The position numbers were made by a program, and so were the translations under genes. A stretch of DNA of 62,594 bases from Candidatus Gottesmanbacteria bacterium. GTDB taxonomy: Bacteria; Patescibacteriota; Microgenomatia; JACOXO01. Location of the stretch: positions 1 through 62,594 of the forward strand of contig JACOXO010000004.1 of NCBI GenBank assembly GCA_016182365.1, given 5' to 3'. Shown here piece after piece: positions 1 to 62,594 of the stretch. Positions within the stretch are counted from its first letter, which is position 1, and each line of letters opens with the position of its first letter. The notes under the pieces are model-generated. The model was not told the DNA's origin. It ran no database searches and worked only from the letters and a program-made list of their open reading frames with translations.

Positions 1-138
1 TATGGGTTACACGGAACCTATTGGCATAATAACTTTGGTACCCCGATGAGCCATGGATGCGTTAATCTAAGAACTGATGATGCCTGTGCCCTTTTTGCTT
101 GGGCAAGTGTAGGTACCCGAGTTACTATCCACGAGTAA
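1..138 (+). CDS. L,D-transpeptidase (YkuD), C-terminal part
   Basis: Only the last 45 codons lie in the window; frame 1 is open from base 1 to TAA at 136-138. It carries the YkuD active-site signature SHGCVNL (Cys nucleophile with the preceding His), followed by the usual D/A-rich helix and a TRVTIHE end. The family crosslinks peptidoglycan through 3-3 bonds outside the membrane. The 3' end overlaps the convergent membrane-protein gene by 14 bp. Unlike the second YkuD gene of this window (2880-4208), the full SHGC motif is present. Confidence 0.9.
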
Positions 139-712
139 CTTTTTTCCCAGGTTTGAATTTGATAAGAATAAAAAGTATTGCGCAAATAAAGAAAATGTAA
201 AGGGAGAAAGCGTAATTTTCAAAATTCCATACCTTGATAGTTAATAAAGTAATTAACGCGGCTATAGCACCTGCTAAAAATATTTTATAGTTTTCTGTTT
301 CTGGGAAATGATACGCTTTTATTACTGTAGGTACTGCAGCTAAACCATCAGACAATATCGCAAATAATATAGCTATATTGCCAATTTTTGTAATATACCA
401 AAGAATAAGTCCTAAGATAGATAAGCCGCCATAAAATAAATCCAGACGGGTAATTTTCCAGTAGGCATTTTTATTAACAAATGAAGCAATAAATACCAAA
501 AGAGGATTAAAGCCTACAATAAAACTTAGCAATGCTTCTTTTCCAACTCCCTGATGAACTTGTGCAGAAAATGCAATAAGAGGGGCAAGAGCCCACATGA
601 ACCAGGTTACTTTATTAGGTTTGGTTTTTCCTTTTAATGTATCAATGATGTAGCTTATAGAGCCTGACAAACTGATAAGTATACCTAGATAAACAAAATT
701 TGGATTAAGCAT
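125..712 (-). CDS. Integral membrane protein with two related halves (PQ-loop-like)
   Basis: 195 aa, about six hydrophobic segments. I do not recognise it with certainty. Residues about 8-46 and about 122-158 look like diverged copies of one unit (small-residue-rich helix, a polar turn containing P, then a second helix), which recalls SemiSWEET/PQ-loop transporters; this is inference. The start is chosen because TATAAT ends 7 nt before the ATG on the minus strand, suggesting a leaderless transcript. The promoter region is shared with the divergent Nudix gene, whose start is only 34 bp away. Confidence 0.7.
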
Positions 713-730
713 TTGGTAAATTATAACATT

Positions 731-739
731 TGCTATAAT
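731..739 (+). promoter_or_regulatory. Extended -10 promoter, TGCTATAAT
   Basis: Extended -10 box ending 7 nt before the ATG of the Nudix gene at 747. At normal spacing transcription would start on or next to the ATG, giving a leaderless mRNA. It is the clearest example of a layout repeated across the window. No conserved -35 box was seen. Confidence 0.65.
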
Positions 740-746
740 TGTCTGT

Positions 747-1166
747 ATGGATAATCAGCCTATTGGAGTTTGTGTTATTACAATTAACAAAGACAAAAAA
801 ATACTTTTGGGTAAGAGGAAAAATAGTTATAAAGCCGGGATGTATGGATTGCCCGGGGGAAGGTTAGATCTTAATGAGTCTTTAGTAGGTTGTGTAGAAC
901 GGGAACTTTTGGAAGAAACAGGGTTAGCTGGACAAAATTTTAAATATATTGGGGTAGTCAGAGAAAAGCAGCAGGGATATAACTTTATTCATTTTGCCTT
1001 TTCCTGCAATGATTTTAAAGGTGAGCCTAAAGTTGTTGAGAAAGAAAAATGTGAGAGTTGGGACTGGTATTCGTTGGATAATCTACCAAAAGAAATTCTA
1101 CCAGGTCACAAAGCAGCAATTGATATTTTTATTAATCCATTATCATCTTTTGCTGAATTACTTTGA
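747..1166 (+). CDS. Nudix hydrolase
   Basis: 139 aa, usual size for a stand-alone MutT-type protein. The Nudix box is complete: GG-x5-E-x7-REL-x-EETG around residues 36-59, with the REL..EE metal-binding residues present. The substrate (8-oxo-dGTP, another NDP-X or NTP) cannot be read from the sequence. It is monocistronic and appears to be transcribed from TGCTATAAT 7 nt upstream of its ATG. It is one of five Nudix-type genes plus a pseudogene in this window. Confidence 0.92.
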   Translation: MDNQPIGVCVITINKDKKILLGKRKNSYKAGMYGLPGGRLDLNESLVGCVERELLEETGLAGQNFKYIGVVREKQQGYNFIHFAFSCNDFKGEPKVVEKEKCESWDWYSLDNLPKEILPGHKAAIDIFINPLSSFAELL

Positions 1167-1198
1167 GATTTAGCGTTATTGCAGTATAATTCTTCCCC

Positions 1199-2191
1199 AT
1201 GACAGAGAATATTAATCATCGTCGTGTTCCAAGGTATGATCGTGTTCTTAGTACAAACAGCAAAACACTTAGCAGAGATTTACCTGGAGAAGTTATAGGT
1301 AGAATTACACATATTGCCTGTGCTCCATTAAAAAGCGCAGCTCTGGTTGAAGTTAATAGTGCTATTTTAACTCCTGCAGGCATTGAAGGTGATCGTGGGT
1401 TCATGGTTGTCCAGGCAAAACCCGATGAAAATGAAGTTCATCATTTTGTTACACAAAGGGATAAGAGAGGTAAAGACGATAGAGTTCAAGGGTTTGCAGA
1501 TATGGTACATATAATTCCTCATATGACAGGAGATACAACCTTTTTAACCTGGGATGGTAAGGAACCAATTATGATTTCTGTTGATGAAGAAGGTTTAAAC
1601 GAAATTAGAGTAAAAATTCACAAAGAAATTCATTGGGCTGTTGATTTAGGTAAAGATATTGATGGATGGTTGAGTGACCATTTACATCACGATCTGAAGG
1701 GGGTTGCTGCAGCTGGGTCTTTTAAACGTCAGGCACCTACTAATTATTTAGCCAACAATAACCCAATTCTATTTCAAGACGCTTATCCGGTTCACTGGTT
1801 TTTTCAGGAGTCTGTTGATAAGTTATCTGAAAGAGCTGGAGAAAATATACCATGGCAGTCGTTTAGACCCAACATAGTTGTTAGTGGAAGTCCAGCCGGG
1901 ACAGAGTACGTTGTTTATACAGGTAGAATAGGATCAGTTCCTTTTGTGGACCCTAAACCTTGCGATCGTTGTCCTGTTACAAATGTTGATCAAAATACAG
2001 GTGAGGTGAAAATCGGTAGAGCACTGACACATTTAAATGTACATAACGATTGGATAAATGTAAGAGGGGAAAGAAAAGTAATTTTAGGTGAAAACATGTT
2101 ACCAGAAGAAACGGGAAAGATAAGGGTAGGAGATGAAGTTGTTTTATATCAAAGAAGAAATCCGCCTCTTCAATATGGGGTAAGGGTTTAA
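1199..2191 (+). CDS. MOSC-domain protein (YcbX/MOSC_N type)
   Basis: 330 aa. An N-terminal beta-barrel region (GDRGFMVV near residue 63) is followed by a MOSC core with FRPNIVVSG and CDRCPVTNVDQNTGE. The Cys pair fits the sulfur-carrying cysteine of MOSC proteins. Relatives of the YcbX/mARC group act on N-hydroxylated compounds with molybdenum cofactor; no cofactor genes are visible here, so activity is uncertain. TATAAT at 1185-1190 lies 8 nt before the ATG. The gap to the preceding Nudix gene is only 32 bp. Confidence 0.85.
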   Translation: MTENINHRRVPRYDRVLSTNSKTLSRDLPGEVIGRITHIACAPLKSAALVEVNSAILTPAGIEGDRGFMVVQAKPDENEVHHFVTQRDKRGKDDRVQGFADMVHIIPHMTGDTTFLTWDGKEPIMISVDEEGLNEIRVKIHKEIHWAVDLGKDIDGWLSDHLHHDLKGVAAAGSFKRQAPTNYLANNNPILFQDAYPVHWFFQESVDKLSERAGENIPWQSFRPNIVVSGSPAGTEYVVYTGRIGSVPFVDPKPCDRCPVTNVDQNTGEVKIGRALTHLNVHNDWINVRGERKVILGENMLPEETGKIRVGDEVVLYQRRNPPLQYGVRV

Positions 2192-2300
2192 ATTATAAAT
2201 ATCTGGGTACTTTTAACTTAAAATCCTTCTTCTGTTTTTATTGCATTGTTAAAGTAGAAAAATAGGAAGATGTTTAAGAAGATAAAATAGCTTCTTAGAG

Positions 2301-2471
2301 CTATTGAAAAACCTCAATGACTCCAATTTCTGCAAGAGTTGTCAGTCCGTAAGTTTTTCTATTCTTTTTAGCAAAGATTTCTTTTAGAGATCTAGGTTCA
2401 GTTAGAAGCCAAGTAAGTTGAAGAATAAAAACACCGGCAAGTAAAAGTAGAATAAGATTATACTGGTTCAT
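2301..2471 (-). CDS. Small single-pass membrane protein, 56 aa
   Basis: A short unbroken frame starting MNQYNLILLL: one N-terminal hydrophobic helix (about residues 5-23), then a basic, polar tail (KEIFAKKNRK). AT-rich promoter-like sequence precedes the ATG, which is divergent from the deaminase gene 16 bp away. It fills most of the gap between the MOSC and deaminase genes. I do not recognise the family. Support is composition, a clear helix/tail layout and the divergent promoter; it could still be chance. Confidence 0.45.
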   Translation of the reverse strand: MNQYNLILLLLAGVFILQLTWLLTEPRSLKEIFAKKNRKTYGLTTLAEIGVIEVFQ

Positions 2472-2487
2472 GTAAAATAATTATATT

Positions 2488-2895
2488 ATGGATAAAAAAT
2501 ATATAAAACGGTGTATTGAGTTATCAAGATTGTCACTAAAAAATGGGGAATTGCCGTTTGCGAGTTTAGTTGTATTTAAAAATAAAATTATTTCTGAGTC
2601 TGAGAATAGAGCAAGAAGAGATAACGATCCCACACATCATGCTGAAATAATTGTTTTGCTTAAGGCAAGAAAGATTCTTAAAACTGATAATTTATCCTCA
2701 TGTATTATTTACTCAAGTACCGAACCCTGCCCGATGTGCTCTTTTATAATTAGAGAGTTTAAGGTTGGTAAAGTAGTTTTTGGATTACCCTCGCCTGTTA
2801 TGGGTGGATTTACTAGATTTAAAATATTGCAGGATAAGGGTTTGGAAACATTAACTAAGTTTTATTCAAAACCTCCCAATCAATTAAATATATAA
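2488..2895 (+). CDS. Nucleoside/cytidine deaminase family protein
   Basis: 135 aa. Zinc-site motifs of the CMP/dCMP/guanine/tRNA-adenosine deaminase superfamily are present: HAE near residue 51 (His ligand and catalytic Glu) and PCPMC near residues 80-84 (two Cys ligands). The N-terminal ENRARRDNDPTHHAE layout resembles guanine deaminase and TadA-like enzymes, but the exact base cannot be decided. It overlaps the convergent transpeptidase gene by 16 bp at its 3' end. Confidence 0.88.
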   Translation: MDKKYIKRCIELSRLSLKNGELPFASLVVFKNKIISESENRARRDNDPTHHAEIIVLLKARKILKTDNLSSCIIYSSTEPCPMCSFIIREFKVGKVVFGLPSPVMGGFTRFKILQDKGLETLTKFYSKPPNQLNI

Positions 2896-4208
2896 ACAGG
2901 TGTGCCTACTTCTGCAAAGTCGTAGACTTCTTTGGCTGCTCCAATATCTAAAGCAATACATCCTCCTGTTTTTGGAGTTCCTATAAATTCTCTTGGTCTC
3001 TGAATTTTCACTCCTTCGCTTACATAGTAAGGTAGTTCGTGAATACCAAAGTAGGCGCCAAGATCGCTTCCGTAATAAAAAGCCATCCAGTAGGGCATAT
3101 ATACATTAAATATTTCAGAATAAGCATTTACATATTTATTTAATATTTTAAACTCACCAACTGGTGTGGGGTAATAAAGGCCAGATGATATTTTATATTT
3201 GGCATTCATTTTTTTGTTGTCAAATAAATACATAGACTGTTGGGATATATCAACCTCGATATATTTATTTGCTTTATCGCCGTAAGTGTTTGGCGCGTAA
3301 TCAAATTTAGCAAGAATATGGCTAGATTCCTGTCCGGAAAAACGGGTGTTCAAAAGAGATTTCAAATCTTCGCTAAATTGCATCATAGATATGTTTTTGT
3401 CAGGATCAGTTTTTATAGGTTTTACTAAGCTTGAAAATAGGCCTGTAAACTCAGTTTCGTTAATTGCAATATTTAGTTTATCGCCATCTTCTATATATTG
3501 AATTGTTGTTATATTCTTAAGATCAGTTGTTGATATGGTGATAGTTTGGGAAGTCCCATCAGGCATGTTTATAATTATCGAAACCGGTTTCTGGTATACC
3601 CAGGCAAGATGCTGGTTATAGTCTGTGGCAACTCCTTTTACCCTTGGTTCAACTTTAATCAGTTTAGGATTTATATTGATATTGTTTTTAGCAAAGTTAT
3701 AACTTAGTTCTTTCTGCAGGCTTTGAGTGTCGATTACGTACCTCTGATCAAAATCCTGAAAATGCAAAATTTTATTGCTTTGATCAACGATAATCTTATC
3801 CTCCTCAGTATTAAAATCGAAAATAGTTGAGGAAATAAACTGGTAATAATCTTGGCTAAAATTTAAAGGAGTTGAAAGATAGTTTTTACTAAGAAGTGAT
3901 TTAAGAAAGTAACCGATAGAATAAGGAAAGCGGGTTTTTTGGGGAAAAATATTAGACTTTAGAGACGGATAATCAACCAAAATTCCCAAGTCTTTAAAAT
4001 TATACGTGTAAACTCGGTCTTGGGCGGTTAATAGAAAGGGATCACTGTATTTATTATTTATATACTCTTTTACTTCCTCAAAATTCATACCTGAAATTTT
4101 TTTATCACCCAGGTAGGTATTTGGCAGAACAAAGTTTGATGAGTAGTAATTGATGATTAACAGGAGAAATGTAACAAGAAGAGTATTTAAAACTAAAAAA
4201 CGCTTCAT
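2880..4208 (-). CDS. L,D-transpeptidase with N-terminal anchor and variant active-site motif
   Basis: 442 aa. An N-terminal membrane anchor (about residues 5-27) is followed by a long extracytoplasmic region with peptidoglycan-binding-4-like repeats and a YkuD domain in the last 130 residues (PTPVGEF; GIHELPYY with His390). The nucleophile region reads TGGCIALD with Cys417: the usual S-H before G-C is replaced by T-G, so the catalytic His partner in SHGC is missing while the upstream His and the Cys remain. TATACT lies 5 nt before the ATG, divergent from the Nudix remnant. Probable role: 3-3 crosslinking or anchoring of envelope polymers. Confidence 0.85.
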   Translation of the reverse strand: MKRFLVLNTLLVTFLLLIINYYSSNFVLPNTYLGDKKISGMNFEEVKEYINNKYSDPFLLTAQDRVYTYNFKDLGILVDYPSLKSNIFPQKTRFPYSIGYFLKSLLSKNYLSTPLNFSQDYYQFISSTIFDFNTEEDKIIVDQSNKILHFQDFDQRYVIDTQSLQKELSYNFAKNNININPKLIKVEPRVKGVATDYNQHLAWVYQKPVSIIINMPDGTSQTITISTTDLKNITTIQYIEDGDKLNIAINETEFTGLFSSLVKPIKTDPDKNISMMQFSEDLKSLLNTRFSGQESSHILAKFDYAPNTYGDKANKYIEVDISQQSMYLFDNKKMNAKYKISSGLYYPTPVGEFKILNKYVNAYSEIFNVYMPYWMAFYYGSDLGAYFGIHELPYYVSEGVKIQRPREFIGTPKTGGCIALDIGAAKEVYDFAEVGTPVYIFN

Positions 4209-4227
4209 AGTTTAGTATAATAAACAT

Positions 4228-4576
4228 ATGCTTAAAAAGCACTTTGAACTTCGCTCCGCAGTTTATCTGGTTATGGTCAAAAATGATAGGCTTCTTATAC
4301 AAAGAAGGTATAAAACAGGCTGGATGGATGGAAGATACAGCTTGATAGCCGGCCATCTCGAAGGGGAAGAGACAGCCTTTTCCGCAATGGTACGGGAGGC
4401 AAAAGAGGAGGCAGGGTAATCCCAAAATAATGGAGAAAGATAAAAGTGATAAGTTAGATTGGGTTCCCCTTAACAATATAGCTAAAACAGTATTGGGCCA
4501 TGTCCGCCAGGCAGTTCGCTGTTATTTAAATGGCATATTTTTTTCAGAGTTTGGATTCTATGGTGAACATTATTAA
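4228..4576 (+). pseudogene. Nudix hydrolase remnant with internal deletion
   Basis: Residues 1-63 encode the N-terminal part and most of a Nudix box (GH-x5-E-x7-REAKEEAG), then TAA at 4417-4419. From 4418, in the +1 frame, a matching C-terminal part follows (EKDKSDKLDW, later HVRQAV and FFSEFGFYGEHY) to TAA at 4574-4576. Compared with other Nudix proteins about 40-50 central residues are missing, so this looks like an internal deletion and not a simple frameshift. TATAAT at 4216-4221 still lies 6 nt before the ATG. Confidence 0.8.
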
Positions 4577-4596
4577 AATACGATATAATAATTAAT

Positions 4597-5367
4597 ATGC
4601 CTGAAGGAGTAGATTCAGTTCAACCAATTCCACCATTGCAAAAATCTCCAGAAGTATCTCCCCTTCGTCAACAAAAGGAACAGATGTGGTTACAAATGAA
4701 AACCGAATTATCTCAAGTAACAGACGGATTAGGAGAAGGTATAGACAAAGGAATAATGGAAACTGTCATAGCCTTTAATGCTTTTGGTATTGAAACACGT
4801 CAGTCATGCGAAGGACATCCTGATTGGGGAACTATGGCACCGTGGATTGATACGCAAATGACAACTCCTGAAGCAGAAGAATTAGATAATAAGGCTGCTG
4901 AGGCATGGAAAAAAGCTGATAACGCAGAAAAAGAACATGTATCAGAAGAAAAATTAGAAGAAGTTTATGCCCGCGCTCATGAAGCAAGAAAAGCGAGTGA
5001 AAGAGAACATTTGAAAGATACAAAAAGAGTTATGGATTTATTAGCCGAGTTTTATAAGGATAGGCAGGTGCCGTTTGATGTAAGATTGATCATGACGACT
5101 TACGGAAATGGAAATGCTCATTTACAAAATCAGGGAGCTGATATCCAGCAACTACTGGATATCGAGCCTAGAAAGACTAAATTAGCTGAATTTCAAAAAG
5201 AGATGGTTGATTTCACCGAATTTATAAAGGGTAAATTCTATCAAGATGGTACTCCTGTTGAACCTGGTTCAGATCGATTAAAAAGCATTATGGAACAAAA
5301 TGCAAGACTCTCTAAACAAAGAACACAACAGCAAAATCCTTCAAATCCAACTACTTCATCAACATAA
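4597..5367 (+). CDS. Hypothetical protein with SCEGH motif
   Basis: 256 aa, soluble and strongly charged, with a helical central part (about residues 95-150) rich in E, K and A. The most distinctive piece is FGIETRQSCEGHPDWG near residues 69-84 followed by PW; Cys, Glu and His there could bind metal, but that is speculation. TATAAT at 4584-4589 ends 7 nt before the ATG. Monocistronic. Function unknown. Confidence 0.7.
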   Translation: MPEGVDSVQPIPPLQKSPEVSPLRQQKEQMWLQMKTELSQVTDGLGEGIDKGIMETVIAFNAFGIETRQSCEGHPDWGTMAPWIDTQMTTPEAEELDNKAAEAWKKADNAEKEHVSEEKLEEVYARAHEARKASEREHLKDTKRVMDLLAEFYKDRQVPFDVRLIMTTYGNGNAHLQNQGADIQQLLDIEPRKTKLAEFQKEMVDFTEFIKGKFYQDGTPVEPGSDRLKSIMEQNARLSKQRTQQQNPSNPTTSST

Positions 5368-5379
5368 TCACCAGATGGA

Positions 5380-5396
5380 TGTTAGAAAAGCTAACA
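5380..5396. other. Hairpin between genes
   Basis: TGTTAG-AAAAG-CTAACA forms a 6-bp stem with a 5-nt loop 12 bp after the stop of the SCEGH gene. A run of five T follows only 12 nt later, so it may be a weak terminator. The rest of the gap to 5461 contains a TACAAT box at 5443-5448. No magnesium or manganese riboswitch consensus was recognised here. Confidence 0.35.
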
Positions 5397-5461
5397 TTTA
5401 GGATCTCTTTTTGCTAGCTTGAAAAGATAACAAGCAAGGGTTTACAATTAGGGGATATTAT

Positions 5462-6697
5462 ATGTATTTATCTCATCTAATTGGGAAAACAATAGTAAAT
5501 AAATCAGGAGTCAAAATCGGTAAGATGGTTGATGCTGTTGCAACCAGGATTAACACACCCCTTCCACTAGTTTCCGGAATTATAGCTACAAGAGGGTTTA
5601 GTGGTAAACCCTTTTTCATTTCCAAAGGAGATATTGCCAGGCTTGAGGATAGGGATATAAAGCTTTCAACCGATACAATCGATTTTACACCATACGACAG
5701 GCGGGATATGGAGATACGTTTAGAGAAAGAAGTTTTTGATAAGCAGATAATTGATGTAAAGGAGAGGCACTTGGCCCGGATTAATGATGTTGAGCTGACC
5801 ATCCAGAATAAAAACATTTTTATAACCGGAGTTGACGTATCATTCAGAAGTATACTCGCTAGGTTAAAAATACCCACCTGGGGTTTTTTCTTCAAATACA
5901 ATACTATTCCTTGGGAAGAGATTCAATTTTTAGGTACAGATCTTCCGGTTAAAGTAAAAATAGATTATGAAAGATTAGAGACTTTGCATCCTGCGGACAT
6001 TGCCCGTTTTATCTTTCAAGGCCCGGGTTACAGAAAAGGAACCCAAATTATCCAATCTTTGGAAGAAAACATAGCTGCAGATGTAATGGAATCTTTGCCT
6101 TTGGATGTTCAAATCAATATCCTTGAAAATATGTCCTCCAAAGCTGCAGGAAGAATAATCTCTGAGATGGAGTCTCACTGGGGAGCAGATGTTTTAAGTG
6201 AATTCCCTACAAAAAAAGCTGAGGAGATCCTTAATAAGACTGATAATGATAAAGCATTGATAATTAAACAGTTGTTAACTTACGCACCTGATACAGCAGG
6301 GGCTATTATGAAAGTTGAGTACGTAAGTGTTGAACAAAATATTACAGTTTCTGAGTTTTACGATAGGTTAAGATCGTATGAAAATCTTCCGGAATTCTTA
6401 ACTTATTTTTATATAACTGAAAGCGCTAATTCAAAAAAATTAGTAGGCATTGTATCGCTTTGGGAACTGTTTAAAGCAAGCCACAGGAATAGGATCAATA
6501 CGGTTATGATTAAAAATGCTATTATTGCAAAACCTCAGGAAAGTGCAAGACGGGTTCTTAAAAGGATGACCCAGTATGATTTTTCAGCTATACCGGTTGT
6601 TAACAAACATAAACATATTATTGGTATTGTTACCCTAAATGACGCCATAAGGCTTTTGATTCCAAAAGACTGGAAGACGCGTATTGGTCTAAAATAA
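5462..6697 (+). CDS. PRC-barrel / MgtE N-domain / CBS-pair protein without a channel
   Basis: 411 aa, no membrane helix. An N-terminal PRC-barrel-like region (about 1-80), a second such region (about 85-165), then an MgtE intracellular N domain (about 175-285, from LHPADIARFIF to DTAGAIM) and a CBS pair (about 285-411). In MgtE these parts sense cytosolic Mg2+ and gate the channel; here the channel domain is absent and the next gene is a separate NRAMP-like carrier. I infer a regulatory partner of that carrier. First gene of a three-gene operon. Confidence 0.88.
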   Translation: MYLSHLIGKTIVNKSGVKIGKMVDAVATRINTPLPLVSGIIATRGFSGKPFFISKGDIARLEDRDIKLSTDTIDFTPYDRRDMEIRLEKEVFDKQIIDVKERHLARINDVELTIQNKNIFITGVDVSFRSILARLKIPTWGFFFKYNTIPWEEIQFLGTDLPVKVKIDYERLETLHPADIARFIFQGPGYRKGTQIIQSLEENIAADVMESLPLDVQINILENMSSKAAGRIISEMESHWGADVLSEFPTKKAEEILNKTDNDKALIIKQLLTYAPDTAGAIMKVEYVSVEQNITVSEFYDRLRSYENLPEFLTYFYITESANSKKLVGIVSLWELFKASHRNRINTVMIKNAIIAKPQESARRVLKRMTQYDFSAIPVVNKHKHIIGIVTLNDAIRLLIPKDWKTRIGLK

Positions 6698-6703
6698 TTG
6701 CCC

Positions 6704-7996
6704 ATGTTTTTTAGAAAAAAAACTGATTCCGAAATCTATTTTATAGATCAGGGAAAATTCACCCTTGGTAGCAGAAAGGGGAGTTTACTTGGATTTAAAC
6801 CACTTCTTTTATTGGGTCCCGGTATTATTGCAGGGTTATCAGGAGACGATGCTGGTGGTATAGCAACTTATTCATCAGTTGGAGCTGACTATGGATACAA
6901 GTTTTTATGGTTATTTACTCTTCTTATTCCAACCCTGGCTGTAATTCAGATGATGAGTATCCGTCTAGGCGTAGTTTCTGGTAAAGGGTTGACTTCGCTT
7001 ATAAGGGAGAGATTTAGTTTGGGTACTGCTATGTTTGGTATTGTATCCCTGTTTCTTTCCAATTCCTTAACTGCAATTTCTGAGTTTTTTGGCATTGCCG
7101 CTAGCCTGGAGTTATTTATGGTACCCCGTTTTATAGGCGTACCTATTGCCGGATTTATTGTCTGGTGGCTTATAGTGAAAGGAAGTTATAAAAAGGTTGA
7201 AACACTATTTCTTATATTAAGCTCCCTTTTTATAAGCTATATTGCTGCTGCAATTCTGGCAAAGCCAGACTGGGGTCATGTAGTAAGAGATACATTCATT
7301 CCTACTTTTGAATTAAACAAGGAGTATCTGGTATTGTTCGTGGCAACAATTGCTACAAGTATTACTCCATATATGCAGGTGTTTGCCCAATCTTCTGTTG
7401 TTGAAAAGGGTATTGGTATTAGGGATCTTAAATTTGCCCAGCTGGATGCTGTTTTAGGCAGTATTCTTGCTATGGTAATTGCTATTTTTATTGTAATAAC
7501 AACTGGTGCTACTCTTTTTCCGCATGGGATTGTTGTAAATACGGCAGAAGATGCAGCAAGGGCTTTGGCGCCTTTGGCCGGAAACTACGCAAAAATACTT
7601 TTTGGTCTGGGATTATTTGGAGCTTCGATGTTAGCAGCAGGAGTACTGCCATTAACAACAGCCTTTTCAACCTGTGAAGCTTTCGGATGGCGGGCAGGAG
7701 TCAATTATTCTTATAAACAAGCCCCTATATTCTATTCAATATTTACTCTTCTTATAATCATAGGTTGTGCAATTGCGATAATTCCAGGAATTCCGCTTAT
7801 CAGATTTTTAATTCTTGCTTACGTATTAAACGGTATATTCCTGCCTATAGAACTTTTCTATATGCTCAAGTTATCAAATGACCGGTCGCTAATGGATAAA
7901 TACGTCAACGGTCCAATATTTAACCTATTTTGTAGTATAATCCTAGTTGTTATTACGGTTGCTGTAGCTTTAATGCTACTCTTCTACGTTATATGA
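6704..7996 (+). CDS. NRAMP-family divalent metal transporter, Mg2+-type motif variant
   Basis: About 430 aa with around 11 membrane helices. TM1 reads GDDAGG where transition-metal NRAMPs have DPGN, and the TM6 metal motif reads TPY where they have MPH. The selective Met is therefore replaced, as reported for NRAMP-related magnesium transporters. Together with the upstream MgtE_N/CBS gene this favours Mg2+ over Mn2+/Fe2+; that is inference. ATG 6704 is preferred to the TTG two codons earlier. It overlaps the DUF475 gene by 4 bp (ATGA). Confidence 0.88.
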   Translation: MFFRKKTDSEIYFIDQGKFTLGSRKGSLLGFKPLLLLGPGIIAGLSGDDAGGIATYSSVGADYGYKFLWLFTLLIPTLAVIQMMSIRLGVVSGKGLTSLIRERFSLGTAMFGIVSLFLSNSLTAISEFFGIAASLELFMVPRFIGVPIAGFIVWWLIVKGSYKKVETLFLILSSLFISYIAAAILAKPDWGHVVRDTFIPTFELNKEYLVLFVATIATSITPYMQVFAQSSVVEKGIGIRDLKFAQLDAVLGSILAMVIAIFIVITTGATLFPHGIVVNTAEDAARALAPLAGNYAKILFGLGLFGASMLAAGVLPLTTAFSTCEAFGWRAGVNYSYKQAPIFYSIFTLLIIIGCAIAIIPGIPLIRFLILAYVLNGIFLPIELFYMLKLSNDRSLMDKYVNGPIFNLFCSIILVVITVAVALMLLFYVI

Positions 7997-8928
7997 ATTT
8001 TTTAGCAATCATCCTGACAGTTTTGGGTCTTTCGGTATTTGAGATTATAACTAGCATTGATAATGCAATTATTAATGCCGAAGTTCTGTCAACGATGGGT
8101 AAGAAAGCCAGAAGATGGTTTCTGACATTTGGCATATTATTTTCCGTTTTTTTAGTAAGAGGTATTCTTCCTTTCCTTATTCTTTATGCGGCAACACCGC
8201 AGTTAGGAATTATGGGTACCTTAACTGTGGCATTTTCCAACTCCCCGGAGGTAGCCGAGACTGTAAAGAATTCATCTCACGTACTGCTTATTGCCGGTGG
8301 AATATTTTTGATTTTTCTTTTCTTTCACTGGCTATTTCTTGAGCCCAAAAATTTTGGCATTAGGGGAGAACGATTTTTCCAGGCCCAAGGTGCCTGGTTT
8401 TTTGCAACAGTCTCAGTTCTTCTTACGGTAATAGTATGGTATGCATTCCAGAAAGAAGAACCTCTTTTGGAGTTTGGTGCAGTTGTAGGATCAACAGCTT
8501 TTTTTATTATCCATGGCTTTAGGCAATATGCAGAAGACCAAGAGAAAAAACTTTTATCAAGCGGGATGTCAGATATTTCCAAGATTGCATATCTTGAAGT
8601 TTTAGACGCCAGCTTTTCAATTGACGGCGTTGTTGGGGCATTTGCTTTTACCTTTGCAATCCCCCTGATTCTTATAGGTAATGGTCTTGGAGCAATAATT
8701 TTAAGACAGCTTACGGTAAGTAATATTGAACGGATAAAAAAATACGCTTATTTAAAAAATGGTGCTATGTATTCTATTTTAGTTCTTGGAATTATTATGC
8801 TTCTTGACAGCTTTGGGGTCGAGATACCGGCCTGGATTTCACCTGTTGCAACTTTACTAACTGTAGGATATTTCTTCAACAAATCCCGAATCGAGCTTAA
8901 AGATATCCAAAAAACTCTAAAAGTTTAA
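7993..8928 (+). CDS. DUF475 / TerC-like membrane protein
   Basis: 311 aa, 8-9 hydrophobic helices. Acidic TM signatures typical of TerC/DUF475 are present in both halves: FEIITSIDNAI near the N-terminus and LDASFSIDGVVG in the middle. TerC relatives are linked to metal efflux and metalation of exported proteins. Its start overlaps the NRAMP stop (ATGA), so coupled translation and a shared cation-homeostasis role are likely. The 3' end is followed within a few bases by convergent tRNA sequence. Confidence 0.88.
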   Translation: MNFLAIILTVLGLSVFEIITSIDNAIINAEVLSTMGKKARRWFLTFGILFSVFLVRGILPFLILYAATPQLGIMGTLTVAFSNSPEVAETVKNSSHVLLIAGGIFLIFLFFHWLFLEPKNFGIRGERFFQAQGAWFFATVSVLLTVIVWYAFQKEEPLLEFGAVVGSTAFFIIHGFRQYAEDQEKKLLSSGMSDISKIAYLEVLDASFSIDGVVGAFAFTFAIPLILIGNGLGAIILRQLTVSNIERIKKYAYLKNGAMYSILVLGIIMLLDSFGVEIPAWISPVATLLTVGYFFNKSRIELKDIQKTLKV

Positions 8929-8929
8929 G

Positions 8930-8970
8930 TGGCGCGTACGGGATTCGAACCCGTGATTTCGGCCTTGTCC
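8930..8970 (-). pseudogene. 3' part of a tRNA (Glu-like), remnant
   Basis: Read on the minus strand: half of an anticodon arm (ACAAGGCCG), a perfect T-arm (ACGGG-TTCGAAT-CCCGT) and an acceptor strand ACGCGCC plus A. No matching 5' half lies directly upstream. Instead there is a hairpin (GCCCAGC-CAA-GCTGGGC at 8983-8999) and a degenerate second copy of the T-arm flank (9006-9030). The matching 5' half may be the fragment near 9204, beyond the intact tRNA-Glu. This is probably a broken tRNA gene; an unusual intron-containing tRNA cannot be excluded. Confidence 0.55.
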
Positions 8971-9042
8971 CAGTACCATCTTGCCCAGCCAAGCTGGGCT
9001 TAGATGTACGGGATCCCGTAATTTCTTGCCGCATTTTTGTTG

Positions 9043-9116
9043 TGCCGCTAACGAGATTCGAACTCGTGGTTTCCACCTTGAAAGGGTGGCGTCCTTGTCC
9101 CCTAGACGATAGCGGC
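9043..9116 (-). tRNA. tRNA-Glu (UUC)
   Basis: Complete cloverleaf on the minus strand: acceptor GCCGCTA/TAGCGGC, D-arm containing GTCTAGGGGACAAGGAC, anticodon arm CCACC-CTTTCAA-GGTGG with anticodon TTC, T-arm ACGAG-TTCGAAT-CTCGT. The 3' CCA is not encoded. It sits between two tRNA-like fragments. Confidence 0.93.
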
Positions 9117-9127
9117 AGAAATTTCTG

Positions 9128-9204
9128 GGAAAAAAGCCGCGTCCCCGCCTGCCATTGCTTGACGCAAGGCTAGCGGGCAGGCAAGACCGCTAGACGATGG
9201 CGCC
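9128..9204 (-). pseudogene. 5' part of a Glu-like tRNA interrupted in the D-loop by a GC-rich palindrome
   Basis: The minus strand begins GGCGCCATCGTCTAGCGGTC, a typical acceptor plus D-arm start of tRNA-Glu. It is then broken by an element with arms GCCTGCC/GGCAGGC (9147-9183), after which D-arm and anticodon-stem sequence resumes (GGACGCGGC, then T-rich). No T-arm follows; the intact tRNA-Glu starts instead. The first five acceptor bases pair with the 3' fragment at 8930-8970, suggesting the two were one tRNA-Glu gene. Confidence 0.55.
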
Positions 9205-9269
9205 AGGATAGCTAGTATTATAACCCATAACTACCCAGATTTAAAATTGTGCTAAAATTAGCATAAATA

Positions 9270-9887
9270 ATGACATCTACGAAGCTGATAGTTGCCATAT
9301 CTATATTAATAGTATCTGTTGTTGGTTTAATTTTTCTATCATTCTATGGATTGGTAATTTTTGGCTTGGTTTATAACAAAGTGGTAGGAAGTCCTATTAT
9401 ATCTAAAAAAATTCAGGCAATCCCTCCCAGCAGTCAGTGGTCTACATATACTGATGGTAATTTAGGAATATCCTTAAAGTACCCGCCTTCATGGACTGTT
9501 GAGATGGTGCCGCAGGAAGAATCCTCATATTATGTTGTTCGCGTGGCTTCGGATATTTATAAAACCAGTCCTATGATAGGTATTATTATTAAATCAGGAA
9601 ATGACCCATTCTGGAAGCAGGTACAAATTGATCGTTACGTTAACAATTCTCAACCCGGTAAAGAAGAAGTTATGATAGATGGCCATAAATTCATCCGCTT
9701 TTATAATGACAGTCTGTATGACGGATATAAATTGTCAAATGAATATATTTATCCCAATAGCCAATGGCCGATAAAATTTAGGCTTTACAATATTCTTACC
9801 CAGGACTACACCCAGGAAGTTGCAATTGCAATGAATTCCATACTTGATCAGATTGTCAATTCGATAACATTTACAAACACACAATAG
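9270..9887 (+). CDS. Membrane-anchored PsbP-like / DUF1795-like protein
   Basis: 205 aa. One N-terminal membrane segment (about residues 7-30), a linker, then an extracytoplasmic domain starting WSTYTDGNLGISLKYPPSW, the usual opening of PsbP-like folds in CPR lipoprotein-like proteins. Role unknown; probably a surface protein. TGCTAAAAT with its box at 9253-9258 lies upstream, and the start is ATG 9270. Its stop codon overlaps the first two bases of a 26-bp palindrome. Confidence 0.7.
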   Translation: MTSTKLIVAISILIVSVVGLIFLSFYGLVIFGLVYNKVVGSPIISKKIQAIPPSSQWSTYTDGNLGISLKYPPSWTVEMVPQEESSYYVVRVASDIYKTSPMIGIIIKSGNDPFWKQVQIDRYVNNSQPGKEEVMIDGHKFIRFYNDSLYDGYKLSNEYIYPNSQWPIKFRLYNILTQDYTQEVAIAMNSILDQIVNSITFTNTQ

Positions 9888-9911
9888 TTCGATGATTCGA
9901 ATTATCGAACT
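9886..9911. repeat. Palindrome family A, copy 1 (26 bp)
   Basis: Near-perfect palindrome with half-site AGTTCGATGATTC; one mismatch in the right arm (ATTATC for ATCATC). Its first two bases are part of the TAG stop of the upstream gene. Other copies: 20847-20884 (diverged outer arms), 22270-22295 and 58000-58025. There is no T-run, so it is not a classical terminator. Confidence 0.85.
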
Positions 9912-9959
9912 CCTTTAGCCTTGATTAAATTGTATGATTGTGCTATAAGAGCAGGCAAT

Positions 9960-10745
9960 ATGGCAAAACCTGATTATTTAAATCCCGTAGGACCCCAAGT
10001 CGAATCCCCTTATCAAATTACTCAAACTGAACTTTTGAGCTCCCAAGCAGTACCACTTCAAATAGGGAGTCGTTGGTTAGAGATAAGTGGAGTTAAAATG
10101 CATCCAGCAAGAAATGTACATATAGTTAATCATGGGTTAAGACAAGATGCTACCTTTGAAAGAGTAGAAATATCAGGTGAACTTCATGAAAAAGTACCTG
10201 AACTTAGAATTATTCAAGAAAACGGAGGAGTGTCTACTTATGGATTGGATCAGATTGGGCACAATGTAAAATTACCGTGGAGCGTGCGTATCTATCCTCA
10301 TCCTTCTAATTCTAGATATCCACTTCGTAGATTCAGTGTTATTCAATTTCCTGAACAAGATTCATATATTAAAGTCACTTCGGAACAATCTAGTCCTCAA
10401 GATTTACTAATGGTTATTGATGAAGATGGAAATTGTATGGTCCGTTCGTTAACTCCAGAAGAAGCTGATTTATTGGCAGAAAGAGATAGGAAGATGGCTG
10501 AACAGTCTCGGGGAACTAAAGATAATCATCAAATATGGAATTACCGTGGAGAAAAAATGAGAATGCTCCAAAGAGAAAGAAATAAACTTCAGACAGGAAA
10601 TAAAGGCAAAGATCATGGTAGAAAGCAGTCTTTGATGGCTGCAATTGATAGCGAAATGGCTTTAATTAGCACAATGAGCAACGATGAGTTGAACAGACCA
10701 CGTAAAAGACGATTCAGAGATAGAGATTACGAGGATTCTTTTTAA
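9960..10745 (+). CDS. Hypothetical protein, C-terminally basic
   Basis: 261 aa from ATG 9960. A TTG 39 bp upstream is in frame, but the -10-like TATGAT and TGCTATAAG lie between the two, so the ATG is preferred. The N-terminal 150 residues look like a beta-rich domain; the C-terminal 100 are charged (RKMAEQSRG, KGKDHGRK) and end RKRRFRDRDYEDSF, which could contact nucleic acid. No family recognised. Tail-to-tail 4-bp overlap with the polymerase gene. Confidence 0.65.
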   Translation: MAKPDYLNPVGPQVESPYQITQTELLSSQAVPLQIGSRWLEISGVKMHPARNVHIVNHGLRQDATFERVEISGELHEKVPELRIIQENGGVSTYGLDQIGHNVKLPWSVRIYPHPSNSRYPLRRFSVIQFPEQDSYIKVTSEQSSPQDLLMVIDEDGNCMVRSLTPEEADLLAERDRKMAEQSRGTKDNHQIWNYRGEKMRMLQRERNKLQTGNKGKDHGRKQSLMAAIDSEMALISTMSNDELNRPRKRRFRDRDYEDSF

Positions 10746-12001
10746 ACAAATTCTACTCTCTCAACTTGTTCCTCAAAGATAAACTCTTCCAGTTCTTTTA
10801 TTCCTCCGAAGGCGATTCTGTCAAGTACCTTATTATCTAGTCCCATCATCCGGGCGCTGGATACAACAAAATCTCCATATCTATCGTTTATTTTATCAAC
10901 AGCCTGGGAAAGTTTTCTTTTAGAAGCCTCATCTTCAAAAAACCCAAGCTGGTTATAAAGGTTTTTCTCAAGAAGATAACAGGATACTGCCAAAATTTTT
11001 ACTTCTTTGTCAGGTTTTCTTTTTAATATTTTTAATGCTTCCCTGTAAAGTTCAGTATTTGTATACATTGCTTTTTCTGTTTTATTTCCCTGGTGCCAGT
11101 AGGAATAGTCAGAAAGAAGGCAGGAAACATGGATGCCTTGGGCTGTATATCCGCCCCGTCTTAGTCTTCTGCCCATTTTCTCAACAAGCTTGCAAAGGAT
11201 TTTGGAGAGTTCATTAATATCTGCCGTTTTTTTATAAAGAGCATAAGAGTTGCCGTAGCTTTTTCTAGAAAACTCTACATTGTCTATTTCAAATCCGTGC
11301 AGTCTTAAATACCAGTAATATCCTGCAATTCCCCCAAAAGCCCTTTTTAAAAGGGGAATGGGGGAGTTGTAGAATTGTGATGGTGTATAAATTCCTGCAA
11401 GGTTTAATCTTGCGATATTTCCTGTTTTAATTCCATGGATGTCAGAGAGTTGGATTTTGGAAAGTTTATCCTGGGCATTGGTGTAGTTAATCTCAATAAG
11501 CCCGTCGGGTTTTTTTAGAGATGATGCCAGTTTTGCCCAGAAGCGATTTGGGGCAATGCCAACTGACATTGTCAGCCATTCCCCAATTTCTTCTTTAATT
11601 CTTCTTTTGATTTCAACTGCTGTATTTTTAAGTCCCTTTTCAAAGCAGGGGCTTCCGGAAAAATTCAAAACCATCTCATCAATTGACTTTATATACACCT
11701 CAGATGAATATTCCCGCAGGAGCGCAACAAGTTTTCTATTTACGAAACGGTACTTATTAGGGTCAGGTGGAAGTACGATAATCTTTGGGTATATTTCCCG
11801 TCCCTCTTTTACTCTCATTCCGGTTTTTATACCCAGTTTTTTTGCTTCAATTGAGGCAGCTAAAATGCAGCCTCCGGGTGAAGTGTAGGCGGCGACTGCA
11901 ATTGGCTTTCCTCGAAGTAAGGGGTTTGCCTGCTGTTCAACTGTTGCAAAACAGGAATTAAGGTCCAAATGCATGATATACGAAGGAGTGTTATTGAACA
12001 T
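10742..12001 (-). CDS. Y-family DNA polymerase (DinB/UmuC type)
   Basis: 419 aa. Catalytic motifs of the Y family are visible: DLNSCFATVE at the N-terminus (first Asp, and the Phe that fills the steric-gate position), the SIDE motif (KSIDEMVLNF, near residue 107) and an HhH thumb (DIHGIKTGNIARL). The C-terminal part is the little-finger region. It performs translesion synthesis. A small protein gene sits 5 bp upstream on the same strand and is probably co-transcribed. No SOS box was recognised. Confidence 0.92.
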   Translation of the reverse strand: MFNNTPSYIMHLDLNSCFATVEQQANPLLRGKPIAVAAYTSPGGCILAASIEAKKLGIKTGMRVKEGREIYPKIIVLPPDPNKYRFVNRKLVALLREYSSEVYIKSIDEMVLNFSGSPCFEKGLKNTAVEIKRRIKEEIGEWLTMSVGIAPNRFWAKLASSLKKPDGLIEINYTNAQDKLSKIQLSDIHGIKTGNIARLNLAGIYTPSQFYNSPIPLLKRAFGGIAGYYWYLRLHGFEIDNVEFSRKSYGNSYALYKKTADINELSKILCKLVEKMGRRLRRGGYTAQGIHVSCLLSDYSYWHQGNKTEKAMYTNTELYREALKILKRKPDKEVKILAVSCYLLEKNLYNQLGFFEDEASKRKLSQAVDKINDRYGDFVVSSARMMGLDNKVLDRIAFGGIKELEEFIFEEQVERVEFV

Positions 12002-12006
12002 AAAAT

Positions 12007-12261
12007 TTAATTCAACTCAGATACTTCCTCAAGTTTCCACTGCAGGGATTCGGTGTCAAAAGATAGTCTAAAAGCTGTTTCTCCAGATATTACCGAGAAA
12101 ATATGTTTTAAGGTTCTGCCGTGTTTGTAGAAGTGATGAAGTCCTACTTTGCTTACTTTATACACCCTTCCCCTCCAATAAATAGTTTCAGGATAGACTT
12201 TGTTAGTTAAAACACTGGAAACAAATTTTACTGAGACTCTTTCATCAATTTTAGTAAGCAT
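12007..12261 (-). CDS. Small protein upstream of the Y-family polymerase
   Basis: 84 aa, beta-rich (VSVKFVSSVL, YWRGRVYKVSKVGLHHF, FRLSFD..LQWKLEEV). It lies 5 bp upstream of the polymerase start on the same strand, so the two are almost certainly one operon. Its size and position resemble small partner proteins next to Y-family polymerases in other bacteria, but I cannot assign a family. It may be a polymerase accessory or clamp-like adaptor; this is inferred only from context. Confidence 0.7.
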   Translation of the reverse strand: MLTKIDERVSVKFVSSVLTNKVYPETIYWRGRVYKVSKVGLHHFYKHGRTLKHIFSVISGETAFRLSFDTESLQWKLEEVSELN

Positions 12262-12267
12262 AAATTT

Positions 12268-12347
12268 GGCCTGCCCGCAAGTGTTAAAGTATCAGCTTTG
12301 GCAGGCGGGCCTGCCCGCAAATGCTACGCAAAGCGTTGCAGGCGGGC
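12268..12347. repeat. GC-rich palindrome family B, two tandem copies
   Basis: Two adjacent units, each with outer arms GCCTGCC(CGC) and GCAGGCGGGC and a 20-25 nt variable centre (first about 12268-12309, second about 12309-12347). They are far richer in GC than the surrounding DNA. The same arms occur in the broken tRNA at 9147-9183 and inside the LamG gene at 42213-42260. The remaining gap to 12463 shows no gene. Confidence 0.85.
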
Positions 12348-12463
12348 GAATTATTAACGAATACTTACAATATAATAACCGAAACTAATCTTGTCAACTG
12401 GGAGTTTTAACAGAGTTATTTTTGACGCGGTTTTTATAAGCCTTATTAAAGCTAGGATGAAAT

Positions 12464-12748
12464 TCAATCTTCATTTTCCAGATACTTCATTAAAGATTTG
12501 GTATCGGAAAAAATCTTAGTTTTTACTTTGCCAGATTTTACTTCATCTACCATTCGGTCATATCTTTTTACGGCTTGTGGTGAAAGACTTGTTTTTTCCT
12601 CAAAGTTGACTGAAATTTGCTGATCTGCCATTTTTTTTAAAAATATTCTTACAGCTTCTTGTAAAGAAGAAAAGCCTTGTCTGTCAGCTTCTTTTGCAGC
12701 TCCATCTCTTAAGTCTGTGTTTAAAGGTATCTGAAGAATCGTTTTCAT
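12464..12748 (-). CDS. RelB/DinJ-like antitoxin without a visible toxin
   Basis: 94 aa. The N-terminal MKTILQIPLNTDLRDGAAKEADRQGFSS is a ribbon-helix-helix style beginning of RelB/DinJ antitoxins, followed by a charged helical tail. No toxin-like frame is seen downstream in the 200 bp before the repeat pair, so it is an orphan. TATAAT ends 8 nt before the ATG. It could also be a plain RHH regulator. Confidence 0.65.
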   Translation of the reverse strand: MKTILQIPLNTDLRDGAAKEADRQGFSSLQEAVRIFLKKMADQQISVNFEEKTSLSPQAVKRYDRMVDEVKSGKVKTKIFSDTKSLMKYLENED

Positions 12749-12850
12749 ATATTATGATTATAATGTTTTGATAATAATTGTCAACCCCGATTTAATCCGG
12801 GTTAATAGTTTCTGTTATAATTACACCCCATGAGCAAACTATAGGACAAT

Positions 12851-14089
12851 ATGAGAAGAGAGTTACCAGTTAATTACGAAAAATTAATTCCTGAAGCCCA
12901 AGAGTTTGAGAGACACCTACAGGGATATATAGATGGTGGGAAAGCACAAAACTTTACTGAAGCAGAAAAACAACTAGGGTGGGATTTTTATCATATATCT
13001 CTTCAATATCCAAGTCCTGCACAACATGATACTAGGATAGATATTGGTTTAAGAAATGATCTTTATTCAGAAATTTATGGAGATTTAAAAAATAAAAAAG
13101 GCATACTTATACGCGGGCTGTATGGTTTGGGAAAAACTACAGCTGTTATATTCTTAGCACAGAGATATTATGGAGGAGAAAAGAATAATTTGATTCGTAT
13201 AGACGGAAGAAATCCTGATTATGATAATCTAGTAGTTGATGACTTTGCCAGAGAAATTGGATTTAGTGAAGTGAAATGGTTTATAAGTAGTCAATCATAT
13301 CATGAGGGTAAGAGAGAAGAGATAGAGAGGGATAGTGGTGTAAAGCCACTTGAGTTTTTAGAGCAGTGGCTAGCAAAAAGAAACAGAAAAGTGCTACTAT
13401 GTTTGGATGAGGCATATAGTTATGCGGAAGACCCACAAAAACTTGAGTATATAAAAAGCTTAGTACCGCTACCCCATGTAGATCTTGTTGTTGTGGGAGA
13501 TCATAGAAGCGCTCATCTAGAGCAAAATTTCTCAACTTATTTTAAAGACTTTAGGCAATATACAATTGGAGGTCTTACATTAGAAGATACATCCCGTCTC
13601 GTACGCTTACCAATAGCAGGATCAGGAGTTATGTTTACAGATGATGCAGTAAATGAAATTCATGAGGTAACCGGAGGATACCCTCGAGAAATAATCTCGC
13701 TCTGCATAGCTTTAATGGGAAGAAACCTACGAGGCACAAATGCTGGAAAAAATTTAAATTTTACATATACGGCTGAAGAAATTAAATGGCTTTTTAACAT
13801 ATCCAGAGATGACTTTCATATATCCGATGATGGATTCTATGAAGTGTTTGCAGATGCAAAAATGCTTACAAGATTAATTTATAGAGGATTGTTAAGTTCA
13901 GATGAGCAAATCATTGTAAAACAATTGGCAAAGAGAGGTGGAATACCTACAAAAGAGATTGATCCGCAAAAGGTCGATAGATTAGAAGAAATGGATCTTG
14001 TTATAAAAGATAAAAAAAGAAGAAAATATAGAATCAAAAGCCGTATCTACGAACGCTTTTTTCGAGAACATAATATTGACGAAGTCTAA
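12851..14089 (+). CDS. AAA-type P-loop ATPase with C-terminal winged-helix-like region
   Basis: 412 aa. Walker A GLYGLGKTT at residues 89-97, Walker B VLLCLDEA at 181-188, a sensor-like DHRSAH near 217, and TGGYPREI near 274 as in ORC/Cdc6- and ExeA-like AAA ATPases. The last 90 residues are helical and basic, consistent with a winged helix. Substrate unknown. Upstream TATAAT is followed after 8 nt by a 4-codon frame (ATG at 12829, stop TAG), then ATG 12851; TATAGG 8 nt before 12851 could be a second promoter. Confidence 0.75.
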   Translation: MRRELPVNYEKLIPEAQEFERHLQGYIDGGKAQNFTEAEKQLGWDFYHISLQYPSPAQHDTRIDIGLRNDLYSEIYGDLKNKKGILIRGLYGLGKTTAVIFLAQRYYGGEKNNLIRIDGRNPDYDNLVVDDFAREIGFSEVKWFISSQSYHEGKREEIERDSGVKPLEFLEQWLAKRNRKVLLCLDEAYSYAEDPQKLEYIKSLVPLPHVDLVVVGDHRSAHLEQNFSTYFKDFRQYTIGGLTLEDTSRLVRLPIAGSGVMFTDDAVNEIHEVTGGYPREIISLCIALMGRNLRGTNAGKNLNFTYTAEEIKWLFNISRDDFHISDDGFYEVFADAKMLTRLIYRGLLSSDEQIIVKQLAKRGGIPTKEIDPQKVDRLEEMDLVIKDKKRRKYRIKSRIYERFFREHNIDEV

Positions 14090-14164
14090 ATTAACTTTTT
14101 AAGAATATATTTTTCAACGTGACAATTAATAATTAAAATGTAAAAAATAAAGTGTATAAATGTA

Positions 14165-14320
14165 ATAAATACAACTATTTTAAAAAATGATTTAACTAAT
14201 GCTTTAGAAAAGAAGAAAAGAGAAAAATACCTTCAAAGCATTAAAAAGGCACGTCAGGAATATAAAAATGGCCAAATTTTTACTCACGAAGAGGCGTTTA
14301 AAAAGGAGAGAAATTTATAG
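14165..14320 (+). pseudogene. Small charged antitoxin-like frame without a normal start
   Basis: The frame encodes about 51 residues, LTNALEKKKREKYLQSIKKA then ending GQIFTHEEAFKKERNL, a composition common in C-terminal parts of antitoxins. It opens after a stop at 14141 and contains only ATA and ATT as possible initiators, no ATG, GTG or TTG at its head. TATAAA at 14155-14160 could be a -10 box. It is either a decayed antitoxin or a gene with a rare start. The rest of the 14090-14344 gap is AT-rich without other signal. Confidence 0.35.
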
Positions 14321-14344
14321 ATAAAAATATGCTATAGTGAAACT

Positions 14345-14740
14345 ATGGAGGAGCAACAGATGAATGTACCAAAGCTGGAACAGTTAAAAGAGTTGCCTAA
14401 GGATTTACGGTCTCTTCCAAAACCTCATTCAAGAAAGAAAATAATTATTGTTGGAATTATTGTCTTATTTCTTTTAATCATTGCTGTATCTTTATTGAAC
14501 AAAAGTTTACCTAATTTTTCTAGATCTCCAAATATTTTTAACTCAAATAAATCAGATTTTAGACCAATATGTGCTCAGTACACTATTGAAGATACCACAA
14601 TTACTGCTTGTGCAACCTGTGGAAATAATATTTGTGAGGGGTATGAAAATTGTACACCTTCTAATGTTGATATCATGGATTGTGGTGCATTATATTGTCC
14701 TGGTGATTGCGGTATTACCCCAATACCAGCCAATAAATAG
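14345..14740 (+). CDS. Membrane-anchored cysteine-rich protein
   Basis: 131 aa. Cytoplasmic basic N-terminus, one membrane segment (about residues 35-56), then a short extracellular part with eight cysteines (CATCGNNICEGYENC, later CGALYCPGDCG). The spacing CGNNICEGYENC..C..CPGDC resembles small secreted Cys-rich/calcium-binding-like repeats in CPR surface proteins. Function unknown. TATAGT lies upstream and ATG 14345 is followed closely by a second in-frame ATG at 14360. Confidence 0.65.
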   Translation: MEEQQMNVPKLEQLKELPKDLRSLPKPHSRKKIIIVGIIVLFLLIIAVSLLNKSLPNFSRSPNIFNSNKSDFRPICAQYTIEDTTITACATCGNNICEGYENCTPSNVDIMDCGALYCPGDCGITPIPANK

Positions 14741-14745
14741 ATAAT

Positions 14746-14964
14746 ATGCAAGCGCTTGTTGAAATAGGCAGAACCATTCTTGTTATAATTATTCTTTCAA
14801 TATTCTTAGGTGTGATGGTTACTTTTGCCGGAGGCATTCCACTTATTGGCAAGCTTCCTGGGGATTTGTATATAAGGAAGGGGCCAATCCGTTTTTATCT
14901 TCCTCTTACCAGTTCAATTATAATAAGTCTGGTTTTGACATGGATTCTTAATACCCTTCGTTAA
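14746..14964 (+). CDS. DUF2905 family small membrane protein
   Basis: 72 aa, two hydrophobic helices separated by the DUF2905 signature GKLPGDLYIRKGPIRFYLP. Family function unknown. It starts 5 bp after the Cys-rich gene and ends 1 bp before the DUF192 gene, so it belongs to a short rightward operon. Confidence 0.85.
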   Translation: MQALVEIGRTILVIIILSIFLGVMVTFAGGIPLIGKLPGDLYIRKGPIRFYLPLTSSIIISLVLTWILNTLR

Positions 14965-14965
14965 A

Positions 14966-15409
14966 ATGCGCAAATTCATTCCCATACTTCTTATTATCCT
15001 CACAATTTTTGGCTTGTTTATATTTTTCCAAAATAGAAGAGGTAATTCAGATTTAAAAGAGATTAAAGTTGGCAATGCTTCAGTTTTTGTAACCATAGCA
15101 GATAGCGAAAATGAGAGAGTTAAAGGTTTATCAGGGACTACGGGTTTAGCTGATAACCAGGGGATGCTTTTTGTGTACGATAGACCAGGTATATATTCAT
15201 TCTGGATGTTTGAAATGCTGTACCCTTTGGATTTTATCTGGATAAACAATGACAGGGTTGTTGAGGTATCGGAAAATATACCCAATCCCACACAAAATAA
15301 CCCTGATCCTGTGACTTTAGTACCTTCTACTCCCGTTGATAAAATACTGGAGGTGCCGGCTGGTTTTGTTGCCAAAAACAATATTAAAGTCGGTGACGTG
15401 GTAAAATAA
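14966..15409 (+). CDS. DUF192 family secreted protein
   Basis: 147 aa. An N-terminal hydrophobic segment (about residues 5-22) acts as signal or anchor; a DUF192 domain follows with the conserved pieces ERVKGLSG, GMLFVYDRPGIYSFWM and PLDFIWI, and ends ILEVPAGFVAKNNIKVGD. Family function unknown; members are exported small beta proteins. Translation is probably coupled to the neighbours (1 bp and 3 bp gaps). Confidence 0.88.
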   Translation: MRKFIPILLIILTIFGLFIFFQNRRGNSDLKEIKVGNASVFVTIADSENERVKGLSGTTGLADNQGMLFVYDRPGIYSFWMFEMLYPLDFIWINNDRVVEVSENIPNPTQNNPDPVTLVPSTPVDKILEVPAGFVAKNNIKVGDVVK

Positions 15410-15412
15410 GTA

Positions 15413-15871
15413 ATGAGACGCAAAAAAGAAATCTCATCAGGTGGGATAGTTTATAAATTAGTAGATAGTAGTCCTCACATCCTTGTTTTAAAAGACTCTA
15501 AAGGCAAATGGACATTTCCAAAGGGTTTAATTGAAGAAAATGAAGATCCTGTTGTTTGTGCAAAAAGGGAGATTAAGGAAGAAGTTGGGGTAACAGAAAT
15601 TGAGTTTGTGAAAGAATTAGGGACAGTTCATTATAAATACATTTTTGAGAATGATCTTATTGATAAAACAGTCTTTTATTCACTTTTTAGGTTAATAGGA
15701 AGTCCTGTATTAAAGCCTCAGAAAGAAGAAGGTATACAGCAAGTTATGTTTATTGACTTAAAAGGCGCAAGAAATATAATAGGGTATGAAAAAACAAATG
15801 CACCAATACTTTCTAAGATTGAAGATTTTTTCCAGAAAAAGGATAATAAGGCGAAGACGGAAAAAAAGTAA
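15413..15871 (+). CDS. Nudix hydrolase (Ap4A-hydrolase-like)
   Basis: 152 aa. SSGGIVYK start, FPKGLIEENEDP and REIKEEVG form a full Nudix box (about residues 40-62). The FPKG-type box and the tail arrangement resemble bis(5'-nucleosyl)-tetraphosphatase-type Nudix proteins. Its 3' end overlaps the metallopeptidase frame by 86 bp. Confidence 0.88.
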   Translation: MRRKKEISSGGIVYKLVDSSPHILVLKDSKGKWTFPKGLIEENEDPVVCAKREIKEEVGVTEIEFVKELGTVHYKYIFENDLIDKTVFYSLFRLIGSPVLKPQKEEGIQQVMFIDLKGARNIIGYEKTNAPILSKIEDFFQKKDNKAKTEKK

Positions 15872-16259
15872 TACTCCAGTCGGCTGGCTGCCTGCTCCTG
15901 ATATTCACATTATGTTGTCTGAATTAGTCCCTGTTTTAGAGCTGGATTATATTAATCTTGAGAGAATAAAAACATTTAGAAGTACAGGATCCAAAGCTTA
16001 TGCCAGGGCACGTATCTGGGCTTTCCCCAGGATCTGGCAGCAGGCTTTGGAACTGCCTCCTCATTATGTGATTGAAGTAATTTCCGAGAAGTTTGATTAT
16101 TTGGGAGATGATGATAAAAAAAGAGTTTTGATTCATGAGCTGATGCATATACCTAAAAACTTCTCAGGCGCCTTAGTGTCTCATAGAGGCCGCTACCATG
16201 CTATCAATCATAGGACAGTTGAAAGAAGATTTGAGGAATATTTGAAGAATAGAGTATAG
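15786..16259 (+). CDS. Phage-type putative metallopeptidase (HELMH)
   Basis: Frame of 157 codons. The zinc motif HELMH followed by IPKNFSGALVSHR matches the putative metallopeptidase family found in phages, archaea and CPR. The conserved part begins about WLPAPDIHIML (residue 33). The true start is unclear: ATG 15786 gives an odd basic head (RKRIIRRRRKK) and an 86-bp overlap with the Nudix gene, while ATG 15912 would cut into the conserved region. Initiation at a non-ATG codon or translational coupling are both possible. Confidence 0.75.
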   Translation: MKKQMHQYFLRLKIFSRKRIIRRRRKKSNTPVGWLPAPDIHIMLSELVPVLELDYINLERIKTFRSTGSKAYARARIWAFPRIWQQALELPPHYVIEVISEKFDYLGDDDKKRVLIHELMHIPKNFSGALVSHRGRYHAINHRTVERRFEEYLKNRV

Positions 16260-16379
16260 TTGTTTAGAAGTACAGAAGTTTAGTAATGGAAAATAGAAAT
16301 TAGAGTTTGGATTATCTATTTACCATTATCCAGTTTCTATTACCAAATAACCAAACTTCCGCATAACTAATTTCTAATT
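16260..16379. repeat. AT-rich region of imperfect inverted repeats before holA
   Basis: No gene. Several related words occur on both strands (AATGGAAAATAGAAATTAG against CTAATTTCTAATTATG; AGTTTGG against CCAAACTT; TACCATTATCCAG), suggesting an eroded palindromic element. holA begins directly at its end. Confidence 0.4.
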
Positions 16380-17057
16380 ATGAACATTCTTTTACATGGT
16401 GATGATGTAGCAAAGTCCAGGGATGCATTAAGCATCCTAAGATTTGACAGGGATGAAGTTATCACCTTTGACGGCAAGTCCGCAAACCTTGGCGAGATTA
16501 AACAAGCATGCGAATCAATTTCTTTATTCGGTGAAAAAAGGGTAGTAATTATCGAGAATCTATTTTCAAGACTAACTAAAAATGAATTAAAAGAGATAAT
16601 CTCGTATTTATCTTCAATCGACACCAACTATGATATTATAATTTGGGAAGGCAAACTACTTACCAAGACTGCAATTGGCAAACTTGGGAAAAAGTGGCAA
16701 GCAAAAGAGTTCTCACTCCCTAAAGTCATATTTACATTAATGGAATCTGTAAGACCCAAAAATAATGTCAAAATGCTTGAGCTTTTACAAAAAGCAAAGG
16801 AATTAAAAGTAGGTAATGAGTTTATATTCCTGATGCTGGTAAGGCAAATTAGGATGCTAATTCTTGCCAAAGATAAGGGCTTAGGGGATATGCCTTTTTG
16901 GATGGCAGGCAAGTTTGAAAAACAGGCAGAATATTTTAAGATAGACCAATTATTGTTAATGTATAAAAAGCTGCTGGCAATTGATATAAGGCAAAAAACA
17001 GGAGCAGGAGCATTTGATTTAGGGGGCGAGCTTGACTTATTATTCGCAACACTATAG
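16380..17057 (+). CDS. holA: DNA polymerase III delta subunit, short form
   Basis: 225 aa, shorter than the usual ~340. N-terminal LHGDDVAKSRDAL and KRVVIIENLFS (domain I of HolA-like clamp-loader subunits), then the helical collar region (EFIFLMLVRQIRMLI and QKTGAGAFDLGGELDLL at the end). The subunit opens the sliding clamp during loading. Domain II seems reduced. Assignment rests on the overall pattern and the characteristic C-terminus. Confidence 0.75.
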   Translation: MNILLHGDDVAKSRDALSILRFDRDEVITFDGKSANLGEIKQACESISLFGEKRVVIIENLFSRLTKNELKEIISYLSSIDTNYDIIIWEGKLLTKTAIGKLGKKWQAKEFSLPKVIFTLMESVRPKNNVKMLELLQKAKELKVGNEFIFLMLVRQIRMLILAKDKGLGDMPFWMAGKFEKQAEYFKIDQLLLMYKKLLAIDIRQKTGAGAFDLGGELDLLFATL

Positions 17058-17096
17058 TATTATTTCATACTTTTTCATACGAAAGGATAAAAATCT

Positions 17097-18467
17097 ATGA
17101 ATATAGACCCAAAAATCTTCAAAGATTATGATGTTAGAGGAACATACCCTGATCAGGTAAATGGAGAAGTAGCAAAAGAAATTGCTTATGCTCTGGTAAA
17201 ATATTTTCAACCCAAAACCATAGCAATATGCCGTGATATGCGGTTATCAGGCCAAGAAATTAAAGATAATTTGGTTGAAGTATTTACAAAACTTGGAATT
17301 GACGTATTTGATGCTGGTTTAGGGGGAACAGAGATGCAGTATTTTATTGCAGGAACCATGCCGTATGACTTGGTTTTAATGATTTCAGCCTCACACAATC
17401 CTCCAGAGTACAATGGTCTTAAAGTTGTCAAAAAAGGACCAATCGCAGTTACAAGTGATAGCGGTTTATACGCTGTCAGGGATCTAATTCTAAGTGGAGA
17501 TTATAAATTGCCAGATGCAAAGACTGCCGGTAAAGTAAAGAGTATTGACGTAGTTGAGGATTGGAAAAAGAAAATTTTATCTTTGGTTGATGTTTTAAAG
17601 ATAAAACCATTGTCAGTTGTTGTGGATGCAGGAAACGGTATGGCAGGAAAGCTCGTTCCACCAATATTTGAAGATCTACCAGTAAAACTCACCTCATTGT
17701 ATTTTGATCTTGATGGAAGTTTTCCGAATCATGTACCAAATCCATTAATTGAAAAAAATAATCAAGCTCTTATATCAAAAATAATGGAGTTGAACGCTGA
17801 CATGGGTTTTACATTTGATGGAGATGCTGACCGCATGTTTGTCATTGATGACAAAGGAAGACTGGTGTCTGGAACAATTACAACTTCTTTGATTGCAGAA
17901 TATTTACTACGCTATCATCCTAGGGAGATGGTTTTATACAACGCAATCTGTGGAAGAATAGTCCCCCAGGTTATTGACAAAAATGGAGGTACTAGTAAAA
18001 GAGTAAGAGTCGGACATAGTTATATTAAAACATACATGAGAGAAACAAACGCTATTTTTGCTGGTGAACATTCAGGCCACTATTATTACCGCGATTATTT
18101 CTGTGCAGAAAGCGGAGTCTTAAGCGCTCTATATATTCTTTCTTTAGTTTCTGAGGAAAACAGAAAATTATCTGAACTGGTTGATGAATTGTCTGTTTAT
18201 CCTGCGTCAGGCGAAATTAATTTTGTAGTCTCAGATATTCCTAAAATTACTGAAAATATTAAAATTAAGTTTAAAGATGCCAAGTCAATAGATGAACTTG
18301 ATGGGATTTCAGTCTGGTATGATAATTACTGGTTTAATGTTAGAGCATCAAAAACAGAACCATTAATGAGGCTAAATTTAGAGGCGGATAATCAGGAGAT
18401 TCTTAATCAAAAAACAAATGAAGTAATTAGTTTTATTGAAAGCATGGGCGGAAAGAAGAAAGAGTAA
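17097..18467 (+). CDS. Phosphomannomutase / phosphoglucomutase
   Basis: 456 aa. All alpha-D-phosphohexomutase signatures are present: catalytic serine loop SASHNPPEYNG, metal loop DGDADRMF, sugar-binding GEHSGHYY and C-terminal phosphate-binding RASKTEPLMRLN. It interconverts hexose 1- and 6-phosphates for sugar-nucleotide supply. First gene of an operon; the TAA stop shares one base with the ATG of the next gene. Confidence 0.95.
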   Translation: MNIDPKIFKDYDVRGTYPDQVNGEVAKEIAYALVKYFQPKTIAICRDMRLSGQEIKDNLVEVFTKLGIDVFDAGLGGTEMQYFIAGTMPYDLVLMISASHNPPEYNGLKVVKKGPIAVTSDSGLYAVRDLILSGDYKLPDAKTAGKVKSIDVVEDWKKKILSLVDVLKIKPLSVVVDAGNGMAGKLVPPIFEDLPVKLTSLYFDLDGSFPNHVPNPLIEKNNQALISKIMELNADMGFTFDGDADRMFVIDDKGRLVSGTITTSLIAEYLLRYHPREMVLYNAICGRIVPQVIDKNGGTSKRVRVGHSYIKTYMRETNAIFAGEHSGHYYYRDYFCAESGVLSALYILSLVSEENRKLSELVDELSVYPASGEINFVVSDIPKITENIKIKFKDAKSIDELDGISVWYDNYWFNVRASKTEPLMRLNLEADNQEILNQKTNEVISFIESMGGKKKE

Positions 18468-19273
18468 TGAAAAGTGATTATAAAGAGTATTTAGATTTTG
18501 CTACAGATCTTATAATAAAAGCAGGTAATTTGTTACATAACAAGAGAGGTTTAGCAGTAATCAAAACCAAGAAAGATTTTGGGGATTTTGCAACAGACGC
18601 AGATTATCAGGTTGAAGAGTTAATACTGGCTGAAATTAAGAAACGTTATCCAAAACATAGCATTCTTTCAGAAGAGAAAGGTGATATTAAAAGTGACGGC
18701 GGTGAGTATCGATGGGTCATTGATCCATTAGATGGTACAAGAAACTATCAAAGAGGACTTCCTTACTACGGTACTATAATCACTCTTGAACACGAAAACA
18801 AGACAATATTAAGTGTATTATATTTTCCAGAGACCAAAGAAGTATTTAAATGTTTAATAAATAACGGTAGTTACTTAAATGGTAAGAAAATATCCTGCAG
18901 CACAAAAAATCTATCACAGGGCAACATATTAATGTATTACAGTAGATATAATTATCAGAAAGAGGTAATTGATAAGCAGACTAGAATTTATGAAAAACTT
19001 CTCAAAAAAGTTGCACTTTTTAATTTTTCAAATACTATTAGTGTTGATTTTTATCGTCTAGCGCAAGGTTGTTACGAAGGAGTAATTAGACGAGGGGGAG
19101 GAAATAAGTGGTGGGATGTAGCAGGCGGAATTTTAGCAGTTAGAGAATCTGGTGGGATAGTTACAAATTTCGATGAAGAAGAAACTGATTTAAATAATTT
19201 TAACACAGGGATAGTTGCAACAAATGGAAAAATACATGATAAATTATTAAAATTAATAGAGGAGGTAAAATGA
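18467..19273 (+). CDS. Inositol-monophosphatase family phosphatase
   Basis: 268 aa. Metal-site motifs of the family: EEKG near residue 66, DPLDGTRNY near 87, and WWDVAGGILAVRESGG near the C-terminus. Members act on inositol phosphate, 3'-phosphoadenosine phosphate or fructose 1,6-bisphosphate; the position between phosphohexomutase and PGI/PMI suggests a sugar phosphate. It overlaps both neighbours (1 bp and 4 bp). Confidence 0.92.
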   Translation: MKSDYKEYLDFATDLIIKAGNLLHNKRGLAVIKTKKDFGDFATDADYQVEELILAEIKKRYPKHSILSEEKGDIKSDGGEYRWVIDPLDGTRNYQRGLPYYGTIITLEHENKTILSVLYFPETKEVFKCLINNGSYLNGKKISCSTKNLSQGNILMYYSRYNYQKEVIDKQTRIYEKLLKKVALFNFSNTISVDFYRLAQGCYEGVIRRGGGNKWWDVAGGILAVRESGGIVTNFDEEETDLNNFNTGIVATNGKIHDKLLKLIEEVK

Positions 19274-20340
19274 CAAATTTGGATTCTTTAGAAGAGATTA
19301 AAAAACTGGATAAGGGAATGGCATTGGAGTCTGTTGAGAAGTTTCCCATGCAGTGTCGGCAGGCTTTTGATGAAGCAGGTGTAATTACGGTACCAGAAGA
19401 TTACAAAAACGCTAAGAATGTAGTTATTGTTGGAATGGGTGGATCTGCTTATGCAGCCAGAATAGTTAAATCATTATTTCTTACAAAACTTACAAAACCG
19501 GTCGAACTTGTTACTGGATATGATCTTCCTTCATATGTCAATAATGACACGTTAGTTTTTCTTTCCAGTTTTTCCGGAACTACCGAGGAAACTTTAACCA
19601 GTGGAGAAAAAGCAAAGGGGAAAGGCGCTAAGATTGCAGGAATTACAAGTGGTGGAAAATTGGCAGAATTTTTCAAAGGAAATAATTATCCTGCATATAT
19701 ATTTAGTCCTAAACACAATCCTTCAAACCAACCCCGCTTAGGACAGGGATATATGGTTACCGGTACATTAATGCTTCTTCGAAGTTTAGGTGTTATTGAT
19801 TTTACAGATAGTCAGATGCTAGGCGCAATCGATTATATAAAGGTAAACGGAAAAAGATTTATACAGACTGTAAAAGTCAATAATAATCCTGCAAAGAAAA
19901 TTGCATATGACTTTATTGATAGATACCCGGTATTGTTTTGTGGTGATATTTATGAAGGTGCATTACATGGAGTCAGAAATCCATTTAATGAAACAGCTAA
20001 ACAATTTGCTGCCTATTTTTCAATTCCCGAGCTTAACCATCATTTAATGGAAGGGTTTTCCTATCCTGAGGATAATAAAGACAAGCTATATACTGTAATA
20101 TTTGAATCAGATTTGTATGCTCCTAAAATTAAAAAAAGAATTGAGATAACTAAAGATGTTTTAAAACAAAATAACCTTTTATTTACAAATTATAAACTGC
20201 AAGGTGGATCTGAACTTGCCCAAATGCTGGAGCTTTTACAATGGGGCGGGTTTGTAACCTATTACTTGGGAATGCTTAACGGCATTGATCCGGGTAAAGT
20301 TCCATGGGTAGATTATTTCAAACAGCAATTGGCAAAATAA
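19270..20340 (+). CDS. Bifunctional phosphoglucose/phosphomannose isomerase
   Basis: 356 aa, SIS-fold enzyme of the archaeal type. VVIVGMGGSAYAARI and the FLSSFSGTTEETL sugar-phosphate-binding segment are in the N-terminal half; NPFNETAKQFA and PELNHHLMEG (catalytic His region) in the C-terminal half. It links fructose 6-phosphate to glucose and mannose 6-phosphate, fitting the mutase of the same operon. A GAGGAGGT Shine-Dalgarno precedes ATG 19270, and the start overlaps the upstream stop by 4 bp. Confidence 0.92.
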   Translation: MTNLDSLEEIKKLDKGMALESVEKFPMQCRQAFDEAGVITVPEDYKNAKNVVIVGMGGSAYAARIVKSLFLTKLTKPVELVTGYDLPSYVNNDTLVFLSSFSGTTEETLTSGEKAKGKGAKIAGITSGGKLAEFFKGNNYPAYIFSPKHNPSNQPRLGQGYMVTGTLMLLRSLGVIDFTDSQMLGAIDYIKVNGKRFIQTVKVNNNPAKKIAYDFIDRYPVLFCGDIYEGALHGVRNPFNETAKQFAAYFSIPELNHHLMEGFSYPEDNKDKLYTVIFESDLYAPKIKKRIEITKDVLKQNNLLFTNYKLQGGSELAQMLELLQWGGFVTYYLGMLNGIDPGKVPWVDYFKQQLAK

Positions 20341-20346
20341 TTGTAA

Positions 20347-20811
20347 ATGATAAGCAATAGGACGGTTTTGTTTCTTCGCAAAAACAGTAAGATTCTTCTG
20401 GGGTTTAAGAAGCGTGGGTTTGGAAAGGGGTATTGGGTTGGTATTGGTGGTAAAATTGAACTTAATGAAACTCCAAAGAAAGCTGCAATAAGAGAATTTA
20501 AAGAAGAAACAGGTGTTAGTGTTGGTAAAATAAATTACTTAGGGTATCTGGATTTTTATTTTCCCCATATTAAGGACAAAAGTTGGGATATGAGAGGACA
20601 TGTTTTTACTTCAGATGGTTGGTTAGGAGAGTTAAAAAATTCTGAAGAAGTTGATTTAAAATGGTTTAATTTAGATACGATCCCCTATAGAAAGATGTGG
20701 GATGACGCACAATATTGGTTACCTAAGATAATAAATAATAAAAAGATTAAAGGAAAGTTTATTTTTGATCAAAATCAAAAAGTATCAGAGAGTAAACTAG
20801 AGGAATTATGA
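20347..20811 (+). CDS. Nudix hydrolase, MTH1-like (8-oxo-dGTPase type)
   Basis: 154 aa. Nudix box GGKIELNETPKKAAIREFKE is complete. The WVGIGGK start of the box and the C-terminal MWDDAQYWLP resemble the MTH1 group, which hydrolyses oxidised purine dNTPs. It starts 6 bp after the isomerase gene, and its TGA is overlapped by the ATG of the HAD stump. Confidence 0.9.
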   Translation: MISNRTVLFLRKNSKILLGFKKRGFGKGYWVGIGGKIELNETPKKAAIREFKEETGVSVGKINYLGYLDFYFPHIKDKSWDMRGHVFTSDGWLGELKNSEEVDLKWFNLDTIPYRKMWDDAQYWLPKIINNKKIKGKFIFDQNQKVSESKLEEL

Positions 20812-20894
20812 TTAAAATTTTGTTACTTGACGCTGGTGGTGTTTTAATAAATAGTATGATGATTCGAATCATCATACTATTTATAGTTATTTAG
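20808..20894 (+). pseudogene. HAD-family hydrolase stump, 28 codons
   Basis: ATG 20808 overlaps the stop of the Nudix gene (ATGA), the normal layout here for a translated downstream gene. The first 15 residues, MIKILLLDAGGVLIN, match the opening and motif I of HAD phosphatases. The frame then enters a 38-bp perfect palindrome (20847-20884) and stops at 20892-20894. No further HAD sequence is found downstream, so the rest of the gene was lost. Confidence 0.8.
20847..20884. repeat. Palindrome, 38 bp and perfect (family A core)
   Basis: Both arms match over 19 bp; each reads inward ATAAATAGTATGATGATTC. The central 16 bp (GATGATTC plus its complement) equal the core of family A, while the outer arms differ from the GTTC/GAAC type. 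It sits exactly where the HAD gene loses its homology. Confidence 0.9.
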
Positions 20895-20906
20895 TAAAGT
20901 GTAATG

Positions 20907-21260
20907 CTAAAATTGAGAGGTTAAATTATAAAGAGTGAATGGTATTGATAAAGTAAGGAATCCTACTATTAAACCACCAATTATCCATAAAATTAAAGAG
21001 ATTAGAACGTAAAGAAAATATTTTTCTCTAATTTTTGCCTGCGAACTAAAAAGTTTGCTGCCTATAAAGATAGTTAATAAACCTATAAAAAGAGGAACAC
21101 TTCCAGTGGCATATATTGGAAGTAAGTTTGGTTTAGTTCCAAAATCTGCATATAGCTCATTAATTTTAGGAATTACTAAAAGGAGATAAGTTAAAGGGAC
21201 AAAAAAGAGAATAAGACCAAAGAGAATATTAAAAAAACCTACAATTTTATATTTTATCAT
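20907..21260 (-). CDS. Small membrane protein, about three to four helices
   Basis: 117 aa, almost entirely hydrophobic with basic turns (about residues 6-30, 45-66, 80-105). No family recognised. Its start overlaps the stop of the S66 peptidase gene by 4 bp, so it is co-translated with it. Confidence 0.65.
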   Translation of the reverse strand: MIKYKIVGFFNILFGLILFFVPLTYLLLVIPKINELYADFGTKPNLLPIYATGSVPLFIGLLTIFIGSKLFSSQAKIREKYFLYVLISLILWIIGGLIVGFLTLSIPFTLYNLTSQF

Positions 21261-22228
21261 GTTACAGCCGATTCAATTATATCAAAAGTTTTGTTAAATG
21301 TATCAAGACTCGCCTTTATACCCACTGGCATAGGAATATTTACCGTATAGTGGCCGAAGTCCATGTTGGCAAGAATTGGGGAATTATATTCCTTTAAGAT
21401 ATCCAAAACTAATTCTTTTGCAGTTGGTTCTTTAATTTCCTCCTGGGAAGGTTTTTTAAGATGAGTTATTTTGCCAACTGCCATGCCGGAAATCTTTTCA
21501 AAGACCCCTAAATATTTAAGTTGGTAAAGCGCTCTTGCGATGTTATACATAGTTATTGCTTCTTCTTCCCAATAAAAAATTGTTCCATTGAATGTTTCTA
21601 GTGGAGGAAAATAGGGAGTACCAATAAGGGTATTTATAAGGTGCAGGTTTCCGCCAATAAGCATGCCTTCTGCCTTTCCCTCTCTCCAGTTTTCCCAGGT
21701 AGATAAAGGTTTAATATTTCCTAGCGGCTTATTATTTGTTAAAACATTAAAAAATAACTGGGAAACATAGTTTTTATGGGTCATGAAATTTTGCCAGTTC
21801 CATCCCATTCCGTATGTAATATCATCCATGTGGAGCCCTACGAGTCCTGTTTTAGCAAAAAATGCAATATGATAAGTTGTAATATCACTCATGCCAATGA
21901 AAGGTTTGGGGTTACTTTTAATTAGATCAAAGTTTATATGTTCGAGTACTGATATTGCGCTGTGGCCGCCTGTTTGAGCAATAATGGCTTTAACCTCACT
22001 ATCGGCAAACATACTATTTATATCCTCAGCCTGTTCTTTTGGAGCTCCTCCCGCCCACCATCGTACTTTATTTATATTCTTTCCTTCTTTAATTTTAAAA
22101 CCCATTTTAATAAGTTCCTGTTTACCAATTTCATAGTTTTTCCTAAATGAGGGAAATATAGGTAGTGATGGAGCAACAATACCGACGGTGTCGCCTTTAT
22201 TAAGTTTAGGAGGTTTTAATGTTTGCAT
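21257..22228 (-). CDS. S66 family peptidase (LD-carboxypeptidase / MccF-like)
   Basis: 323 aa. Starts PPKLNKGDTVGIVAPSLP, a hallmark of S66; the serine segment FIGMSDITTYH, GGNLHLINTLIGTPY and the C-terminal region with GHYTVNIPMPVG follow. The family removes terminal D-Ala from muropeptides or cleaves microcin-type peptide-nucleotides; the substrate is undetermined. TAAAAT lies 9 nt before the ATG. Confidence 0.9.
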   Translation of the reverse strand: MQTLKPPKLNKGDTVGIVAPSLPIFPSFRKNYEIGKQELIKMGFKIKEGKNINKVRWWAGGAPKEQAEDINSMFADSEVKAIIAQTGGHSAISVLEHINFDLIKSNPKPFIGMSDITTYHIAFFAKTGLVGLHMDDITYGMGWNWQNFMTHKNYVSQLFFNVLTNNKPLGNIKPLSTWENWREGKAEGMLIGGNLHLINTLIGTPYFPPLETFNGTIFYWEEEAITMYNIARALYQLKYLGVFEKISGMAVGKITHLKKPSQEEIKEPTAKELVLDILKEYNSPILANMDFGHYTVNIPMPVGIKASLDTFNKTFDIIESAVT

Positions 22229-22269
22229 TTCTTAATGATTTTATCACGAAAAATTAAAAATTATTTAAA

Positions 22270-22295
22270 AGTTCGATGATTCGAATCATCGAACT
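22270..22295. repeat. Palindrome family A, copy 3 (26 bp, perfect)
   Basis: Perfect palindrome with half-site AGTTCGATGATTC, between the deaminase 3' end and the S66 promoter. The rest of this gap (to 22362) contains a partial hairpin around GGTGTAAACGTAAAACACC and no gene. Confidence 0.9.
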
Positions 22296-22362
22296 AGTTA
22301 GAGTTATTCACTACGGTAAGGTGTAAACGTAAAACACCTGGAGGGTGTAAAGTTCTGGTGTT

Positions 22363-23088
22363 CTAACGCCGGCCGAAAGTTTTTTTATTTATATCAAATA
22401 ATATTCCATTACGTACCTCATCTGAAAATCTTAAATCAATACCTCTAGGTCCTAATGTTTCTTGTATTAGCTGTTGATATAAAGGACTAACATGGTGTTG
22501 GCTTTTTGGGTTATTGAAATCGACTTGATCAATAGTAAGTCCTCGTTTTTGTGCTTTTTCCTGGAAGTTAGGCGCTATACATTCAAGCCGATTACTCAGC
22601 ATTTGACCACCATTAGGATCTTCGGCTCCAACAACAACACTTGTAATTTCAGGCGTTTGTAAAATTCTACCTGCACAGGTTGTACAGGGTTCAAGCGTAG
22701 TGTATAAAGTTCCACCATGATGTTGTGGTATATTCTCTGGTAAAAGCCTTTGGAAGTAAGTATCTGGAGTTGGTACTCCGTATAAAAAAAGTTCAAGGTA
22801 ATATATAGCAAGCTGTTCAGCGTGGAAACCATGACTAAATCCTGACCTTACCCTATTAGAGGCAGATATTATTGTTTCAATTCCTTCCTCGCGCCAGCTT
22901 ATTATTGTACCAACTGCTTTATCACGTCTCAAGATAGCTTTAGCTGCTTCCATAACTGCAATTGACAGGTACTCTTGTGGGCTAAAAGGATCAGCTGTAT
23001 TCCTCATCAAAATTGCTTTATTTTCTAAGTCGGACACTTTTTCTTTCTCCGGTTCTGTCAAAAAGCTAGAGAATTTCCTTTCGATCAT
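22363..23088 (-). CDS. Cytidine/deoxycytidylate deaminase-family protein
   Basis: 241 aa from ATG 23088, chosen because TATAAT ends 8 nt upstream. Zinc motifs HAEQLA and LEPCTTCAGRI are both present, with an N-terminal helical extension of about 60 residues and a long tail. It is longer than ordinary tRNA or cytidine deaminases, so the substrate is open. It is the first of four leftward genes, each apparently with its own -10 box. Confidence 0.85.
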   Translation of the reverse strand: MIERKFSSFLTEPEKEKVSDLENKAILMRNTADPFSPQEYLSIAVMEAAKAILRRDKAVGTIISWREEGIETIISASNRVRSGFSHGFHAEQLAIYYLELFLYGVPTPDTYFQRLLPENIPQHHGGTLYTTLEPCTTCAGRILQTPEITSVVVGAEDPNGGQMLSNRLECIAPNFQEKAQKRGLTIDQVDFNNPKSQHHVSPLYQQLIQETLGPRGIDLRFSDEVRNGILFDINKKTFGRR

Positions 23089-23128
23089 ATGCGTCAATTA
23101 TATCATGCTATAGGGTATTATTACCAAT

Positions 23129-23521
23129 TTAGGTTAGGGGTGGGGAACCTAGTTGTTCAATAGCTTTTAAGAAATCTTGTGTTTGTGGTTGTGAATGAAT
23201 TATACTGCTTGCTAAAGCACCTCTTAACACAAAAGCTAGATCTCTTTGTTTATTAGGGTCAAAGCCGTGTATTTGCAGTTTTTTAACTAATTCTTGGGGA
23301 GATTCATTATATAAACCATAATAACCAGTCTTAAAAACCTTCATATCTTTTTCTGATACACTGTCTACTCCGGCAGAAACTAATAAAGTTATTATTATTT
23401 CTCGCGCAGGAACAGGTAGCATTACCTCTCGATATTTTTTTACATCTGCATCAGAATATAAATCTGGGGTTGAATATGCTAAATCTCTTATTTCATTTGA
23501 AAGTTGTCTTTGCTCTATCAT
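23129..23521 (-). CDS. Hypothetical protein, helical
   Basis: 130 aa, soluble, mostly helical. Contains ISTP-like and SAGVDSVSEKDMKVF segments but no motif I can name. TATAAT ends 6 nt before the ATG. It may belong functionally with the adjacent deaminase and methyltransferase, but only position supports this. Confidence 0.6.
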   Translation of the reverse strand: MIEQRQLSNEIRDLAYSTPDLYSDADVKKYREVMLPVPAREIIITLLVSAGVDSVSEKDMKVFKTGYYGLYNESPQELVKKLQIHGFDPNKQRDLAFVLRGALASSIIHSQPQTQDFLKAIEQLGSPPLT

Positions 23522-23533
23522 CGTATGATTATA

Positions 23534-24051
23534 TCATATAGTTAAGTAGTACTGCGGGAAAGTTTCAGGAAGAACAGTAACGTTAAATCTTTCTCCTAAC
23601 CTTTCTTCTGCAGCTGAAGCGCAACCTGGGTAGGTTCGAAATGTAAAAAGTATATCTTGGAATCCTGCATAATATAGGGAGGGATACGAGGTAGAGGACT
23701 ACTAGGTTCGGTAGGTATAAAGCATACAGGTGTTTTATTGTCAGATTGATGTAAAACTGAGGCGGTGTTAACTATTTTACCAGCTTCTTCAAATATGAAT
23801 ACTGTCGACGGAGATGTTAATATAATTTGCATAAACCGTTGTTCTTGCCATTTTCTTAATGCTTCATTCGATACTATTTTGTCATCATCTGATCCTGGCC
23901 GTGGTTCATAGAATGGATGAATTAACGCACAAATTTGCCCCGAAGCTATTTCTATAGATTTTTTTAATCCGATTTCTCGCATTCTACTTAGATTAAAGAG
24001 ATTAGAGTAAATTGAATGAGGATTAAATAAAGTTTTTACTTCCTTCCACAT
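23534..24051 (-). pseudogene. Hypothetical protein with a frameshift in a T-run
   Basis: Read from ATG 24051 the frame ends early at 23596. One extra T in the run at 23645-23649 (AAAAA on the plus strand) would continue it as TFRTYPGCASAAEERLGERF to TGA at 23534-23536, giving about 172 residues. The shifted tail has coding-like composition and fills an otherwise empty gap. Either the gene is recently broken or the assembly lost one base. Upstream TGTGCTAAAAT is an extended -10. Family unknown. Confidence 0.6.
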
Positions 24052-24089
24052 ATTTAACAAAATATTTTAGCACAAATGGCTATTGCAGC

Positions 24090-24719
24090 TTAAATTTTCC
24101 TGGTAACCACTTTTATATTCGTTCGCGGGAATCGAAGTTCTTTCCAGGGTAATGGAAAATAATACCATTGTTCTAGTATTTTTAATCCGGCTTGGTCAAG
24201 CGCTGAATATAATTGCTTATAAGATGGTTTACTAACATGTGTTGGATCAGTATCAAGGTATTTACCCCATACTTTGCCTTCAAATGTATCAGTAATGGGT
24301 GTACCAATAATTACGATTCCATCTTGTTTTGTAATTCTTGCAAGTTCTTTAACTGATCCAGCAAAATCTGGGATATGTTCGCAAACATCCAGCGCGGTTA
24401 CACAATCAAACGCTTCACTCATATATGGTAAATGTAAAGCCTCGGCCTGGACTAGATTAGCTGAAGGTGTGTTTTGCTGTGCTTTAGATAAAGCATATTC
24501 AGAGATATCTAATCCAAATTTATGCTGATTAGGTTTAAGGTGCTTTAATAAGTATCCGAAGGCACATCCAACATCTAAAACTCTCGCCTCTTTATTTTGG
24601 TTGTAAACGTATCTATTGATTGCGTCTACTGTTGATTTCCATAAACCAATGCCGCCATAGTTATCATAACCGGAAAAATAGTTTCTGGTTCCGAAATATT
24701 TTGGTCCAAATTCATTCAT
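24090..24719 (-). CDS. Class I SAM-dependent methyltransferase
   Basis: 209 aa. Motif I VLDVGCAFGYLL, acidic loop GLDIS, and FDCVTALDVCEHIPD follow the Methyltransf_11 pattern. Target unknown; the PLPWKELRFPRTN tail suggests a small-molecule or glycan methylase. ATG 24719 is preferred because TATGAT lies 9 nt upstream; an in-frame TTG sits three codons before. Confidence 0.88.
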   Translation of the reverse strand: MNEFGPKYFGTRNYFSGYDNYGGIGLWKSTVDAINRYVYNQNKEARVLDVGCAFGYLLKHLKPNQHKFGLDISEYALSKAQQNTPSANLVQAEALHLPYMSEAFDCVTALDVCEHIPDFAGSVKELARITKQDGIVIIGTPITDTFEGKVWGKYLDTDPTHVSKPSYKQLYSALDQAGLKILEQWYYFPLPWKELRFPRTNIKVVTRKI

Positions 24720-24812
24720 AGTAGCCAAATCATAACATACTATAGGATATATTTAAATATGTGTAACCATTGTTACTTGCGAATATTACCTACTACTGGT
24801 TATACTGAATTT

Positions 24813-27128
24813 ATGAACAAAAAGCTTGTTGTCTGGTTTGATGAGGTTGATAAGGATGATATTGGCTTGGTTGGCGGAAAAGGAGCAAATCTTGGTGAGA
24901 TGACCCAGGCTGGTTTTCCAGTTCCTCCCGGGTTTATTATTACCTCAGAAGCTTACTATCATTTTCTGGATGATAATAAATTAAGACCAAAGATTAAGGA
25001 TTACATTCAAAATTTAAATCACAATGACCAAAGAAGTTTAACATCAGTTTCCAGACAAATTAAATCCCTTATACTAAGAAGTCCAATACCTAAAGAAGTA
25101 GCGCTTCAAATAGTTTCCTATTATCACCAACTTCCCACATATATTCATGCTAAAAAGCAAAAACAGGATATGGTTTCCCATTTATTAAAGCATGTTAACC
25201 CTTCTTTTGTGGCTGTAAGATCTTCAGCCACTGCTGAGGATTTGCCGGGAGCATCTTTTGCCGGCCAGCAGGAGACTTATTTAAATGTTGTAGGAGATAC
25301 CAATGTTTTGAATAAAGTTAGAGCCTGCTGGGCATCATTATTTGAGCCCCGTGCTATTTTTTACAGAAGTGAGCAGAAATTTGACCATTTCAAAGTAGGA
25401 ATTGCAGTCCCAGTTCAAAAAATGATAAACAGTGAAACTTCCGGAGTGATGTTTACAGTTGATCCGTCAACAGGGGATAAGAAAAAAATTGTTATTGAGG
25501 CAATATTTGGTTTGGGTGAGTTTATTGTCCAGGGAATTGAGACTCCTGATCAATATATTGTTGATAAATACGCTCTGGAAATTGTAGAAAAGCATATTGC
25601 AACACAGGAGAAAGCGTTGGTAAGAGAAGGAAATAATAATGTTATTAAAAAGTTATCTTCAAGAATTCAATCCGCTCAGAAGATTTCCACGAGTCAGGTT
25701 ATGGAGCTTGCTACATTAGGAAAAAAGTTGGAAAGACACTATTTTTTCCCCCAGGATATCGAATGGGCAATTGAAAAAGGTCATGTGTACATAGTCCAGA
25801 CGAGGCCAATCACAACTATAGGCAAAAGGGGAAAGCCTCAAGTTGCTAAATTGGAAACTAACCAAAAGCCAATTCTGCTAGGTACTGCGGCATCACCAGG
25901 GATAGTTACTGGGCCAGTTACCATTCTAAAATCAGCCAAAGAAATCCATAAACTTAATACGGGTGATATTTTGGTAGCTAAAGAGACCAATCCGGATTAC
26001 GTTCCTGCAATGAGAAAAGCAGCGGCAGTTGTAACAGAAAGAGGCGGTAGGACATCCCATGCTGCAATTGTTTCAAGAGAACTTGGTATTCCTGCTGTTG
26101 TTGGAGTTTCTGATATTTTAAAAACATTAAAAACAGGGCAGGTGATTACCGTTGACGGGCAAACAGGAAATATTTATAAAGGTAGCCTAATATCACCCCA
26201 GGTTAAGGGTTTTAAGACGATAAATATTTCAGTTGATGTACCTAAAACTGCAACCAAAGTATATGTAAATTTAGCAGAGCCCCAGATTGCTGACCAAACT
26301 TCAAAACTTCCGGTTGATGGTGTTGGTTTATTGCGTGCAGAGTTTATGATTGCAGATATTGGCATTCATCCTAAAAAATTAATTGCTGATAAAAGACAGA
26401 GTGTATTTATAGATAAGTTGGCTGGCGGTTTAACTAAATTCTGCCAAGCTTTCTCCCCAAGGCCGGTAGTTTACAGGACTACAGATTTTAAGACCAATGA
26501 GTACAGAAATCTTATAGGTGGAAAAGCTTATGAGCCGGAAGAGCCTAATCCAATGCTGGGGTTCAGGGGTGCAAACAGGTATATAGCCTCAAGTGACGTT
26601 TTTGAGCTTGAGTTAAGAGCCATAAAACAGGTAAGAAACAAAGGCGGGTTTAAAAATTTGTGGGTAATGATCCCTTTTGTACGAACTATTGATGAACTGT
26701 TTAAAGTCAAACGAATAATGGCTGCAGAAGGTCTTATAAGGACTCCTTCATTTAAGCTGTGGATGATGGTTGAAATTCCCTCAAACGTAATACTTCTTGA
26801 TAAGTTTATAGATGTGGGTATTGATGGAGTTTCTGTAGGCTCCAACGACTTAACCATGCTTATATTAGGTACTGATAGGGATAACAGCGAAGTGGCTGGA
26901 GTATTTGATGAGAAAAATGAAGCAGTTCTTTGGGCCCTTGAAAAAGTTATAAAAACGTGTCATAAACGTAAGATTACATCATCAATCTGCGGCCAAGCTG
27001 CATCAGATTATCCGGATTTGGTTGAGAAGTTGGTTTCATGGGGAGTTACATCGGTTTCTGTTAATCCTGATGCAGTTGTTAATACAAGACAGATCGTACA
27101 TCAGGCTGAAAAGAAAGTAGGAAAATGA
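24813..27128 (+). CDS. ppsA: Phosphoenolpyruvate synthase (pyruvate, water dikinase)
   Basis: 771 aa. ATP-grasp half (VGGKGANLGEMTQAGFPVP; VRSSATAEDLPGASFAGQ), the phospho-histidine swivel domain (ERGGRTSHAAIVSRELGIPA) and a C-terminal TIM-barrel (SVGSNDLTMLILGTDRD; SICGQAASDYP). It makes PEP from pyruvate and ATP, opening the gluconeogenic operon. ATG 24813 is chosen because TATACT lies 8 nt before it. The TGA overlaps the enolase ATG. Confidence 0.93.
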   Translation: MNKKLVVWFDEVDKDDIGLVGGKGANLGEMTQAGFPVPPGFIITSEAYYHFLDDNKLRPKIKDYIQNLNHNDQRSLTSVSRQIKSLILRSPIPKEVALQIVSYYHQLPTYIHAKKQKQDMVSHLLKHVNPSFVAVRSSATAEDLPGASFAGQQETYLNVVGDTNVLNKVRACWASLFEPRAIFYRSEQKFDHFKVGIAVPVQKMINSETSGVMFTVDPSTGDKKKIVIEAIFGLGEFIVQGIETPDQYIVDKYALEIVEKHIATQEKALVREGNNNVIKKLSSRIQSAQKISTSQVMELATLGKKLERHYFFPQDIEWAIEKGHVYIVQTRPITTIGKRGKPQVAKLETNQKPILLGTAASPGIVTGPVTILKSAKEIHKLNTGDILVAKETNPDYVPAMRKAAAVVTERGGRTSHAAIVSRELGIPAVVGVSDILKTLKTGQVITVDGQTGNIYKGSLISPQVKGFKTINISVDVPKTATKVYVNLAEPQIADQTSKLPVDGVGLLRAEFMIADIGIHPKKLIADKRQSVFIDKLAGGLTKFCQAFSPRPVVYRTTDFKTNEYRNLIGGKAYEPEEPNPMLGFRGANRYIASSDVFELELRAIKQVRNKGGFKNLWVMIPFVRTIDELFKVKRIMAAEGLIRTPSFKLWMMVEIPSNVILLDKFIDVGIDGVSVGSNDLTMLILGTDRDNSEVAGVFDEKNEAVLWALEKVIKTCHKRKITSSICGQAASDYPDLVEKLVSWGVTSVSVNPDAVVNTRQIVHQAEKKVGK

Positions 27129-28393
27129 GCAAAATAACAAAAGTATATGCAAGGGAAATATTAGATTCCCGGGGTAACCCGACGATTGAGACTGCTGTTT
27201 ATTACCAAAATGGATTTGCTACAGCATCAGTACCTTCCGGTTCTTCAACAGGTAAATACGAAGCAGTTGAACTAAGAGACAATGATCCCAAAAGGTTTAT
27301 GGGTATGGGTGTTAAAACGGCTGTAGATAATGTAAATAAAATATTGGGTCCGGCAATAATTGGTATGGATTTAGAGGACCAGTTTGCTGTTGATAAGAAA
27401 ATGATTGATATGGATGGGACTGAGAATAAATCCAAGCTTGGGGCAAATAGTATATTGTCAATTTCAATGGCAGCAGCCAAAGCTGCATCTTATGCTCAAA
27501 AAATTCCGCCCTACTTATGGTTTAATAAGTTATTTACTACTCTTGGTGGTAAAGCAAAAGTTATTATTCCAACACCAATATTAAATGTAATAAATGGCGG
27601 TAAGCATGGTACCGGAAATTTAGATTTTCAGGAATTTCAGATAATTCCAGCCAGCATTAAAAATTATCCTGAAGGTTTAAAGGCCTGCACAGAAGTTTAT
27701 CATGCAATTGCCAAGGTTCTAGAGTATAGAAATGCAATTCATGCAATTGGCGATGAAGGCGGTTTTGCCCCTAACCTATACACCAACCTTGATGCTATGG
27801 AAGTTATTATTCAAGCAATCAAAGAGGCCGGGTACACCCTTCAAAAAGATATTTTTTTAGGACTTGATATTGCCCCCGCATTTTTCTACAAAAGTGGCAG
27901 ATATCAGATAAAAGATGTTACAGAGCATTATGATGCTGATAAGTTTATTGACTATATCCAAAAACTTCATGATTCCTATCACCTTTTAACTCTTGAGGAT
28001 CCGTTATTTGAAGATGAGTGGGATAAATGGGTGAAGATTACTAAACAGCTAGGTTCGGAGGTTCATATAATAGGCGACGATTTGCTAGTTACCAATCAAA
28101 AGAAGTTACAAAGGGCAATTGACAGTAAAGCCTGTAACGCAATTCTTGTTAAACCAAATCAAATTGGGTCTGTACTTGAGACTTTATCTGTTGTTAAACT
28201 GGCAAAAGACCATTCATTTAAAACAGTAGTGTCACATAGATCCGGAGAGACAGATGATTATATAATTGCCGACTTTGCAGTTGGTGTGGGATCTGATTTT
28301 GTCAAATTCGGAGCCCCGGCAAGAGGCGAACGGGTGGTTAAATACAATCGCTTGCTTACAATTTCCTATGAAACTCAGGGAGTATTACTGTGA
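27125..28393 (+). CDS. eno: Enolase
   Basis: 422 aa, normal length. EILDSRGNPTIET, GDEGGFAPN, the metal ligands in GLDIAPA/LEDP/GDD and VKPNQIGSV, and SHRSGETDD are all present. It interconverts 2-phosphoglycerate and PEP, linking PpsA and phosphoglycerate mutase. Overlaps both neighbours by 4 bp. Confidence 0.97.
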   Translation: MSKITKVYAREILDSRGNPTIETAVYYQNGFATASVPSGSSTGKYEAVELRDNDPKRFMGMGVKTAVDNVNKILGPAIIGMDLEDQFAVDKKMIDMDGTENKSKLGANSILSISMAAAKAASYAQKIPPYLWFNKLFTTLGGKAKVIIPTPILNVINGGKHGTGNLDFQEFQIIPASIKNYPEGLKACTEVYHAIAKVLEYRNAIHAIGDEGGFAPNLYTNLDAMEVIIQAIKEAGYTLQKDIFLGLDIAPAFFYKSGRYQIKDVTEHYDADKFIDYIQKLHDSYHLLTLEDPLFEDEWDKWVKITKQLGSEVHIIGDDLLVTNQKKLQRAIDSKACNAILVKPNQIGSVLETLSVVKLAKDHSFKTVVSHRSGETDDYIIADFAVGVGSDFVKFGAPARGERVVKYNRLLTISYETQGVLL

Positions 28394-30018
28394 TTCAACC
28401 GACAGGTCTTATTGTTCTTGATGGCTGGGGTATTGCACCTGCAGGTGCCGGTAATGCAATTAGTCTTGCCAAAACCCCAAATTTTAATAGATTCTGGTCA
28501 TTATATCCGCATACTAAATTAATAGCATCCGGAGAGGCTGTAGGTTTGCCAAGGGGAGAGGATGGGAATACTGAAACCGGACACTTAAATTTAGGTGCGG
28601 GTAGGATTGTATATCAGGACTTGCCAAGGATAAATCTGGCAATTGCTGATGGAACTTTTTTTCAGAATAAAGCATTTGTAGAGGTTGTAGCACATGTTAA
28701 AAATAATAATTCCGCCCTCCACCTGGTTGGTCTTATTGGTTCAGGAGGAGTCCACTCTAATATAGAGCATTTATTTGCGCTTCTTCATTTATGCAAAGAA
28801 CAGAAACTTGAGAGAGTTTATATTCATGTAATTACAGACGGTAGAGATTCTCCACCAAGATCAGCTGTTGAGTATTTGACATCTGTTGAAAAAGAAATAG
28901 GGACAATAAGTTTAGGACAAATTGCTAGTGTTATGGGCCGTTACTATGCTATGGATAGGGATAGAAGGTGGGACAGGACAGAAAAAGCCTACTTGGCGCT
29001 AACTTCGGGAGTTGGTTTGAAGGCAACTAATGCAAGGGAAGCAATAGAAAGTGCATACAGTAACAAGCAGACTGATGAGTTTATATCCCCAACTTTAATA
29101 CATAAAAACGAAAATCCTATTGGTCTTATTAAACAAAATGACGGTGTAATCTTTTTTAATTTCCGTATAGACAGGCCTAGGCAGCTTACCAAAGCGTTTG
29201 TTCTAGATGATTTTGAGGGAAGAGCCGGTATTGTTGGTTTTGATCCATATGCTGTCAAATATCAAAAAAAACATATCCTGGAAAAAGAGCCGGAATATAC
29301 CCTATTTAATAGGGGAGTGAAGATTCAAAATTTGTTTTTTGTTACCATGACTGAATACGAAAAAGATTTGCCGGTACATGTGGCTTTTCCGCAGCTGCAA
29401 ATTGATATGCCCCTAGGAAGAGTGATTGCTGATCGGGGATTAAGGCAGCTTAGAGTATCTGAGACAGAAAAAGAAAGATTTGTCACATTCTATTTCGACG
29501 GATACAGAGAGGTTCCTTTCCCAGGTGAGGACAGGCTTATAATCCCATCCCCCCATGTACCTACTTATGATTTAAAGCCAGAAATGTCCAGTTTTGAGAT
29601 GACTGATGCACTCCTACATAGATTATCTTCTGAGGAGTATTCCTTTTTTATAATAAATTTTGCAAATCCTGACATGGTGGCACATACCGGAGTTATTCCG
29701 GCAGCTGTAGTTGGTCTTGAGGCAACAGATGACTGTGTAGGTAAAATAGTAAGAGCTGTTATGGCATTGGGAGGATCTTGTGTTATCACTGCCGATCATG
29801 GTAACGTAGAGGAAATGATAGATCCCAATACCGGGGGAATAGATACAGAGCATTCAACATACCCGGTACCGGCGATATTTATAAACAAGGATTTTGAGGG
29901 AAGATCTGTTGAGCTCGAATCGGGGATACTTGCTGACGTTGCACCAACGATCTTGCGACTTATGAACATACCCAAGCCCAGTGTTATGACTGGTAAGGAC
30001 CTTTTACAAAGCCTGTAA
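28390..30018 (+). CDS. gpmI: 2,3-bisphosphoglycerate-independent phosphoglycerate mutase
   Basis: 542 aa with GTG start overlapping the enolase stop. Metal-site motifs LIVLDGWG, HVITDGRDSPP, GRYYAMDRD and C-terminal ADHGNVEEM are intact. The phosphoserine loop, normally NSEVGH, reads NTETGH: Thr61 replaces the catalytic Ser and Thr63 the Val. Related alkaline-phosphatase-fold enzymes can use Thr, so activity is plausible. It interconverts 3- and 2-phosphoglycerate. Confidence 0.93.
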   Translation: MIQPTGLIVLDGWGIAPAGAGNAISLAKTPNFNRFWSLYPHTKLIASGEAVGLPRGEDGNTETGHLNLGAGRIVYQDLPRINLAIADGTFFQNKAFVEVVAHVKNNNSALHLVGLIGSGGVHSNIEHLFALLHLCKEQKLERVYIHVITDGRDSPPRSAVEYLTSVEKEIGTISLGQIASVMGRYYAMDRDRRWDRTEKAYLALTSGVGLKATNAREAIESAYSNKQTDEFISPTLIHKNENPIGLIKQNDGVIFFNFRIDRPRQLTKAFVLDDFEGRAGIVGFDPYAVKYQKKHILEKEPEYTLFNRGVKIQNLFFVTMTEYEKDLPVHVAFPQLQIDMPLGRVIADRGLRQLRVSETEKERFVTFYFDGYREVPFPGEDRLIIPSPHVPTYDLKPEMSSFEMTDALLHRLSSEEYSFFIINFANPDMVAHTGVIPAAVVGLEATDDCVGKIVRAVMALGGSCVITADHGNVEEMIDPNTGGIDTEHSTYPVPAIFINKDFEGRSVELESGILADVAPTILRLMNIPKPSVMTGKDLLQSL

Positions 30019-30029
30019 TCAAAAGAGCA

Positions 30030-30101
30030 ACAGATCAAGAGAACAAAAGAACAAAATTAATAAAAATAATTTGATCATTTGATCCTATGATCTCTTGATC
30101 T
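30030..30101. repeat. Inverted repeat in the gpmI-FBP gap
   Basis: AGATCAAGAG (left) and CTCTTGATCT (right) form the outer arms of an imperfect palindrome with inner TTGATCATTTGATC words. No gene. It may be an mRNA hairpin between the two parts of the gluconeogenic block. Confidence 0.55.
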
Positions 30102-30108
30102 ATTGAGT

Positions 30109-31239
30109 ATGAAAACTACACTGTCCGTCATAAAAGCTGATATTGGCTCAATTGGAGGCCATGAAAAACCAAGCAAAGCAATAGTTAATAGGATAACAGA
30201 GATAATTGACAGCGCCAAACCCCTGCTTATATCTGACTATTCAATTTTTTCTGTAGGAGATGACAATGTAATTCTAATGGTCCATAAAAATGGTGTAGAT
30301 AATCCTTCTATACATAAACTTGCCTGGGATGCATTCACAGAAGGAACCAAAGTAGCCAAGTCTCAGGGTTTATATGGAGCAGGACAGGACATGCTTATCA
30401 ATTCTTTTTCGGGAAATGTTAAAGGTTTAGGCCCTGGATCATGTGAAATGGAATTTGAGGAAAGGCCTAATGAGCCGTTCTTGCTGTTTATGTGCGATAA
30501 AACAAATCCGGGCGTTTTTAACCTTCCTTTTTTCAGAAGTTTTGCAGATCCTTTCCACAATGCCGGCTTTTTATTATCAACAGAAATTGCCAAGGGTTTT
30601 GAATTTACAATCATGGATGTTACAGATGTTAAAAATGACAGAATAATTGTTCTTAATGCTCCCCAGGATTATTACGATTTGGCAACACTACTGCGTGATC
30701 CAGAGACTTATGTAATTGAATCAATAAGGTCCCGGGCAAATGGAGATATTGCTGTAGTTGTCTCAACTTCCCGACTTCATAATATTGCAGGAACATATAC
30801 AGGCAAAGATGATCCGGTTGCTTTAGTTAGATCCCAAAAAAGTTTTCCTTCAACAGGTGAGATTCTTTCTCCTTGGGCAACAGCTCATTTTGTTGCAGGA
30901 GATAATAGAGGTAGTCATCATGTGCCTGTTATGCCGGTTAAACTATTCTCAACAATATCTTTTTTTGATGGTCCGGCAATTGTCCAGGCTGCAGGTTTTT
31001 GTGTGCACGACGGCAAACTTACAGAATATGTTGATCTGTTTGATCATCCCTTCTGGAGGACTATTCAGGATAAGGCAGCCAGGAAGTTTATGGATATAAG
31101 GGAGCAGGGTTTTTTCAATCCGGCCATGGTTGGGATGAATGAGCTTGAATATACGGGTGTTGTTGAGAAAATAAAAGTGTTAAATAAAAAGTTTAAAATC
31201 CGTAAAAAGAAAAAACATACCCTTATAGAATCATCATGA
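30109..31239 (+). CDS. Archaeal-type fructose-1,6-bisphosphate aldolase/phosphatase (class V FBPase)
   Basis: 376 aa. Starts TTLSVIKADIGSIGGH, and has DKTNPGVFNLP, FADPFHNAGF and TYTGKDDPVALVR, in which the Tyr and Lys of the Y-x-x-K-D-D motif correspond to the aldolase Schiff-base site. The family condenses triose phosphates and dephosphorylates FBP, a one-way gluconeogenic step, mainly in archaea. ATG 30109 preferred to the TTG 6 bp earlier. Overlaps the synthetase gene by 4 bp. Confidence 0.9.
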   Translation: MKTTLSVIKADIGSIGGHEKPSKAIVNRITEIIDSAKPLLISDYSIFSVGDDNVILMVHKNGVDNPSIHKLAWDAFTEGTKVAKSQGLYGAGQDMLINSFSGNVKGLGPGSCEMEFEERPNEPFLLFMCDKTNPGVFNLPFFRSFADPFHNAGFLLSTEIAKGFEFTIMDVTDVKNDRIIVLNAPQDYYDLATLLRDPETYVIESIRSRANGDIAVVVSTSRLHNIAGTYTGKDDPVALVRSQKSFPSTGEILSPWATAHFVAGDNRGSHHVPVMPVKLFSTISFFDGPAIVQAAGFCVHDGKLTEYVDLFDHPFWRTIQDKAARKFMDIREQGFFNPAMVGMNELEYTGVVEKIKVLNKKFKIRKKKKHTLIESS

Positions 31240-32945
31240 AAACAAAGATACTTTCTGTTGCAAGTAAAAGACTTGTTTTTAAACCAAATCTAGCAGATTA
31301 TGAAAAGGAGTATAAGCGCTTTTCCTACACAGAGCATGAATTTGAACTTTCATATTTAAATGATCATAAAATTAACGCCGCTTATAATGCCGTTGACCGT
31401 CACATTATCTCATGGCGGAAGAATAAAATTGCTTTGTTTTGGGAAGGTGAAGATGGGACAGCAAAAAAGTACTCTTTTTTAGACCTTTGTATACTCTCAA
31501 ATAAATTTGCCAATGTACTTAAAAAATATAAAGTAAAAAGAGGGGATCGAGTATTTATTTTTCTTCCTCGTGTTCCAGAGCTGTATATTTCATTTTTGGC
31601 GATTTTAAAAATTGGAGCAATAGCAGGTACCCTTTTCTCCGCTTTCCAATCCCAAGCGCTTGAAGACAGACTTGGTAATAGTGATGCCAAAATTCTAATT
31701 ACCAATAGTGAGCTAAAAAAAAGAGTCGATGTGGTTAGGAAAAACTTACCTAAACTTGAGAAAATTATTACTGTTGAGGAAGAGTTTTGGAAAGAAATCG
31801 AGAAAGCCAGTAGTGCGTTACATATAGCTGCCATGTCCAAGTCTGATCCTGCCTTTATGCTCTATACTTCAGGAACTACCGGAAAACCAAAAGGAGTAGT
31901 ACACCAGCACTATGCTATTTTGCACGAACATTTAACTGCAAAATGGGTACTTGATATTAAAGATGAAGATACCTATTGGTGTACTGCAGATCCGGGTTGG
32001 GTTACTGGCATTGCCTACGAGATTCTTGGTTCCTGGAGCAATGGTGTTTCAACTTTAGTGTACGAGGGTCGTTTTGATCCGGAAAAATGGTATGATCTTC
32101 TATCGCGCTACCGGATTACCGTTTGGTATACAGCTCCAACAGCAATTCGAATGCTTGCAGCAGCTTCTGCAAAGCTGGTTAAAAAATATGATCTTTCATT
32201 TCTTCGTCATATGGCGAGTGTTGGCGAACCTCTAAATCCTGAACCAATTTACTGGGGTTTAAAGGCGTTCGGCAAACCCTTCCATGATAATTATTGGCAA
32301 ACAGAAACAGGCGGTATTGTAATTGCTAATTATCCTAGTTTACCTATAAAACCGGGATCAATGGGTAAACCAGTTCCAGGAATTACTGCGGCAATTGTTG
32401 ATGATAAGGGACACGAGTTAGGTCCGCAAAAAGAAGGAAACCTTGCTTTGAAACCAGGTTGGCCCGGAATGATGATCAAAATCTGGAGGCGTGCAGAAAA
32501 ATATAACAGTTATTTTAAAAATGGTTGGTATATTACTGGTGATAAAGCCTATAGAGATGAAGACGGTTATTATTGGTTTATAGGGAGAAGCGATGATGTA
32601 ATTAAAACTTCAGGAGAACGGGTAGGACCTTTTGAAGTTGAATCGGCTCTTATTGGACATCCATCAGTTATTGAAGCCGGTGTCATTGGTAAACCGGATC
32701 AGATGAGAGGAGAGATTATTAAAGCATTTGTTGTCTTAAAGAAAGATGTTCAAGCGAATGATAAATTAAAAGAAGAAATTTCCCTATTTGTAAAAAAGAA
32801 TTTGGCTGGACACGCTTATCCTAGAGAAATTGAGTTTATTGATAAATTGCCAAAGACTAGAAGCGGTAAAATTATGAGAAGAATCCTTAAAGCCAAAGAA
32901 CTCGGGCTTCCAATTGGAGATACCTCAACTCTTGAAGAATACTAA
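31236..32945 (+). CDS. AMP-forming acetyl-CoA/acyl-CoA synthetase
   Basis: 569 aa. P-loop-like YTSGTTGKPKGVVH, WCTADPGWVTG, NYWQTETGG, and the hinge and C-terminal lysine region (PKTRSGKIMRRI) define an ANL enzyme close to acetyl-CoA synthetase; it is shorter than the ~650 aa canonical AcsA. It activates acetate or a short acyl group to CoA thioester. Its ATG overlaps the FBP aldolase/phosphatase stop. Confidence 0.9.
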   Translation: MKTKILSVASKRLVFKPNLADYEKEYKRFSYTEHEFELSYLNDHKINAAYNAVDRHIISWRKNKIALFWEGEDGTAKKYSFLDLCILSNKFANVLKKYKVKRGDRVFIFLPRVPELYISFLAILKIGAIAGTLFSAFQSQALEDRLGNSDAKILITNSELKKRVDVVRKNLPKLEKIITVEEEFWKEIEKASSALHIAAMSKSDPAFMLYTSGTTGKPKGVVHQHYAILHEHLTAKWVLDIKDEDTYWCTADPGWVTGIAYEILGSWSNGVSTLVYEGRFDPEKWYDLLSRYRITVWYTAPTAIRMLAAASAKLVKKYDLSFLRHMASVGEPLNPEPIYWGLKAFGKPFHDNYWQTETGGIVIANYPSLPIKPGSMGKPVPGITAAIVDDKGHELGPQKEGNLALKPGWPGMMIKIWRRAEKYNSYFKNGWYITGDKAYRDEDGYYWFIGRSDDVIKTSGERVGPFEVESALIGHPSVIEAGVIGKPDQMRGEIIKAFVVLKKDVQANDKLKEEISLFVKKNLAGHAYPREIEFIDKLPKTRSGKIMRRILKAKELGLPIGDTSTLEEY

Positions 32946-32967
32946 GTTTGGTGTAAAATATAATAGA

Positions 32968-33174
32968 ATGCCAGATATTATTCAAACTAACCCAAATGTT
33001 TTAGGAGGAATGCCAGTAATAAAGGGTACAAGAATACCTATTGCTAGGATAATGGCCTTAATAGGTATGAATTACACGCTAAAAAAAATTAAATACGAAT
33101 ATCCTAAATTATCAAAATTAACAAAAAAACAGTTAGCGGAAATACTTACCTATTACAAAAATAATTTGAACTAA
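32968..33174 (+). CDS. DUF433 antitoxin-like protein, orphan
   Basis: 68 aa from ATG 32968: GGMPVIKGTRIPIARI is the DUF433 signature (winged-helix, usually paired with a PIN-like DUF5615 toxin). No partner toxin follows; the next gene is convergent rsmI. TAAAAT/TATAAT boxes at 32954-32964 precede the start; the longer in-frame start inside the synthetase gene is unlikely. Confidence 0.8.
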   Translation: MPDIIQTNPNVLGGMPVIKGTRIPIARIMALIGMNYTLKKIKYEYPKLSKLTKKQLAEILTYYKNNLN

Positions 33175-33881
33175 AAGAGAATTACAAACTCGCCTTTGGG
33201 TTGAGAAAAGTGCGTGATGGCTTCGGATATGGTTCCTCTAAATATTTCTTCATGAATTTTTGTAAGTTCTCGGCAGATAACAATATGTTTATCTCCAACT
33301 ACATTGATTAAATCAGTTAACGTCTGATTAAGACGATGAGGGGTTTCATAAAAGATTAATGTAGGTTTATGTTCTAATGTTTCGAAACATAGTAACAAGG
33401 ATTTTATAAATTTAAGACGTTTGTTTTGTTTTTTGGGGAGGTATCCGCCAAAATAAAAATTATGGACAGGAAGTCCGGATATTGACAATGCTGTTATTGC
33501 AGCAGTTGGTCCTGGTATTGGAATTACTTTGATATTCCTTCTGATAGCTTCTCTAACTACTACAAAACCCGGGTCTGAAATTAGGGGTGTGCCGTTTTCA
33601 GATATCAATCCGCAGTTTTTTCCATCCAGTAAGTGGTTTATAACCTCAGGTGCTTTGGTATTTTCAACTTCGTCATAATATGGGATTAGAACTGGCTTTT
33701 TAAAGCTTAGTGGAATAAGTGACGTGTATCTTTTTTGTATTTCAGTCAGAAGTATTCCAGTTGTCCTGGTGTCTTCACATAAAAGATAATCAACGCTAAA
33801 AATAGTTTTTATAGCTCTGACTGCTATATCCTCTAAATTACCAATTGGAGTGGAAATTATATATAAAGCACCCTTGTCCAT
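33171..33881 (-). CDS. rsmI: 16S rRNA (cytidine-1402-2'-O)-methyltransferase
   Basis: 236 aa. Begins LYIISTPIGNLEDIAVRAI and has LCEDTRTTG, ISENGTPLISDPG, IPGPTAAITALSISGLP and FYETPHRL, the full RsmI tetrapyrrole-methylase-fold pattern. The usual C-terminal extension is trimmed. TATAAT ends 7 nt before the ATG. Confidence 0.95.
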   Translation of the reverse strand: MDKGALYIISTPIGNLEDIAVRAIKTIFSVDYLLCEDTRTTGILLTEIQKRYTSLIPLSFKKPVLIPYYDEVENTKAPEVINHLLDGKNCGLISENGTPLISDPGFVVVREAIRRNIKVIPIPGPTAAITALSISGLPVHNFYFGGYLPKKQNKRLKFIKSLLLCFETLEHKPTLIFYETPHRLNQTLTDLINVVGDKHIVICRELTKIHEEIFRGTISEAITHFSQPKGEFVILF

Positions 33882-33926
33882 AAGCTGTATTATATCAATA
33901 ATATATAATACATTTATACCCTATAC

Positions 33927-33980
33927 CCAAGGTGCCGCCTCAATTCCACCTTAGAGGTGGAATAGCTACGACACCTTTGG
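33927..33980. repeat. Double hairpin element in the rsmI-dedA gap
   Basis: Outer arms CCAAGGTG and CACCTTTGG enclose a perfect inner hairpin ATTCCACC-TTAG-AGGTGGAAT. It is more GC-rich than the flanks. It lies between two divergent promoters and has no T-run. Not seen elsewhere in the window. Confidence 0.75.
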
Positions 33981-34029
33981 TAATCAATATATATGAAATT
34001 ATAATGAAGTTGTGCTATAGTTGAGTTTT

Positions 34030-34716
34030 ATGGAGCATATACAGGCTTTCTCTGAGTATATACTGAATTTTGATGAGCATTTGGCTTCTTTTATTGACCA
34101 GTTCGGAGCCCTCACTTATGGAGTTTTGTTCCTTATTATTTTTGTTGAAACAGGATTAGTAGTGATGCCATTTCTACCTGGAGATTCCCTTCTGTTTATA
34201 GTTGGAGCTTTTGCTGGAGCAGGAATTATGAACATTTTTTTTCTTTGGATAGTACTGGCGGGAGCTGCAATATTGGGTGATACAGTAAATTACTGGATTG
34301 GTCATAAACTGGGAAGAAAAGTTTTTGCCAAAGAAAATTCACGAATATTTAAAAAAGACTATTTAATTAAAACCGAGAAGTTTTATGAAAAGTATGGAGG
34401 TAAAGCAGTAATTCTTGCAAGATTTGTTCCAATTGTAAGGACATTTGCCCCTTTTGTTGCCGGGATTGGTAGCATGAGTTACCCCAAATTTATTACTTAC
34501 AATATTATTGGTGGAGTTGTCTGGGTAAGCACATTTCTTTTTGCCGGATTTTTTCTGGGCAACATTCCTTTTGTTAAGGATAACTTTCACTATATGATAT
34601 TTATTATCATAGGAATTTCACTATTACCTATAGTAATTGAATATATTAAGCATAGAAAAGAGAAACACCAAAGGGGCAAAGTAGACTTTAAGGAAATCAA
34701 GCAAGTTGTGAAATAA
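34030..34716 (+). CDS. DedA/SNARE-associated family membrane protein
   Basis: 228 aa. Family motifs: FVETGLVVMPFLPGDSLLF, GDTVNYWIGHKLGR, and the conserved RFVPIVRTFAPFVAG with the functional Arg residues. DedA proteins help move phospholipids or undecaprenyl phosphate across the membrane. ATG 34030 is preferred: TGCTATAGT ends 8 nt before it, and the upstream TTG at 34021 overlaps that box. Confidence 0.93.
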   Translation: MEHIQAFSEYILNFDEHLASFIDQFGALTYGVLFLIIFVETGLVVMPFLPGDSLLFIVGAFAGAGIMNIFFLWIVLAGAAILGDTVNYWIGHKLGRKVFAKENSRIFKKDYLIKTEKFYEKYGGKAVILARFVPIVRTFAPFVAGIGSMSYPKFITYNIIGGVVWVSTFLFAGFFLGNIPFVKDNFHYMIFIIIGISLLPIVIEYIKHRKEKHQRGKVDFKEIKQVVK

Positions 34717-34734
34717 AAGAGTTTGGAGTACAAT

Positions 34735-35574
34735 ATGGCCATGGATAGAGATCGTCTTACAATAACGCTACGGAAAGATATTCTTAGAAAAGTAGATAGT
34801 TTTATTGATGGCACAACAATAAGAAACCGTTCCCATGCAATTGAGACTCTAATTTCAAGGAGTATTGCTCCAAAAATTGATACTGCTGTTATTCTTGCAG
34901 GAGGAGAAGGCATTAAATTAAGACCTGTAACTTACGAGATTCCCAAGTCATTGATCCCTATTTCAGGCAAGCCATTGGTTGAATACACAGTGGAAATGTT
35001 AAAAAGAGCAGATATTAGAAATATTATTTTTGCCATAGGACATTTGGGAGATAAGATAAGGGACCATTTTGGGGATGGATCTAAATTTGGTGTGAGGATA
35101 ACTTATAAAGAGGAAAGCAAAAGACTTGGTACAGCAGGAGCTTTAAAGAGTTCTGCTTCAGATATAAACGGTACATTTTTAACCATTCATGGTGATGTGT
35201 TAAGTCATATTAATTTATTTGATTTACTGCAGTTTCATAAAGACCAGGCAACTGTTGCCACAATGGCTTTAACTACAACTGATGATATTCAAAGCCATGG
35301 AAATGTTAGGCTTCAAGGGACTAAAATTCTTGAGTTTCAAGAAAAGCCTAACAAAGGGAAAGCTTTTTCATATCTGGTTAACGCAGGAATATACGTTTTT
35401 GAACCATCAATATTTACCTATATTCCCAAATCAGGTGAATCATATTTAGAAGAGGATATTTTTCCCAAACTTACCCAGAAGCAGGAATTATCAGGATTTA
35501 CTTTTGATGGAGCCTGGTTTGACATAACAACCCATGAGTCTTACGAAAAAGCGCTCAAGAACTGGAAACCCTAA
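34735..35574 (+). CDS. RHH DNA-binding domain fused to a sugar nucleotidyltransferase
   Basis: 279 aa. Residues about 3-45 (DRLTITLRKDILRKVDSFID then RSHAIETLI) form a CopG-type ribbon-helix-helix. Residues about 50-279 are a GlmU/RmlA-like nucleotidyltransferase: ILAGGEGIKLRPVTYEIPKSL, HGDVLSH, NAGIYVFEP, DITTHESYE. The product is likely a sugar-nucleotide; the fused RHH suggests dimerisation or autoregulation. ATG 34741 is an alternative start, 6 nt after TACAAT at 34729-34734. Confidence 0.88.
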   Translation: MAMDRDRLTITLRKDILRKVDSFIDGTTIRNRSHAIETLISRSIAPKIDTAVILAGGEGIKLRPVTYEIPKSLIPISGKPLVEYTVEMLKRADIRNIIFAIGHLGDKIRDHFGDGSKFGVRITYKEESKRLGTAGALKSSASDINGTFLTIHGDVLSHINLFDLLQFHKDQATVATMALTTTDDIQSHGNVRLQGTKILEFQEKPNKGKAFSYLVNAGIYVFEPSIFTYIPKSGESYLEEDIFPKLTQKQELSGFTFDGAWFDITTHESYEKALKNWKP

Positions 35575-35647
35575 ACTATTTACTTTTTCATATAAAATAT
35601 GATACGCTTTGGAGTGTATTATTATTTTAAATTTAAGGAGGATTAAT

Positions 35648-35854
35648 ATGTCTAGAGAATTTAGTGTCAGGCCAGATATGATTGGAGGAGGTTATACAGT
35701 AGTGCCAAAAACAGAAGGTCCTGCAATAATAAAGGTAATTCCTCCTGATGTGAATCCGGAATCTCTACAAGTTGTTGATATGGCTGTTATAAAACCGATG
35801 TTACCGATAGAAATAAATCCAAATAAACAATCTATACTTTCTGGAACTTTCTAA
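35648..35854 (+). CDS. Small hypothetical protein with strong Shine-Dalgarno
   Basis: 68 aa, proline- and valine-rich, no membrane segment (MSREFSVRPDMIGGGYTVVP at the start). AAGGAGG at 35635-35641 sits 6 nt before ATG 35648, one of the few strong ribosome-binding sites in the window, so it is probably well translated. Its end overlaps the 3' end of lexA by 23 bp, convergent. Function unknown. Confidence 0.7.
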   Translation: MSREFSVRPDMIGGGYTVVPKTEGPAIIKVIPPDVNPESLQVVDMAVIKPMLPIEINPNKQSILSGTF

Positions 35855-36461
35855 TTAGGCCGACGACGATTCCTTGAATTTTGACTTCGGTTGTGAAAAT
35901 TGGAGCCATTTTGGAATTGGCGGGTTCCAATCTTACTCTACTTGGTTCAAAAAATATCCGTTTTAAGGTTGCAAGTCCGTTTGAAAGTATGGCAACAACA
36001 ATATCCCCATTTTTAGCATCAGTTTGGTGCTGAATTACAACATAATCACCATCAAGTATTCCATCTTCTATCATTGATTCACCTTTTACTTGTAGAACAT
36101 AAGCTGTTTTTCCTCTGGTTACCATCCAGGGTGCAACCTGAAGGTATAAGTTGGGGTCTGTGTGGGGCTCAAGGGGCGATCCAGCTGCTACATACCCTAG
36201 TACCGGAAGATCAAGTCCCTGGTCTCCCATTTCAAACCTGGTTGCTTCCCTTACGATTTCAATACCTCTTTTGGATCCTACTAATTTTTTAATAAATCCT
36301 TTTCTCTCCAGCTTGCTTATATGCTCATGTACTGTTGCTACACTGCTTAGTCCCACGCTGTCTCCAATTTCCCGTAAAGTTGGCGCATATCCGTGGCGGG
36401 ATATAAATTGAGCGCAAAATTCAAGTATTTGTCTTTCTCTAGGGTATAAAACTGGTGGCAT
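35832..36461 (-). CDS. lexA: LexA repressor
   Basis: 209 aa. N-terminal winged helix (YPRERQILEFCAQFISRHGY; TLREIGDSVGLSS), self-cleavage site Ala93-Gly94 and catalytic Ser129 (GESM) and Lys167 (LATLKR) of the S24 domain. It controls the SOS response. uvrB is divergent 233 bp away. I did not find a clear GAAC-N4-GTTC box; ACGAACATTTTTT at about 36480 is only half of one. Confidence 0.95.
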   Translation of the reverse strand: MPPVLYPRERQILEFCAQFISRHGYAPTLREIGDSVGLSSVATVHEHISKLERKGFIKKLVGSKRGIEIVREATRFEMGDQGLDLPVLGYVAAGSPLEPHTDPNLYLQVAPWMVTRGKTAYVLQVKGESMIEDGILDGDYVVIQHQTDAKNGDIVVAILSNGLATLKRIFFEPSRVRLEPANSKMAPIFTTEVKIQGIVVGLIRKFQKV

Positions 36462-36560
36462 ATTTATTTTCTTAAACTAATACGAACATTTTTTATATTA
36501 TCCATAATATCTCCATATGGTCAATAGAATAAACCAGATCAAATATAGTCAGTTAGTATT

Positions 36561-36661
36561 GTCATTCCGACTGATCCCGCAGGATGCGGGAGAATGGAGG
36601 AATCTTTAGTAATCATGAATCGCTAAAGATCCTTCGACTCGCTACGCTCGCTCAGGATGAC
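36561..36661. repeat. Long imperfect hairpin repeat (GTCATTCC...GGATGAC)
   Basis: Arms GTCATTCCGA and TCAGGATGAC with internal GGAATCTTTAG against CTAAAGATCC and a small hairpin GATCCCGCAGGATGCGGGA. The right half carries CGACTCGCTACGCTCGCTCAGG, shared by dispersed repeats in many bacterial genomes. It lies between lexA and uvrB, where regulatory DNA would be expected. Confidence 0.8.
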
Positions 36662-36694
36662 GGTATTGTGCTACAATATTAGGTCAGGAAATTT

Positions 36695-38689
36695 ATGGCT
36701 GATTTTAAACTGGACTCTACTTTTAAACCTACAGGCGACCAGCCGCAGGCAATCGAAAAATTGACAAAAGGTTTAGCTAAAAACCGTAACAATCAGGTGC
36801 TTTTAGGTGTAACCGGAAGCGGTAAAACTTTTACAATTGCCAATGTTGTTGCTAATATAAATAAGCCATCTCTAGTTATATCTCACAATAAGACCTTAGC
36901 AGCCCAGCTTTACCAGGAGTTTAGAGATTTTTTTCCAAAAAACGCCGTTTCCTACTTCGTGTCATATTATGATTATTACCAGCCTGAAGCATATGTTCCC
37001 TCAACAGATACATATATAGAAAAGGAGACAGAGATAAATGAAGAAATAGACAAGTTAAGGCTGTCAGCAACCACAAATTTATTAACAAGAAAAGACACTT
37101 TAGTGGTTGCCTCTGTTTCATGTATCTACAACATCGGTTCACCCAAAGAGTACGGAAATTTTGTTCTGGAAATTAAAAAAGGAATGCTATTGTCATTCGA
37201 ATCAATATTTGCCCGGCTTGCTTCACTTCAATATTCAAGAAGTGACTTCGGATTTCACCGGGGTACATTTAGAGTCAGAGGTAATTATATAGATATTTTT
37301 CCGGCTTATGATGATATGGCAATAAGAATGTATCAGGATAACGAAAAGATTGGAAAGATGCAGAAAATAAATCCGCTTGATGGTTTAGTAACTGAGGAGC
37401 TGGAAGGGACTGTTATTTATCCGGCAAAGCACTACATGACAAACCCCAACACCTATAAAGATGTGTTTGTAAAGATAAGAGAAGATTTGGGAAAACAGGT
37501 TACCTATTTTAAAAAGCAGAATAAGCTTATAGAAGCGCAAAGGATTGAACAGAGGGTAAATTATGATTTAGAAATGATTGAGGCTTTAGGTTATGTAAAC
37601 GGTATTGAGAACTATTCTAGATACTTTGACGGCAGAAATCCCGGAGATCCTCCTTACAGTTTATTAGATTACTATACCCAAACATATGGCGATGACTGGC
37701 TTTTGGTTATTGATGAATCGCATATGACAGTACCGCAAATAAGGGGTATGTACAACGGAGACAGATCAAGAAAACAAACTCTTATAGATTTTGGTTTTAG
37801 ATTGCCGGCAAGTTTGGATAACAGGCCGTTAACATTTGTTGAATTTAACCAAAGGAAGCCAAATACAATTTATGTTTCGGCAACTCCAGCAGATTATGAA
37901 GTCAATATAGCCAGAGAAACAGATAGTATAGTTGAACAACTGATTAGGCCTACAGGACTTATTGATCCACCAATATCTATAAGAAAGTCAGAAAATCAGA
38001 TACCAGATTTAATTTCGGAGATTAACAAAAGAGTTGCCAAAAAAGAAAGAGTTTTAGTTGTCACTTTGACTAAAAGAAATGCAGAGGATCTAACTACTTA
38101 TCTTAAAGAAAAGGAAATCAGGGTAAATTATCTACATTCTGACATCCTGACTCTTGATAGAAGCGATATTTTAGATCAGCTAAGAATCGGTGAGTATGAT
38201 GTGATTGTAGGAATTAATTTGCTTAGGGAAGGTCTTGATCTTCCTGAAGTATCTCTAGTTGCTATATTGGATGCTGATAAGGAAGGATTTTTACGAAGCG
38301 ATACATCACTTATCCAGACAATGGGTAGAGCTGCCAGAAACAGCGCCTCTCAGGTTATTTTGTATGCAGACAGGACAACAGATTCTATGAAAAGAGCAAT
38401 AGTAGAGGTTACTAGAAGAAGGAATATTCAGCTTGAGTATAATAAAAAACACCGGATTACTCCAGCAACTGTAATAAAACCAATAAGGAAAAAGCTTATT
38501 GAACGAGAAAAGGAAATTGAGGACGTATCAGAGAAAGTACTGTTAACGATTAATAAAGACGATTTAGTACTACAGGATAAGAAAAAGATTATTAAAACTC
38601 TTACTCTTGCCATGAAAGAAGCGGCAGCTGATTTAGATTTTGAACTTGCTACAAAATTAAGAGATAAGATAAAAGATATCAGTATTTAG
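36695..38689 (+). CDS. uvrB: Excinuclease ABC subunit B
   Basis: 664 aa. Walker A GVTGSGKT at residues 38-45, the beta-hairpin region YYDYYQPEAYVP, DEAD-like IDESH, helicase motifs (LREGLDLPEVSLV; QTMGRAARN) and a C-terminal UVR motif (EAAADLDFELATKLRDKI). It verifies DNA damage with UvrA and loads UvrC. TACAAT lies upstream in a 33-nt leader region. Confidence 0.97.
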   Translation: MADFKLDSTFKPTGDQPQAIEKLTKGLAKNRNNQVLLGVTGSGKTFTIANVVANINKPSLVISHNKTLAAQLYQEFRDFFPKNAVSYFVSYYDYYQPEAYVPSTDTYIEKETEINEEIDKLRLSATTNLLTRKDTLVVASVSCIYNIGSPKEYGNFVLEIKKGMLLSFESIFARLASLQYSRSDFGFHRGTFRVRGNYIDIFPAYDDMAIRMYQDNEKIGKMQKINPLDGLVTEELEGTVIYPAKHYMTNPNTYKDVFVKIREDLGKQVTYFKKQNKLIEAQRIEQRVNYDLEMIEALGYVNGIENYSRYFDGRNPGDPPYSLLDYYTQTYGDDWLLVIDESHMTVPQIRGMYNGDRSRKQTLIDFGFRLPASLDNRPLTFVEFNQRKPNTIYVSATPADYEVNIARETDSIVEQLIRPTGLIDPPISIRKSENQIPDLISEINKRVAKKERVLVVTLTKRNAEDLTTYLKEKEIRVNYLHSDILTLDRSDILDQLRIGEYDVIVGINLLREGLDLPEVSLVAILDADKEGFLRSDTSLIQTMGRAARNSASQVILYADRTTDSMKRAIVEVTRRRNIQLEYNKKHRITPATVIKPIRKKLIEREKEIEDVSEKVLLTINKDDLVLQDKKKIIKTLTLAMKEAAADLDFELATKLRDKIKDISI

Positions 38690-38772
38690 TAAATATATAC
38701 ACTTCTTTCTACTTTTTATTTCCCTGACAATGTGATACAAAATACCCACTAGGGTATGAGCCCTTAGTTTTG

Positions 38773-41700
38773 ATGTATAAACTTTGCAAGTACTTACCAA
38801 AAATAAGAACACTGGTAGGGAAGTCAAAGGGGGTTGTTATTGCCTTATTAATACTTTTAAATAGCGTATATCCTGTTCTTGCTGCAACCTTCACAGCTGG
38901 AATGGCAAAGAGAGATGCACCTGGACCATTTACAGCAGCTCCCATAGTCCAGGGTGATCCTAATAACTTATCCTCTTTGACTGATGATGTAGTATCTCTT
39001 TCCCGAGGAACCCAAGTATCAGGTAACTTCTATGCTGATTTTGATGGACTGGCTGGCTCAGCAGTTGTCTGGTGGACTCCTGAGTTTGCCTATGATGCTC
39101 TTTCGGCAACAGCTGATCATTATATTTGGTATGTTAGCAGTAGCTACTTCTTAGCTTATGAATATGATAATGATCGATATAACCTAACGGTTGGTGGTCA
39201 ATCAATGACAGTATCGTCTAATGTTGCAGCAGGTACAACATATAGTCTAGTTGCCAGATGGGATACACAAACCAAGATTGATGGAACAAACTATGCCTGT
39301 TTGTCCATTGATGATTCTCATACTTGTGGAGCTACAACTGCTCCTACTGCTGGAGCTCCTGATGCAACTATCTACATTGGAGGAAATGGAACTACAGGAG
39401 GAGGATCAGGACTCATTGAAGGATTAACAATTTATAGACGTGTTCTTTATGATGGAACCAATGGTATTAACGTAGGTAATGGAGATGAGATTAACTCAAT
39501 CTCAGGGTCAACAGATCAAGATCCAACCTTAATAACAGGTTCTTGGGATGTAGTCTTTGCTCTTCCAACAAACTCTTCAACTGGAGCTCTTTCAACAGGA
39601 ACTGGTAACGCCTGGACCCATCCGCACTTATCAAACCTTACTTACACTTCAACTACTAATACTGGAGGATTCATGTTAAATGGGACTTATTCTACAGACT
39701 CGTTTACTCCAATAGGGGGTCTTACTCCAACTGATTCAACCGGTACTTCACTGAGCTTTGATGGGGGAGATCAAGTAGTAACAAGGGATCATAGTAGTTT
39801 GGATTTTACTACCAGTTATTCTATTGAGGCGTGGGTCTATTTTGATAACCTAAACGCTGGGTATCCAATAGTAACAAAATGGAAAGGTGCTGGAGACCAG
39901 CGTTCTTATAGTTTCGCAACGGATTTTAATGCTGGGAATTTCGATGAGTTTTACTTAGCTGTAGATGATGACGGGTTTGCACCTGGTGATGCTTTTGTTA
40001 CTAGTACCAATGCAAATTTAACTACCTCAACCTGGTATCATCTTGCGGCAACATATAGTGGTAGTGCTGTCAAGCTTTATAAAAATGGAGTTGAGCTATC
40101 AACATCTACCAGTGGTACTCTTCCTTCGACAACATTTGATAGTACAGCAAAACTATCAATTGGCGGATTTGACGGGAGTACGAGTGGTCTTTTACCTGGA
40201 AAAATGGATGAAGTTCGTGTGTGGAATACTGTTCGAACACAAAACCAGATAAAGGAAAATATGTATGCCAGTTTAACCGGTAGTGAAGCAGGTTTAGCAG
40301 GATATTGGAAGTTAAGTGAAGGGAGTGGTCAGGCTGTTGCCGACTCAACAGCGAATGATAATGATGGAACATTGGGAGTGGATTCTGGATCAGCCTCAGA
40401 CGATCCAACTTGGTCCACCTCGGCTCCAGCCCCAACCCTTTCAGCCCTTGCTGCTTCAGAAAAAATTTATGCTGGAGGATATAAATATACATCCTCAGCT
40501 GCTACAGAAGGGATATATATTGACGAAACAGTAACCGCAGGAGATGATTGGGCAGTTCGTGCCCTTGCCCACTCAGATGGAACCTGTACCCCTAAGATTA
40601 TTTTGTATGATCAAACAGGAACTGCTGAGATAGGTTCACTAACTGGTACCACAACCTCAACCAGAGCTGCTCCTGATATATTTATCCTTGCCGGAGAAGC
40701 TCCTGCTTCTTCAACAACACTACGAGTAAAATTAATTAACACTGCCTCCTCAGGTGTTTGTTACTGGCACCAGGTGGAGGTACTATCAGACGGTTGGGAT
40801 GATCCTTCGATAGAAACAGGAACTGCTCCCACTAACGTTGGTACCCCAACCACATCAGCTCAAAGCTCAACCCAAGCCCATAGTGATACAAACAGTTGGA
40901 AAGTAATCTCAGATGCTGTAGATGAAGGAATTAAACGCTCAATCACCACAACTAGCGGTAACTACTATGGAATGGGAGGATGGATCTATGCGGATACCTC
41001 CGGAACAGTGGACTTGGATGTCCCTAACTTTCAAGACGGAGCAACAACTGAAGTTACCAGTAGTGGTAATAATTCCTGGAAGCACTTGACCAGTGTAAAC
41101 AGAGCTTCTGCTGCAACTTCAGACCTACAGTTTCTAAGTAACGCCTCCCAGACATTTTATGTTGATGATGTGTATTCAGTTGGACTTACAAATGTTTCCC
41201 TAACCATAACTCCGGCTTCAGAGGCCAACTCAACAGAAACTACAGGATTAAGGGTAGATGGTAGAGACTCCTATGTAGAGTCCTCCCAATCTGATCAAAC
41301 AACAACCTCTGGTTATGTTAAGTTCAACTGGACTCCCCGTCACTCTGCAACAAATAGTATAGCATTTACAGAAACCACCTCTGATGATGCCTATATACTA
41401 ACTATGAGTGGAGACAGTGATGATTATATACAGCTATATTGGAATGGTGCAAATATAGTAACAATGGCTTATTCAATGAACGGAACAACTGGCTCTAAGA
41501 ATTGGGATGCATCAGGACAAATTTCAGCTAATACAACCTATACAGCAATTGTTTCCTATACAGGTGGAGACAAGATTAAATTTTTGGTCGATGGTAATAC
41601 TGTAATTACCCTAGACTTAATTCCTGCAGCATTTGCTGCTGCACCTGACGATATTTATTTTGGGAGTGATGCAAGTTCAGCAAATCAAGGAGATAGCGTA

Positions 41701-42621
41701 TTTGGGTCAATTTCCTATGCGCCAACAGCCACACCTACACCAAGTCAACAGTCATCTTCATCATCAAGTGCTCCAACCACCTGTACTGATCCAGCTTCAC
41801 AATCACCACCAACAATATTCGCTGGTTCAACAACAACAACAACAGCTACACTATTCTTCTCAGGAGCTGGTTCCCCCTTAACTGCCTATGGACTAAGGTT
41901 TGGTACTAAACCAGGAGTATATACCTATGGTTCTCTTAACATAGCTCAAAAGAGTAATACCTCAACTACCATTAATTACCTTCTTCCCAATACCACCTAT
42001 TATTTCCAGCTTCAAGGCAGAAATAACTGCACAGGAGGTAGTTGGAGTAATGAATTCTCTATAAAAACCAAACCACTACAACTTTCTATTCTTCCTCAAC
42101 GAACACTTGAGATAACCAATACTGTAATTGAATCACAACCTATACAACTACTTACTCCAACCCCAACTCCTACAATTGCAGGAGTAACTACTACTCCAAC
42201 CAGTACTCCTACACCTACCCGCCTGACAGCGCCTGAAGACGCAGTCAATGGCGGGCAGGCTCCAATCCCAGAACCTATTGAAGAAGTAACCATAACAGTT
42301 CTAGATACTCAACAACAACCAATAGCTGGAGCAAATGTAACTTTACATTCAGATCCTAAACAAGGTATCACAGACAACGAAGGAAAGGTAACCTTCACTG
42401 ATGTTGAAAGAGGAGAACATACCCTTATTGTTAAGTCTAATAACTTCACAGGTGAACAGAAACTTAATCTAATAGGTGATAAAGACTTTTTCAATGTATC
42501 TGTTACTATCCAGCCTAAGACAAGTTATACAGGAACAATAATGGGATTAATGATAGGTTTAGTTATTGGAGGCTCTGCAGTATTTATTAGTTTAGGTCGT
42601 AGGAAAAAGGCTTTAATTTAA
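38773..42621 (+). CDS. Giant surface protein: LamG domains, FN3, CarboxypepD_reg-like domain, C-terminal anchor
   Basis: 1282 aa. Signal/anchor helix (about residues 20-38, ending VLAAT), two to three concanavalin-like/LamG units (SYSIEAWVYF; WYHLAATYSGSAVKLYKNG; KMDEVRVWN), CBM-like stretches, an FN3-type domain, a Thr/Pro linker, an Ig-like prealbumin domain (PIAGANVTLHSD) and a final membrane helix plus RRKK. Probably an adhesin for attachment to a host or polymers. A palindromic element is inserted in frame in the linker. ATG 38773 follows an in-frame TTG. Confidence 0.85.
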   Translation: MYKLCKYLPKIRTLVGKSKGVVIALLILLNSVYPVLAATFTAGMAKRDAPGPFTAAPIVQGDPNNLSSLTDDVVSLSRGTQVSGNFYADFDGLAGSAVVWWTPEFAYDALSATADHYIWYVSSSYFLAYEYDNDRYNLTVGGQSMTVSSNVAAGTTYSLVARWDTQTKIDGTNYACLSIDDSHTCGATTAPTAGAPDATIYIGGNGTTGGGSGLIEGLTIYRRVLYDGTNGINVGNGDEINSISGSTDQDPTLITGSWDVVFALPTNSSTGALSTGTGNAWTHPHLSNLTYTSTTNTGGFMLNGTYSTDSFTPIGGLTPTDSTGTSLSFDGGDQVVTRDHSSLDFTTSYSIEAWVYFDNLNAGYPIVTKWKGAGDQRSYSFATDFNAGNFDEFYLAVDDDGFAPGDAFVTSTNANLTTSTWYHLAATYSGSAVKLYKNGVELSTSTSGTLPSTTFDSTAKLSIGGFDGSTSGLLPGKMDEVRVWNTVRTQNQIKENMYASLTGSEAGLAGYWKLSEGSGQAVADSTANDNDGTLGVDSGSASDDPTWSTSAPAPTLSALAASEKIYAGGYKYTSSAATEGIYIDETVTAGDDWAVRALAHSDGTCTPKIILYDQTGTAEIGSLTGTTTSTRAAPDIFILAGEAPASSTTLRVKLINTASSGVCYWHQVEVLSDGWDDPSIETGTAPTNVGTPTTSAQSSTQAHSDTNSWKVISDAVDEGIKRSITTTSGNYYGMGGWIYADTSGTVDLDVPNFQDGATTEVTSSGNNSWKHLTSVNRASAATSDLQFLSNASQTFYVDDVYSVGLTNVSLTITPASEANSTETTGLRVDGRDSYVESSQSDQTTTSGYVKFNWTPRHSATNSIAFTETTSDDAYILTMSGDSDDYIQLYWNGANIVTMAYSMNGTTGSKNWDASGQISANTTYTAIVSYTGGDKIKFLVDGNTVITLDLIPAAFAAAPDDIYFGSDASSANQGDSVFGSISYAPTATPTPSQQSSSSSSAPTTCTDPASQSPPTIFAGSTTTTTATLFFSGAGSPLTAYGLRFGTKPGVYTYGSLNIAQKSNTSTTINYLLPNTTYYFQLQGRNNCTGGSWSNEFSIKTKPLQLSILPQRTLEITNTVIESQPIQLLTPTPTPTIAGVTTTPTSTPTPTRLTAPEDAVNGGQAPIPEPIEEVTITVLDTQQQPIAGANVTLHSDPKQGITDNEGKVTFTDVERGEHTLIVKSNNFTGEQKLNLIGDKDFFNVSVTIQPKTSYTGTIMGLMIGLVIGGSAVFISLGRRKKALI
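42213..42260. repeat. Family B palindrome inside a coding region
   Basis: Arms ACCTACCCGCC and GGCGGGCAGGC (one mismatch pair) flank about 26 nt. In the LamG protein it encodes TPTRLTAPEDAVNGGQAP without breaking the frame, in a low-complexity linker. The arms match family B copies near 9147 and 12268. Confidence 0.75.
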
Positions 42622-42684
42622 TTCCTCAATTGTATATAATACCCAAACCACGGAGAACCCGCGGGGTTTGATGTGTTAAAAAGT

Positions 42685-45621
42685 ATGAAAGATACACTGA
42701 TTATTAAGGGTGCAAGGCAGCATAATCTTAAAAACGTTGATCTTGAGCTACCTAAGAATAAATTTATTGTCTTTTCCGGCATTTCAGGATCCGGAAAATC
42801 GTCTTTAGCTTTTGATACCATTTATGCTGAAGGCCAAAGAAGATATGTAGAAAGTTTATCCTCCTATGCAAGGCAGTTTTTAGGAGTATCGAATAAACCT
42901 GACGTTGACTTTATCGAAGGCTTATCACCGGCAATATCAATTGACCAGAAATCAACTTCCCACAATCCCAGATCAACAGTAGGTACTGTTACAGAAATTT
43001 ATGATTATATGAGGCTTTTGTTTGCCAGAATTGGCCATCCTCATTGTCCAATCTGCGGCAGGGAGATTTCCAAGCAGTCACCTCAACAAATTAGAGATTT
43101 AATTTTGGGAATGTTAAAAATGAGGACAAAATCTACAACAAAACCGGTAAGAGCTTTTATCCTCGCTCCAGTTATCAGAGACAGAAAAGGGGAATTTACA
43201 AAGCTTTTTGAGAGACTTAAAAACCTGGGTTATACTAAAGCCCGTATTGACGGGAAAATATACGACCTATCAGAGGAGTTTGTGCTTATTAAAACCAACA
43301 AACACACAATTGAGGTTGTTGTTGACACTTTGAGTATTGCAAAAAAGCAGTTGACTGATGCAGTTTCACAAAAAACAATTCAGGGAAGGATTTTTGACAG
43401 TGTAACTAGGGCTTTGGCAGTTGCTGGCGGTAGCCTGATACTTTCGTTTGTCTCCGATGCATCATTCTCGTTTCCTACGGATCCTAAAAAGTTTGAAGAC
43501 CATCTTTTTTCAGAAAGGTTTGCTTGTCCGGTTGACAATATTTCCTTATCTGAGATTGAACCCCGTTCATTTTCATTCAATTCACCTCATGGTGCATGCC
43601 CAGAGTGTAGCGGTATTGGTACACTTTTAAAGATAAACCCGGATAGCGTTTTAAATCCGAGACTGTCAATAACAGAGGGTGGAATTTTACCTTTGGGTAG
43701 GACTTTTGAGAAAGATACCTGGTATTCAAGGCTTATAGTTGAAGTTTGCCTAAGTATAGGAATTAATCCAAGAGACCCGATTTCTGCAATAAATGAAGCC
43801 CAAAAACAGTATCTTCTATATGGTACATCTAACAGAATATACACAGTATTCGGCACCAACAGGTTTGGCAGAGAAACAGAAATTGAAGAAGTGTTTATTG
43901 GTATCATTCCTGAGCTGGAAAGAAGATATATTGAAACTGATTCAGATTATGTAAGGACTGAGATTGAAAAGTATATGTTTGTTAAAGTTTGTCCCTTGTG
44001 TGGCGGAACCAGGCTTAAAAAAGAAGCATTATCAATAACAATTCTTGATAAGTCGATTGCAGGTATTACAGGTATGTCAATTGAAAAAGGATTAGATTGG
44101 GTAAAAAGGATTGTTGAAAATAAACAGATATTAAATGAAAGGGAAGCATATATCTCCAGCCAAATTTTAGCAGAAATTAGACTAAGGTTGGAGTTTTTGG
44201 CATCTGTTGGTCTTACCTATATTACTCTAGACAGGGCAGCTCACACTTTAGCTGGTGGGGAGGCGCAAAGAATCAGGTTGGCGTCGCAAATAGGAAGCGG
44301 TTTAACCGGTGTTTTATATGTTTTGGATGAACCGTCAATTGGCCTTCATCAGAAAGATAATAACAAACTTATAGATACTTTAAAAAAACTTAGGGATTTA
44401 GGAAATACGGTTATAGTTGTGGAACACGATAGGGATACTATTGAGGCAAGTGATCTTGTTGTAGATTTTGGTCCTCAGGCAGGCGAGAGGGGCGGTAAAA
44501 TAATTGCCAAAGGATCACCCCGTGAGATTTCAAAAGACCCAACATCAATTACTGGTTTATATTTATCAGGTAAAAAGACTATAAAGCCTCCAAAGGATAT
44601 TGCGATTTCCGAAAACTTAAATAGTCTTGTTATTTACGGCTGCGGTGAGCAGAATTTAAAAAATATTGATGTAACCATCCCTCTTGGCAAAATGGTTTGT
44701 ATCACGGGCTTGTCCGGGAGCGGGAAATCAACATTTCTAGAAACTACTCTTTATCATATTCTTATGAAGCAGTTTAATCCTTATCATAAGACTAATCCGG
44801 GAAAGTATAGAAAAGTAGAGGGTCTTGAGAATCTTGATAAAGTTGTGATGATCGACCAGTCGCCAATAGGAAGAACTCCAAGGTCAAACCCGGCAACCTA
44901 TACAGGTTTGTTTACCTTCATAAGGCAGCTGTATTCAGAAACTACAGAGGCTAGAGCTTTGGGCTTTGGTCCTGGCCATTTCTCATTTAATGTCAAAGGT
45001 GGAAGGTGTGAAGGGTGTTGCGGAGAAGGACAGATTAAGATTGAAATGCAGTTTATGTCTGATATTTTCGTCACCTGTGAAGTCTGTGGTGGCAAAAGAT
45101 ATAACTCGGCAACTTTAGATGTTCATTACAAAGGTAAAAATATTGCCGATGTGCTTAACATGACTGTAACAGAAGCAGGAGAGTTTTTCCACGCAATTTC
45201 ACCTTTAAAAAGAAAGCTCGAGACATTATCTGAAGTTGGTCTTTCATACATAAAGCTTGGTCAACCTGCTCCAACTTTATCAGGGGGTGAAGCCCAAAGG
45301 GTAAAATTGGCATCAGAGTTGTCAAAACAAGGTACAGGTCATACAATTTATCTTCTGGATGAGCCTACAACTGGTCTGCATTTTGCTGACCTTGATAAAC
45401 TGTTAACTGTTTTTTACAAACTTGTTTCAAAAAATAATACTGTAGTTGTAATTGAACATAATCTTGATATTATTAAAAATTCCCAGCATATAATTGATTT
45501 GGGACCAGAGGGTGGGGATAAAGGAGGATATATAGTAGCATCAGGTACACCCCAAGAAATTGCCGCAAATCCCAAATCCTACACAGGTGAATTTTTGAAA
45601 AAGAATTCTAAGAATGGTTAA
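42685..45621 (+). CDS. uvrA: Excinuclease ABC subunit A
   Basis: 978 aa from ATG 42685. Two ABC modules (GISGSGKSS and GLSGSGKST Walker A; LAGGEAQRIRLA and LSGGEAQRVKLA signatures) and zinc-binding cysteines (CPICG, CPLCGGTRL, CEGCCGEG, CEVCGGKRYN). UvrA scans DNA for damage and hands it to UvrB. A GTG 12 bp upstream is possible but gives no typical extension. An AACCC-GCG-GGGTT hairpin lies just before the start. Confidence 0.97.
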   Translation: MKDTLIIKGARQHNLKNVDLELPKNKFIVFSGISGSGKSSLAFDTIYAEGQRRYVESLSSYARQFLGVSNKPDVDFIEGLSPAISIDQKSTSHNPRSTVGTVTEIYDYMRLLFARIGHPHCPICGREISKQSPQQIRDLILGMLKMRTKSTTKPVRAFILAPVIRDRKGEFTKLFERLKNLGYTKARIDGKIYDLSEEFVLIKTNKHTIEVVVDTLSIAKKQLTDAVSQKTIQGRIFDSVTRALAVAGGSLILSFVSDASFSFPTDPKKFEDHLFSERFACPVDNISLSEIEPRSFSFNSPHGACPECSGIGTLLKINPDSVLNPRLSITEGGILPLGRTFEKDTWYSRLIVEVCLSIGINPRDPISAINEAQKQYLLYGTSNRIYTVFGTNRFGRETEIEEVFIGIIPELERRYIETDSDYVRTEIEKYMFVKVCPLCGGTRLKKEALSITILDKSIAGITGMSIEKGLDWVKRIVENKQILNEREAYISSQILAEIRLRLEFLASVGLTYITLDRAAHTLAGGEAQRIRLASQIGSGLTGVLYVLDEPSIGLHQKDNNKLIDTLKKLRDLGNTVIVVEHDRDTIEASDLVVDFGPQAGERGGKIIAKGSPREISKDPTSITGLYLSGKKTIKPPKDIAISENLNSLVIYGCGEQNLKNIDVTIPLGKMVCITGLSGSGKSTFLETTLYHILMKQFNPYHKTNPGKYRKVEGLENLDKVVMIDQSPIGRTPRSNPATYTGLFTFIRQLYSETTEARALGFGPGHFSFNVKGGRCEGCCGEGQIKIEMQFMSDIFVTCEVCGGKRYNSATLDVHYKGKNIADVLNMTVTEAGEFFHAISPLKRKLETLSEVGLSYIKLGQPAPTLSGGEAQRVKLASELSKQGTGHTIYLLDEPTTGLHFADLDKLLTVFYKLVSKNNTVVVIEHNLDIIKNSQHIIDLGPEGGDKGGYIVASGTPQEIAANPKSYTGEFLKKNSKNG

Positions 45622-45629
45622 ATGAATAC

Positions 45630-47355
45630 ATGATTAAACGAACTATTTGTTTCGTTTTTGTTCTATTTTTTTCTCTAATCTTCCAAGCTCCTGCATTTGC
45701 TGATGATAATTTTGACGTTGCATATGATGTAACTTACAGGTTTAGTGATAATCATAACGCTCTTGTCACACAAACAGTTACATTAACCAATAAAACAACC
45801 AACCTTTTTGCTACCCAATATCAAGGTTCGATTTATGGCACAGTTGTTGGAGAAATTAATGGTTTTGATTCAACAGGTCCAATATCAGTAGAATCTGAAA
45901 AAACTAATGACAAAGAAACAATCATTACTGCAAGCCTTAAAGAAAAAACAGTCGGTCAGGGCAGTTTCAGCAGTTTTTCTGTCAACTATACCCTTTCCGG
46001 CTTGGTGAGCCAAAACGGCAGAATTAACGAAATTGCAATACCCAGGCCATCCAAAAATCAGCCCGTTTTAGGATATAAAGTTACAGTTATAGTACCTCAA
46101 AGTATGGGATCAGTCGGATTTGTTAAACCCAAAGTTAAATACCAACAGACGGGCAGCTCTTATGTATTTTCATTTAGTACCCCTCAGTCTCTGCAGGGGA
46201 TATTAGTAGGAATCGGTACGGTTGCTCACTATTCTTTTGATATTACCTATCATTTGTCCAATCATAGTTATAGATGAAGATGGAAACTGGATTGCCAGTT
46301 TCATACTAGGACCAAAAGAGAATAAAGATGTCCATCTTTTGGGAAATGTCCTTATTTGGACTACTCCAAGAACTGATTTTAAAGAATCTTCTCCTGTTGA
46401 CAACCATTTGGCATCAAATAAATATTGGGAAGTTGATGATAATTTGATAATAGATGCTGGCAAAAGTTTAAAATCTCCTTTAGATGTTTATTCATATGTT
46501 GTTAAAAGCCTAACTTACGATTATTCCAGGGTAGGAAGCGAAAATAAAAGGATGGGAGCAGCTGAAATTCTCAAAAATCCCGCAGCTGCTATTTGCATGG
46601 AATATACAGATTTATTCATTACACTGTCACGTAGGATAGGAATTCCGGCAAGGGAGGTAAACGGATATGCATATACACAAGACGAATTTCTCAAACCGCT
46701 ATCTTTAGTTGCTGATGTATTGCATGCCTGGCCGGAGTATTGGAATGGCGAATCTAAACAGTGGATTCCAGTTGATCCTACCTGGGGTAGTACTACCGGC
46801 GGGATAGATTATTTCGAAAATCTAGATTTTAATCATTTTGTCTTTGCAAGACATGGAATTTCAAGTACATACCCGCCTGCAGCCGGATCATACAAAATAA
46901 CAGGTGATGAGAAAGATGTCCTGGTCAAGCCGGAAGCTGAGCTTCCCGTTATTCCAAATTCTGAAGTTAAGGCTATATTTGATATACCCAAGGCCATGTT
47001 TGCAGGTGAGTCCCAGAAGATAATGCTGACATTAACAAACACAGGTGGTAGCGCAAGGTATAATATACCAGTTAGTATAACAGGTGAAGATTTTACAGTT
47101 GAATTTCCCCAAAACACAATAAATCTTCCACCATATAGCAATATAAATATTGAAGGAACAATAAAACCTGATGATAAAATTTGGGGTGATGCAAAAGTTA
47201 TAGCAAGCGCAGGCGATACCAGAGAGGATATTACTATCAATGTTGCGCCAAAACAGGCATTAAAGCTTCCAGTTATTATTCTAGTATTTATATTACTGCT
47301 GACTTTATTAATTTATTTGGTCAAAACAAAACATGTTAAAAAGAGAAGAATATAA
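45630..47355 (+). pseudogene. Transglutaminase-like membrane protein, frameshifted
   Basis: A signal peptide and a secreted N-terminal domain run from ATG 45630 and stop at 46277. The rest lies in the +1 frame from about 46262 to 47355: VIDEDGNWIASF, the transglutaminase triad (Cys in AAAICMEYTD, His in LHAWPEYW, Asp in VDPTWG), a beta domain, a C-terminal membrane helix and KKRR. Together they make about 570 residues of one expected protein. An indel near 46257-46270 explains it. Sequencing error or recoding remain possible. It overlaps uvrC by 23 bp. Confidence 0.8.
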
Positions 47356-48640
47356 ACTGCTGCCAGGATCAACCGGCATATATAAATTTTTTAATAGCAA
47401 GGGTGCGGTTATTTATGTGGGTAAAGCTCTAAATCTCAAAAGTAGAGTTTCTTCCTATTTCGGCAGCAACCCTAAGTCAACAAAAACTCAAGCATTAGTA
47501 TATGAAATATCAGATATTGACTATATAGAAGTTCCATCCGAAGTTGAAGCTTTAATTCTTGAAGCTAATTTAATTGCCAAATTTAAACCGCGCTACAACA
47601 TAGCTTTAAGAGATGATAAAAGTTTTCTCTACATTGTAATAACCAAAGAGGAATTTCCAAGACTTTTGACAATTAGAAAAAATGATAACCAAGTTAAAGT
47701 AAAATATAAGTATGGACCTTATCCAAGGTCTACATCTGTTAGAGACGTTATGAAACTTCTAAGAAGAATGTTTCCCTATTGCACTCAGTCTCCGAAAAGT
47801 AAAAAAACCTGTTTCTACTGGCATATCGGTCTTTGCAATCCCTGTCCTGCTAAAATCAGAAAAACATTAGGAGCAGAGTATAAACATCTAAAAGTCACGT
47901 ATTTGAAAAATATTAAACATATCAAAGATTTTCTGGAAGGGAAACTGCCGGCTGTTATTAATTCGTTAACCAAAGAAAGAGATAATTATTCAAAAAATCA
48001 AGATTTTGAAAAAGCGAGCCGGATTCAGAAAACCATCAAACAGCTTGAGTATATAAGGCGTCCGTATTACAAAATATCTTCTTTTTTGGGTAGTTCCGAT
48101 TTTTATAAAAATGAAGTAACTTACGATATTGATGGGCTGAAAAATGTTTTACTGCCTTATTATCCAAGTATTCATAATTTGTATAAAATTGAGGGTATTG
48201 ATATTTCAAATATTTTAGGTGAGTCGGCTGTGGGATCTTTGGTAGTTTTTATTAATGGATATCAAGACCCATCCTTGTATAGACGGTTTAAGATAAAAAT
48301 AAAGGGTCCAAATGACGTTGCACAGATAACTGAGGTATTACAAAGAAGACTTAAAAATAAACAATGGCAATATCCGGACCTTTTTATGATAGACGGGGGA
48401 AAGCCGCAAACTGCCGCAGCTCTCTCTGTTTTAAAAGATACCAATATTCCAATTATTGGTCTTGCTAAAAGGTTTGAGACAATAATTATTCCTCATGAGG
48501 GAGGATTTAAATCAATCTCTTTATCAAGGAATGATGGAGCTTTAAGGCTTCTTCAAAGGATTAGAGATGAATCCCACCGCTTCGCCCAAAATTACCATCA
48601 TTTGCTTAGAAAGAAAAGACTTGACATAATACAACTATGA
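47333..48640 (+). CDS. uvrC: Excinuclease ABC subunit C, short form
   Basis: 435 aa against the usual ~600. GIY-YIG nuclease (GIYKFF; VIYVGKALNL), Cys cluster (FYWHIGLCNPCPA), UVR motif (NQDFEKASRIQKTIKQLE) and RNase-H-like nuclease (DISNILGESAVGS; LFMIDGGKPQ; DESHRFA) are all there; the C-terminal tandem HhH domain is missing. Both incision sites should remain. It overlaps the upstream transglutaminase gene and the next gene (ATGA). Confidence 0.95.
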   Translation: MLKREEYKLLPGSTGIYKFFNSKGAVIYVGKALNLKSRVSSYFGSNPKSTKTQALVYEISDIDYIEVPSEVEALILEANLIAKFKPRYNIALRDDKSFLYIVITKEEFPRLLTIRKNDNQVKVKYKYGPYPRSTSVRDVMKLLRRMFPYCTQSPKSKKTCFYWHIGLCNPCPAKIRKTLGAEYKHLKVTYLKNIKHIKDFLEGKLPAVINSLTKERDNYSKNQDFEKASRIQKTIKQLEYIRRPYYKISSFLGSSDFYKNEVTYDIDGLKNVLLPYYPSIHNLYKIEGIDISNILGESAVGSLVVFINGYQDPSLYRRFKIKIKGPNDVAQITEVLQRRLKNKQWQYPDLFMIDGGKPQTAAALSVLKDTNIPIIGLAKRFETIIIPHEGGFKSISLSRNDGALRLLQRIRDESHRFAQNYHHLLRKKRLDIIQL

Positions 48641-49038
48641 GGTGGGTAATCAGGCAACTTTTATATCATTTTACAGCTCTTATTCTAACAGCTTCCATTA
48701 TCCCCGGTTTTTCCGTAGGTAATACTTATGAAAATATTGCAATAGCAACGGTTGCTCTTTCAGTTATCAATGTGTTTATAAAACCAATTGTCAAAATACT
48801 GTTCTTACCTCTTAATATGATCACTTTAAACCTGTTCTCAATAATTATTAATATTGCTGTAGTTTTCGGCTTAACAAAAGTTGTGCCAACTGTTACAATA
48901 TCGTCCTGGTATTTTAGTGGTATTTCAATATCAGGTTTTGTGATACCGGAATTTGAGTTTACGATTATTTATACATATATTTTAGTGTCAGTTATATTAA
49001 CTGCGATAATTGCAGTATTAAACTGGGTGACGTCATAA
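48637..49038 (+). CDS. Phage holin family 4 / DUF360-like membrane protein
   Basis: 133 aa, four hydrophobic helices. The region INVFIKPIVKILFLPLNMITLNLFSIIIN matches the four-TMS phage-holin superfamily IV proteins common in bacterial chromosomes; no lytic role is implied. Overlaps uvrC by 4 bp. Confidence 0.85.
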   Translation: MRWVIRQLLYHFTALILTASIIPGFSVGNTYENIAIATVALSVINVFIKPIVKILFLPLNMITLNLFSIIINIAVVFGLTKVVPTVTISSWYFSGISISGFVIPEFEFTIIYTYILVSVILTAIIAVLNWVTS

Positions 49039-49044
49039 ATATTT

Positions 49045-50004
49045 ATGAAAAAACATTTGAAGTATGTGTGTTTAGGCGGAGGAATTGGTACGGTTAATGT
49101 TTTAAGGGGAATTAAAGATTATTCAAAAGATATTTCAGTACTTGTTTCCATGGCTGATGATGGTGGAAGTGCGGGAAGACTTAGAAGACTGTTTAGCATT
49201 CCTCCTCCAGGGGATTTGATGAACTGTATTGCTGCTCTTTCAGATGCCGAGCCCATGGTCAGAGATCTCCTAACATACCGTTTTAAAGGCAACCGTTGGG
49301 GAAGGGATGATTCATTGGGTGGCCAGAAGCTTGGAAACCTTATGCTTGTTGCCCTTTCAAACTTAACAGGAAGTTTTGAGAAAGGCCTTGAGGAAGCCCA
49401 AAGACTTTTCTTAACTCACGGTAGAATTATTCCGGCAACCAAAGAAAACGTATCCATTTGGGCCCTCACTGTCGATGGAAAAAAAATAAATGGTGAAGAA
49501 AATATTGATCTCGGAAAGTATAACGGGACAAGATCATTAACTGAAGTTCATCTGGAGCCCAAAAACCCTACGACTTCAAAAATTGCAGTTAATGCTTTAA
49601 ATCAGGCCGAAGTTATGATAGCCGGACCCGGCGATTTATACACAACCATGCTTCCAGTTTTATTGGTGCCTGAGGTTAAAAAGGCATTATTTAGATCTAA
49701 AGCAAAGAAAATCTTTGTTGTAAATGTAGCCAACAAGCCATTTGAGACGCCAAATTATATGGCTTCCGACTTTATAACAGCTGTAATTAAACATATTGGC
49801 GCATTCCCATTTGACTACATATTAATTAACGATAATTTTGATAAAACCATCCCCAAAAGGCTCAAATACACATACGTGTTGTATAATAAAACTTTAATGC
49901 CCAACGTTAAAAGTAAAGTAGTACAAAAAAATCTGGTAAATGAGAGTTTTCCCCTTTACCATGATCCGAAAAAATTAGGGAAAACCATAACTGATTTAAT
50001 ATGA
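49045..50004 (+). CDS. YvcK/CofD-like gluconeogenesis factor
   Basis: 319 aa. GGGIGTVNVLRGIKDY, VSMADDGGSAGRLRR, PPPGDLMNCIAAL and AGPGDLYTTMLPVLLVPEV are the UPF0052/YvcK signatures. In Bacillus and mycobacteria YvcK links carbon metabolism and cell-wall precursor supply, likely binding UDP-GlcNAc. Its TGA overlaps the secG ATG. Confidence 0.93.
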   Translation: MKKHLKYVCLGGGIGTVNVLRGIKDYSKDISVLVSMADDGGSAGRLRRLFSIPPPGDLMNCIAALSDAEPMVRDLLTYRFKGNRWGRDDSLGGQKLGNLMLVALSNLTGSFEKGLEEAQRLFLTHGRIIPATKENVSIWALTVDGKKINGEENIDLGKYNGTRSLTEVHLEPKNPTTSKIAVNALNQAEVMIAGPGDLYTTMLPVLLVPEVKKALFRSKAKKIFVVNVANKPFETPNYMASDFITAVIKHIGAFPFDYILINDNFDKTIPKRLKYTYVLYNKTLMPNVKSKVVQKNLVNESFPLYHDPKKLGKTITDLI

Positions 50005-50219
50005 ATAATTTAGTCCTGGTAGTTCAGATAATAATTTCGGTTCTACTGGCTGTTGTTATCCTTATGCAGTCACAAGGCTCAGGTATGGGTGCCAGCTTTG
50101 GCGGCGGAGGAGAATTTTACCGTTCAAGAAGAGGTTTAGAAAAACTATTAATGAGACTTACAATAATTCTTGCGGTTATTTTTCTTATAACTTCTATTGC
50201 AAATATCGCAATCAACTAA
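50001..50219 (+). CDS. secG: Preprotein translocase subunit SecG
   Basis: 72 aa, two membrane helices with the SecG loop QSQGSGMGASFGGGGEFYRSRRG. It stimulates SecYEG-dependent export. Overlaps yvcK by 4 bp and is followed after 6 bp by a peptide-binding protein gene. Confidence 0.93.
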   Translation: MNNLVLVVQIIISVLLAVVILMQSQGSGMGASFGGGGEFYRSRRGLEKLLMRLTIILAVIFLITSIANIAIN

Positions 50220-50225
50220 ATATAC

Positions 50226-51566
50226 ATGGGTAAAATTACCTCTAAGTTTCGTGTATTCGGCTGGTTCTTATCCGGGCTTTTAAAAAGGCATTTGCCCTGG
50301 GTTTTAATATCCTTTATAGTAAGCGTTTTTATTGCAGTTGTTGCCATATCCTTTTATCCTGTTATTGCTCCTATTATTAATCCCTACAAGGAAAAAGTAG
50401 GCGTTGTGGGTGAGTTTAGTCCGTCAGATTTGCCACTCTCAGTTCAGTCATTAGTAAGTAGCGGCCTTACATCAGTCACTCTTGAAGGCAGCCCTTCAGC
50501 CTCGCTTGCAAGTTCATGGAGTACGGATAACGACGGGAAAATTTACACATTTAAGGTTAATACTGACATTATCTGGCATGATGGGACTAATTTTTCGGCC
50601 CTCGATGTCAATTACAATCTAAAGGACGCAATTGTCATACCCAAAGACTTTGAGACTGTTGAAGTTAGACTCAACGACCCGTATGTTCCGCTGCCTGTTA
50701 TCCTTTCAAAGCCACTATTTAAAAAGGGCTTAATTGGTGTGGGACTTTATAAGGTTAAAAGTCTTAAGCTGAATGGTGATAAGATTGAATATTTAGAGTT
50801 GGTACCGGTATCCCAAAAACTACCTATAAAAATATTCAGGTTTTACCAAACAGAGGAAGCGGCAATAACAGCATTCAAGCTAGGTGAGATTGATATTATT
50901 GAAGATTTGTCTGATCCGCGGGAGCTTAAAGACTGGTCAACAGTTGATATTGAGGAGAAAGTTCTTCTTAACCGTTATGTTGGATTATTTTTCAATACCC
51001 GAAATCCCAATTTTTTCGATAAAGATACAAGACAGCTTTTGTCGATAGCAACTCCGGCATTTTATGGCAATAAACCAACAGGTCCAATCTCACCTTTATC
51101 CTGGACTTATTATCCAACTGTAAAGCAGTATAACCAGGATTTGGAACTGGCCAAAAAGAGGCTAGAGGACTCAAGGTTTGCTACAGAATCAGCAAGTATC
51201 ACTATATCAACATTTCAAAACTTACTTCCTGTTGCCCAGAAAATACAGGAAGACTGGAAATCAATCGGACTTAATTCAACAGTTAAAGTAGAAAATGCGG
51301 TACCTGCTGACTTTGACGTTTTACTGGCAACTCAGGAAATTCCTCCCGATCCGGATCAGTATCCTTTCTGGCACTCAACACAAGATACAATAAATATCAC
51401 AGGGTTTGCAGACCCAAGAATAGATAAGCTTTTGGAGGATGGCAGGGTAACAAAAGATAATGATGAAAGACTCAAAATATATGCAGATTTCCAGAGGTTT
51501 CTGGCCGAAGAATCCCCAGTTGCTTATCTTTATTATCCTAGAGTGTATACGGTCAGAAGAAAATGA
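50226..51566 (+). CDS. ABC-type substrate-binding protein, family 5, membrane anchored
   Basis: 446 aa. N-terminal membrane helix (about residues 24-46) instead of a lipobox; SBP_bac_5 core with LASSWSTDNDGKIYTFKV and IIWHDGTNFSALDVNYNL, and ligand region DVLLATQEIPPDPDQYPFWHS. Expected to bind peptides or similar ligands outside the cell. No permease or ATPase genes adjoin, so it may act alone or with distant partners. Confidence 0.88.
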   Translation: MGKITSKFRVFGWFLSGLLKRHLPWVLISFIVSVFIAVVAISFYPVIAPIINPYKEKVGVVGEFSPSDLPLSVQSLVSSGLTSVTLEGSPSASLASSWSTDNDGKIYTFKVNTDIIWHDGTNFSALDVNYNLKDAIVIPKDFETVEVRLNDPYVPLPVILSKPLFKKGLIGVGLYKVKSLKLNGDKIEYLELVPVSQKLPIKIFRFYQTEEAAITAFKLGEIDIIEDLSDPRELKDWSTVDIEEKVLLNRYVGLFFNTRNPNFFDKDTRQLLSIATPAFYGNKPTGPISPLSWTYYPTVKQYNQDLELAKKRLEDSRFATESASITISTFQNLLPVAQKIQEDWKSIGLNSTVKVENAVPADFDVLLATQEIPPDPDQYPFWHSTQDTINITGFADPRIDKLLEDGRVTKDNDERLKIYADFQRFLAEESPVAYLYYPRVYTVRRK

Positions 51567-51600
51567 TCACCTGGGAGGTGAATTACCTAGGACACCTAGG
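51567..51600. repeat. Two small palindromes after the peptide-binding gene
   Basis: TCACCT-GGG-AGGTGA (51567-51581) begins one base after the TGA, followed by CCTAGG-ACA-CCTAGG (51585-51600). No long T-run on the plus strand beyond GTATTTTAAT, so at most a weak terminator. Confidence 0.6.
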
Positions 51601-51616
51601 GTATTTTAATTAATTA

Positions 51617-51757
51617 TTAATAACCAAATATTCGTTGAAAGCACTTACTACTAATAGTTAATCCATAATCACGACACTGAGCAAAAAAGAACAAGCCAAT
51701 CAACAATACCGCACCAATAAATATGATTAGTTTTGATATTTTAGAAAGATGGAACAA
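51617..51757 (-). CDS. Possible small membrane peptide, 46 aa
   Basis: TTG-initiated frame MFHLSKISKLIIFIGAVLLI with one strong helix (LIIFIGAVLLIGLFFFAQC) and a short polar tail with two cysteines. Overlaps the 3' end of the next minus-strand gene by 31 bp, which would allow coupling. Only hydrophobicity and position support it. Confidence 0.3.
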   Translation of the reverse strand: MFHLSKISKLIIFIGAVLLIGLFFFAQCRDYGLTISSKCFQRIFGY

Positions 51758-51999
51758 ATAATAGATTTGGTAATTTGGTTATTTCTCTTAGGTAACACAT
51801 AAATTAGTGTTACTATAAGAGCCAGAAACATCGGAATAAAAATTACCCAAAAACCATTTTCAGATAAAGAATTTCTAAAAATCAAGTAAGTAACTATCTG
51901 TGAAAGTATAAAAAGAGGAAAAAGAATAAGACTGATTCTTAGATTCGTTAAACCAACCTTAATGGATAATATTATATTTTTCTTAATCCAGTCAATCAT
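51727..51999 (-). CDS. Small membrane protein, two to three helices
   Basis: 90 aa. Hydrophobic segments at about residues 20-40 and 48-68; positively charged ends (KRNNQITKS near the C-terminus). No family recognised. Upstream sequence to 52134 contains a palindrome and is otherwise empty. Confidence 0.5.
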   Translation of the reverse strand: MIDWIKKNIILSIKVGLTNLRISLILFPLFILSQIVTYLIFRNSLSENGFWVIFIPMFLALIVTLIYVLPKRNNQITKSIICSIFLKYQN

Positions 52000-52060
52000 A
52001 CTATCATTAATCCTAAATTAATTTTATAACATTAATAGTTTATATGTAAATACTATTGTA

Positions 52061-52080
52061 TCAATGATTTAAATCATTGA
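52061..52080. repeat. Palindrome family C, copy 1 (20 bp, perfect)
   Basis: Perfect palindrome, half-site TCAATGATTT, centred on TTTAAA, with weakly matching flanks. A second copy lies at 54828-54847. Both are in gaps next to minus-strand genes. Confidence 0.8.
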
Positions 52081-52134
52081 ATCAAATTTCTGATTATTTT
52101 CATTTCTTTTTATTTAAGTAAGAAGAAAGTAAAA

Positions 52135-52569
52135 CTATTTCAATTGAGACATATCAGATGCTAATTTAAATCCTTTACTTTTGTAAAATTTATCGAAACT
52201 AAATATAGCATCAGCATCGTTTTCTTCAGCGAGAGCAGCGACGATACAATCATAAATTGTGTTTTTCTTGCTGGTAGTTGGACTAAAAAATTGCATAGCA
52301 TGTTTAAGTGTTTCCTGATTTACCTCTATTACACTAACATTACTATCTGTAAAAGCCGCGGCAGTACCGTAAGCAGTTGCACCGCTATTTAAAACCCTTT
52401 GAATGTGGGTAGTCGCTTCAATGACAGCAGTAACCGGATATAATAACTGTGCATTGGTCTTAACTAAATTTTCAGCAGTTTTAACTGCTTTAAGATGCAG
52501 GCTGTCGTTTGGGGAAACCTGAGCTACAATTGCATCTGCGTCAGCAATAACTCTAAGTGAATTGCTCAT
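52135..52569 (-). CDS. VapC-like PIN-domain ribonuclease toxin
   Basis: 144 aa. The four acidic PIN positions are visible: Asp10/Asp12 (IADADAI), Glu51 (TAVIEATTH), Asp107 (IYDCIVAALA) and Asp126 (FSFDKFY). PIN toxins cut tRNA or rRNA. Its start overlaps the stop of the RHH antitoxin by 4 bp, the usual antitoxin-first order. Confidence 0.88.
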   Translation of the reverse strand: MSNSLRVIADADAIVAQVSPNDSLHLKAVKTAENLVKTNAQLLYPVTAVIEATTHIQRVLNSGATAYGTAAAFTDSNVSVIEVNQETLKHAMQFFSPTTSKKNTIYDCIVAALAEENDADAIFSFDKFYKSKGFKLASDMSQLK

Positions 52570-52832
52570 CCTTCTTTACTCCAGTCTTTACCATATAGGT
52601 ATTCATCGAACTTTTCAACACTATCTTTAGGACCTTTCACTTTATTTATTTTACCGAGTTCGGCAATTTTTAATAAAACTTGCGCGGAAGCGGTTCCTTG
52701 TTGAGCAATACTAGCGATACCTTTTTCTAAGGCTCTTCTTATAATTTCTGCTTTGCTCTTATTTTGAGCCTTAGCAGTTTGAATTATCTTTTTTTCTAGC
52801 TCGTCTGGAACATATAAATAAGTCTTTAACAT
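52566..52832 (-). CDS. RHH/CopG antitoxin partner of the PIN toxin
   Basis: 88 aa. KTYLYVPDELEKKIIQTAKA and KSKAEIIRRALEKGI form a ribbon-helix-helix DNA-binding domain; the tail (VEKFDEYLYGKDWS) would wrap the toxin. It probably represses its own promoter; a TTGTACAACATGTTAAAGT stretch upstream (about 52839-52857) contains inverted words that could be the operator. Confidence 0.85.
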   Translation of the reverse strand: MLKTYLYVPDELEKKIIQTAKAQNKSKAEIIRRALEKGIASIAQQGTASAQVLLKIAELGKINKVKGPKDSVEKFDEYLYGKDWSKEG

Positions 52833-52924
52833 AATAATTTACTTTAACATGTTGTACAATATATTGTCAATATCCTGATAAAAAATGGACCATGATAATG
52901 CTTAAATAAGCCTACTTTGCAATA

Positions 52925-53128
52925 TTAAATAGGAAATAATTTGCAGGTTTTAAATATTACGGTACTTTTGATTTTAAGGCCGGTACAGTTTATCGATTCA
53001 ACCCTTCCCTGATCGCAGTTGTCACACCAGATGAAACTTATTGTATTTTGGTCGGAATAGATGTAGATCAAAGTTATAATAGCTACAAGTACTGCAAATA
53101 TAAATAATAGATTTCTCAGTATTTTCAT
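52925..53128 (-). CDS. Small membrane-anchored protein, 67 aa
   Basis: One N-terminal helix (about residues 6-24), then a short outside part with four cysteines (IWCDNCDQGRVESINC and TCKLF). Translationally coupled to the Nudix gene by a 4-bp overlap. Function unknown. Confidence 0.55.
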   Translation of the reverse strand: MKILRNLLFIFAVLVAIITLIYIYSDQNTISFIWCDNCDQGRVESINCTGLKIKSTVIFKTCKLFPI

Positions 53129-53643
53129 CTCTTTTTATTTAACTTTTTAGATATTGCTGACTGGGTATCTTCAAAAAATTCATCTACAAAAGTAAATTGT
53201 TTCGATGCGTGTTTTGCTTTTAGCTCGTCAGGGTGTATAAAGTCTACCCATTCCACTTCTGAATTACTAACACTGTTTGGTTTATCATAAGACTCAGCAA
53301 TTAACAGGTATCTGTATCTATTATATTTATTTACTCCTTTTGTAACAATTTGCAAATTTAAGGGTTTAACGCCAGTTTCTTCAATGGATTCTCTTACAAA
53401 GGCCCTCTCAGGGGTTTCCCCAGTCATAATACCGCCACATATATGGTCAATGTCTCCAGGATTAACTTTCTTAGTTTTCGATCTTTGATGTACTAAAATC
53501 CGGCCATTTTTATCGAAAACTACCCCGATTACTATTTGCAGGTGTAAATGGGGATATAAATTTAACTTTGCACGGGATACGCCATGTTTACAGATATTTC
53601 CGGATGAGTCCACCAAATCAACTTTCTCAATTATATTTCTCAT
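53125..53643 (-). CDS. Nudix hydrolase, IPP-isomerase-like group
   Basis: 172 aa. LHLQIVIGVVFDKNGRILVHQRS, CGGIMTGETP and RESIEETGV make a Nudix box (GG-x5-E-x7-RE-x2-EE-x-G). The leading HLHLQ and VHQRS arrangement resembles the YfcD/isopentenyl-diphosphate-isomerase-like Nudix group; the substrate is open. Confidence 0.85.
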   Translation of the reverse strand: MRNIIEKVDLVDSSGNICKHGVSRAKLNLYPHLHLQIVIGVVFDKNGRILVHQRSKTKKVNPGDIDHICGGIMTGETPERAFVRESIEETGVKPLNLQIVTKGVNKYNRYRYLLIAESYDKPNSVSNSEVEWVDFIHPDELKAKHASKQFTFVDEFFEDTQSAISKKLNKKR

Positions 53644-53754
53644 TAACTTCTACCTTTGTTATTTTCTCGATTTATTTCTATTAGTTTGTATTAACTATAT
53701 CACGCTCAACCCAGTATTGAAACCTTATAGTCTTTGGTGCTAAAATGCCCGCCA

Positions 53755-54159
53755 ATGAGTGAAAAAGTAATTTATCAACAATTAGCAAGGAAAATTGAAA
53801 GTATAAAACCTGAAGAGTACCAGCAGTATTTAGAAGTTACCGGTTGGCGGATTCTTCGAAGAAATTTTTTTAACAGTGATCTTATAACTGCATACAGCAG
53901 GGCAGAAGCAAATAAACTATCATTGCTTATAAACTCCGATAACGCTGGTTATCAACTTGTTTGGGATAAATATGAGGTTGACAGCGAAATAAAGATTTCA
54001 ATTAAAGATAGAATGCCTGGAAGTTTTGGCCTTCCTGTGTTTTTACTGGAACCATTAACAGAGAAACGTGTTCAACAAATCGATGAACAAGGTGAGGCAG
54101 CAAAACTAGTACGTCCGTGTGACTTAAAAGCACTCTTTAACCAAGATTTAAAAACATAG
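53755..54159 (+). CDS. Hypothetical protein
   Basis: 134 aa, soluble alpha/beta (YLEVTGWRILRRNF; YQLVWDKYEVDSEIKISIKD). TGCTAAAAT at 53738-53746 ends 8 nt before ATG 53755, so the upstream in-frame TTG is rejected. It overlaps the convergent acetyltransferase gene by 23 bp. No family recognised. Confidence 0.6.
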   Translation: MSEKVIYQQLARKIESIKPEEYQQYLEVTGWRILRRNFFNSDLITAYSRAEANKLSLLINSDNAGYQLVWDKYEVDSEIKISIKDRMPGSFGLPVFLLEPLTEKRVQQIDEQGEAAKLVRPCDLKALFNQDLKT

Positions 54160-54529
54160 CCTGTTTTTTGTTTATTTCCGTTTTAAACCCAAACCTTTTA
54201 AATAAATCACTTTTATCTGTTACTGATAATACCTGATATATTCCTTTGCTTTTTGCTTCATCAAGGCATTTTTTAATAAGTAAACTGCCAATTCCTTTGT
54301 TTCTATATTTTGAATAAACTACTAAAGAGCGGACTTCAGCAATTTTCTTACTATACACCTCCAAACTACAGCAGCCAACTATTTTCCTGTTCTCTTCAAA
54401 AACGTAAAAGCTTTTAATTACAGTACTTAGTTCTTTAAGAGATCTGTTAAGAACTTTCCCACTCTTTACCCCTTCCTGAAGAAGGTTATAAACAGCTTTT
54501 AAGTCATTAATATTTGCTTTTCTAATCAT
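54137..54529 (-). CDS. GNAT N-acetyltransferase, ArgA-like, under T-box control
   Basis: 130 aa from ATG 54529, which has GATGGGAAAT just upstream; an in-frame TTG lies 12 bp before. Acetyl-CoA loop RSLVVYSKYRNKGIGSLLI and KSKGIYQVLSV. AEVRSLVV before the loop and the FKRFGF end resemble the acetyltransferase domain of N-acetylglutamate synthase, suggesting amino-acid metabolism. The leader upstream carries a T-box sequence and terminator, so expression should rise when a particular tRNA is uncharged. Confidence 0.85.
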   Translation of the reverse strand: MIRKANINDLKAVYNLLQEGVKSGKVLNRSLKELSTVIKSFYVFEENRKIVGCCSLEVYSKKIAEVRSLVVYSKYRNKGIGSLLIKKCLDEAKSKGIYQVLSVTDKSDLFKRFGFKTEINKKQAMFLNLG

Positions 54530-54548
54530 ATTTCCCATCAAGACAATA

Positions 54549-54575
54549 AAAAAGCCTCACCCTAAGGGCGAGGCT
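54549..54575 (-). terminator. Rho-independent terminator of the T-box leader
   Basis: GCCTCGCCC-TTA-GGGTGAGGC followed by six T on the minus strand, 5 nt downstream of the T-box sequence, as expected for the competing terminator. Confidence 0.92.
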
Positions 54576-54786
54576 TCTCGCGGTACCACCTTGTTTTAAC
54601 TAAAGCTTTAAAAACACACCTTTTGGGTGTGTTAAAATCTAAATACTTTAATTCTTATTAGTGCTCCGTAAATAACGACACACTTTGGATTAATTTTTAC
54701 GGTTTCCTTCCGTCATAGTTTTGCTTTTAGCTTTTTCTATGCAGCTTGTCTATTAGGATAGACTCAAATGCTTTTATTTAACTTAA
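54549..54786 (-). promoter_or_regulatory. T-box riboswitch leader
   Basis: Minus strand, from the predicted start near 54786: a region with several hairpins (ACGG-AAGGAAA-CCGT around 54700), a stem-III-like hairpin AACACACC-CAAA-AGGTGTGTT (about 54614-54634), the conserved T-box AAGGTGGTACCGCGA at 54579-54593, and a terminator. Uncharged tRNA would pair its CCA end with the TGG of the T-box and favour the antiterminator. Stem I is divergent, so I could not assign the specifier codon. The downstream gene is the GNAT at 54137-54529. Confidence 0.85.
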
Positions 54787-54792
54787 GCAATA

Positions 54793-54820
54793 GTATACAA
54801 AAGTTAAAACTAATGTCAAT
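54793..54820 (-). promoter_or_regulatory. Sigma-70-type promoter of the T-box leader
   Basis: TTGACA (54815-54820) and TATACT (54793-54798) with a 16-nt spacer on the minus strand. Unlike most promoters in the window it has a consensus -35 box and a long untranslated leader. Confidence 0.85.
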
Positions 54821-54827
54821 TTTGTAT

Positions 54828-54847
54828 CATTGATTTAAATCATTGAA
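54828..54847. repeat. Palindrome family C, copy 2
   Basis: Same core as 52061-52080 (GATTTAAATC with TCA..TGA arms) with one mismatch pair. Lies just upstream of the T-box promoter. Confidence 0.75.
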
Positions 54848-54900
54848 TCAAATAATAAGTATTTTATTATTTATGACAGTGTATGTTAAAATATCATTAA

Positions 54901-54985
54901 TAATTGCGAGCACTGTGCGAAGCGTAATATCCTCAAAGGATAAACGCTTCAGCAACGTTTAAATTGCTCCGCAATTTATTACGTT
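54901..54985. repeat. REP-like palindromic segment upstream of tRNA-Gly
   Basis: Inverted words TTGCGAGC/GCTCCGCAA, GAAGCG/CGCTTC and ATCCTC-AAA-GGAT form nested hairpins. No gene. It resembles dispersed REP-type elements; a promoter for tRNA-Gly was not identified within it. Confidence 0.5.
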
Positions 54986-55057
54986 GCGGGAGTAATTCAG
55001 TGGTAGAATGTTTCCTTGCCAAGGAAAATGTCGGGGGTTCGAGTCCCCTCTCCCGCT
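54986..55057 (+). tRNA. tRNA-Gly (GCC)
   Basis: Acceptor GCGGGAG/CTCCCGC, anticodon arm TTTCC-TTGCCAA-GGAAA, T-arm GGGGG-TTCGAGT-CCCCT. CCA not encoded. Confidence 0.95.
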
Positions 55058-55106
55058 CAAAACTGTTTGCCAAATGTCAAGAGTTGTGCTATTTTTAAAC
55101 AAGTAT

Positions 55107-55859
55107 ATGAACAGCTCAATCACACTTAAGCAACTTATTATCTTCGCTGCTGTTATTGGTGCTATATTTCTTATTGGTACACTTATTATGCCATGGCAGT
55201 TGGTTAAATGGGGTACGATTAGCTTTATTCCGGGACAGACTGTCACTGTATATGGAGAGGCCAAAACAGAACAGAAAACCCAGGTTGCTGTATTTTCAGC
55301 CGGAGTAAATGTTGTCAATGACAACAAAGATAGTGCTGTAGCAGAGGTAAATAGTAGCGTTGATAAAATTATAGCTGCAGTTAAGGAATTTGGTATTCCG
55401 GATGAAGACATCAAAACCCAAAACATTTCAATCTATCAGGGTGAAGAATACTACACAGAAGGTGGGGTACAAAGAAGCAGGCAGGGGCAGTGGAGAGTAA
55501 ATAATACTGTTGAGATTAAACTCAGAGATGTAACAAGAGCAGGGGAGTTTACTGATCTTTTGAGTGAAAATGGGGCTAATAATATTTACGGTCCAAATTT
55601 TACAGTTGATGATACAGATAATGTTGATAACGCGCTTTTGACAGATGCCATAGCTGATGCAACAGAAAAGGCCCAGACAATAGCAAAGTCATCCAATAGA
55701 AAATTAGGTAAAATCCTCAATGTTTCAGAAGGCGGGGTCTCAGGAAATACTTATTATGCTATGGAATCGAGGATGCAAGGTGGTGGAGGTGGAGCACCAG
55801 TTGAACCAGGCACTCAAACAGTCTCCAAAACCGTCACAGTAACCTTCGAACTCCGTTAA
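55107..55859 (+). CDS. SIMPL-domain (DUF541) membrane-anchored protein
   Basis: 250 aa from ATG 55107; earlier in-frame starts would lie inside tRNA-Gly. N-terminal membrane helix (about residues 10-30), then a SIMPL domain: VTVYGEAKTEQKTQVAVFSAG, DIKTQNISIYQ and the paired C-terminal region DATEKAQTIAKSSNRKLGKI. These periplasmic or surface proteins are often stress-linked, with unknown activity. A Gly-rich loop precedes the last strand. Confidence 0.88.
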   Translation: MNSSITLKQLIIFAAVIGAIFLIGTLIMPWQLVKWGTISFIPGQTVTVYGEAKTEQKTQVAVFSAGVNVVNDNKDSAVAEVNSSVDKIIAAVKEFGIPDEDIKTQNISIYQGEEYYTEGGVQRSRQGQWRVNNTVEIKLRDVTRAGEFTDLLSENGANNIYGPNFTVDDTDNVDNALLTDAIADATEKAQTIAKSSNRKLGKILNVSEGGVSGNTYYAMESRMQGGGGGAPVEPGTQTVSKTVTVTFELR

Positions 55860-55870
55860 ATTTTCTCTTT

Positions 55871-55947
55871 TGGTCGGAGAGGCGGGACTTGAACCCGCAA
55901 CCTCATGCTCCCAAAGCACGCGCGCTAGCCAATTGCGCCACTCTCCG
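55871..55947 (-). tRNA. tRNA-Pro (UGG), CCA encoded
   Basis: Minus strand: acceptor CGGAGAG/CTCTCCG, anticodon arm CGTGC-TTTGGGA-GCATG (TGG), T-arm GCGGG-TTCAAGT-CCCGC, discriminator A and genomic CCA. Confidence 0.95.
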
Positions 55948-55949
55948 TG

Positions 55950-56033
55950 TGGTCTGGGAGGGAATCGAACCCTCATGGTGTTTTCACCACAGCATTTTAA
56001 GTGCTGCGCGTATACCAGTTCCGCCACCAAACC
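55950..56033 (-). tRNA. tRNA-Leu (UAA)
   Basis: Minus strand: acceptor GGTTTGG/CCAGACC (one G-T pair), anticodon arm CAGCA-CTTAAAA-TGCTG (TAA), long variable arm (TGGTG-AAAA-CACCA), T-arm GAGGG-TTCGATT-CCCTC. CCA not encoded. Confidence 0.94.
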
Positions 56034-56087
56034 TTCTTTTTAATATTTATATTGTACCAAAGAAATGATTCTAAGGCCATTTCTAAT

Positions 56088-56119
56088 AAAAAGACCAGAG
56101 TTTAATCTCCGGTCTTTTT
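56088..56119. terminator. Bidirectional rho-independent terminator
   Basis: AAAAAGACC-A-GAG, loop TTTAAT, CTC-C-GGTCTTTTT. It has a T-run on both strands. Most likely ends the Pro-rich protein gene at 56146-56328 on the minus strand. Confidence 0.88.
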
Positions 56120-56145
56120 AAATTACGTTCATATTTAATTAACTT

Positions 56146-56328
56146 TTAAGCTGTAGTTGGAGGTGTTCCTCCACCCATATCACCTGGTTTAGTAGGTTCT
56201 GGCGTTGGCATTCCTCCTGTTGGAGGAGTTGTTGGCTCTGGTGTTGGATTAGGATTACCCATGTCTCCGGTTGGTGGTGGAACTGCAGGGGTTGTACCAC
56301 CCATGTTACCTGTTGTTGTGTCGTCCAA
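56146..56328 (-). CDS. Low-complexity Pro/Gly/Thr-rich small protein
   Basis: About 60 aa of repeats such as PTPEPT, PPTGDMG and GDMGGGTPP, no helix. AGGAGG stands too close to the in-frame GTG (56337) but 8-9 nt before TTG 56328, so TTG is the likely start. A strong ribosome-binding site and a good terminator suggest real and abundant expression. Possibly secreted or an intrinsically disordered filler; unknown. Confidence 0.6.
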   Translation of the reverse strand: MDDTTTGNMGGTTPAVPPPTGDMGNPNPTPEPTTPPTGGMPTPEPTKPGDMGGGTPPTTA

Positions 56329-56427
56329 TGAACTCACCTCCTCTCATTAGAAAGATTTTCTGATATTAATCCATTGTAAGATGGATAGTTGCATTGAGTC
56401 AAGGGTGAGTGTATTATGTTTTAAGAT

Positions 56428-56895
56428 ATGAATAGAAGAGTAGTATTTATAAGCCTTCTTATTCTTATATTCACCCTAGGTTATATATATTACACTAAAT
56501 TTCCCAATAATTATTTTGAGAATTTAGTAGCAAAACCTTCTGTTGTTAAGTATTCAGGAACTCTTCCTTGCGCAGACTGTCCAGGTATTAATGAAGTTAT
56601 CACTTTTGTGCAATCCCAAAACAATCCGCCATCAGGCACTTTTACTATAAGAGATGTATACCAGGAGAGAAACGATAACCAGCCTTCAGTAACCAAAGGC
56701 ACCTGGATGCAAACAACGGGTACAGCAAATGATTCGAAAGCTGTTGTTTATGTTCTAACAACTGAGAATATAGGAGATAGTGTGCCGCAGACGTCTTATT
56801 ACCTTAAGCTTAATGAAAATCAGATTGTCCGGCTTGATAGTGACAAAAATCAAATTGGCGCCCCCTTCAACATGACTTTAACTCTTACGAAGTAA
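56428..56895 (+). CDS. NlpE-like membrane-anchored protein
   Basis: 155 aa. N-terminal membrane helix (about residues 5-23) and an NlpE-type domain: YSGTLPCADCPGI with Cys48 and Cys51, later GTWMQTTG and YYLKLNENQIVRLDSD. NlpE-like lipoproteins sense envelope stress or copper; the CxxC could bind metal. The stop abuts the convergent reductase gene directly. Confidence 0.82.
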   Translation: MNRRVVFISLLILIFTLGYIYYTKFPNNYFENLVAKPSVVKYSGTLPCADCPGINEVITFVQSQNNPPSGTFTIRDVYQERNDNQPSVTKGTWMQTTGTANDSKAVVYVLTTENIGDSVPQTSYYLKLNENQIVRLDSDKNQIGAPFNMTLTLTK

Positions 56896-57936
56896 TTATC
56901 CGTATTGATTAATAGACTCAATCAAACGTGCTCGTCTAACATTTTTTGGAAAGTCTAGATTTTGATAACCATCAAGATGATACTGAATAAATCTTGCTAG
57001 AGTGGTATCAACAACTGCTGGCAATCCCAACCTTTGAGCTTCTTCTACAAAAGGTAAATGATAGTACAGTGCTTCTTCTGGAGATTCACCACTAGCGATT
57101 TTACGGGCAGCGCTTGAAGGAAGATTGCCTCTTTTTGTTGCAATTACTGACGCAACTGGAGATCTTAAAAAATGTAATAATTCCTGGGGGAATTCTGCTG
57201 CTTTTTTAATCAGTCCAGTTTGCGCCCATGACAGATCTAAAAGTTGTGTACCCCGCGCTTTAATAATAGCCAGTCTTTCTGCAAGACCTCGCAGCTCTAT
57301 ATCAAATAAAAGTGGGTCTGAAAATGTTTCAAATGGAGTAAGACCTGTAACTGTTGAGGTAGAACCTATGGAATTTGCTAAAAGTTTAGTCCATTCTCCA
57401 CTTTCTGGATCATCAAATTCTTTGACATTAAATCCGGCATCTTCAAACGTCCCAACTGCCTGCTCAACTAAACGAGATTCATGAATATATACTGGGTAGA
57501 GAGCTAATCTTAATTTCTTGCGGTTATATTCGACATTATTTCCTTCTCTGTGAACTGTAGTGTACAGACTACCCCGTATTAATGAATGGTCTACAGGGCA
57601 TTTTTGTAATATTCTTTTTGCTTCATCAGTTACACCAACTCCGTTTTGGAACAGAAATGCAGTAAAAGGTGATTTTACATAGAATACAATCTCTTCAAGA
57701 ACTTCTTTTGTGGCTTGTTTTGGTGTTGCAGCTATAACATATTTAGGTCTAGACGCCATCAATCCTTCAATATCTCCTCGTCCTACAGAATAGACTGCAG
57801 GATGATGAGGAATTGTGCGCATTTGCTGTTTTAACATTGTCCCAACCTGACCATTTGCTCCTATAATGCCAATTGAATCTACTGGATTTAGTGGTGCTTC
57901 ATGAAAATTTGGTTGCGAATATTCTGAATTCCTCAT
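56896..57936 (-). CDS. Ketopantoate-reductase-like (ApbA/PanE fold) oxidoreductase
   Basis: 346 aa. Rossmann start IGIIGANGQVGTML, a long middle domain with SLYTTVHREGNNVEY and SGEWTKLLANSIGSTSTVTGLT, matching the Lys-x3-Asn helix of PanE-type enzymes. The substrate may differ from ketopantoate; no pantothenate genes are near. Ends head-on with the NlpE-like gene. Confidence 0.75.
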   Translation of the reverse strand: MRNSEYSQPNFHEAPLNPVDSIGIIGANGQVGTMLKQQMRTIPHHPAVYSVGRGDIEGLMASRPKYVIAATPKQATKEVLEEIVFYVKSPFTAFLFQNGVGVTDEAKRILQKCPVDHSLIRGSLYTTVHREGNNVEYNRKKLRLALYPVYIHESRLVEQAVGTFEDAGFNVKEFDDPESGEWTKLLANSIGSTSTVTGLTPFETFSDPLLFDIELRGLAERLAIIKARGTQLLDLSWAQTGLIKKAAEFPQELLHFLRSPVASVIATKRGNLPSSAARKIASGESPEEALYYHLPFVEEAQRLGLPAVVDTTLARFIQYHLDGYQNLDFPKNVRRARLIESINQYG

Positions 57937-57999
57937 TATTGTTTGAGATAATAATGTATTTTTTAGGCTGATGCAAGATTAAAAACCAGAAGAATAAAT

Positions 58000-58025
58000 A
58001 GTTTGATGATTCGAATCATCGAACT
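58000..58025. repeat. Palindrome family A, copy 4 (26 bp)
   Basis: Half-site AGTTTGATGATTC / GAATCATCGAACT with one mismatch pair. Its right arm encodes the last codons and the TGA stop of the minus-strand GNAT gene (Val-Arg-stop). Confidence 0.85.
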
Positions 58026-58570
58026 TTCTTGTACATATACACATGGTCTACGTATTTTCCTTTGTGTAATATCCCTTCAGGAAGTCTGCCAAATTCCTTA
58101 AATCCAAAGTTTTCGTACATTTTAAATGCTGCTGGGTTGTTTGCAAAAATTCCAAGTGTGATTATCTTAAGTTGAGGAATATCTTCAACAGCTTCGTCAA
58201 GAACTTTGTGCATTAATATTTTTCCAATCCCTTGACATCTAAATTCTTTTGCAACAGATATACCAAAGACGCCCTCGTGCTTTGAAGTTCTATCTTTCAT
58301 TTCAATTCCTGATATACCAATAAGTTTTTGGTCAGAAAAGACAAGAAACAAAACCGCCTGATTTTTGGAAATTTTCTCAAGCTGGTCATTGAGAAATTTT
58401 GTTTCGTGCTCTAAAGTAACTTTTTCACCTTGAAAGCGGATAAAAGTTTGTTCTTCTGAAATAGTATTTATATAATCTTGCATTAAAGTGCTATCGCCAA
58501 TTTTTGGATAACGAATATAAAATGATGTATTTTTGCGAGATATGCCATTAAAAATAATTTTACCTTGCAT
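58016..58570 (-). CDS. GNAT N-acetyltransferase (RimJ/RimL-like)
   Basis: 184 aa. FGISVAKEFRCQGIGKILMHKVLDEA is the acetyl-CoA loop; NPAAFKMYENFGFKEFGRLPEG is the typical C-terminal segment of RimJ/L-type enzymes. Protein, antibiotic or small-molecule substrate cannot be told apart. Its stop codon is supplied by a palindrome. Confidence 0.88.
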   Translation of the reverse strand: MQGKIIFNGISRKNTSFYIRYPKIGDSTLMQDYINTISEEQTFIRFQGEKVTLEHETKFLNDQLEKISKNQAVLFLVFSDQKLIGISGIEMKDRTSKHEGVFGISVAKEFRCQGIGKILMHKVLDEAVEDIPQLKIITLGIFANNPAAFKMYENFGFKEFGRLPEGILHKGKYVDHVYMYKKVR

Positions 58571-58574
58571 ATGT

Positions 58575-58928
58575 TTAAAATTTATTTGAATATTCTACAT
58601 ACAGGTCCTCGCGGTCGCGATCAAGTTCTCCTAATTGTCGTTGTACGTTTTTAATAGCCTGGTGAATATAAGGCTTTTTCCTAAGATCCAAAACATTATT
58701 AAGCTCAGCGTATTGAGTAATCAGCTGTCTTCTTCTCATATCCAAAGCTTTCCTTATTAATTGCCACTGGATATGTATACTTAAAGTATGCCATTCGGGG
58801 AAGTTTGCCAGGAATTGGGGATTGTACTCACCGAATTCCACGGCTTCGTTTAAAGTTATTGATGATTTTTTAGCTTTGGGAGATGATTTTAAATTTTGTT
58901 CTTTAATTTCTATTTCTTCTTCATCCAT
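58575..58928 (-). CDS. Hypothetical helical protein
   Basis: 117 aa, acidic N-terminus (MDEEEIEIKEQ) and helical rest (WQLIRKALDMRRRQLITQYAE; VQRQLGELDRDREDLYVEY), possibly a coiled coil. TATAAT lies 6 nt before ATG 58928. Four bp upstream of the GNAT gene, so co-transcribed. Confidence 0.6.
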   Translation of the reverse strand: MDEEEIEIKEQNLKSSPKAKKSSITLNEAVEFGEYNPQFLANFPEWHTLSIHIQWQLIRKALDMRRRQLITQYAELNNVLDLRKKPYIHQAIKNVQRQLGELDRDREDLYVEYSNKF

Positions 58929-59027
58929 GCAATTATTATACAACTTTCAAAATTACTTCTGGAAAAGGATCTGAATTTAGGATAAACTTAATTTCCAAAA
59001 ATAATACTAAAGGAGGTGAATTTAATA

Positions 59028-59507
59028 ATGACTGAAGAAGAAATAATAAATTCTAATGATAAAAAGCCAAACACAATGATAATTGTTTTTGCATTTATTC
59101 TTATTACAATTGTCGGCGGTTATCTTTTTATTAAATCTAATAACCAAAAAACAAATAGCATGATGGAATCAAGTGTAACCGCTACGGTTTCACCTACAAT
59201 TTCTCAAGCAATAAATACGAGTTCACAAGCTGCTAAAATAATTAACATAGAAGCGGGCAGTTTTTACTACAAACCAAATAAGATAACAGTTAAAAAGGGA
59301 GATACTGTTAAGGTTGTGATAAATAGCATGGATAAGATGCACGACTTTGTTGTTGACGAGCTTAATATGCGAACTCCAATAGTTCAAGCAGGGGATACAG
59401 GAGAAGCAACATTTGTTGCTGATTCTACCGGAGAATATGAATTCTATTGTTCAATTGGAACTCACAGGCAGCAGGGAATGGTAGGAACTCTTATTGTAGA
59501 GGAATAA
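59028..59507 (+). CDS. Membrane-anchored cupredoxin
   Basis: 159 aa. AAGGAGGTG (59010-59018) fixes ATG 59028. N-terminal helix (about residues 16-36), a Ser/Thr linker, then a plastocyanin/azurin-type domain with a complete type-1 copper site: His105, Cys141, His146 and Met151. It is likely a surface electron carrier or copper binder. Isolated between divergent or unrelated genes; the tRNA cluster follows. Confidence 0.9.
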   Translation: MTEEEIINSNDKKPNTMIIVFAFILITIVGGYLFIKSNNQKTNSMMESSVTATVSPTISQAINTSSQAAKIINIEAGSFYYKPNKITVKKGDTVKVVINSMDKMHDFVVDELNMRTPIVQAGDTGEATFVADSTGEYEFYCSIGTHRQQGMVGTLIVEE

Positions 59508-59511
59508 AAAG

Positions 59512-59588
59512 TGGTGCGCCCAGAGGGAATCGAACCCCCAACCTTTTCGTTAGAACCGAATTGCTCTATCCAATTGAGCTATGGGCGC
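59512..59588 (-). tRNA. tRNA-Arg (UCU), CCA encoded
   Basis: Minus strand: acceptor GCGCCCA/TGGGCGC, anticodon loop GTTCTAA (TCT) on a stem with one A-A mismatch, T-arm GGGGG-TTCGATT-CCCTC, genomic CCA. Confidence 0.92.
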
Positions 59589-59608
59589 ATCAATATAAAC
59601 CATACTTG

Positions 59609-59680
59609 AGCGGGAGAAGGGATTCGAACCCTCGACCTTCTCTTTGGAAAAGAGACATTCTACCACTGAACTACTCCCGC
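59609..59680 (-). tRNA. tRNA-Gly (UCC)
   Basis: Minus strand: acceptor GCGGGAG/CTCCCGC, anticodon arm TCTCT-TTTCCAA-AGAGA, T-arm GAGGG-TTCGAAT-CCCTT. CCA not encoded. A 32-bp piece of it is repeated at 60101-60132. Confidence 0.95.
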
Positions 59681-59685
59681 TTATG

Positions 59686-59758
59686 TGCCGAGAGCGTGAA
59701 TTGCACACGCATCTGAGCTTTTTCAGAGCCCCGCCGTGACTGACTTGGCTATCTCGGC
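59686..59758 (-). tRNA. tRNA-Phe (GAA) with unusual D- and T-loops
   Basis: Minus strand: acceptor GCCGAGA/TCTCGGC, anticodon arm GGGCT-CTGAAAA-AGCTC (GAA), T-arm GCGTG-TGCAATT-CACGC. The T-loop has G at position 55, and the D-loop (AAGTCAGTCAC) lacks the GG pair, so the usual elbow contacts cannot form normally. Stems are otherwise intact. CCA not encoded. Confidence 0.85.
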
Positions 59759-59761
59759 GTA

Positions 59762-59788
59762 ATGGGACGGAACCGAGGGTTCCTTCCC
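59762..59788. repeat. Palindrome upstream of tRNA-Phe
   Basis: TGGGA-C-GGAACC-GAG-GGTTCC-T-TCCCA. Stable, GC-rich hairpin just upstream of the tRNA-Phe 5' end. The sequence from here to 59882 shows no gene. Confidence 0.75.
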
Positions 59789-59882
59789 AACGATCCTCCT
59801 ACAAAGTTGCTCATACCGACAATTCCTATCCAGCGGTACTCGCCATTTATTAATAACGCACAACCAATAACTAATCGTGTCG

Positions 59883-59923
59883 GCACTGAGGGACTTGTCC
59901 CGCTTCTGCGGGAAACCCAGTGC
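59883..59923. repeat. Palindrome downstream of tRNA-Val
   Basis: Outer arms GCACTG/CAGTGC with inner GTCCCGC-TTCT-GCGGGA. Ends 4 bp from the tRNA-Val 3' end; may help processing or termination on the minus strand. Confidence 0.75.
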
Positions 59924-59926
59924 TTG

Positions 59927-60000
59927 TGGATCCGAGAGGGCTCGAACCTCTGACCTTTCGGATGTAAACCGAACGCTCTAGCCGACTGAGCTACGGATCC
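59927..60000 (-). tRNA. tRNA-Val (UAC)
   Basis: Minus strand: acceptor GGATCCG/CGGATCC, anticodon arm TTCGG-TTTACAT-CCGAA (TAC), T-arm AGAGG-TTCGAGC-CCTCT. CCA not encoded. Confidence 0.94.
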
Positions 60001-60008
60001 ATTTTTTG

Positions 60009-60090
60009 TGGGCGGAAGAGGATTTGAACCTCCAAGCCTTTCGGCACAACCCCCTCAAGATTGCGCGTCTACCAATTTCGCCATCCGCCC
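60009..60090 (-). tRNA. tRNA-Leu (GAG)
   Basis: Minus strand: acceptor GGGCGGA/TCCGCCC, anticodon arm CAATC-TTGAGGG-GGTTG (GAG), long variable arm (GCCGAAAGGC), T-arm GGAGG-TTCAAAT-CCTCT. Confidence 0.93.
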
Positions 60091-60100
60091 GATTAAAAGT

Positions 60101-60132
60101 AAAGAGACATTCTACCACTGAACTACTCCCGC
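60101..60132 (-). pseudogene. tRNA-Gly (UCC) 5' fragment, duplicated
   Basis: 32 bp identical to 59649-59680, i.e. the acceptor strand, D-arm and 5' anticodon stem of tRNA-Gly(UCC). The 3' half is missing. A recent partial duplication within the tRNA cluster. Confidence 0.9.
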
Positions 60133-60143
60133 GTTCTTTAGTG

Positions 60144-60232
60144 TGCCGCAGAGAGGAGTCGGACCTCCAATCCCGATTCAATCGGGAACACGCCTCTGAA
60201 GCGTGCGCGTCTACCAATTTCGCCACTGCGGC
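60144..60232 (-). tRNA. tRNA-Leu (CAG)
   Basis: Minus strand: acceptor GCCGCAG/CTGCGGC, anticodon arm CACGC-TTCAGAG-GCGTG (CAG), variable arm TCCCGATT..AATCGGGA, T-loop TCCGACT with C at position 55. CCA not encoded. Confidence 0.92.
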
Positions 60233-60312
60233 ATTTCCGCCCTCTTACGGCATATTGTATAGGATTATACTTAAATTCCAAAGATTGTGCAAAGTAGTGT
60301 TATACTTTATTG

Positions 60313-60840
60313 GTGAGTGCACCGTTACTTTTATTTATTCAACTTGTTTTTCTGGTAACTTTTGCAACGTTTGCGGTTTTTGCCTTCTTTTACTTTCTAT
60401 CAATAATAATCGGCGCTCCATATGTTCCTACTCCACAAAAATATATAGATATTATGTTTGAGTTTGCCAACCTTAAAAAAGGTGAAAGTTTTATGGATTT
60501 AGGTTGTGGAGATGGAAGAGTTGTTATTGCAGCTGCCAAAATTGGAGCAAAAGCATATGGAGTGGAGATAAACCCCTTTTTATACTTACTTTCAAAGTTT
60601 AATATACAAAAAAATGGTGTAGGGAAGGGTGCACAAGTTTTTCTTTCAAATCTGTATTCTGTAGATTTTTCAAAATATGATATTATTTTTGTTGCCGGAT
60701 TTATGGATATGATGGGAAGAATTGAGGAAGTATTTAATAAAAAGGTGAAAAAGGGCACAAGAGTAATCTGCTATCCATTTCCATTACCTCATAAAAAGGC
60801 AGTAAAGATCAAAACCGGTATTTACAAATATATTTACTAA
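60313..60840 (+). CDS. Membrane-anchored class I methyltransferase
   Basis: 175 aa from GTG 60313; TATACT lies 6 nt upstream. An N-terminal membrane helix (about residues 5-30) precedes a Rossmann methyltransferase with MDLGCGDGRVVIAAAK and GVEINPF. Target unknown; the anchor suggests a lipid or membrane-protein substrate. Such DOT1/PrmA-like small methylases are common in CPR. Confidence 0.82.
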   Translation: MSAPLLLFIQLVFLVTFATFAVFAFFYFLSIIIGAPYVPTPQKYIDIMFEFANLKKGESFMDLGCGDGRVVIAAAKIGAKAYGVEINPFLYLLSKFNIQKNGVGKGAQVFLSNLYSVDFSKYDIIFVAGFMDMMGRIEEVFNKKVKKGTRVICYPFPLPHKKAVKIKTGIYKYIY

Positions 60841-60921
60841 TATATTGACAATTACGTCTGATTAATTTCGTCATTCTTGCCCAGCCTCGGGAAATAGGTT
60901 AAAATTATGGTTAATTCTCAT

Positions 60922-60995
60922 TGGGAGATCGTCTAATGGTAGGACAACAGACTTTGGATCTGTTTATCTAGGTTCGAATCCTAGTCTCCCAGCCA
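60922..60995 (+). tRNA. tRNA-Gln (UUG), CCA encoded
   Basis: Acceptor TGGGAGA/TCTCCCA, anticodon stem CAGA/TCTG with loop CTTTGGA (TTG), T-arm CTAGG-TTCGAAT-CCTAG, discriminator G and genomic CCA. Confidence 0.95.
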
Positions 60996-61032
60996 ATCAC
61001 CCACTTCCGTGCCTCAAAGCGATAGTGCAACA

Positions 61033-61056
61033 GTTTCAGCCTCTCAAGAGGGAAAC
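61033..61056. other. Hairpin downstream of tRNA-Gln
   Basis: GTTTC-AG-CCTC-TCAA-GAGG-GAAAC, 9 paired bases and no U-run. Possible processing or weak termination signal. The rest of 60996-61122 is without recognisable features. Confidence 0.5.
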
Positions 61057-61124
61057 AGTCTTCTCAACTAAGTGAATAGTCAACCATACTATATTAAGCT
61101 TTCTTATCAATCCCTTATTTCCCC

Positions 61125-61172
61125 TTGACACTGAGTATTTTTAGTCCTACTATTTGAATAGTTGTTCAAATA
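61125..61172 (+). promoter_or_regulatory. Promoter with ArsR-type operator
   Basis: TTGACA (61125-61130), 17-nt spacer, TACTAT (61148-61153). An inverted repeat TATTTGAATAGTTGTTCAAATA (61151-61172) overlaps the -10 end and start site, with the half-site TTGAA typical of ArsR/SmtB operators. It lies 2 bp before the ArsR ATG, a layout for autorepression. Confidence 0.85.
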
Positions 61173-61174
61173 CA

Positions 61175-61483
61175 ATGTCAAAGTATCAACAGATTAAAAA
61201 AGAATTAAAAAATAAGAAAGAACTGGTTGCTTGTGCACAGCAACTGGGAGTTGTTGGTGACACAACAAGACTCAAGATTTGTTATCTTCTGTGCCGTTAT
61301 CCAGAGTTAAATGTCGGTGAAATGGCAGATATCCTAGATAGTTCTATTTCTGTTGTTTCCCATAGCGTAAAGAAACTTTTAGAGCTTGAGCTTGTGACTA
61401 GAAGAAAAGAAGCTCAAACTGTCTATTATTCTTTAGCTAAGAGTGATTTCAACAAAACCCTAAAAGAATTCATTGTCGAGTAA
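61175..61483 (+). CDS. ArsR/SmtB family transcriptional regulator
   Basis: 102 aa, winged helix: LGVVGDTTRLKICYLLC, LNVGEMADILDSSISVVSHSVKKLLE, wing RRKEAQTVYYSLA. The classical ELCVCDL metal motif is not there; Cys residues occur near the N-terminus and in ICYLLC. It should repress its own operon and release DNA on sensing a metal or a redox change. ATG 61175 lies just behind the operator. Confidence 0.9.
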   Translation: MSKYQQIKKELKNKKELVACAQQLGVVGDTTRLKICYLLCRYPELNVGEMADILDSSISVVSHSVKKLLELELVTRRKEAQTVYYSLAKSDFNKTLKEFIVE

Positions 61484-61486
61484 AGT

Positions 61487-62047
61487 ATGAGAAATAAAAA
61501 CATATTCATTATTGCCACTATTTTACTTATAGGGTTAGCTTTCTTTTTCGGGAACAAAACCGGTCGTGTATCAAATAATAAGCAAGATACTTCACAAATT
61601 CTTTCTGACACTCAGTCTGCGCCAACTACATTCCTTAACAAACAAGCCCCAGACTTTAAATTAACTACTCTTAATAACCAAGAATTTAAGTTAAATGAAC
61701 AAAGGGGTAAAATAGTAATTTTATTCGGTATGGCTGGGTGGTGCGGAACCTGTATACCTGAAGGAAGAGCTTTGACTCAAGTGCGAAAAGAATACGCCAG
61801 TAAAGGAGTTGAGGTCATCGGGGTCGCTTTTACCAAAGGGGATAACGAAGATTTCCTAAAAGAGTTTAGAAATGTTGGAACAATTGATATCCTCTTGGCG
61901 CTAGATACTGATAACGTCGCTTCTAAATATCAGCTTGTTAAGTTGGAAACAACTTATATCATCAATAAAGATGGCGTAATTGTTTATAAAGATGAGCAGT
62001 TTACAAGTTATGACGACTACAAAAGGGAGTTAGACAAAATTTTATGA
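61487..62047 (+). CDS. Thioredoxin-like TlpA/ResA family protein, membrane anchored
   Basis: 186 aa. N-terminal helix (about residues 5-22), linker, then a TlpA/AhpC-TSA domain with active site W-C86-G-T-C89, followed by VIGVAFTKGD and the cis-Pro region replaced by KLETTYIINKDGVIV. An extracytoplasmic thiol reductase. Starts 3 bp after arsR; 4-bp overlap with the next gene. Confidence 0.9.
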   Translation: MRNKNIFIIATILLIGLAFFFGNKTGRVSNNKQDTSQILSDTQSAPTTFLNKQAPDFKLTTLNNQEFKLNEQRGKIVILFGMAGWCGTCIPEGRALTQVRKEYASKGVEVIGVAFTKGDNEDFLKEFRNVGTIDILLALDTDNVASKYQLVKLETTYIINKDGVIVYKDEQFTSYDDYKRELDKIL

Positions 62048-62454
62048 AAGGTAAAAAAGGACATTTAACAGGTGTGTCGGCAATTTTAGCAATTGTCTTG
62101 GGGGTACTATGTCCTCTCTGTTTTATAGCCCCACTGCTTTTAGCAGCCGGATTTGGTTCAGTATTAGTTACTGTAGTTCCCTGGTTAAAACCCTTATTAG
62201 TTGTTGTTATCATCACCGCATTGATAGGACTTGGTATATCATTTAAGGTACATCGAAACTTCTTGCCTGTTGTTTTAACATTGATCGCTGGTGGGCTTAT
62301 GTATTACGGAAACTACATTAGCTATAATCCTAATATAACCTATTTAGGAGGCTTTTTGATAATTGTAGCCATAGGTTCAGACTGGTGGTTAAGAAGGCAA
62401 GTCAATAATTGTTTGACTTGTAGAGTTGATTTTAGACATCATAAATTAACATAA
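62044..62454 (+). CDS. Mer-like membrane protein with CPLC motif
   Basis: 136 aa, four helices. TM1 carries C23-P-L-C26 followed by FIAPLLLAAGFGS, as in MerT/MerC-type metal carriers (a Cys pair in the first helix). The tail has NNCLTC. With ArsR and a thiol reductase this suggests transport of a thiol-reactive metal; mercury itself is not proven. No merA is visible. Confidence 0.75.
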   Translation: MKGKKGHLTGVSAILAIVLGVLCPLCFIAPLLLAAGFGSVLVTVVPWLKPLLVVVIITALIGLGISFKVHRNFLPVVLTLIAGGLMYYGNYISYNPNITYLGGFLIIVAIGSDWWLRRQVNNCLTCRVDFRHHKLT

Positions 62455-62459
62455 ACATT

Positions 62460-62594
62460 ATGAAATTATTAACTAGGGTACAGACAATTTTATTACCAAT
62501 ACTTGGAGCGGGCGCAGTTGGGGCGTGTCCTTTATGTTGGATAGGTTCAGCATCACTGCTCACTTATTTAGGGCTTGGAGCACTTATTCCAATT
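62460..62594 (+). CDS. Second CPLC membrane protein, N-terminal part
   Basis: 45 codons from ATG 62460 to the window end. A helix with C23-P-L-C26-WIGSASLLTYLGLGALIPI, the same Cys positions as the previous gene. Fits a MerC-like or related family. Incomplete. Confidence 0.75.
   Translation, partial: MKLLTRVQTILLPILGAGAVGACPLCWIGSASLLTYLGLGALIPI

Follow-up and report, generated by a model that had tools for sequence, protein, structure and literature searches.

A predicted proline-type T-box leader with an ultrashort stem I upstream of a NAGS-like acetyltransferase gene in a Microgenomatia bacterium

The T-box leader upstream of the GNAT gene

The DNA analyzed here (the window) is a stretch of 62,594 nucleotides from a Candidatus Gottesmanbacteria genome, and it carries on its minus strand a gene for a GNAT-type acetyltransferase preceded by a T-box leader (Table 1). 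The initial annotation had placed a promoter, a T-box sequence, a stem-III-like hairpin and a terminator on this strand before a GNAT gene of 130 amino acids, and the sequence, the fold and the match to the Rfam T-box family RF00230 (E-value of 1.1e-7) all bore this out. In the leader, stem I, which holds the predicted specifier codon, precedes stem II and the IIA/B element, in this order. Stem I is ultrashort (AGC-AUUUGA-GUCUAU-CCUA-AUAGAC-AA-GCU) and does not have a distal module. Downstream, a T-box with a UGGN bulge forms part of an antiterminator (AAGG-[UGGUACC]-GCGAG-AAGC-CUCGC-CCUU) with perfect pairing. This antiterminator and the intrinsic terminator are mutually exclusive, the 3' strand of the antiterminator being common to both structures.

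Table 1. Positions of the leader elements, the GNAT gene and the presumed tRNA ligand in the window.
Feature	Position	Strand	Basis or remark
T-box leader including promoter	54548-54819	minus	directly 5' of the GNAT gene
Promoter TTGACA-16-TATACT	54792..54819	minus	11/12 consensus matches
Stem I, ultrashort, with K-turn-like internal loop	54743..54772	minus	sequence and fold
Stem I upper hairpin GUCUAU-CCUA-AUAGAC	54748-54763	minus	sequence and fold
Predicted specifier codon CCU (proline), purine next	54755..54757	minus	register as in proS, proB and other leaders of the class and in orthologous L045
Stem II	54714..54741	minus	RF00230 alignment and fold
Stem IIA/B pseudoknot element ACGGAAGGAAACCGUAA	54697..54713	minus	RF00230 alignment
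Accessory hairpin X, AGUG-UGUCG...CGGAG-CACU	54660..54684	minus	insert in the Rfam alignment, outside the RF00230 consensus
Stem III (long)	54598..54653	minus	fold
Terminator-like hairpin and U-tract, nested in stem III	54610..54632	minus	between hairpin X and the T-box sequence
T-box sequence AAGGTGGTACCGCG	54579-54592	minus	
Antiterminator	54564..54592	minus	T-box bulge UGGUACC at 54582-54588
Intrinsic terminator	54548..54574	minus	overlaps the 3' strand of the antiterminator
GNAT gene, 130 aa	54137..54529	minus	ATG at 54529; S-NAGS/ArgA-like amino-acid N-acetyltransferase
tRNA-Pro(UGG), presumed ligand	55871..55947	minus	A73 and encoded CCA would pair with the UGGU bulge

A default Rfam scan of the window reported tRNAs only and missed the leader. 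When an E-value threshold was used, RF00230 matched positions 54561-54777 of the minus strand over the full model (positions 1-219) with 40.3 bits, and the E-value was 6.9e-8 when the whole 1.04-Mb genome was scanned. This score does not reach the RF00230 gathering score of 93 bits, which is the detection threshold set by the curators and not an anatomical feature. Of 14 control genomes, RF00230 gave a signal in five (Bacillus, Lactococcus, Thermus, Deinobacterium and Corynebacterium) and was silent in the other nine, and a score of this size is therefore informative. Only two of the five exceeded the cut-off and three stayed below it, so that a genuine T-box can score under it. The initial annotation had regarded a covariance score below threshold as grounds for refuting the T-box; such a score was literally obtained, yet it is not a valid refutation because the control T-boxes also score below and the orthologues carry the leader. 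The fold of the leader had an energy of -67.3 kcal/mol versus a mean of -42.9 for shuffled sequences (z = -5.8), and none of 200 shuffles was equally stable. The minus-strand T-box leader is thus genuine, its RF00230 score under the gathering cut-off notwithstanding. One could still see in that score, in the AT-richness and in the degenerate K-turn of the leader the signs of a decayed remnant that has lost its switching. We consider this extremely improbable against an E-value of 1e-7, a perfect antiterminator/terminator pair, an intact promoter, agreeing discriminator bases and the conservation of the leader before orthologues with 47-71% GNAT protein identity. The T-box of the window is probably functional and of the proline type.

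Specifier codon and presumed tRNA ligand

Stem I had been described in the initial annotation as divergent, with no tRNA that could be named from it. It turned out to be ultrashort and readable. In the short-stem-I leaders of the class, the apical loop carries the codon at its 3' end, as a rule with a purine behind it, and the downstream gene agreed with this reading in about 17 related leaders, including those of proS and proB-proS. AUC was read before ileS (L122, L138, and L150), GAC before aspS (L111, L118, and L148) and the PEP carboxylase gene (L120), GUC before valS (L125, L132, and L136), UGG before trpE and trpS (L116, L113, and L003), CGC before argH (L103), CCC before proS (L110, L112, and L143), and CCU before proB-proS (L131). 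UCC was read before serS in L127, where the next base is a C and not a purine, and no codon was readable by the apical-loop rule in the proS leader L137. Specifier codons read in this way tell directly to which amino acid a regulated gene responds.

In the window, the loop of stem I presents CCU-A on a 6-bp stem, and the register of the related leaders gives CCU (proline) as the specifier, the prediction that the initial annotation had proposed to make. Taken alone, this loop also allows a 5-bp stem with the loop UCCUAA, in which CUA (Leu) is followed by A; the T-box would then sense tRNA-Leu(UAG), which is encoded in the genome and likewise has A73, and the GNAT would belong to a leucine response. 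The orthologous leaders speak against this. The loop of L045 (GUUUGG-CAUCCUA-CCAAAC) fits CCU-A and makes CUA plus a purine impossible, the leaders L047, L051, and L054 have CCC as specifier and continue into proS, and L131 presents the same UCCUA loop as the window before proB-proS. We therefore rejected leucine specificity, which is very unlikely. Because the comparative evidence gives CCU as the specifier, the tRNA sensed by the window T-box is most likely tRNA-Pro, as far as sequence can tell. A CCU specifier has also been reported for the Bacillus proBA and proI leaders (PMC13198045).

The variable base of the bulge is consistent with tRNA-Pro, since the UGGU of the window is complementary to A73 of the tRNA-Pro of this genome. 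The anticodons of the tRNA-Pro genes found are UGG and CGG. A tRNA-Pro(GGG) was not found with two patterns in five genomes, and the missing fraction of these genomes may or may not explain this; tRNA-Pro(UGG) would have to read CCU by wobble. Besides the GNAT leader, the genome contains two further T-boxes. One has the specifier AAG and lies before a 93-codon ORF and lysS, and the other (L003 1770-3203, contig C36) reads UGG and lies before a 95-codon ORF, a racemase-like gene and trpS, the last two genes being named by reading the sequence. Their bulges, UGGU and UGGC, match A73 of tRNA-Lys and G73 of tRNA-Trp, respectively. The proS gene of the genome is present, and no T-box was detected before it.

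The acetyltransferase and its genomic setting

The assignment of the GNAT to the ArgA/N-acetylglutamate synthase (NAGS) type in the initial annotation agrees with the NCBIfam profiles, the PDB sequence profiles and the fold. In the NCBIfam ranking, the nearest profile was PRK07757, together with other amino-acid N-acetyltransferases, all of them below their curated cut-offs (125.6 versus 154 bits for PRK07757, and lower for the other ArgA-type equivalogs). The ArgA equivalog label was therefore rejected. The PDB sequence-profile matches were headed by NAGS/ArgA structures. An AlphaFold model of the protein (pLDDT 88) had as its predicted best fold matches M. tuberculosis Rv2747, N. gonorrhoeae NAGS (ngNAGS) and V. 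parahaemolyticus NAGS, and the seven best matches were all NAGS/ArgA. The protein consists of a single GNAT domain with a NAGS-like fold and the acetyl-CoA motif (R/Q-x-x-G-x-G/A), here RNKGIG. Its conserved residues L26, R28, and E64 align with L314, R316, and E353 of ngNAGS, a numbering that assumes a 20-residue tag in chain 2r8v and is backed by four residue identities. These ngNAGS residues have been named as substrate-binding and general-base residues (PMC4490483). With S-NAGS (M. tuberculosis Rv2747) and PRK07757, the GNAT shares the single domain and the best profile and fold matches, and with NAGS the aligned residues and, in some genomes, a position beside argH. Unlike S-NAGS, it has 130 amino acids versus 150-180, it ends before the segment that corresponds to R416/R425/S427 of ngNAGS, and it would be under the control of a Pro T-box and lies, in relatives, in the neighborhood of proS.

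The genome of the window is the sole member of its family and order among the genomes searched. GNAT matches were obtained in 9 genomes of a 374-genome sample of the class, 6 of them (the one of the window included) with at least 48% identity, and a scan of genome contigs added L054, which resulted in seven close orthologues. The named relatives are Levybacteria and Daviesbacteria, which we take to belong to the class Microgenomatia of the Patescibacteria/CPR; the CPR-like character given to the genome in the initial annotation is in line with these Microgenomatia relatives. A Pro T-box lies directly upstream of the GNAT gene in five of the seven close orthologues, so the leader is present before orthologous GNAT genes, as the initial annotation had wanted to see. 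That annotation had also called the GNAT a lone gene. This applies to the window and to the Levybacteria relative L045, where the GNAT stands alone behind the Pro T-box, but not to three Daviesbacteria (L047, L051, and L054), where the arrangement is T-box(Pro)-GNAT-proS and the GNAT overlaps proS. These three relatives make a proline/ProRS regulon the natural setting of the GNAT, and the link to amino-acid supply that had been proposed is supported. In L048, the GNAT is the last gene of an argH-argG-argF-GNAT operon, the leader of which reads CGC by eye and was not reported by Rfam at E<=1, though clear by eye. In L046, the GNAT gene is followed by a T-box(CGC)-argH-argG-argS unit.

These arginine neighbors in L048 and L046, the S-NAGS/ArgA fold and profile, and the Arg T-box that precedes a PRK07757-type GNAT in L147 would fit a working N-acetylglutamate synthase that opens arginine/proline synthesis via acetylated intermediates and is induced by shortage of the end product. 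In the genome of the window, the search covered argF, argG, argH, and argB/proB-type kinases: argG, argH, and proB had no close match, and argF and an argB/proB-type kinase were not detected. The OTC-like match of the genome is pyrB, beside carB and pyrC, and its amino-acid kinases resemble UMP kinases. With the genome 92% complete, absent pathway genes may sit in gaps. Together with the missing C-terminal segment and the joining of the GNAT to proS, not to synthesis genes, in three relatives, this leaves a biosynthetic NAGS rather unlikely. We rejected a proline/arginine biosynthetic role in this genome because the pathway genes searched were not found. The protein is therefore best described as a putative amino-acid acetyltransferase of S-NAGS-like type, placed in a proline (in relatives also arginine) starvation regulon. 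Glutamate, or else a related free amino acid or an analogue, is its probable substrate.

Altogether, these results argue, with good though not full confidence, that a proline-specific, transcription-attenuating T-box with an ultrashort stem I controls a NAGS-like GNAT of the proline/ProRS (in some relatives arginine) starvation regulon. What the computation shows is the anatomy of the leader, its conservation before orthologous genes, the reading of the specifier and the family and fold of the protein; from these we infer the switching in vivo, tRNA-Pro as the ligand and the substrate of the enzyme. Upon proline shortage, the anticodon of uncharged tRNA-Pro would pair with the CCU specifier and its ACCA end with the UGGU bulge, a pairing that would stabilize the antiterminator and allow transcription of the GNAT gene. 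Charged tRNA would let the terminator form. The role of the GNAT may then be to tune or protect proline charging and not to supply a complete arginine pathway. With the specifier read, an unannotated GNAT becomes a candidate member of proline/ProRS control that can be put to the test.

Several other T-box and GNAT arrangements were observed. In L147 (1-800), the PRK07757-type GNAT follows a CGC (Arg) T-box, and its long branch makes its position in the tree unsure. A PRK03624-type GNAT lies behind a T-box in L028 (1400-2145), and in L023 a T-box is followed by a GNAT before an argS-like gene. In the Elusimicrobia loci L049, L050, L052, and L053, the gene after the GNAT homologue encodes, as judged by reading its sequence, an ilvD-like dehydratase. 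T-box leaders L119, L137, L144, and L156 precede genes for CsaA-type tRNA-binding proteins and read CCU or CCC where readable; in L137 and L144, a family-I proS comes after the CsaA-type gene. In the window itself, at 52135-52832 on the minus strand, a PIN-domain gene follows an overlapping 88-codon gene in a toxin-antitoxin-like arrangement.

Hairpin X, the terminator-like hairpin of stem III and T-boxes of Patescibacteria

Most descriptions of T-boxes come from Gram-positive bacteria, with a few other groups besides. Using RF00230 at E<=0.001, we detected T-boxes in 191 of 374 sampled genomes of the class (Microgenomatia) and in 128 of 380 sampled genomes of the phylum. Most of them score under the Rfam gathering score and are therefore invisible to routine annotation. 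Within the open literature searched, no paper joins T-boxes with CPR/Patescibacteria; most subscription papers fall outside that scope, so this absence is not proof of novelty. With class I transcriptional T-boxes (RF00230; Bacillus proBA and proI), the window leader shares a stem I that bears the specifier, stems II and III, the IIA/B element, the UGGN bulge, the choice between antiterminator and terminator, and CCU proline specificity. It differs from them in its ultrashort stem I without distal module, in hairpin X, in the terminator-like hairpin of stem III, in its CPR host and in having a GNAT as the controlled gene. With the class II translational ileS T-boxes of Actinobacteria, it has in common that stem I is short and depends on stem II and IIA/B; unlike these, it carries a transcription terminator and no sequestered ribosome site, and its codon is in the apical loop. 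The device class is already known; new are its variant architecture, its occurrence in this phylum and the coupling of the GNAT to proS.

Hairpin X was found in 29 of the 116 leaders read and in none of their reversed-sequence controls. It consists of an invariant UGUCG...CGGAG, with 2 to 12 nucleotides in between, and a variable closing stem, and the leaders bearing it span several amino-acid specificities (e.g., L010, L022, L045, L113, L116, and L127). The closing stem covaries, with 95.7% of cells paired, 36 double-change cells and a covariation score of 0.663, versus 0.179 for shuffled and no more than 0.138 for slid controls; covariation was counted for hairpin X only, a joint MAFFT alignment of whole leaders being too gapped. 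In 1.06 Mb of loci, every copy of hairpin X with a closing stem of at least 4 bp sits in a T-box leader. A terminator-like hairpin between hairpin X and the T-box was present in 19 of 25 leaders with hairpin X, in 21 of 78 others and in 3 of 515 mononucleotide shuffles.

We read the terminator-like hairpin and hairpin X as a putative pause or early checkpoint. A broader proposal, which we offer tentatively as a possibility short of even odds, is that Patescibacteria have a T-box architecture of their own, in which hairpin X and the terminator-like hairpin of stem III would add a second checkpoint or timed pause before the tRNA end is sensed, and the proline branch of which would have a dedicated ProRS-coupled acetyltransferase. 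Both elements are concrete RNA features that are testable in standard T-box assays. A terminator-like hairpin with a U-tract upstream of the T-box sequence was seen in the window and in 39 other leaders.
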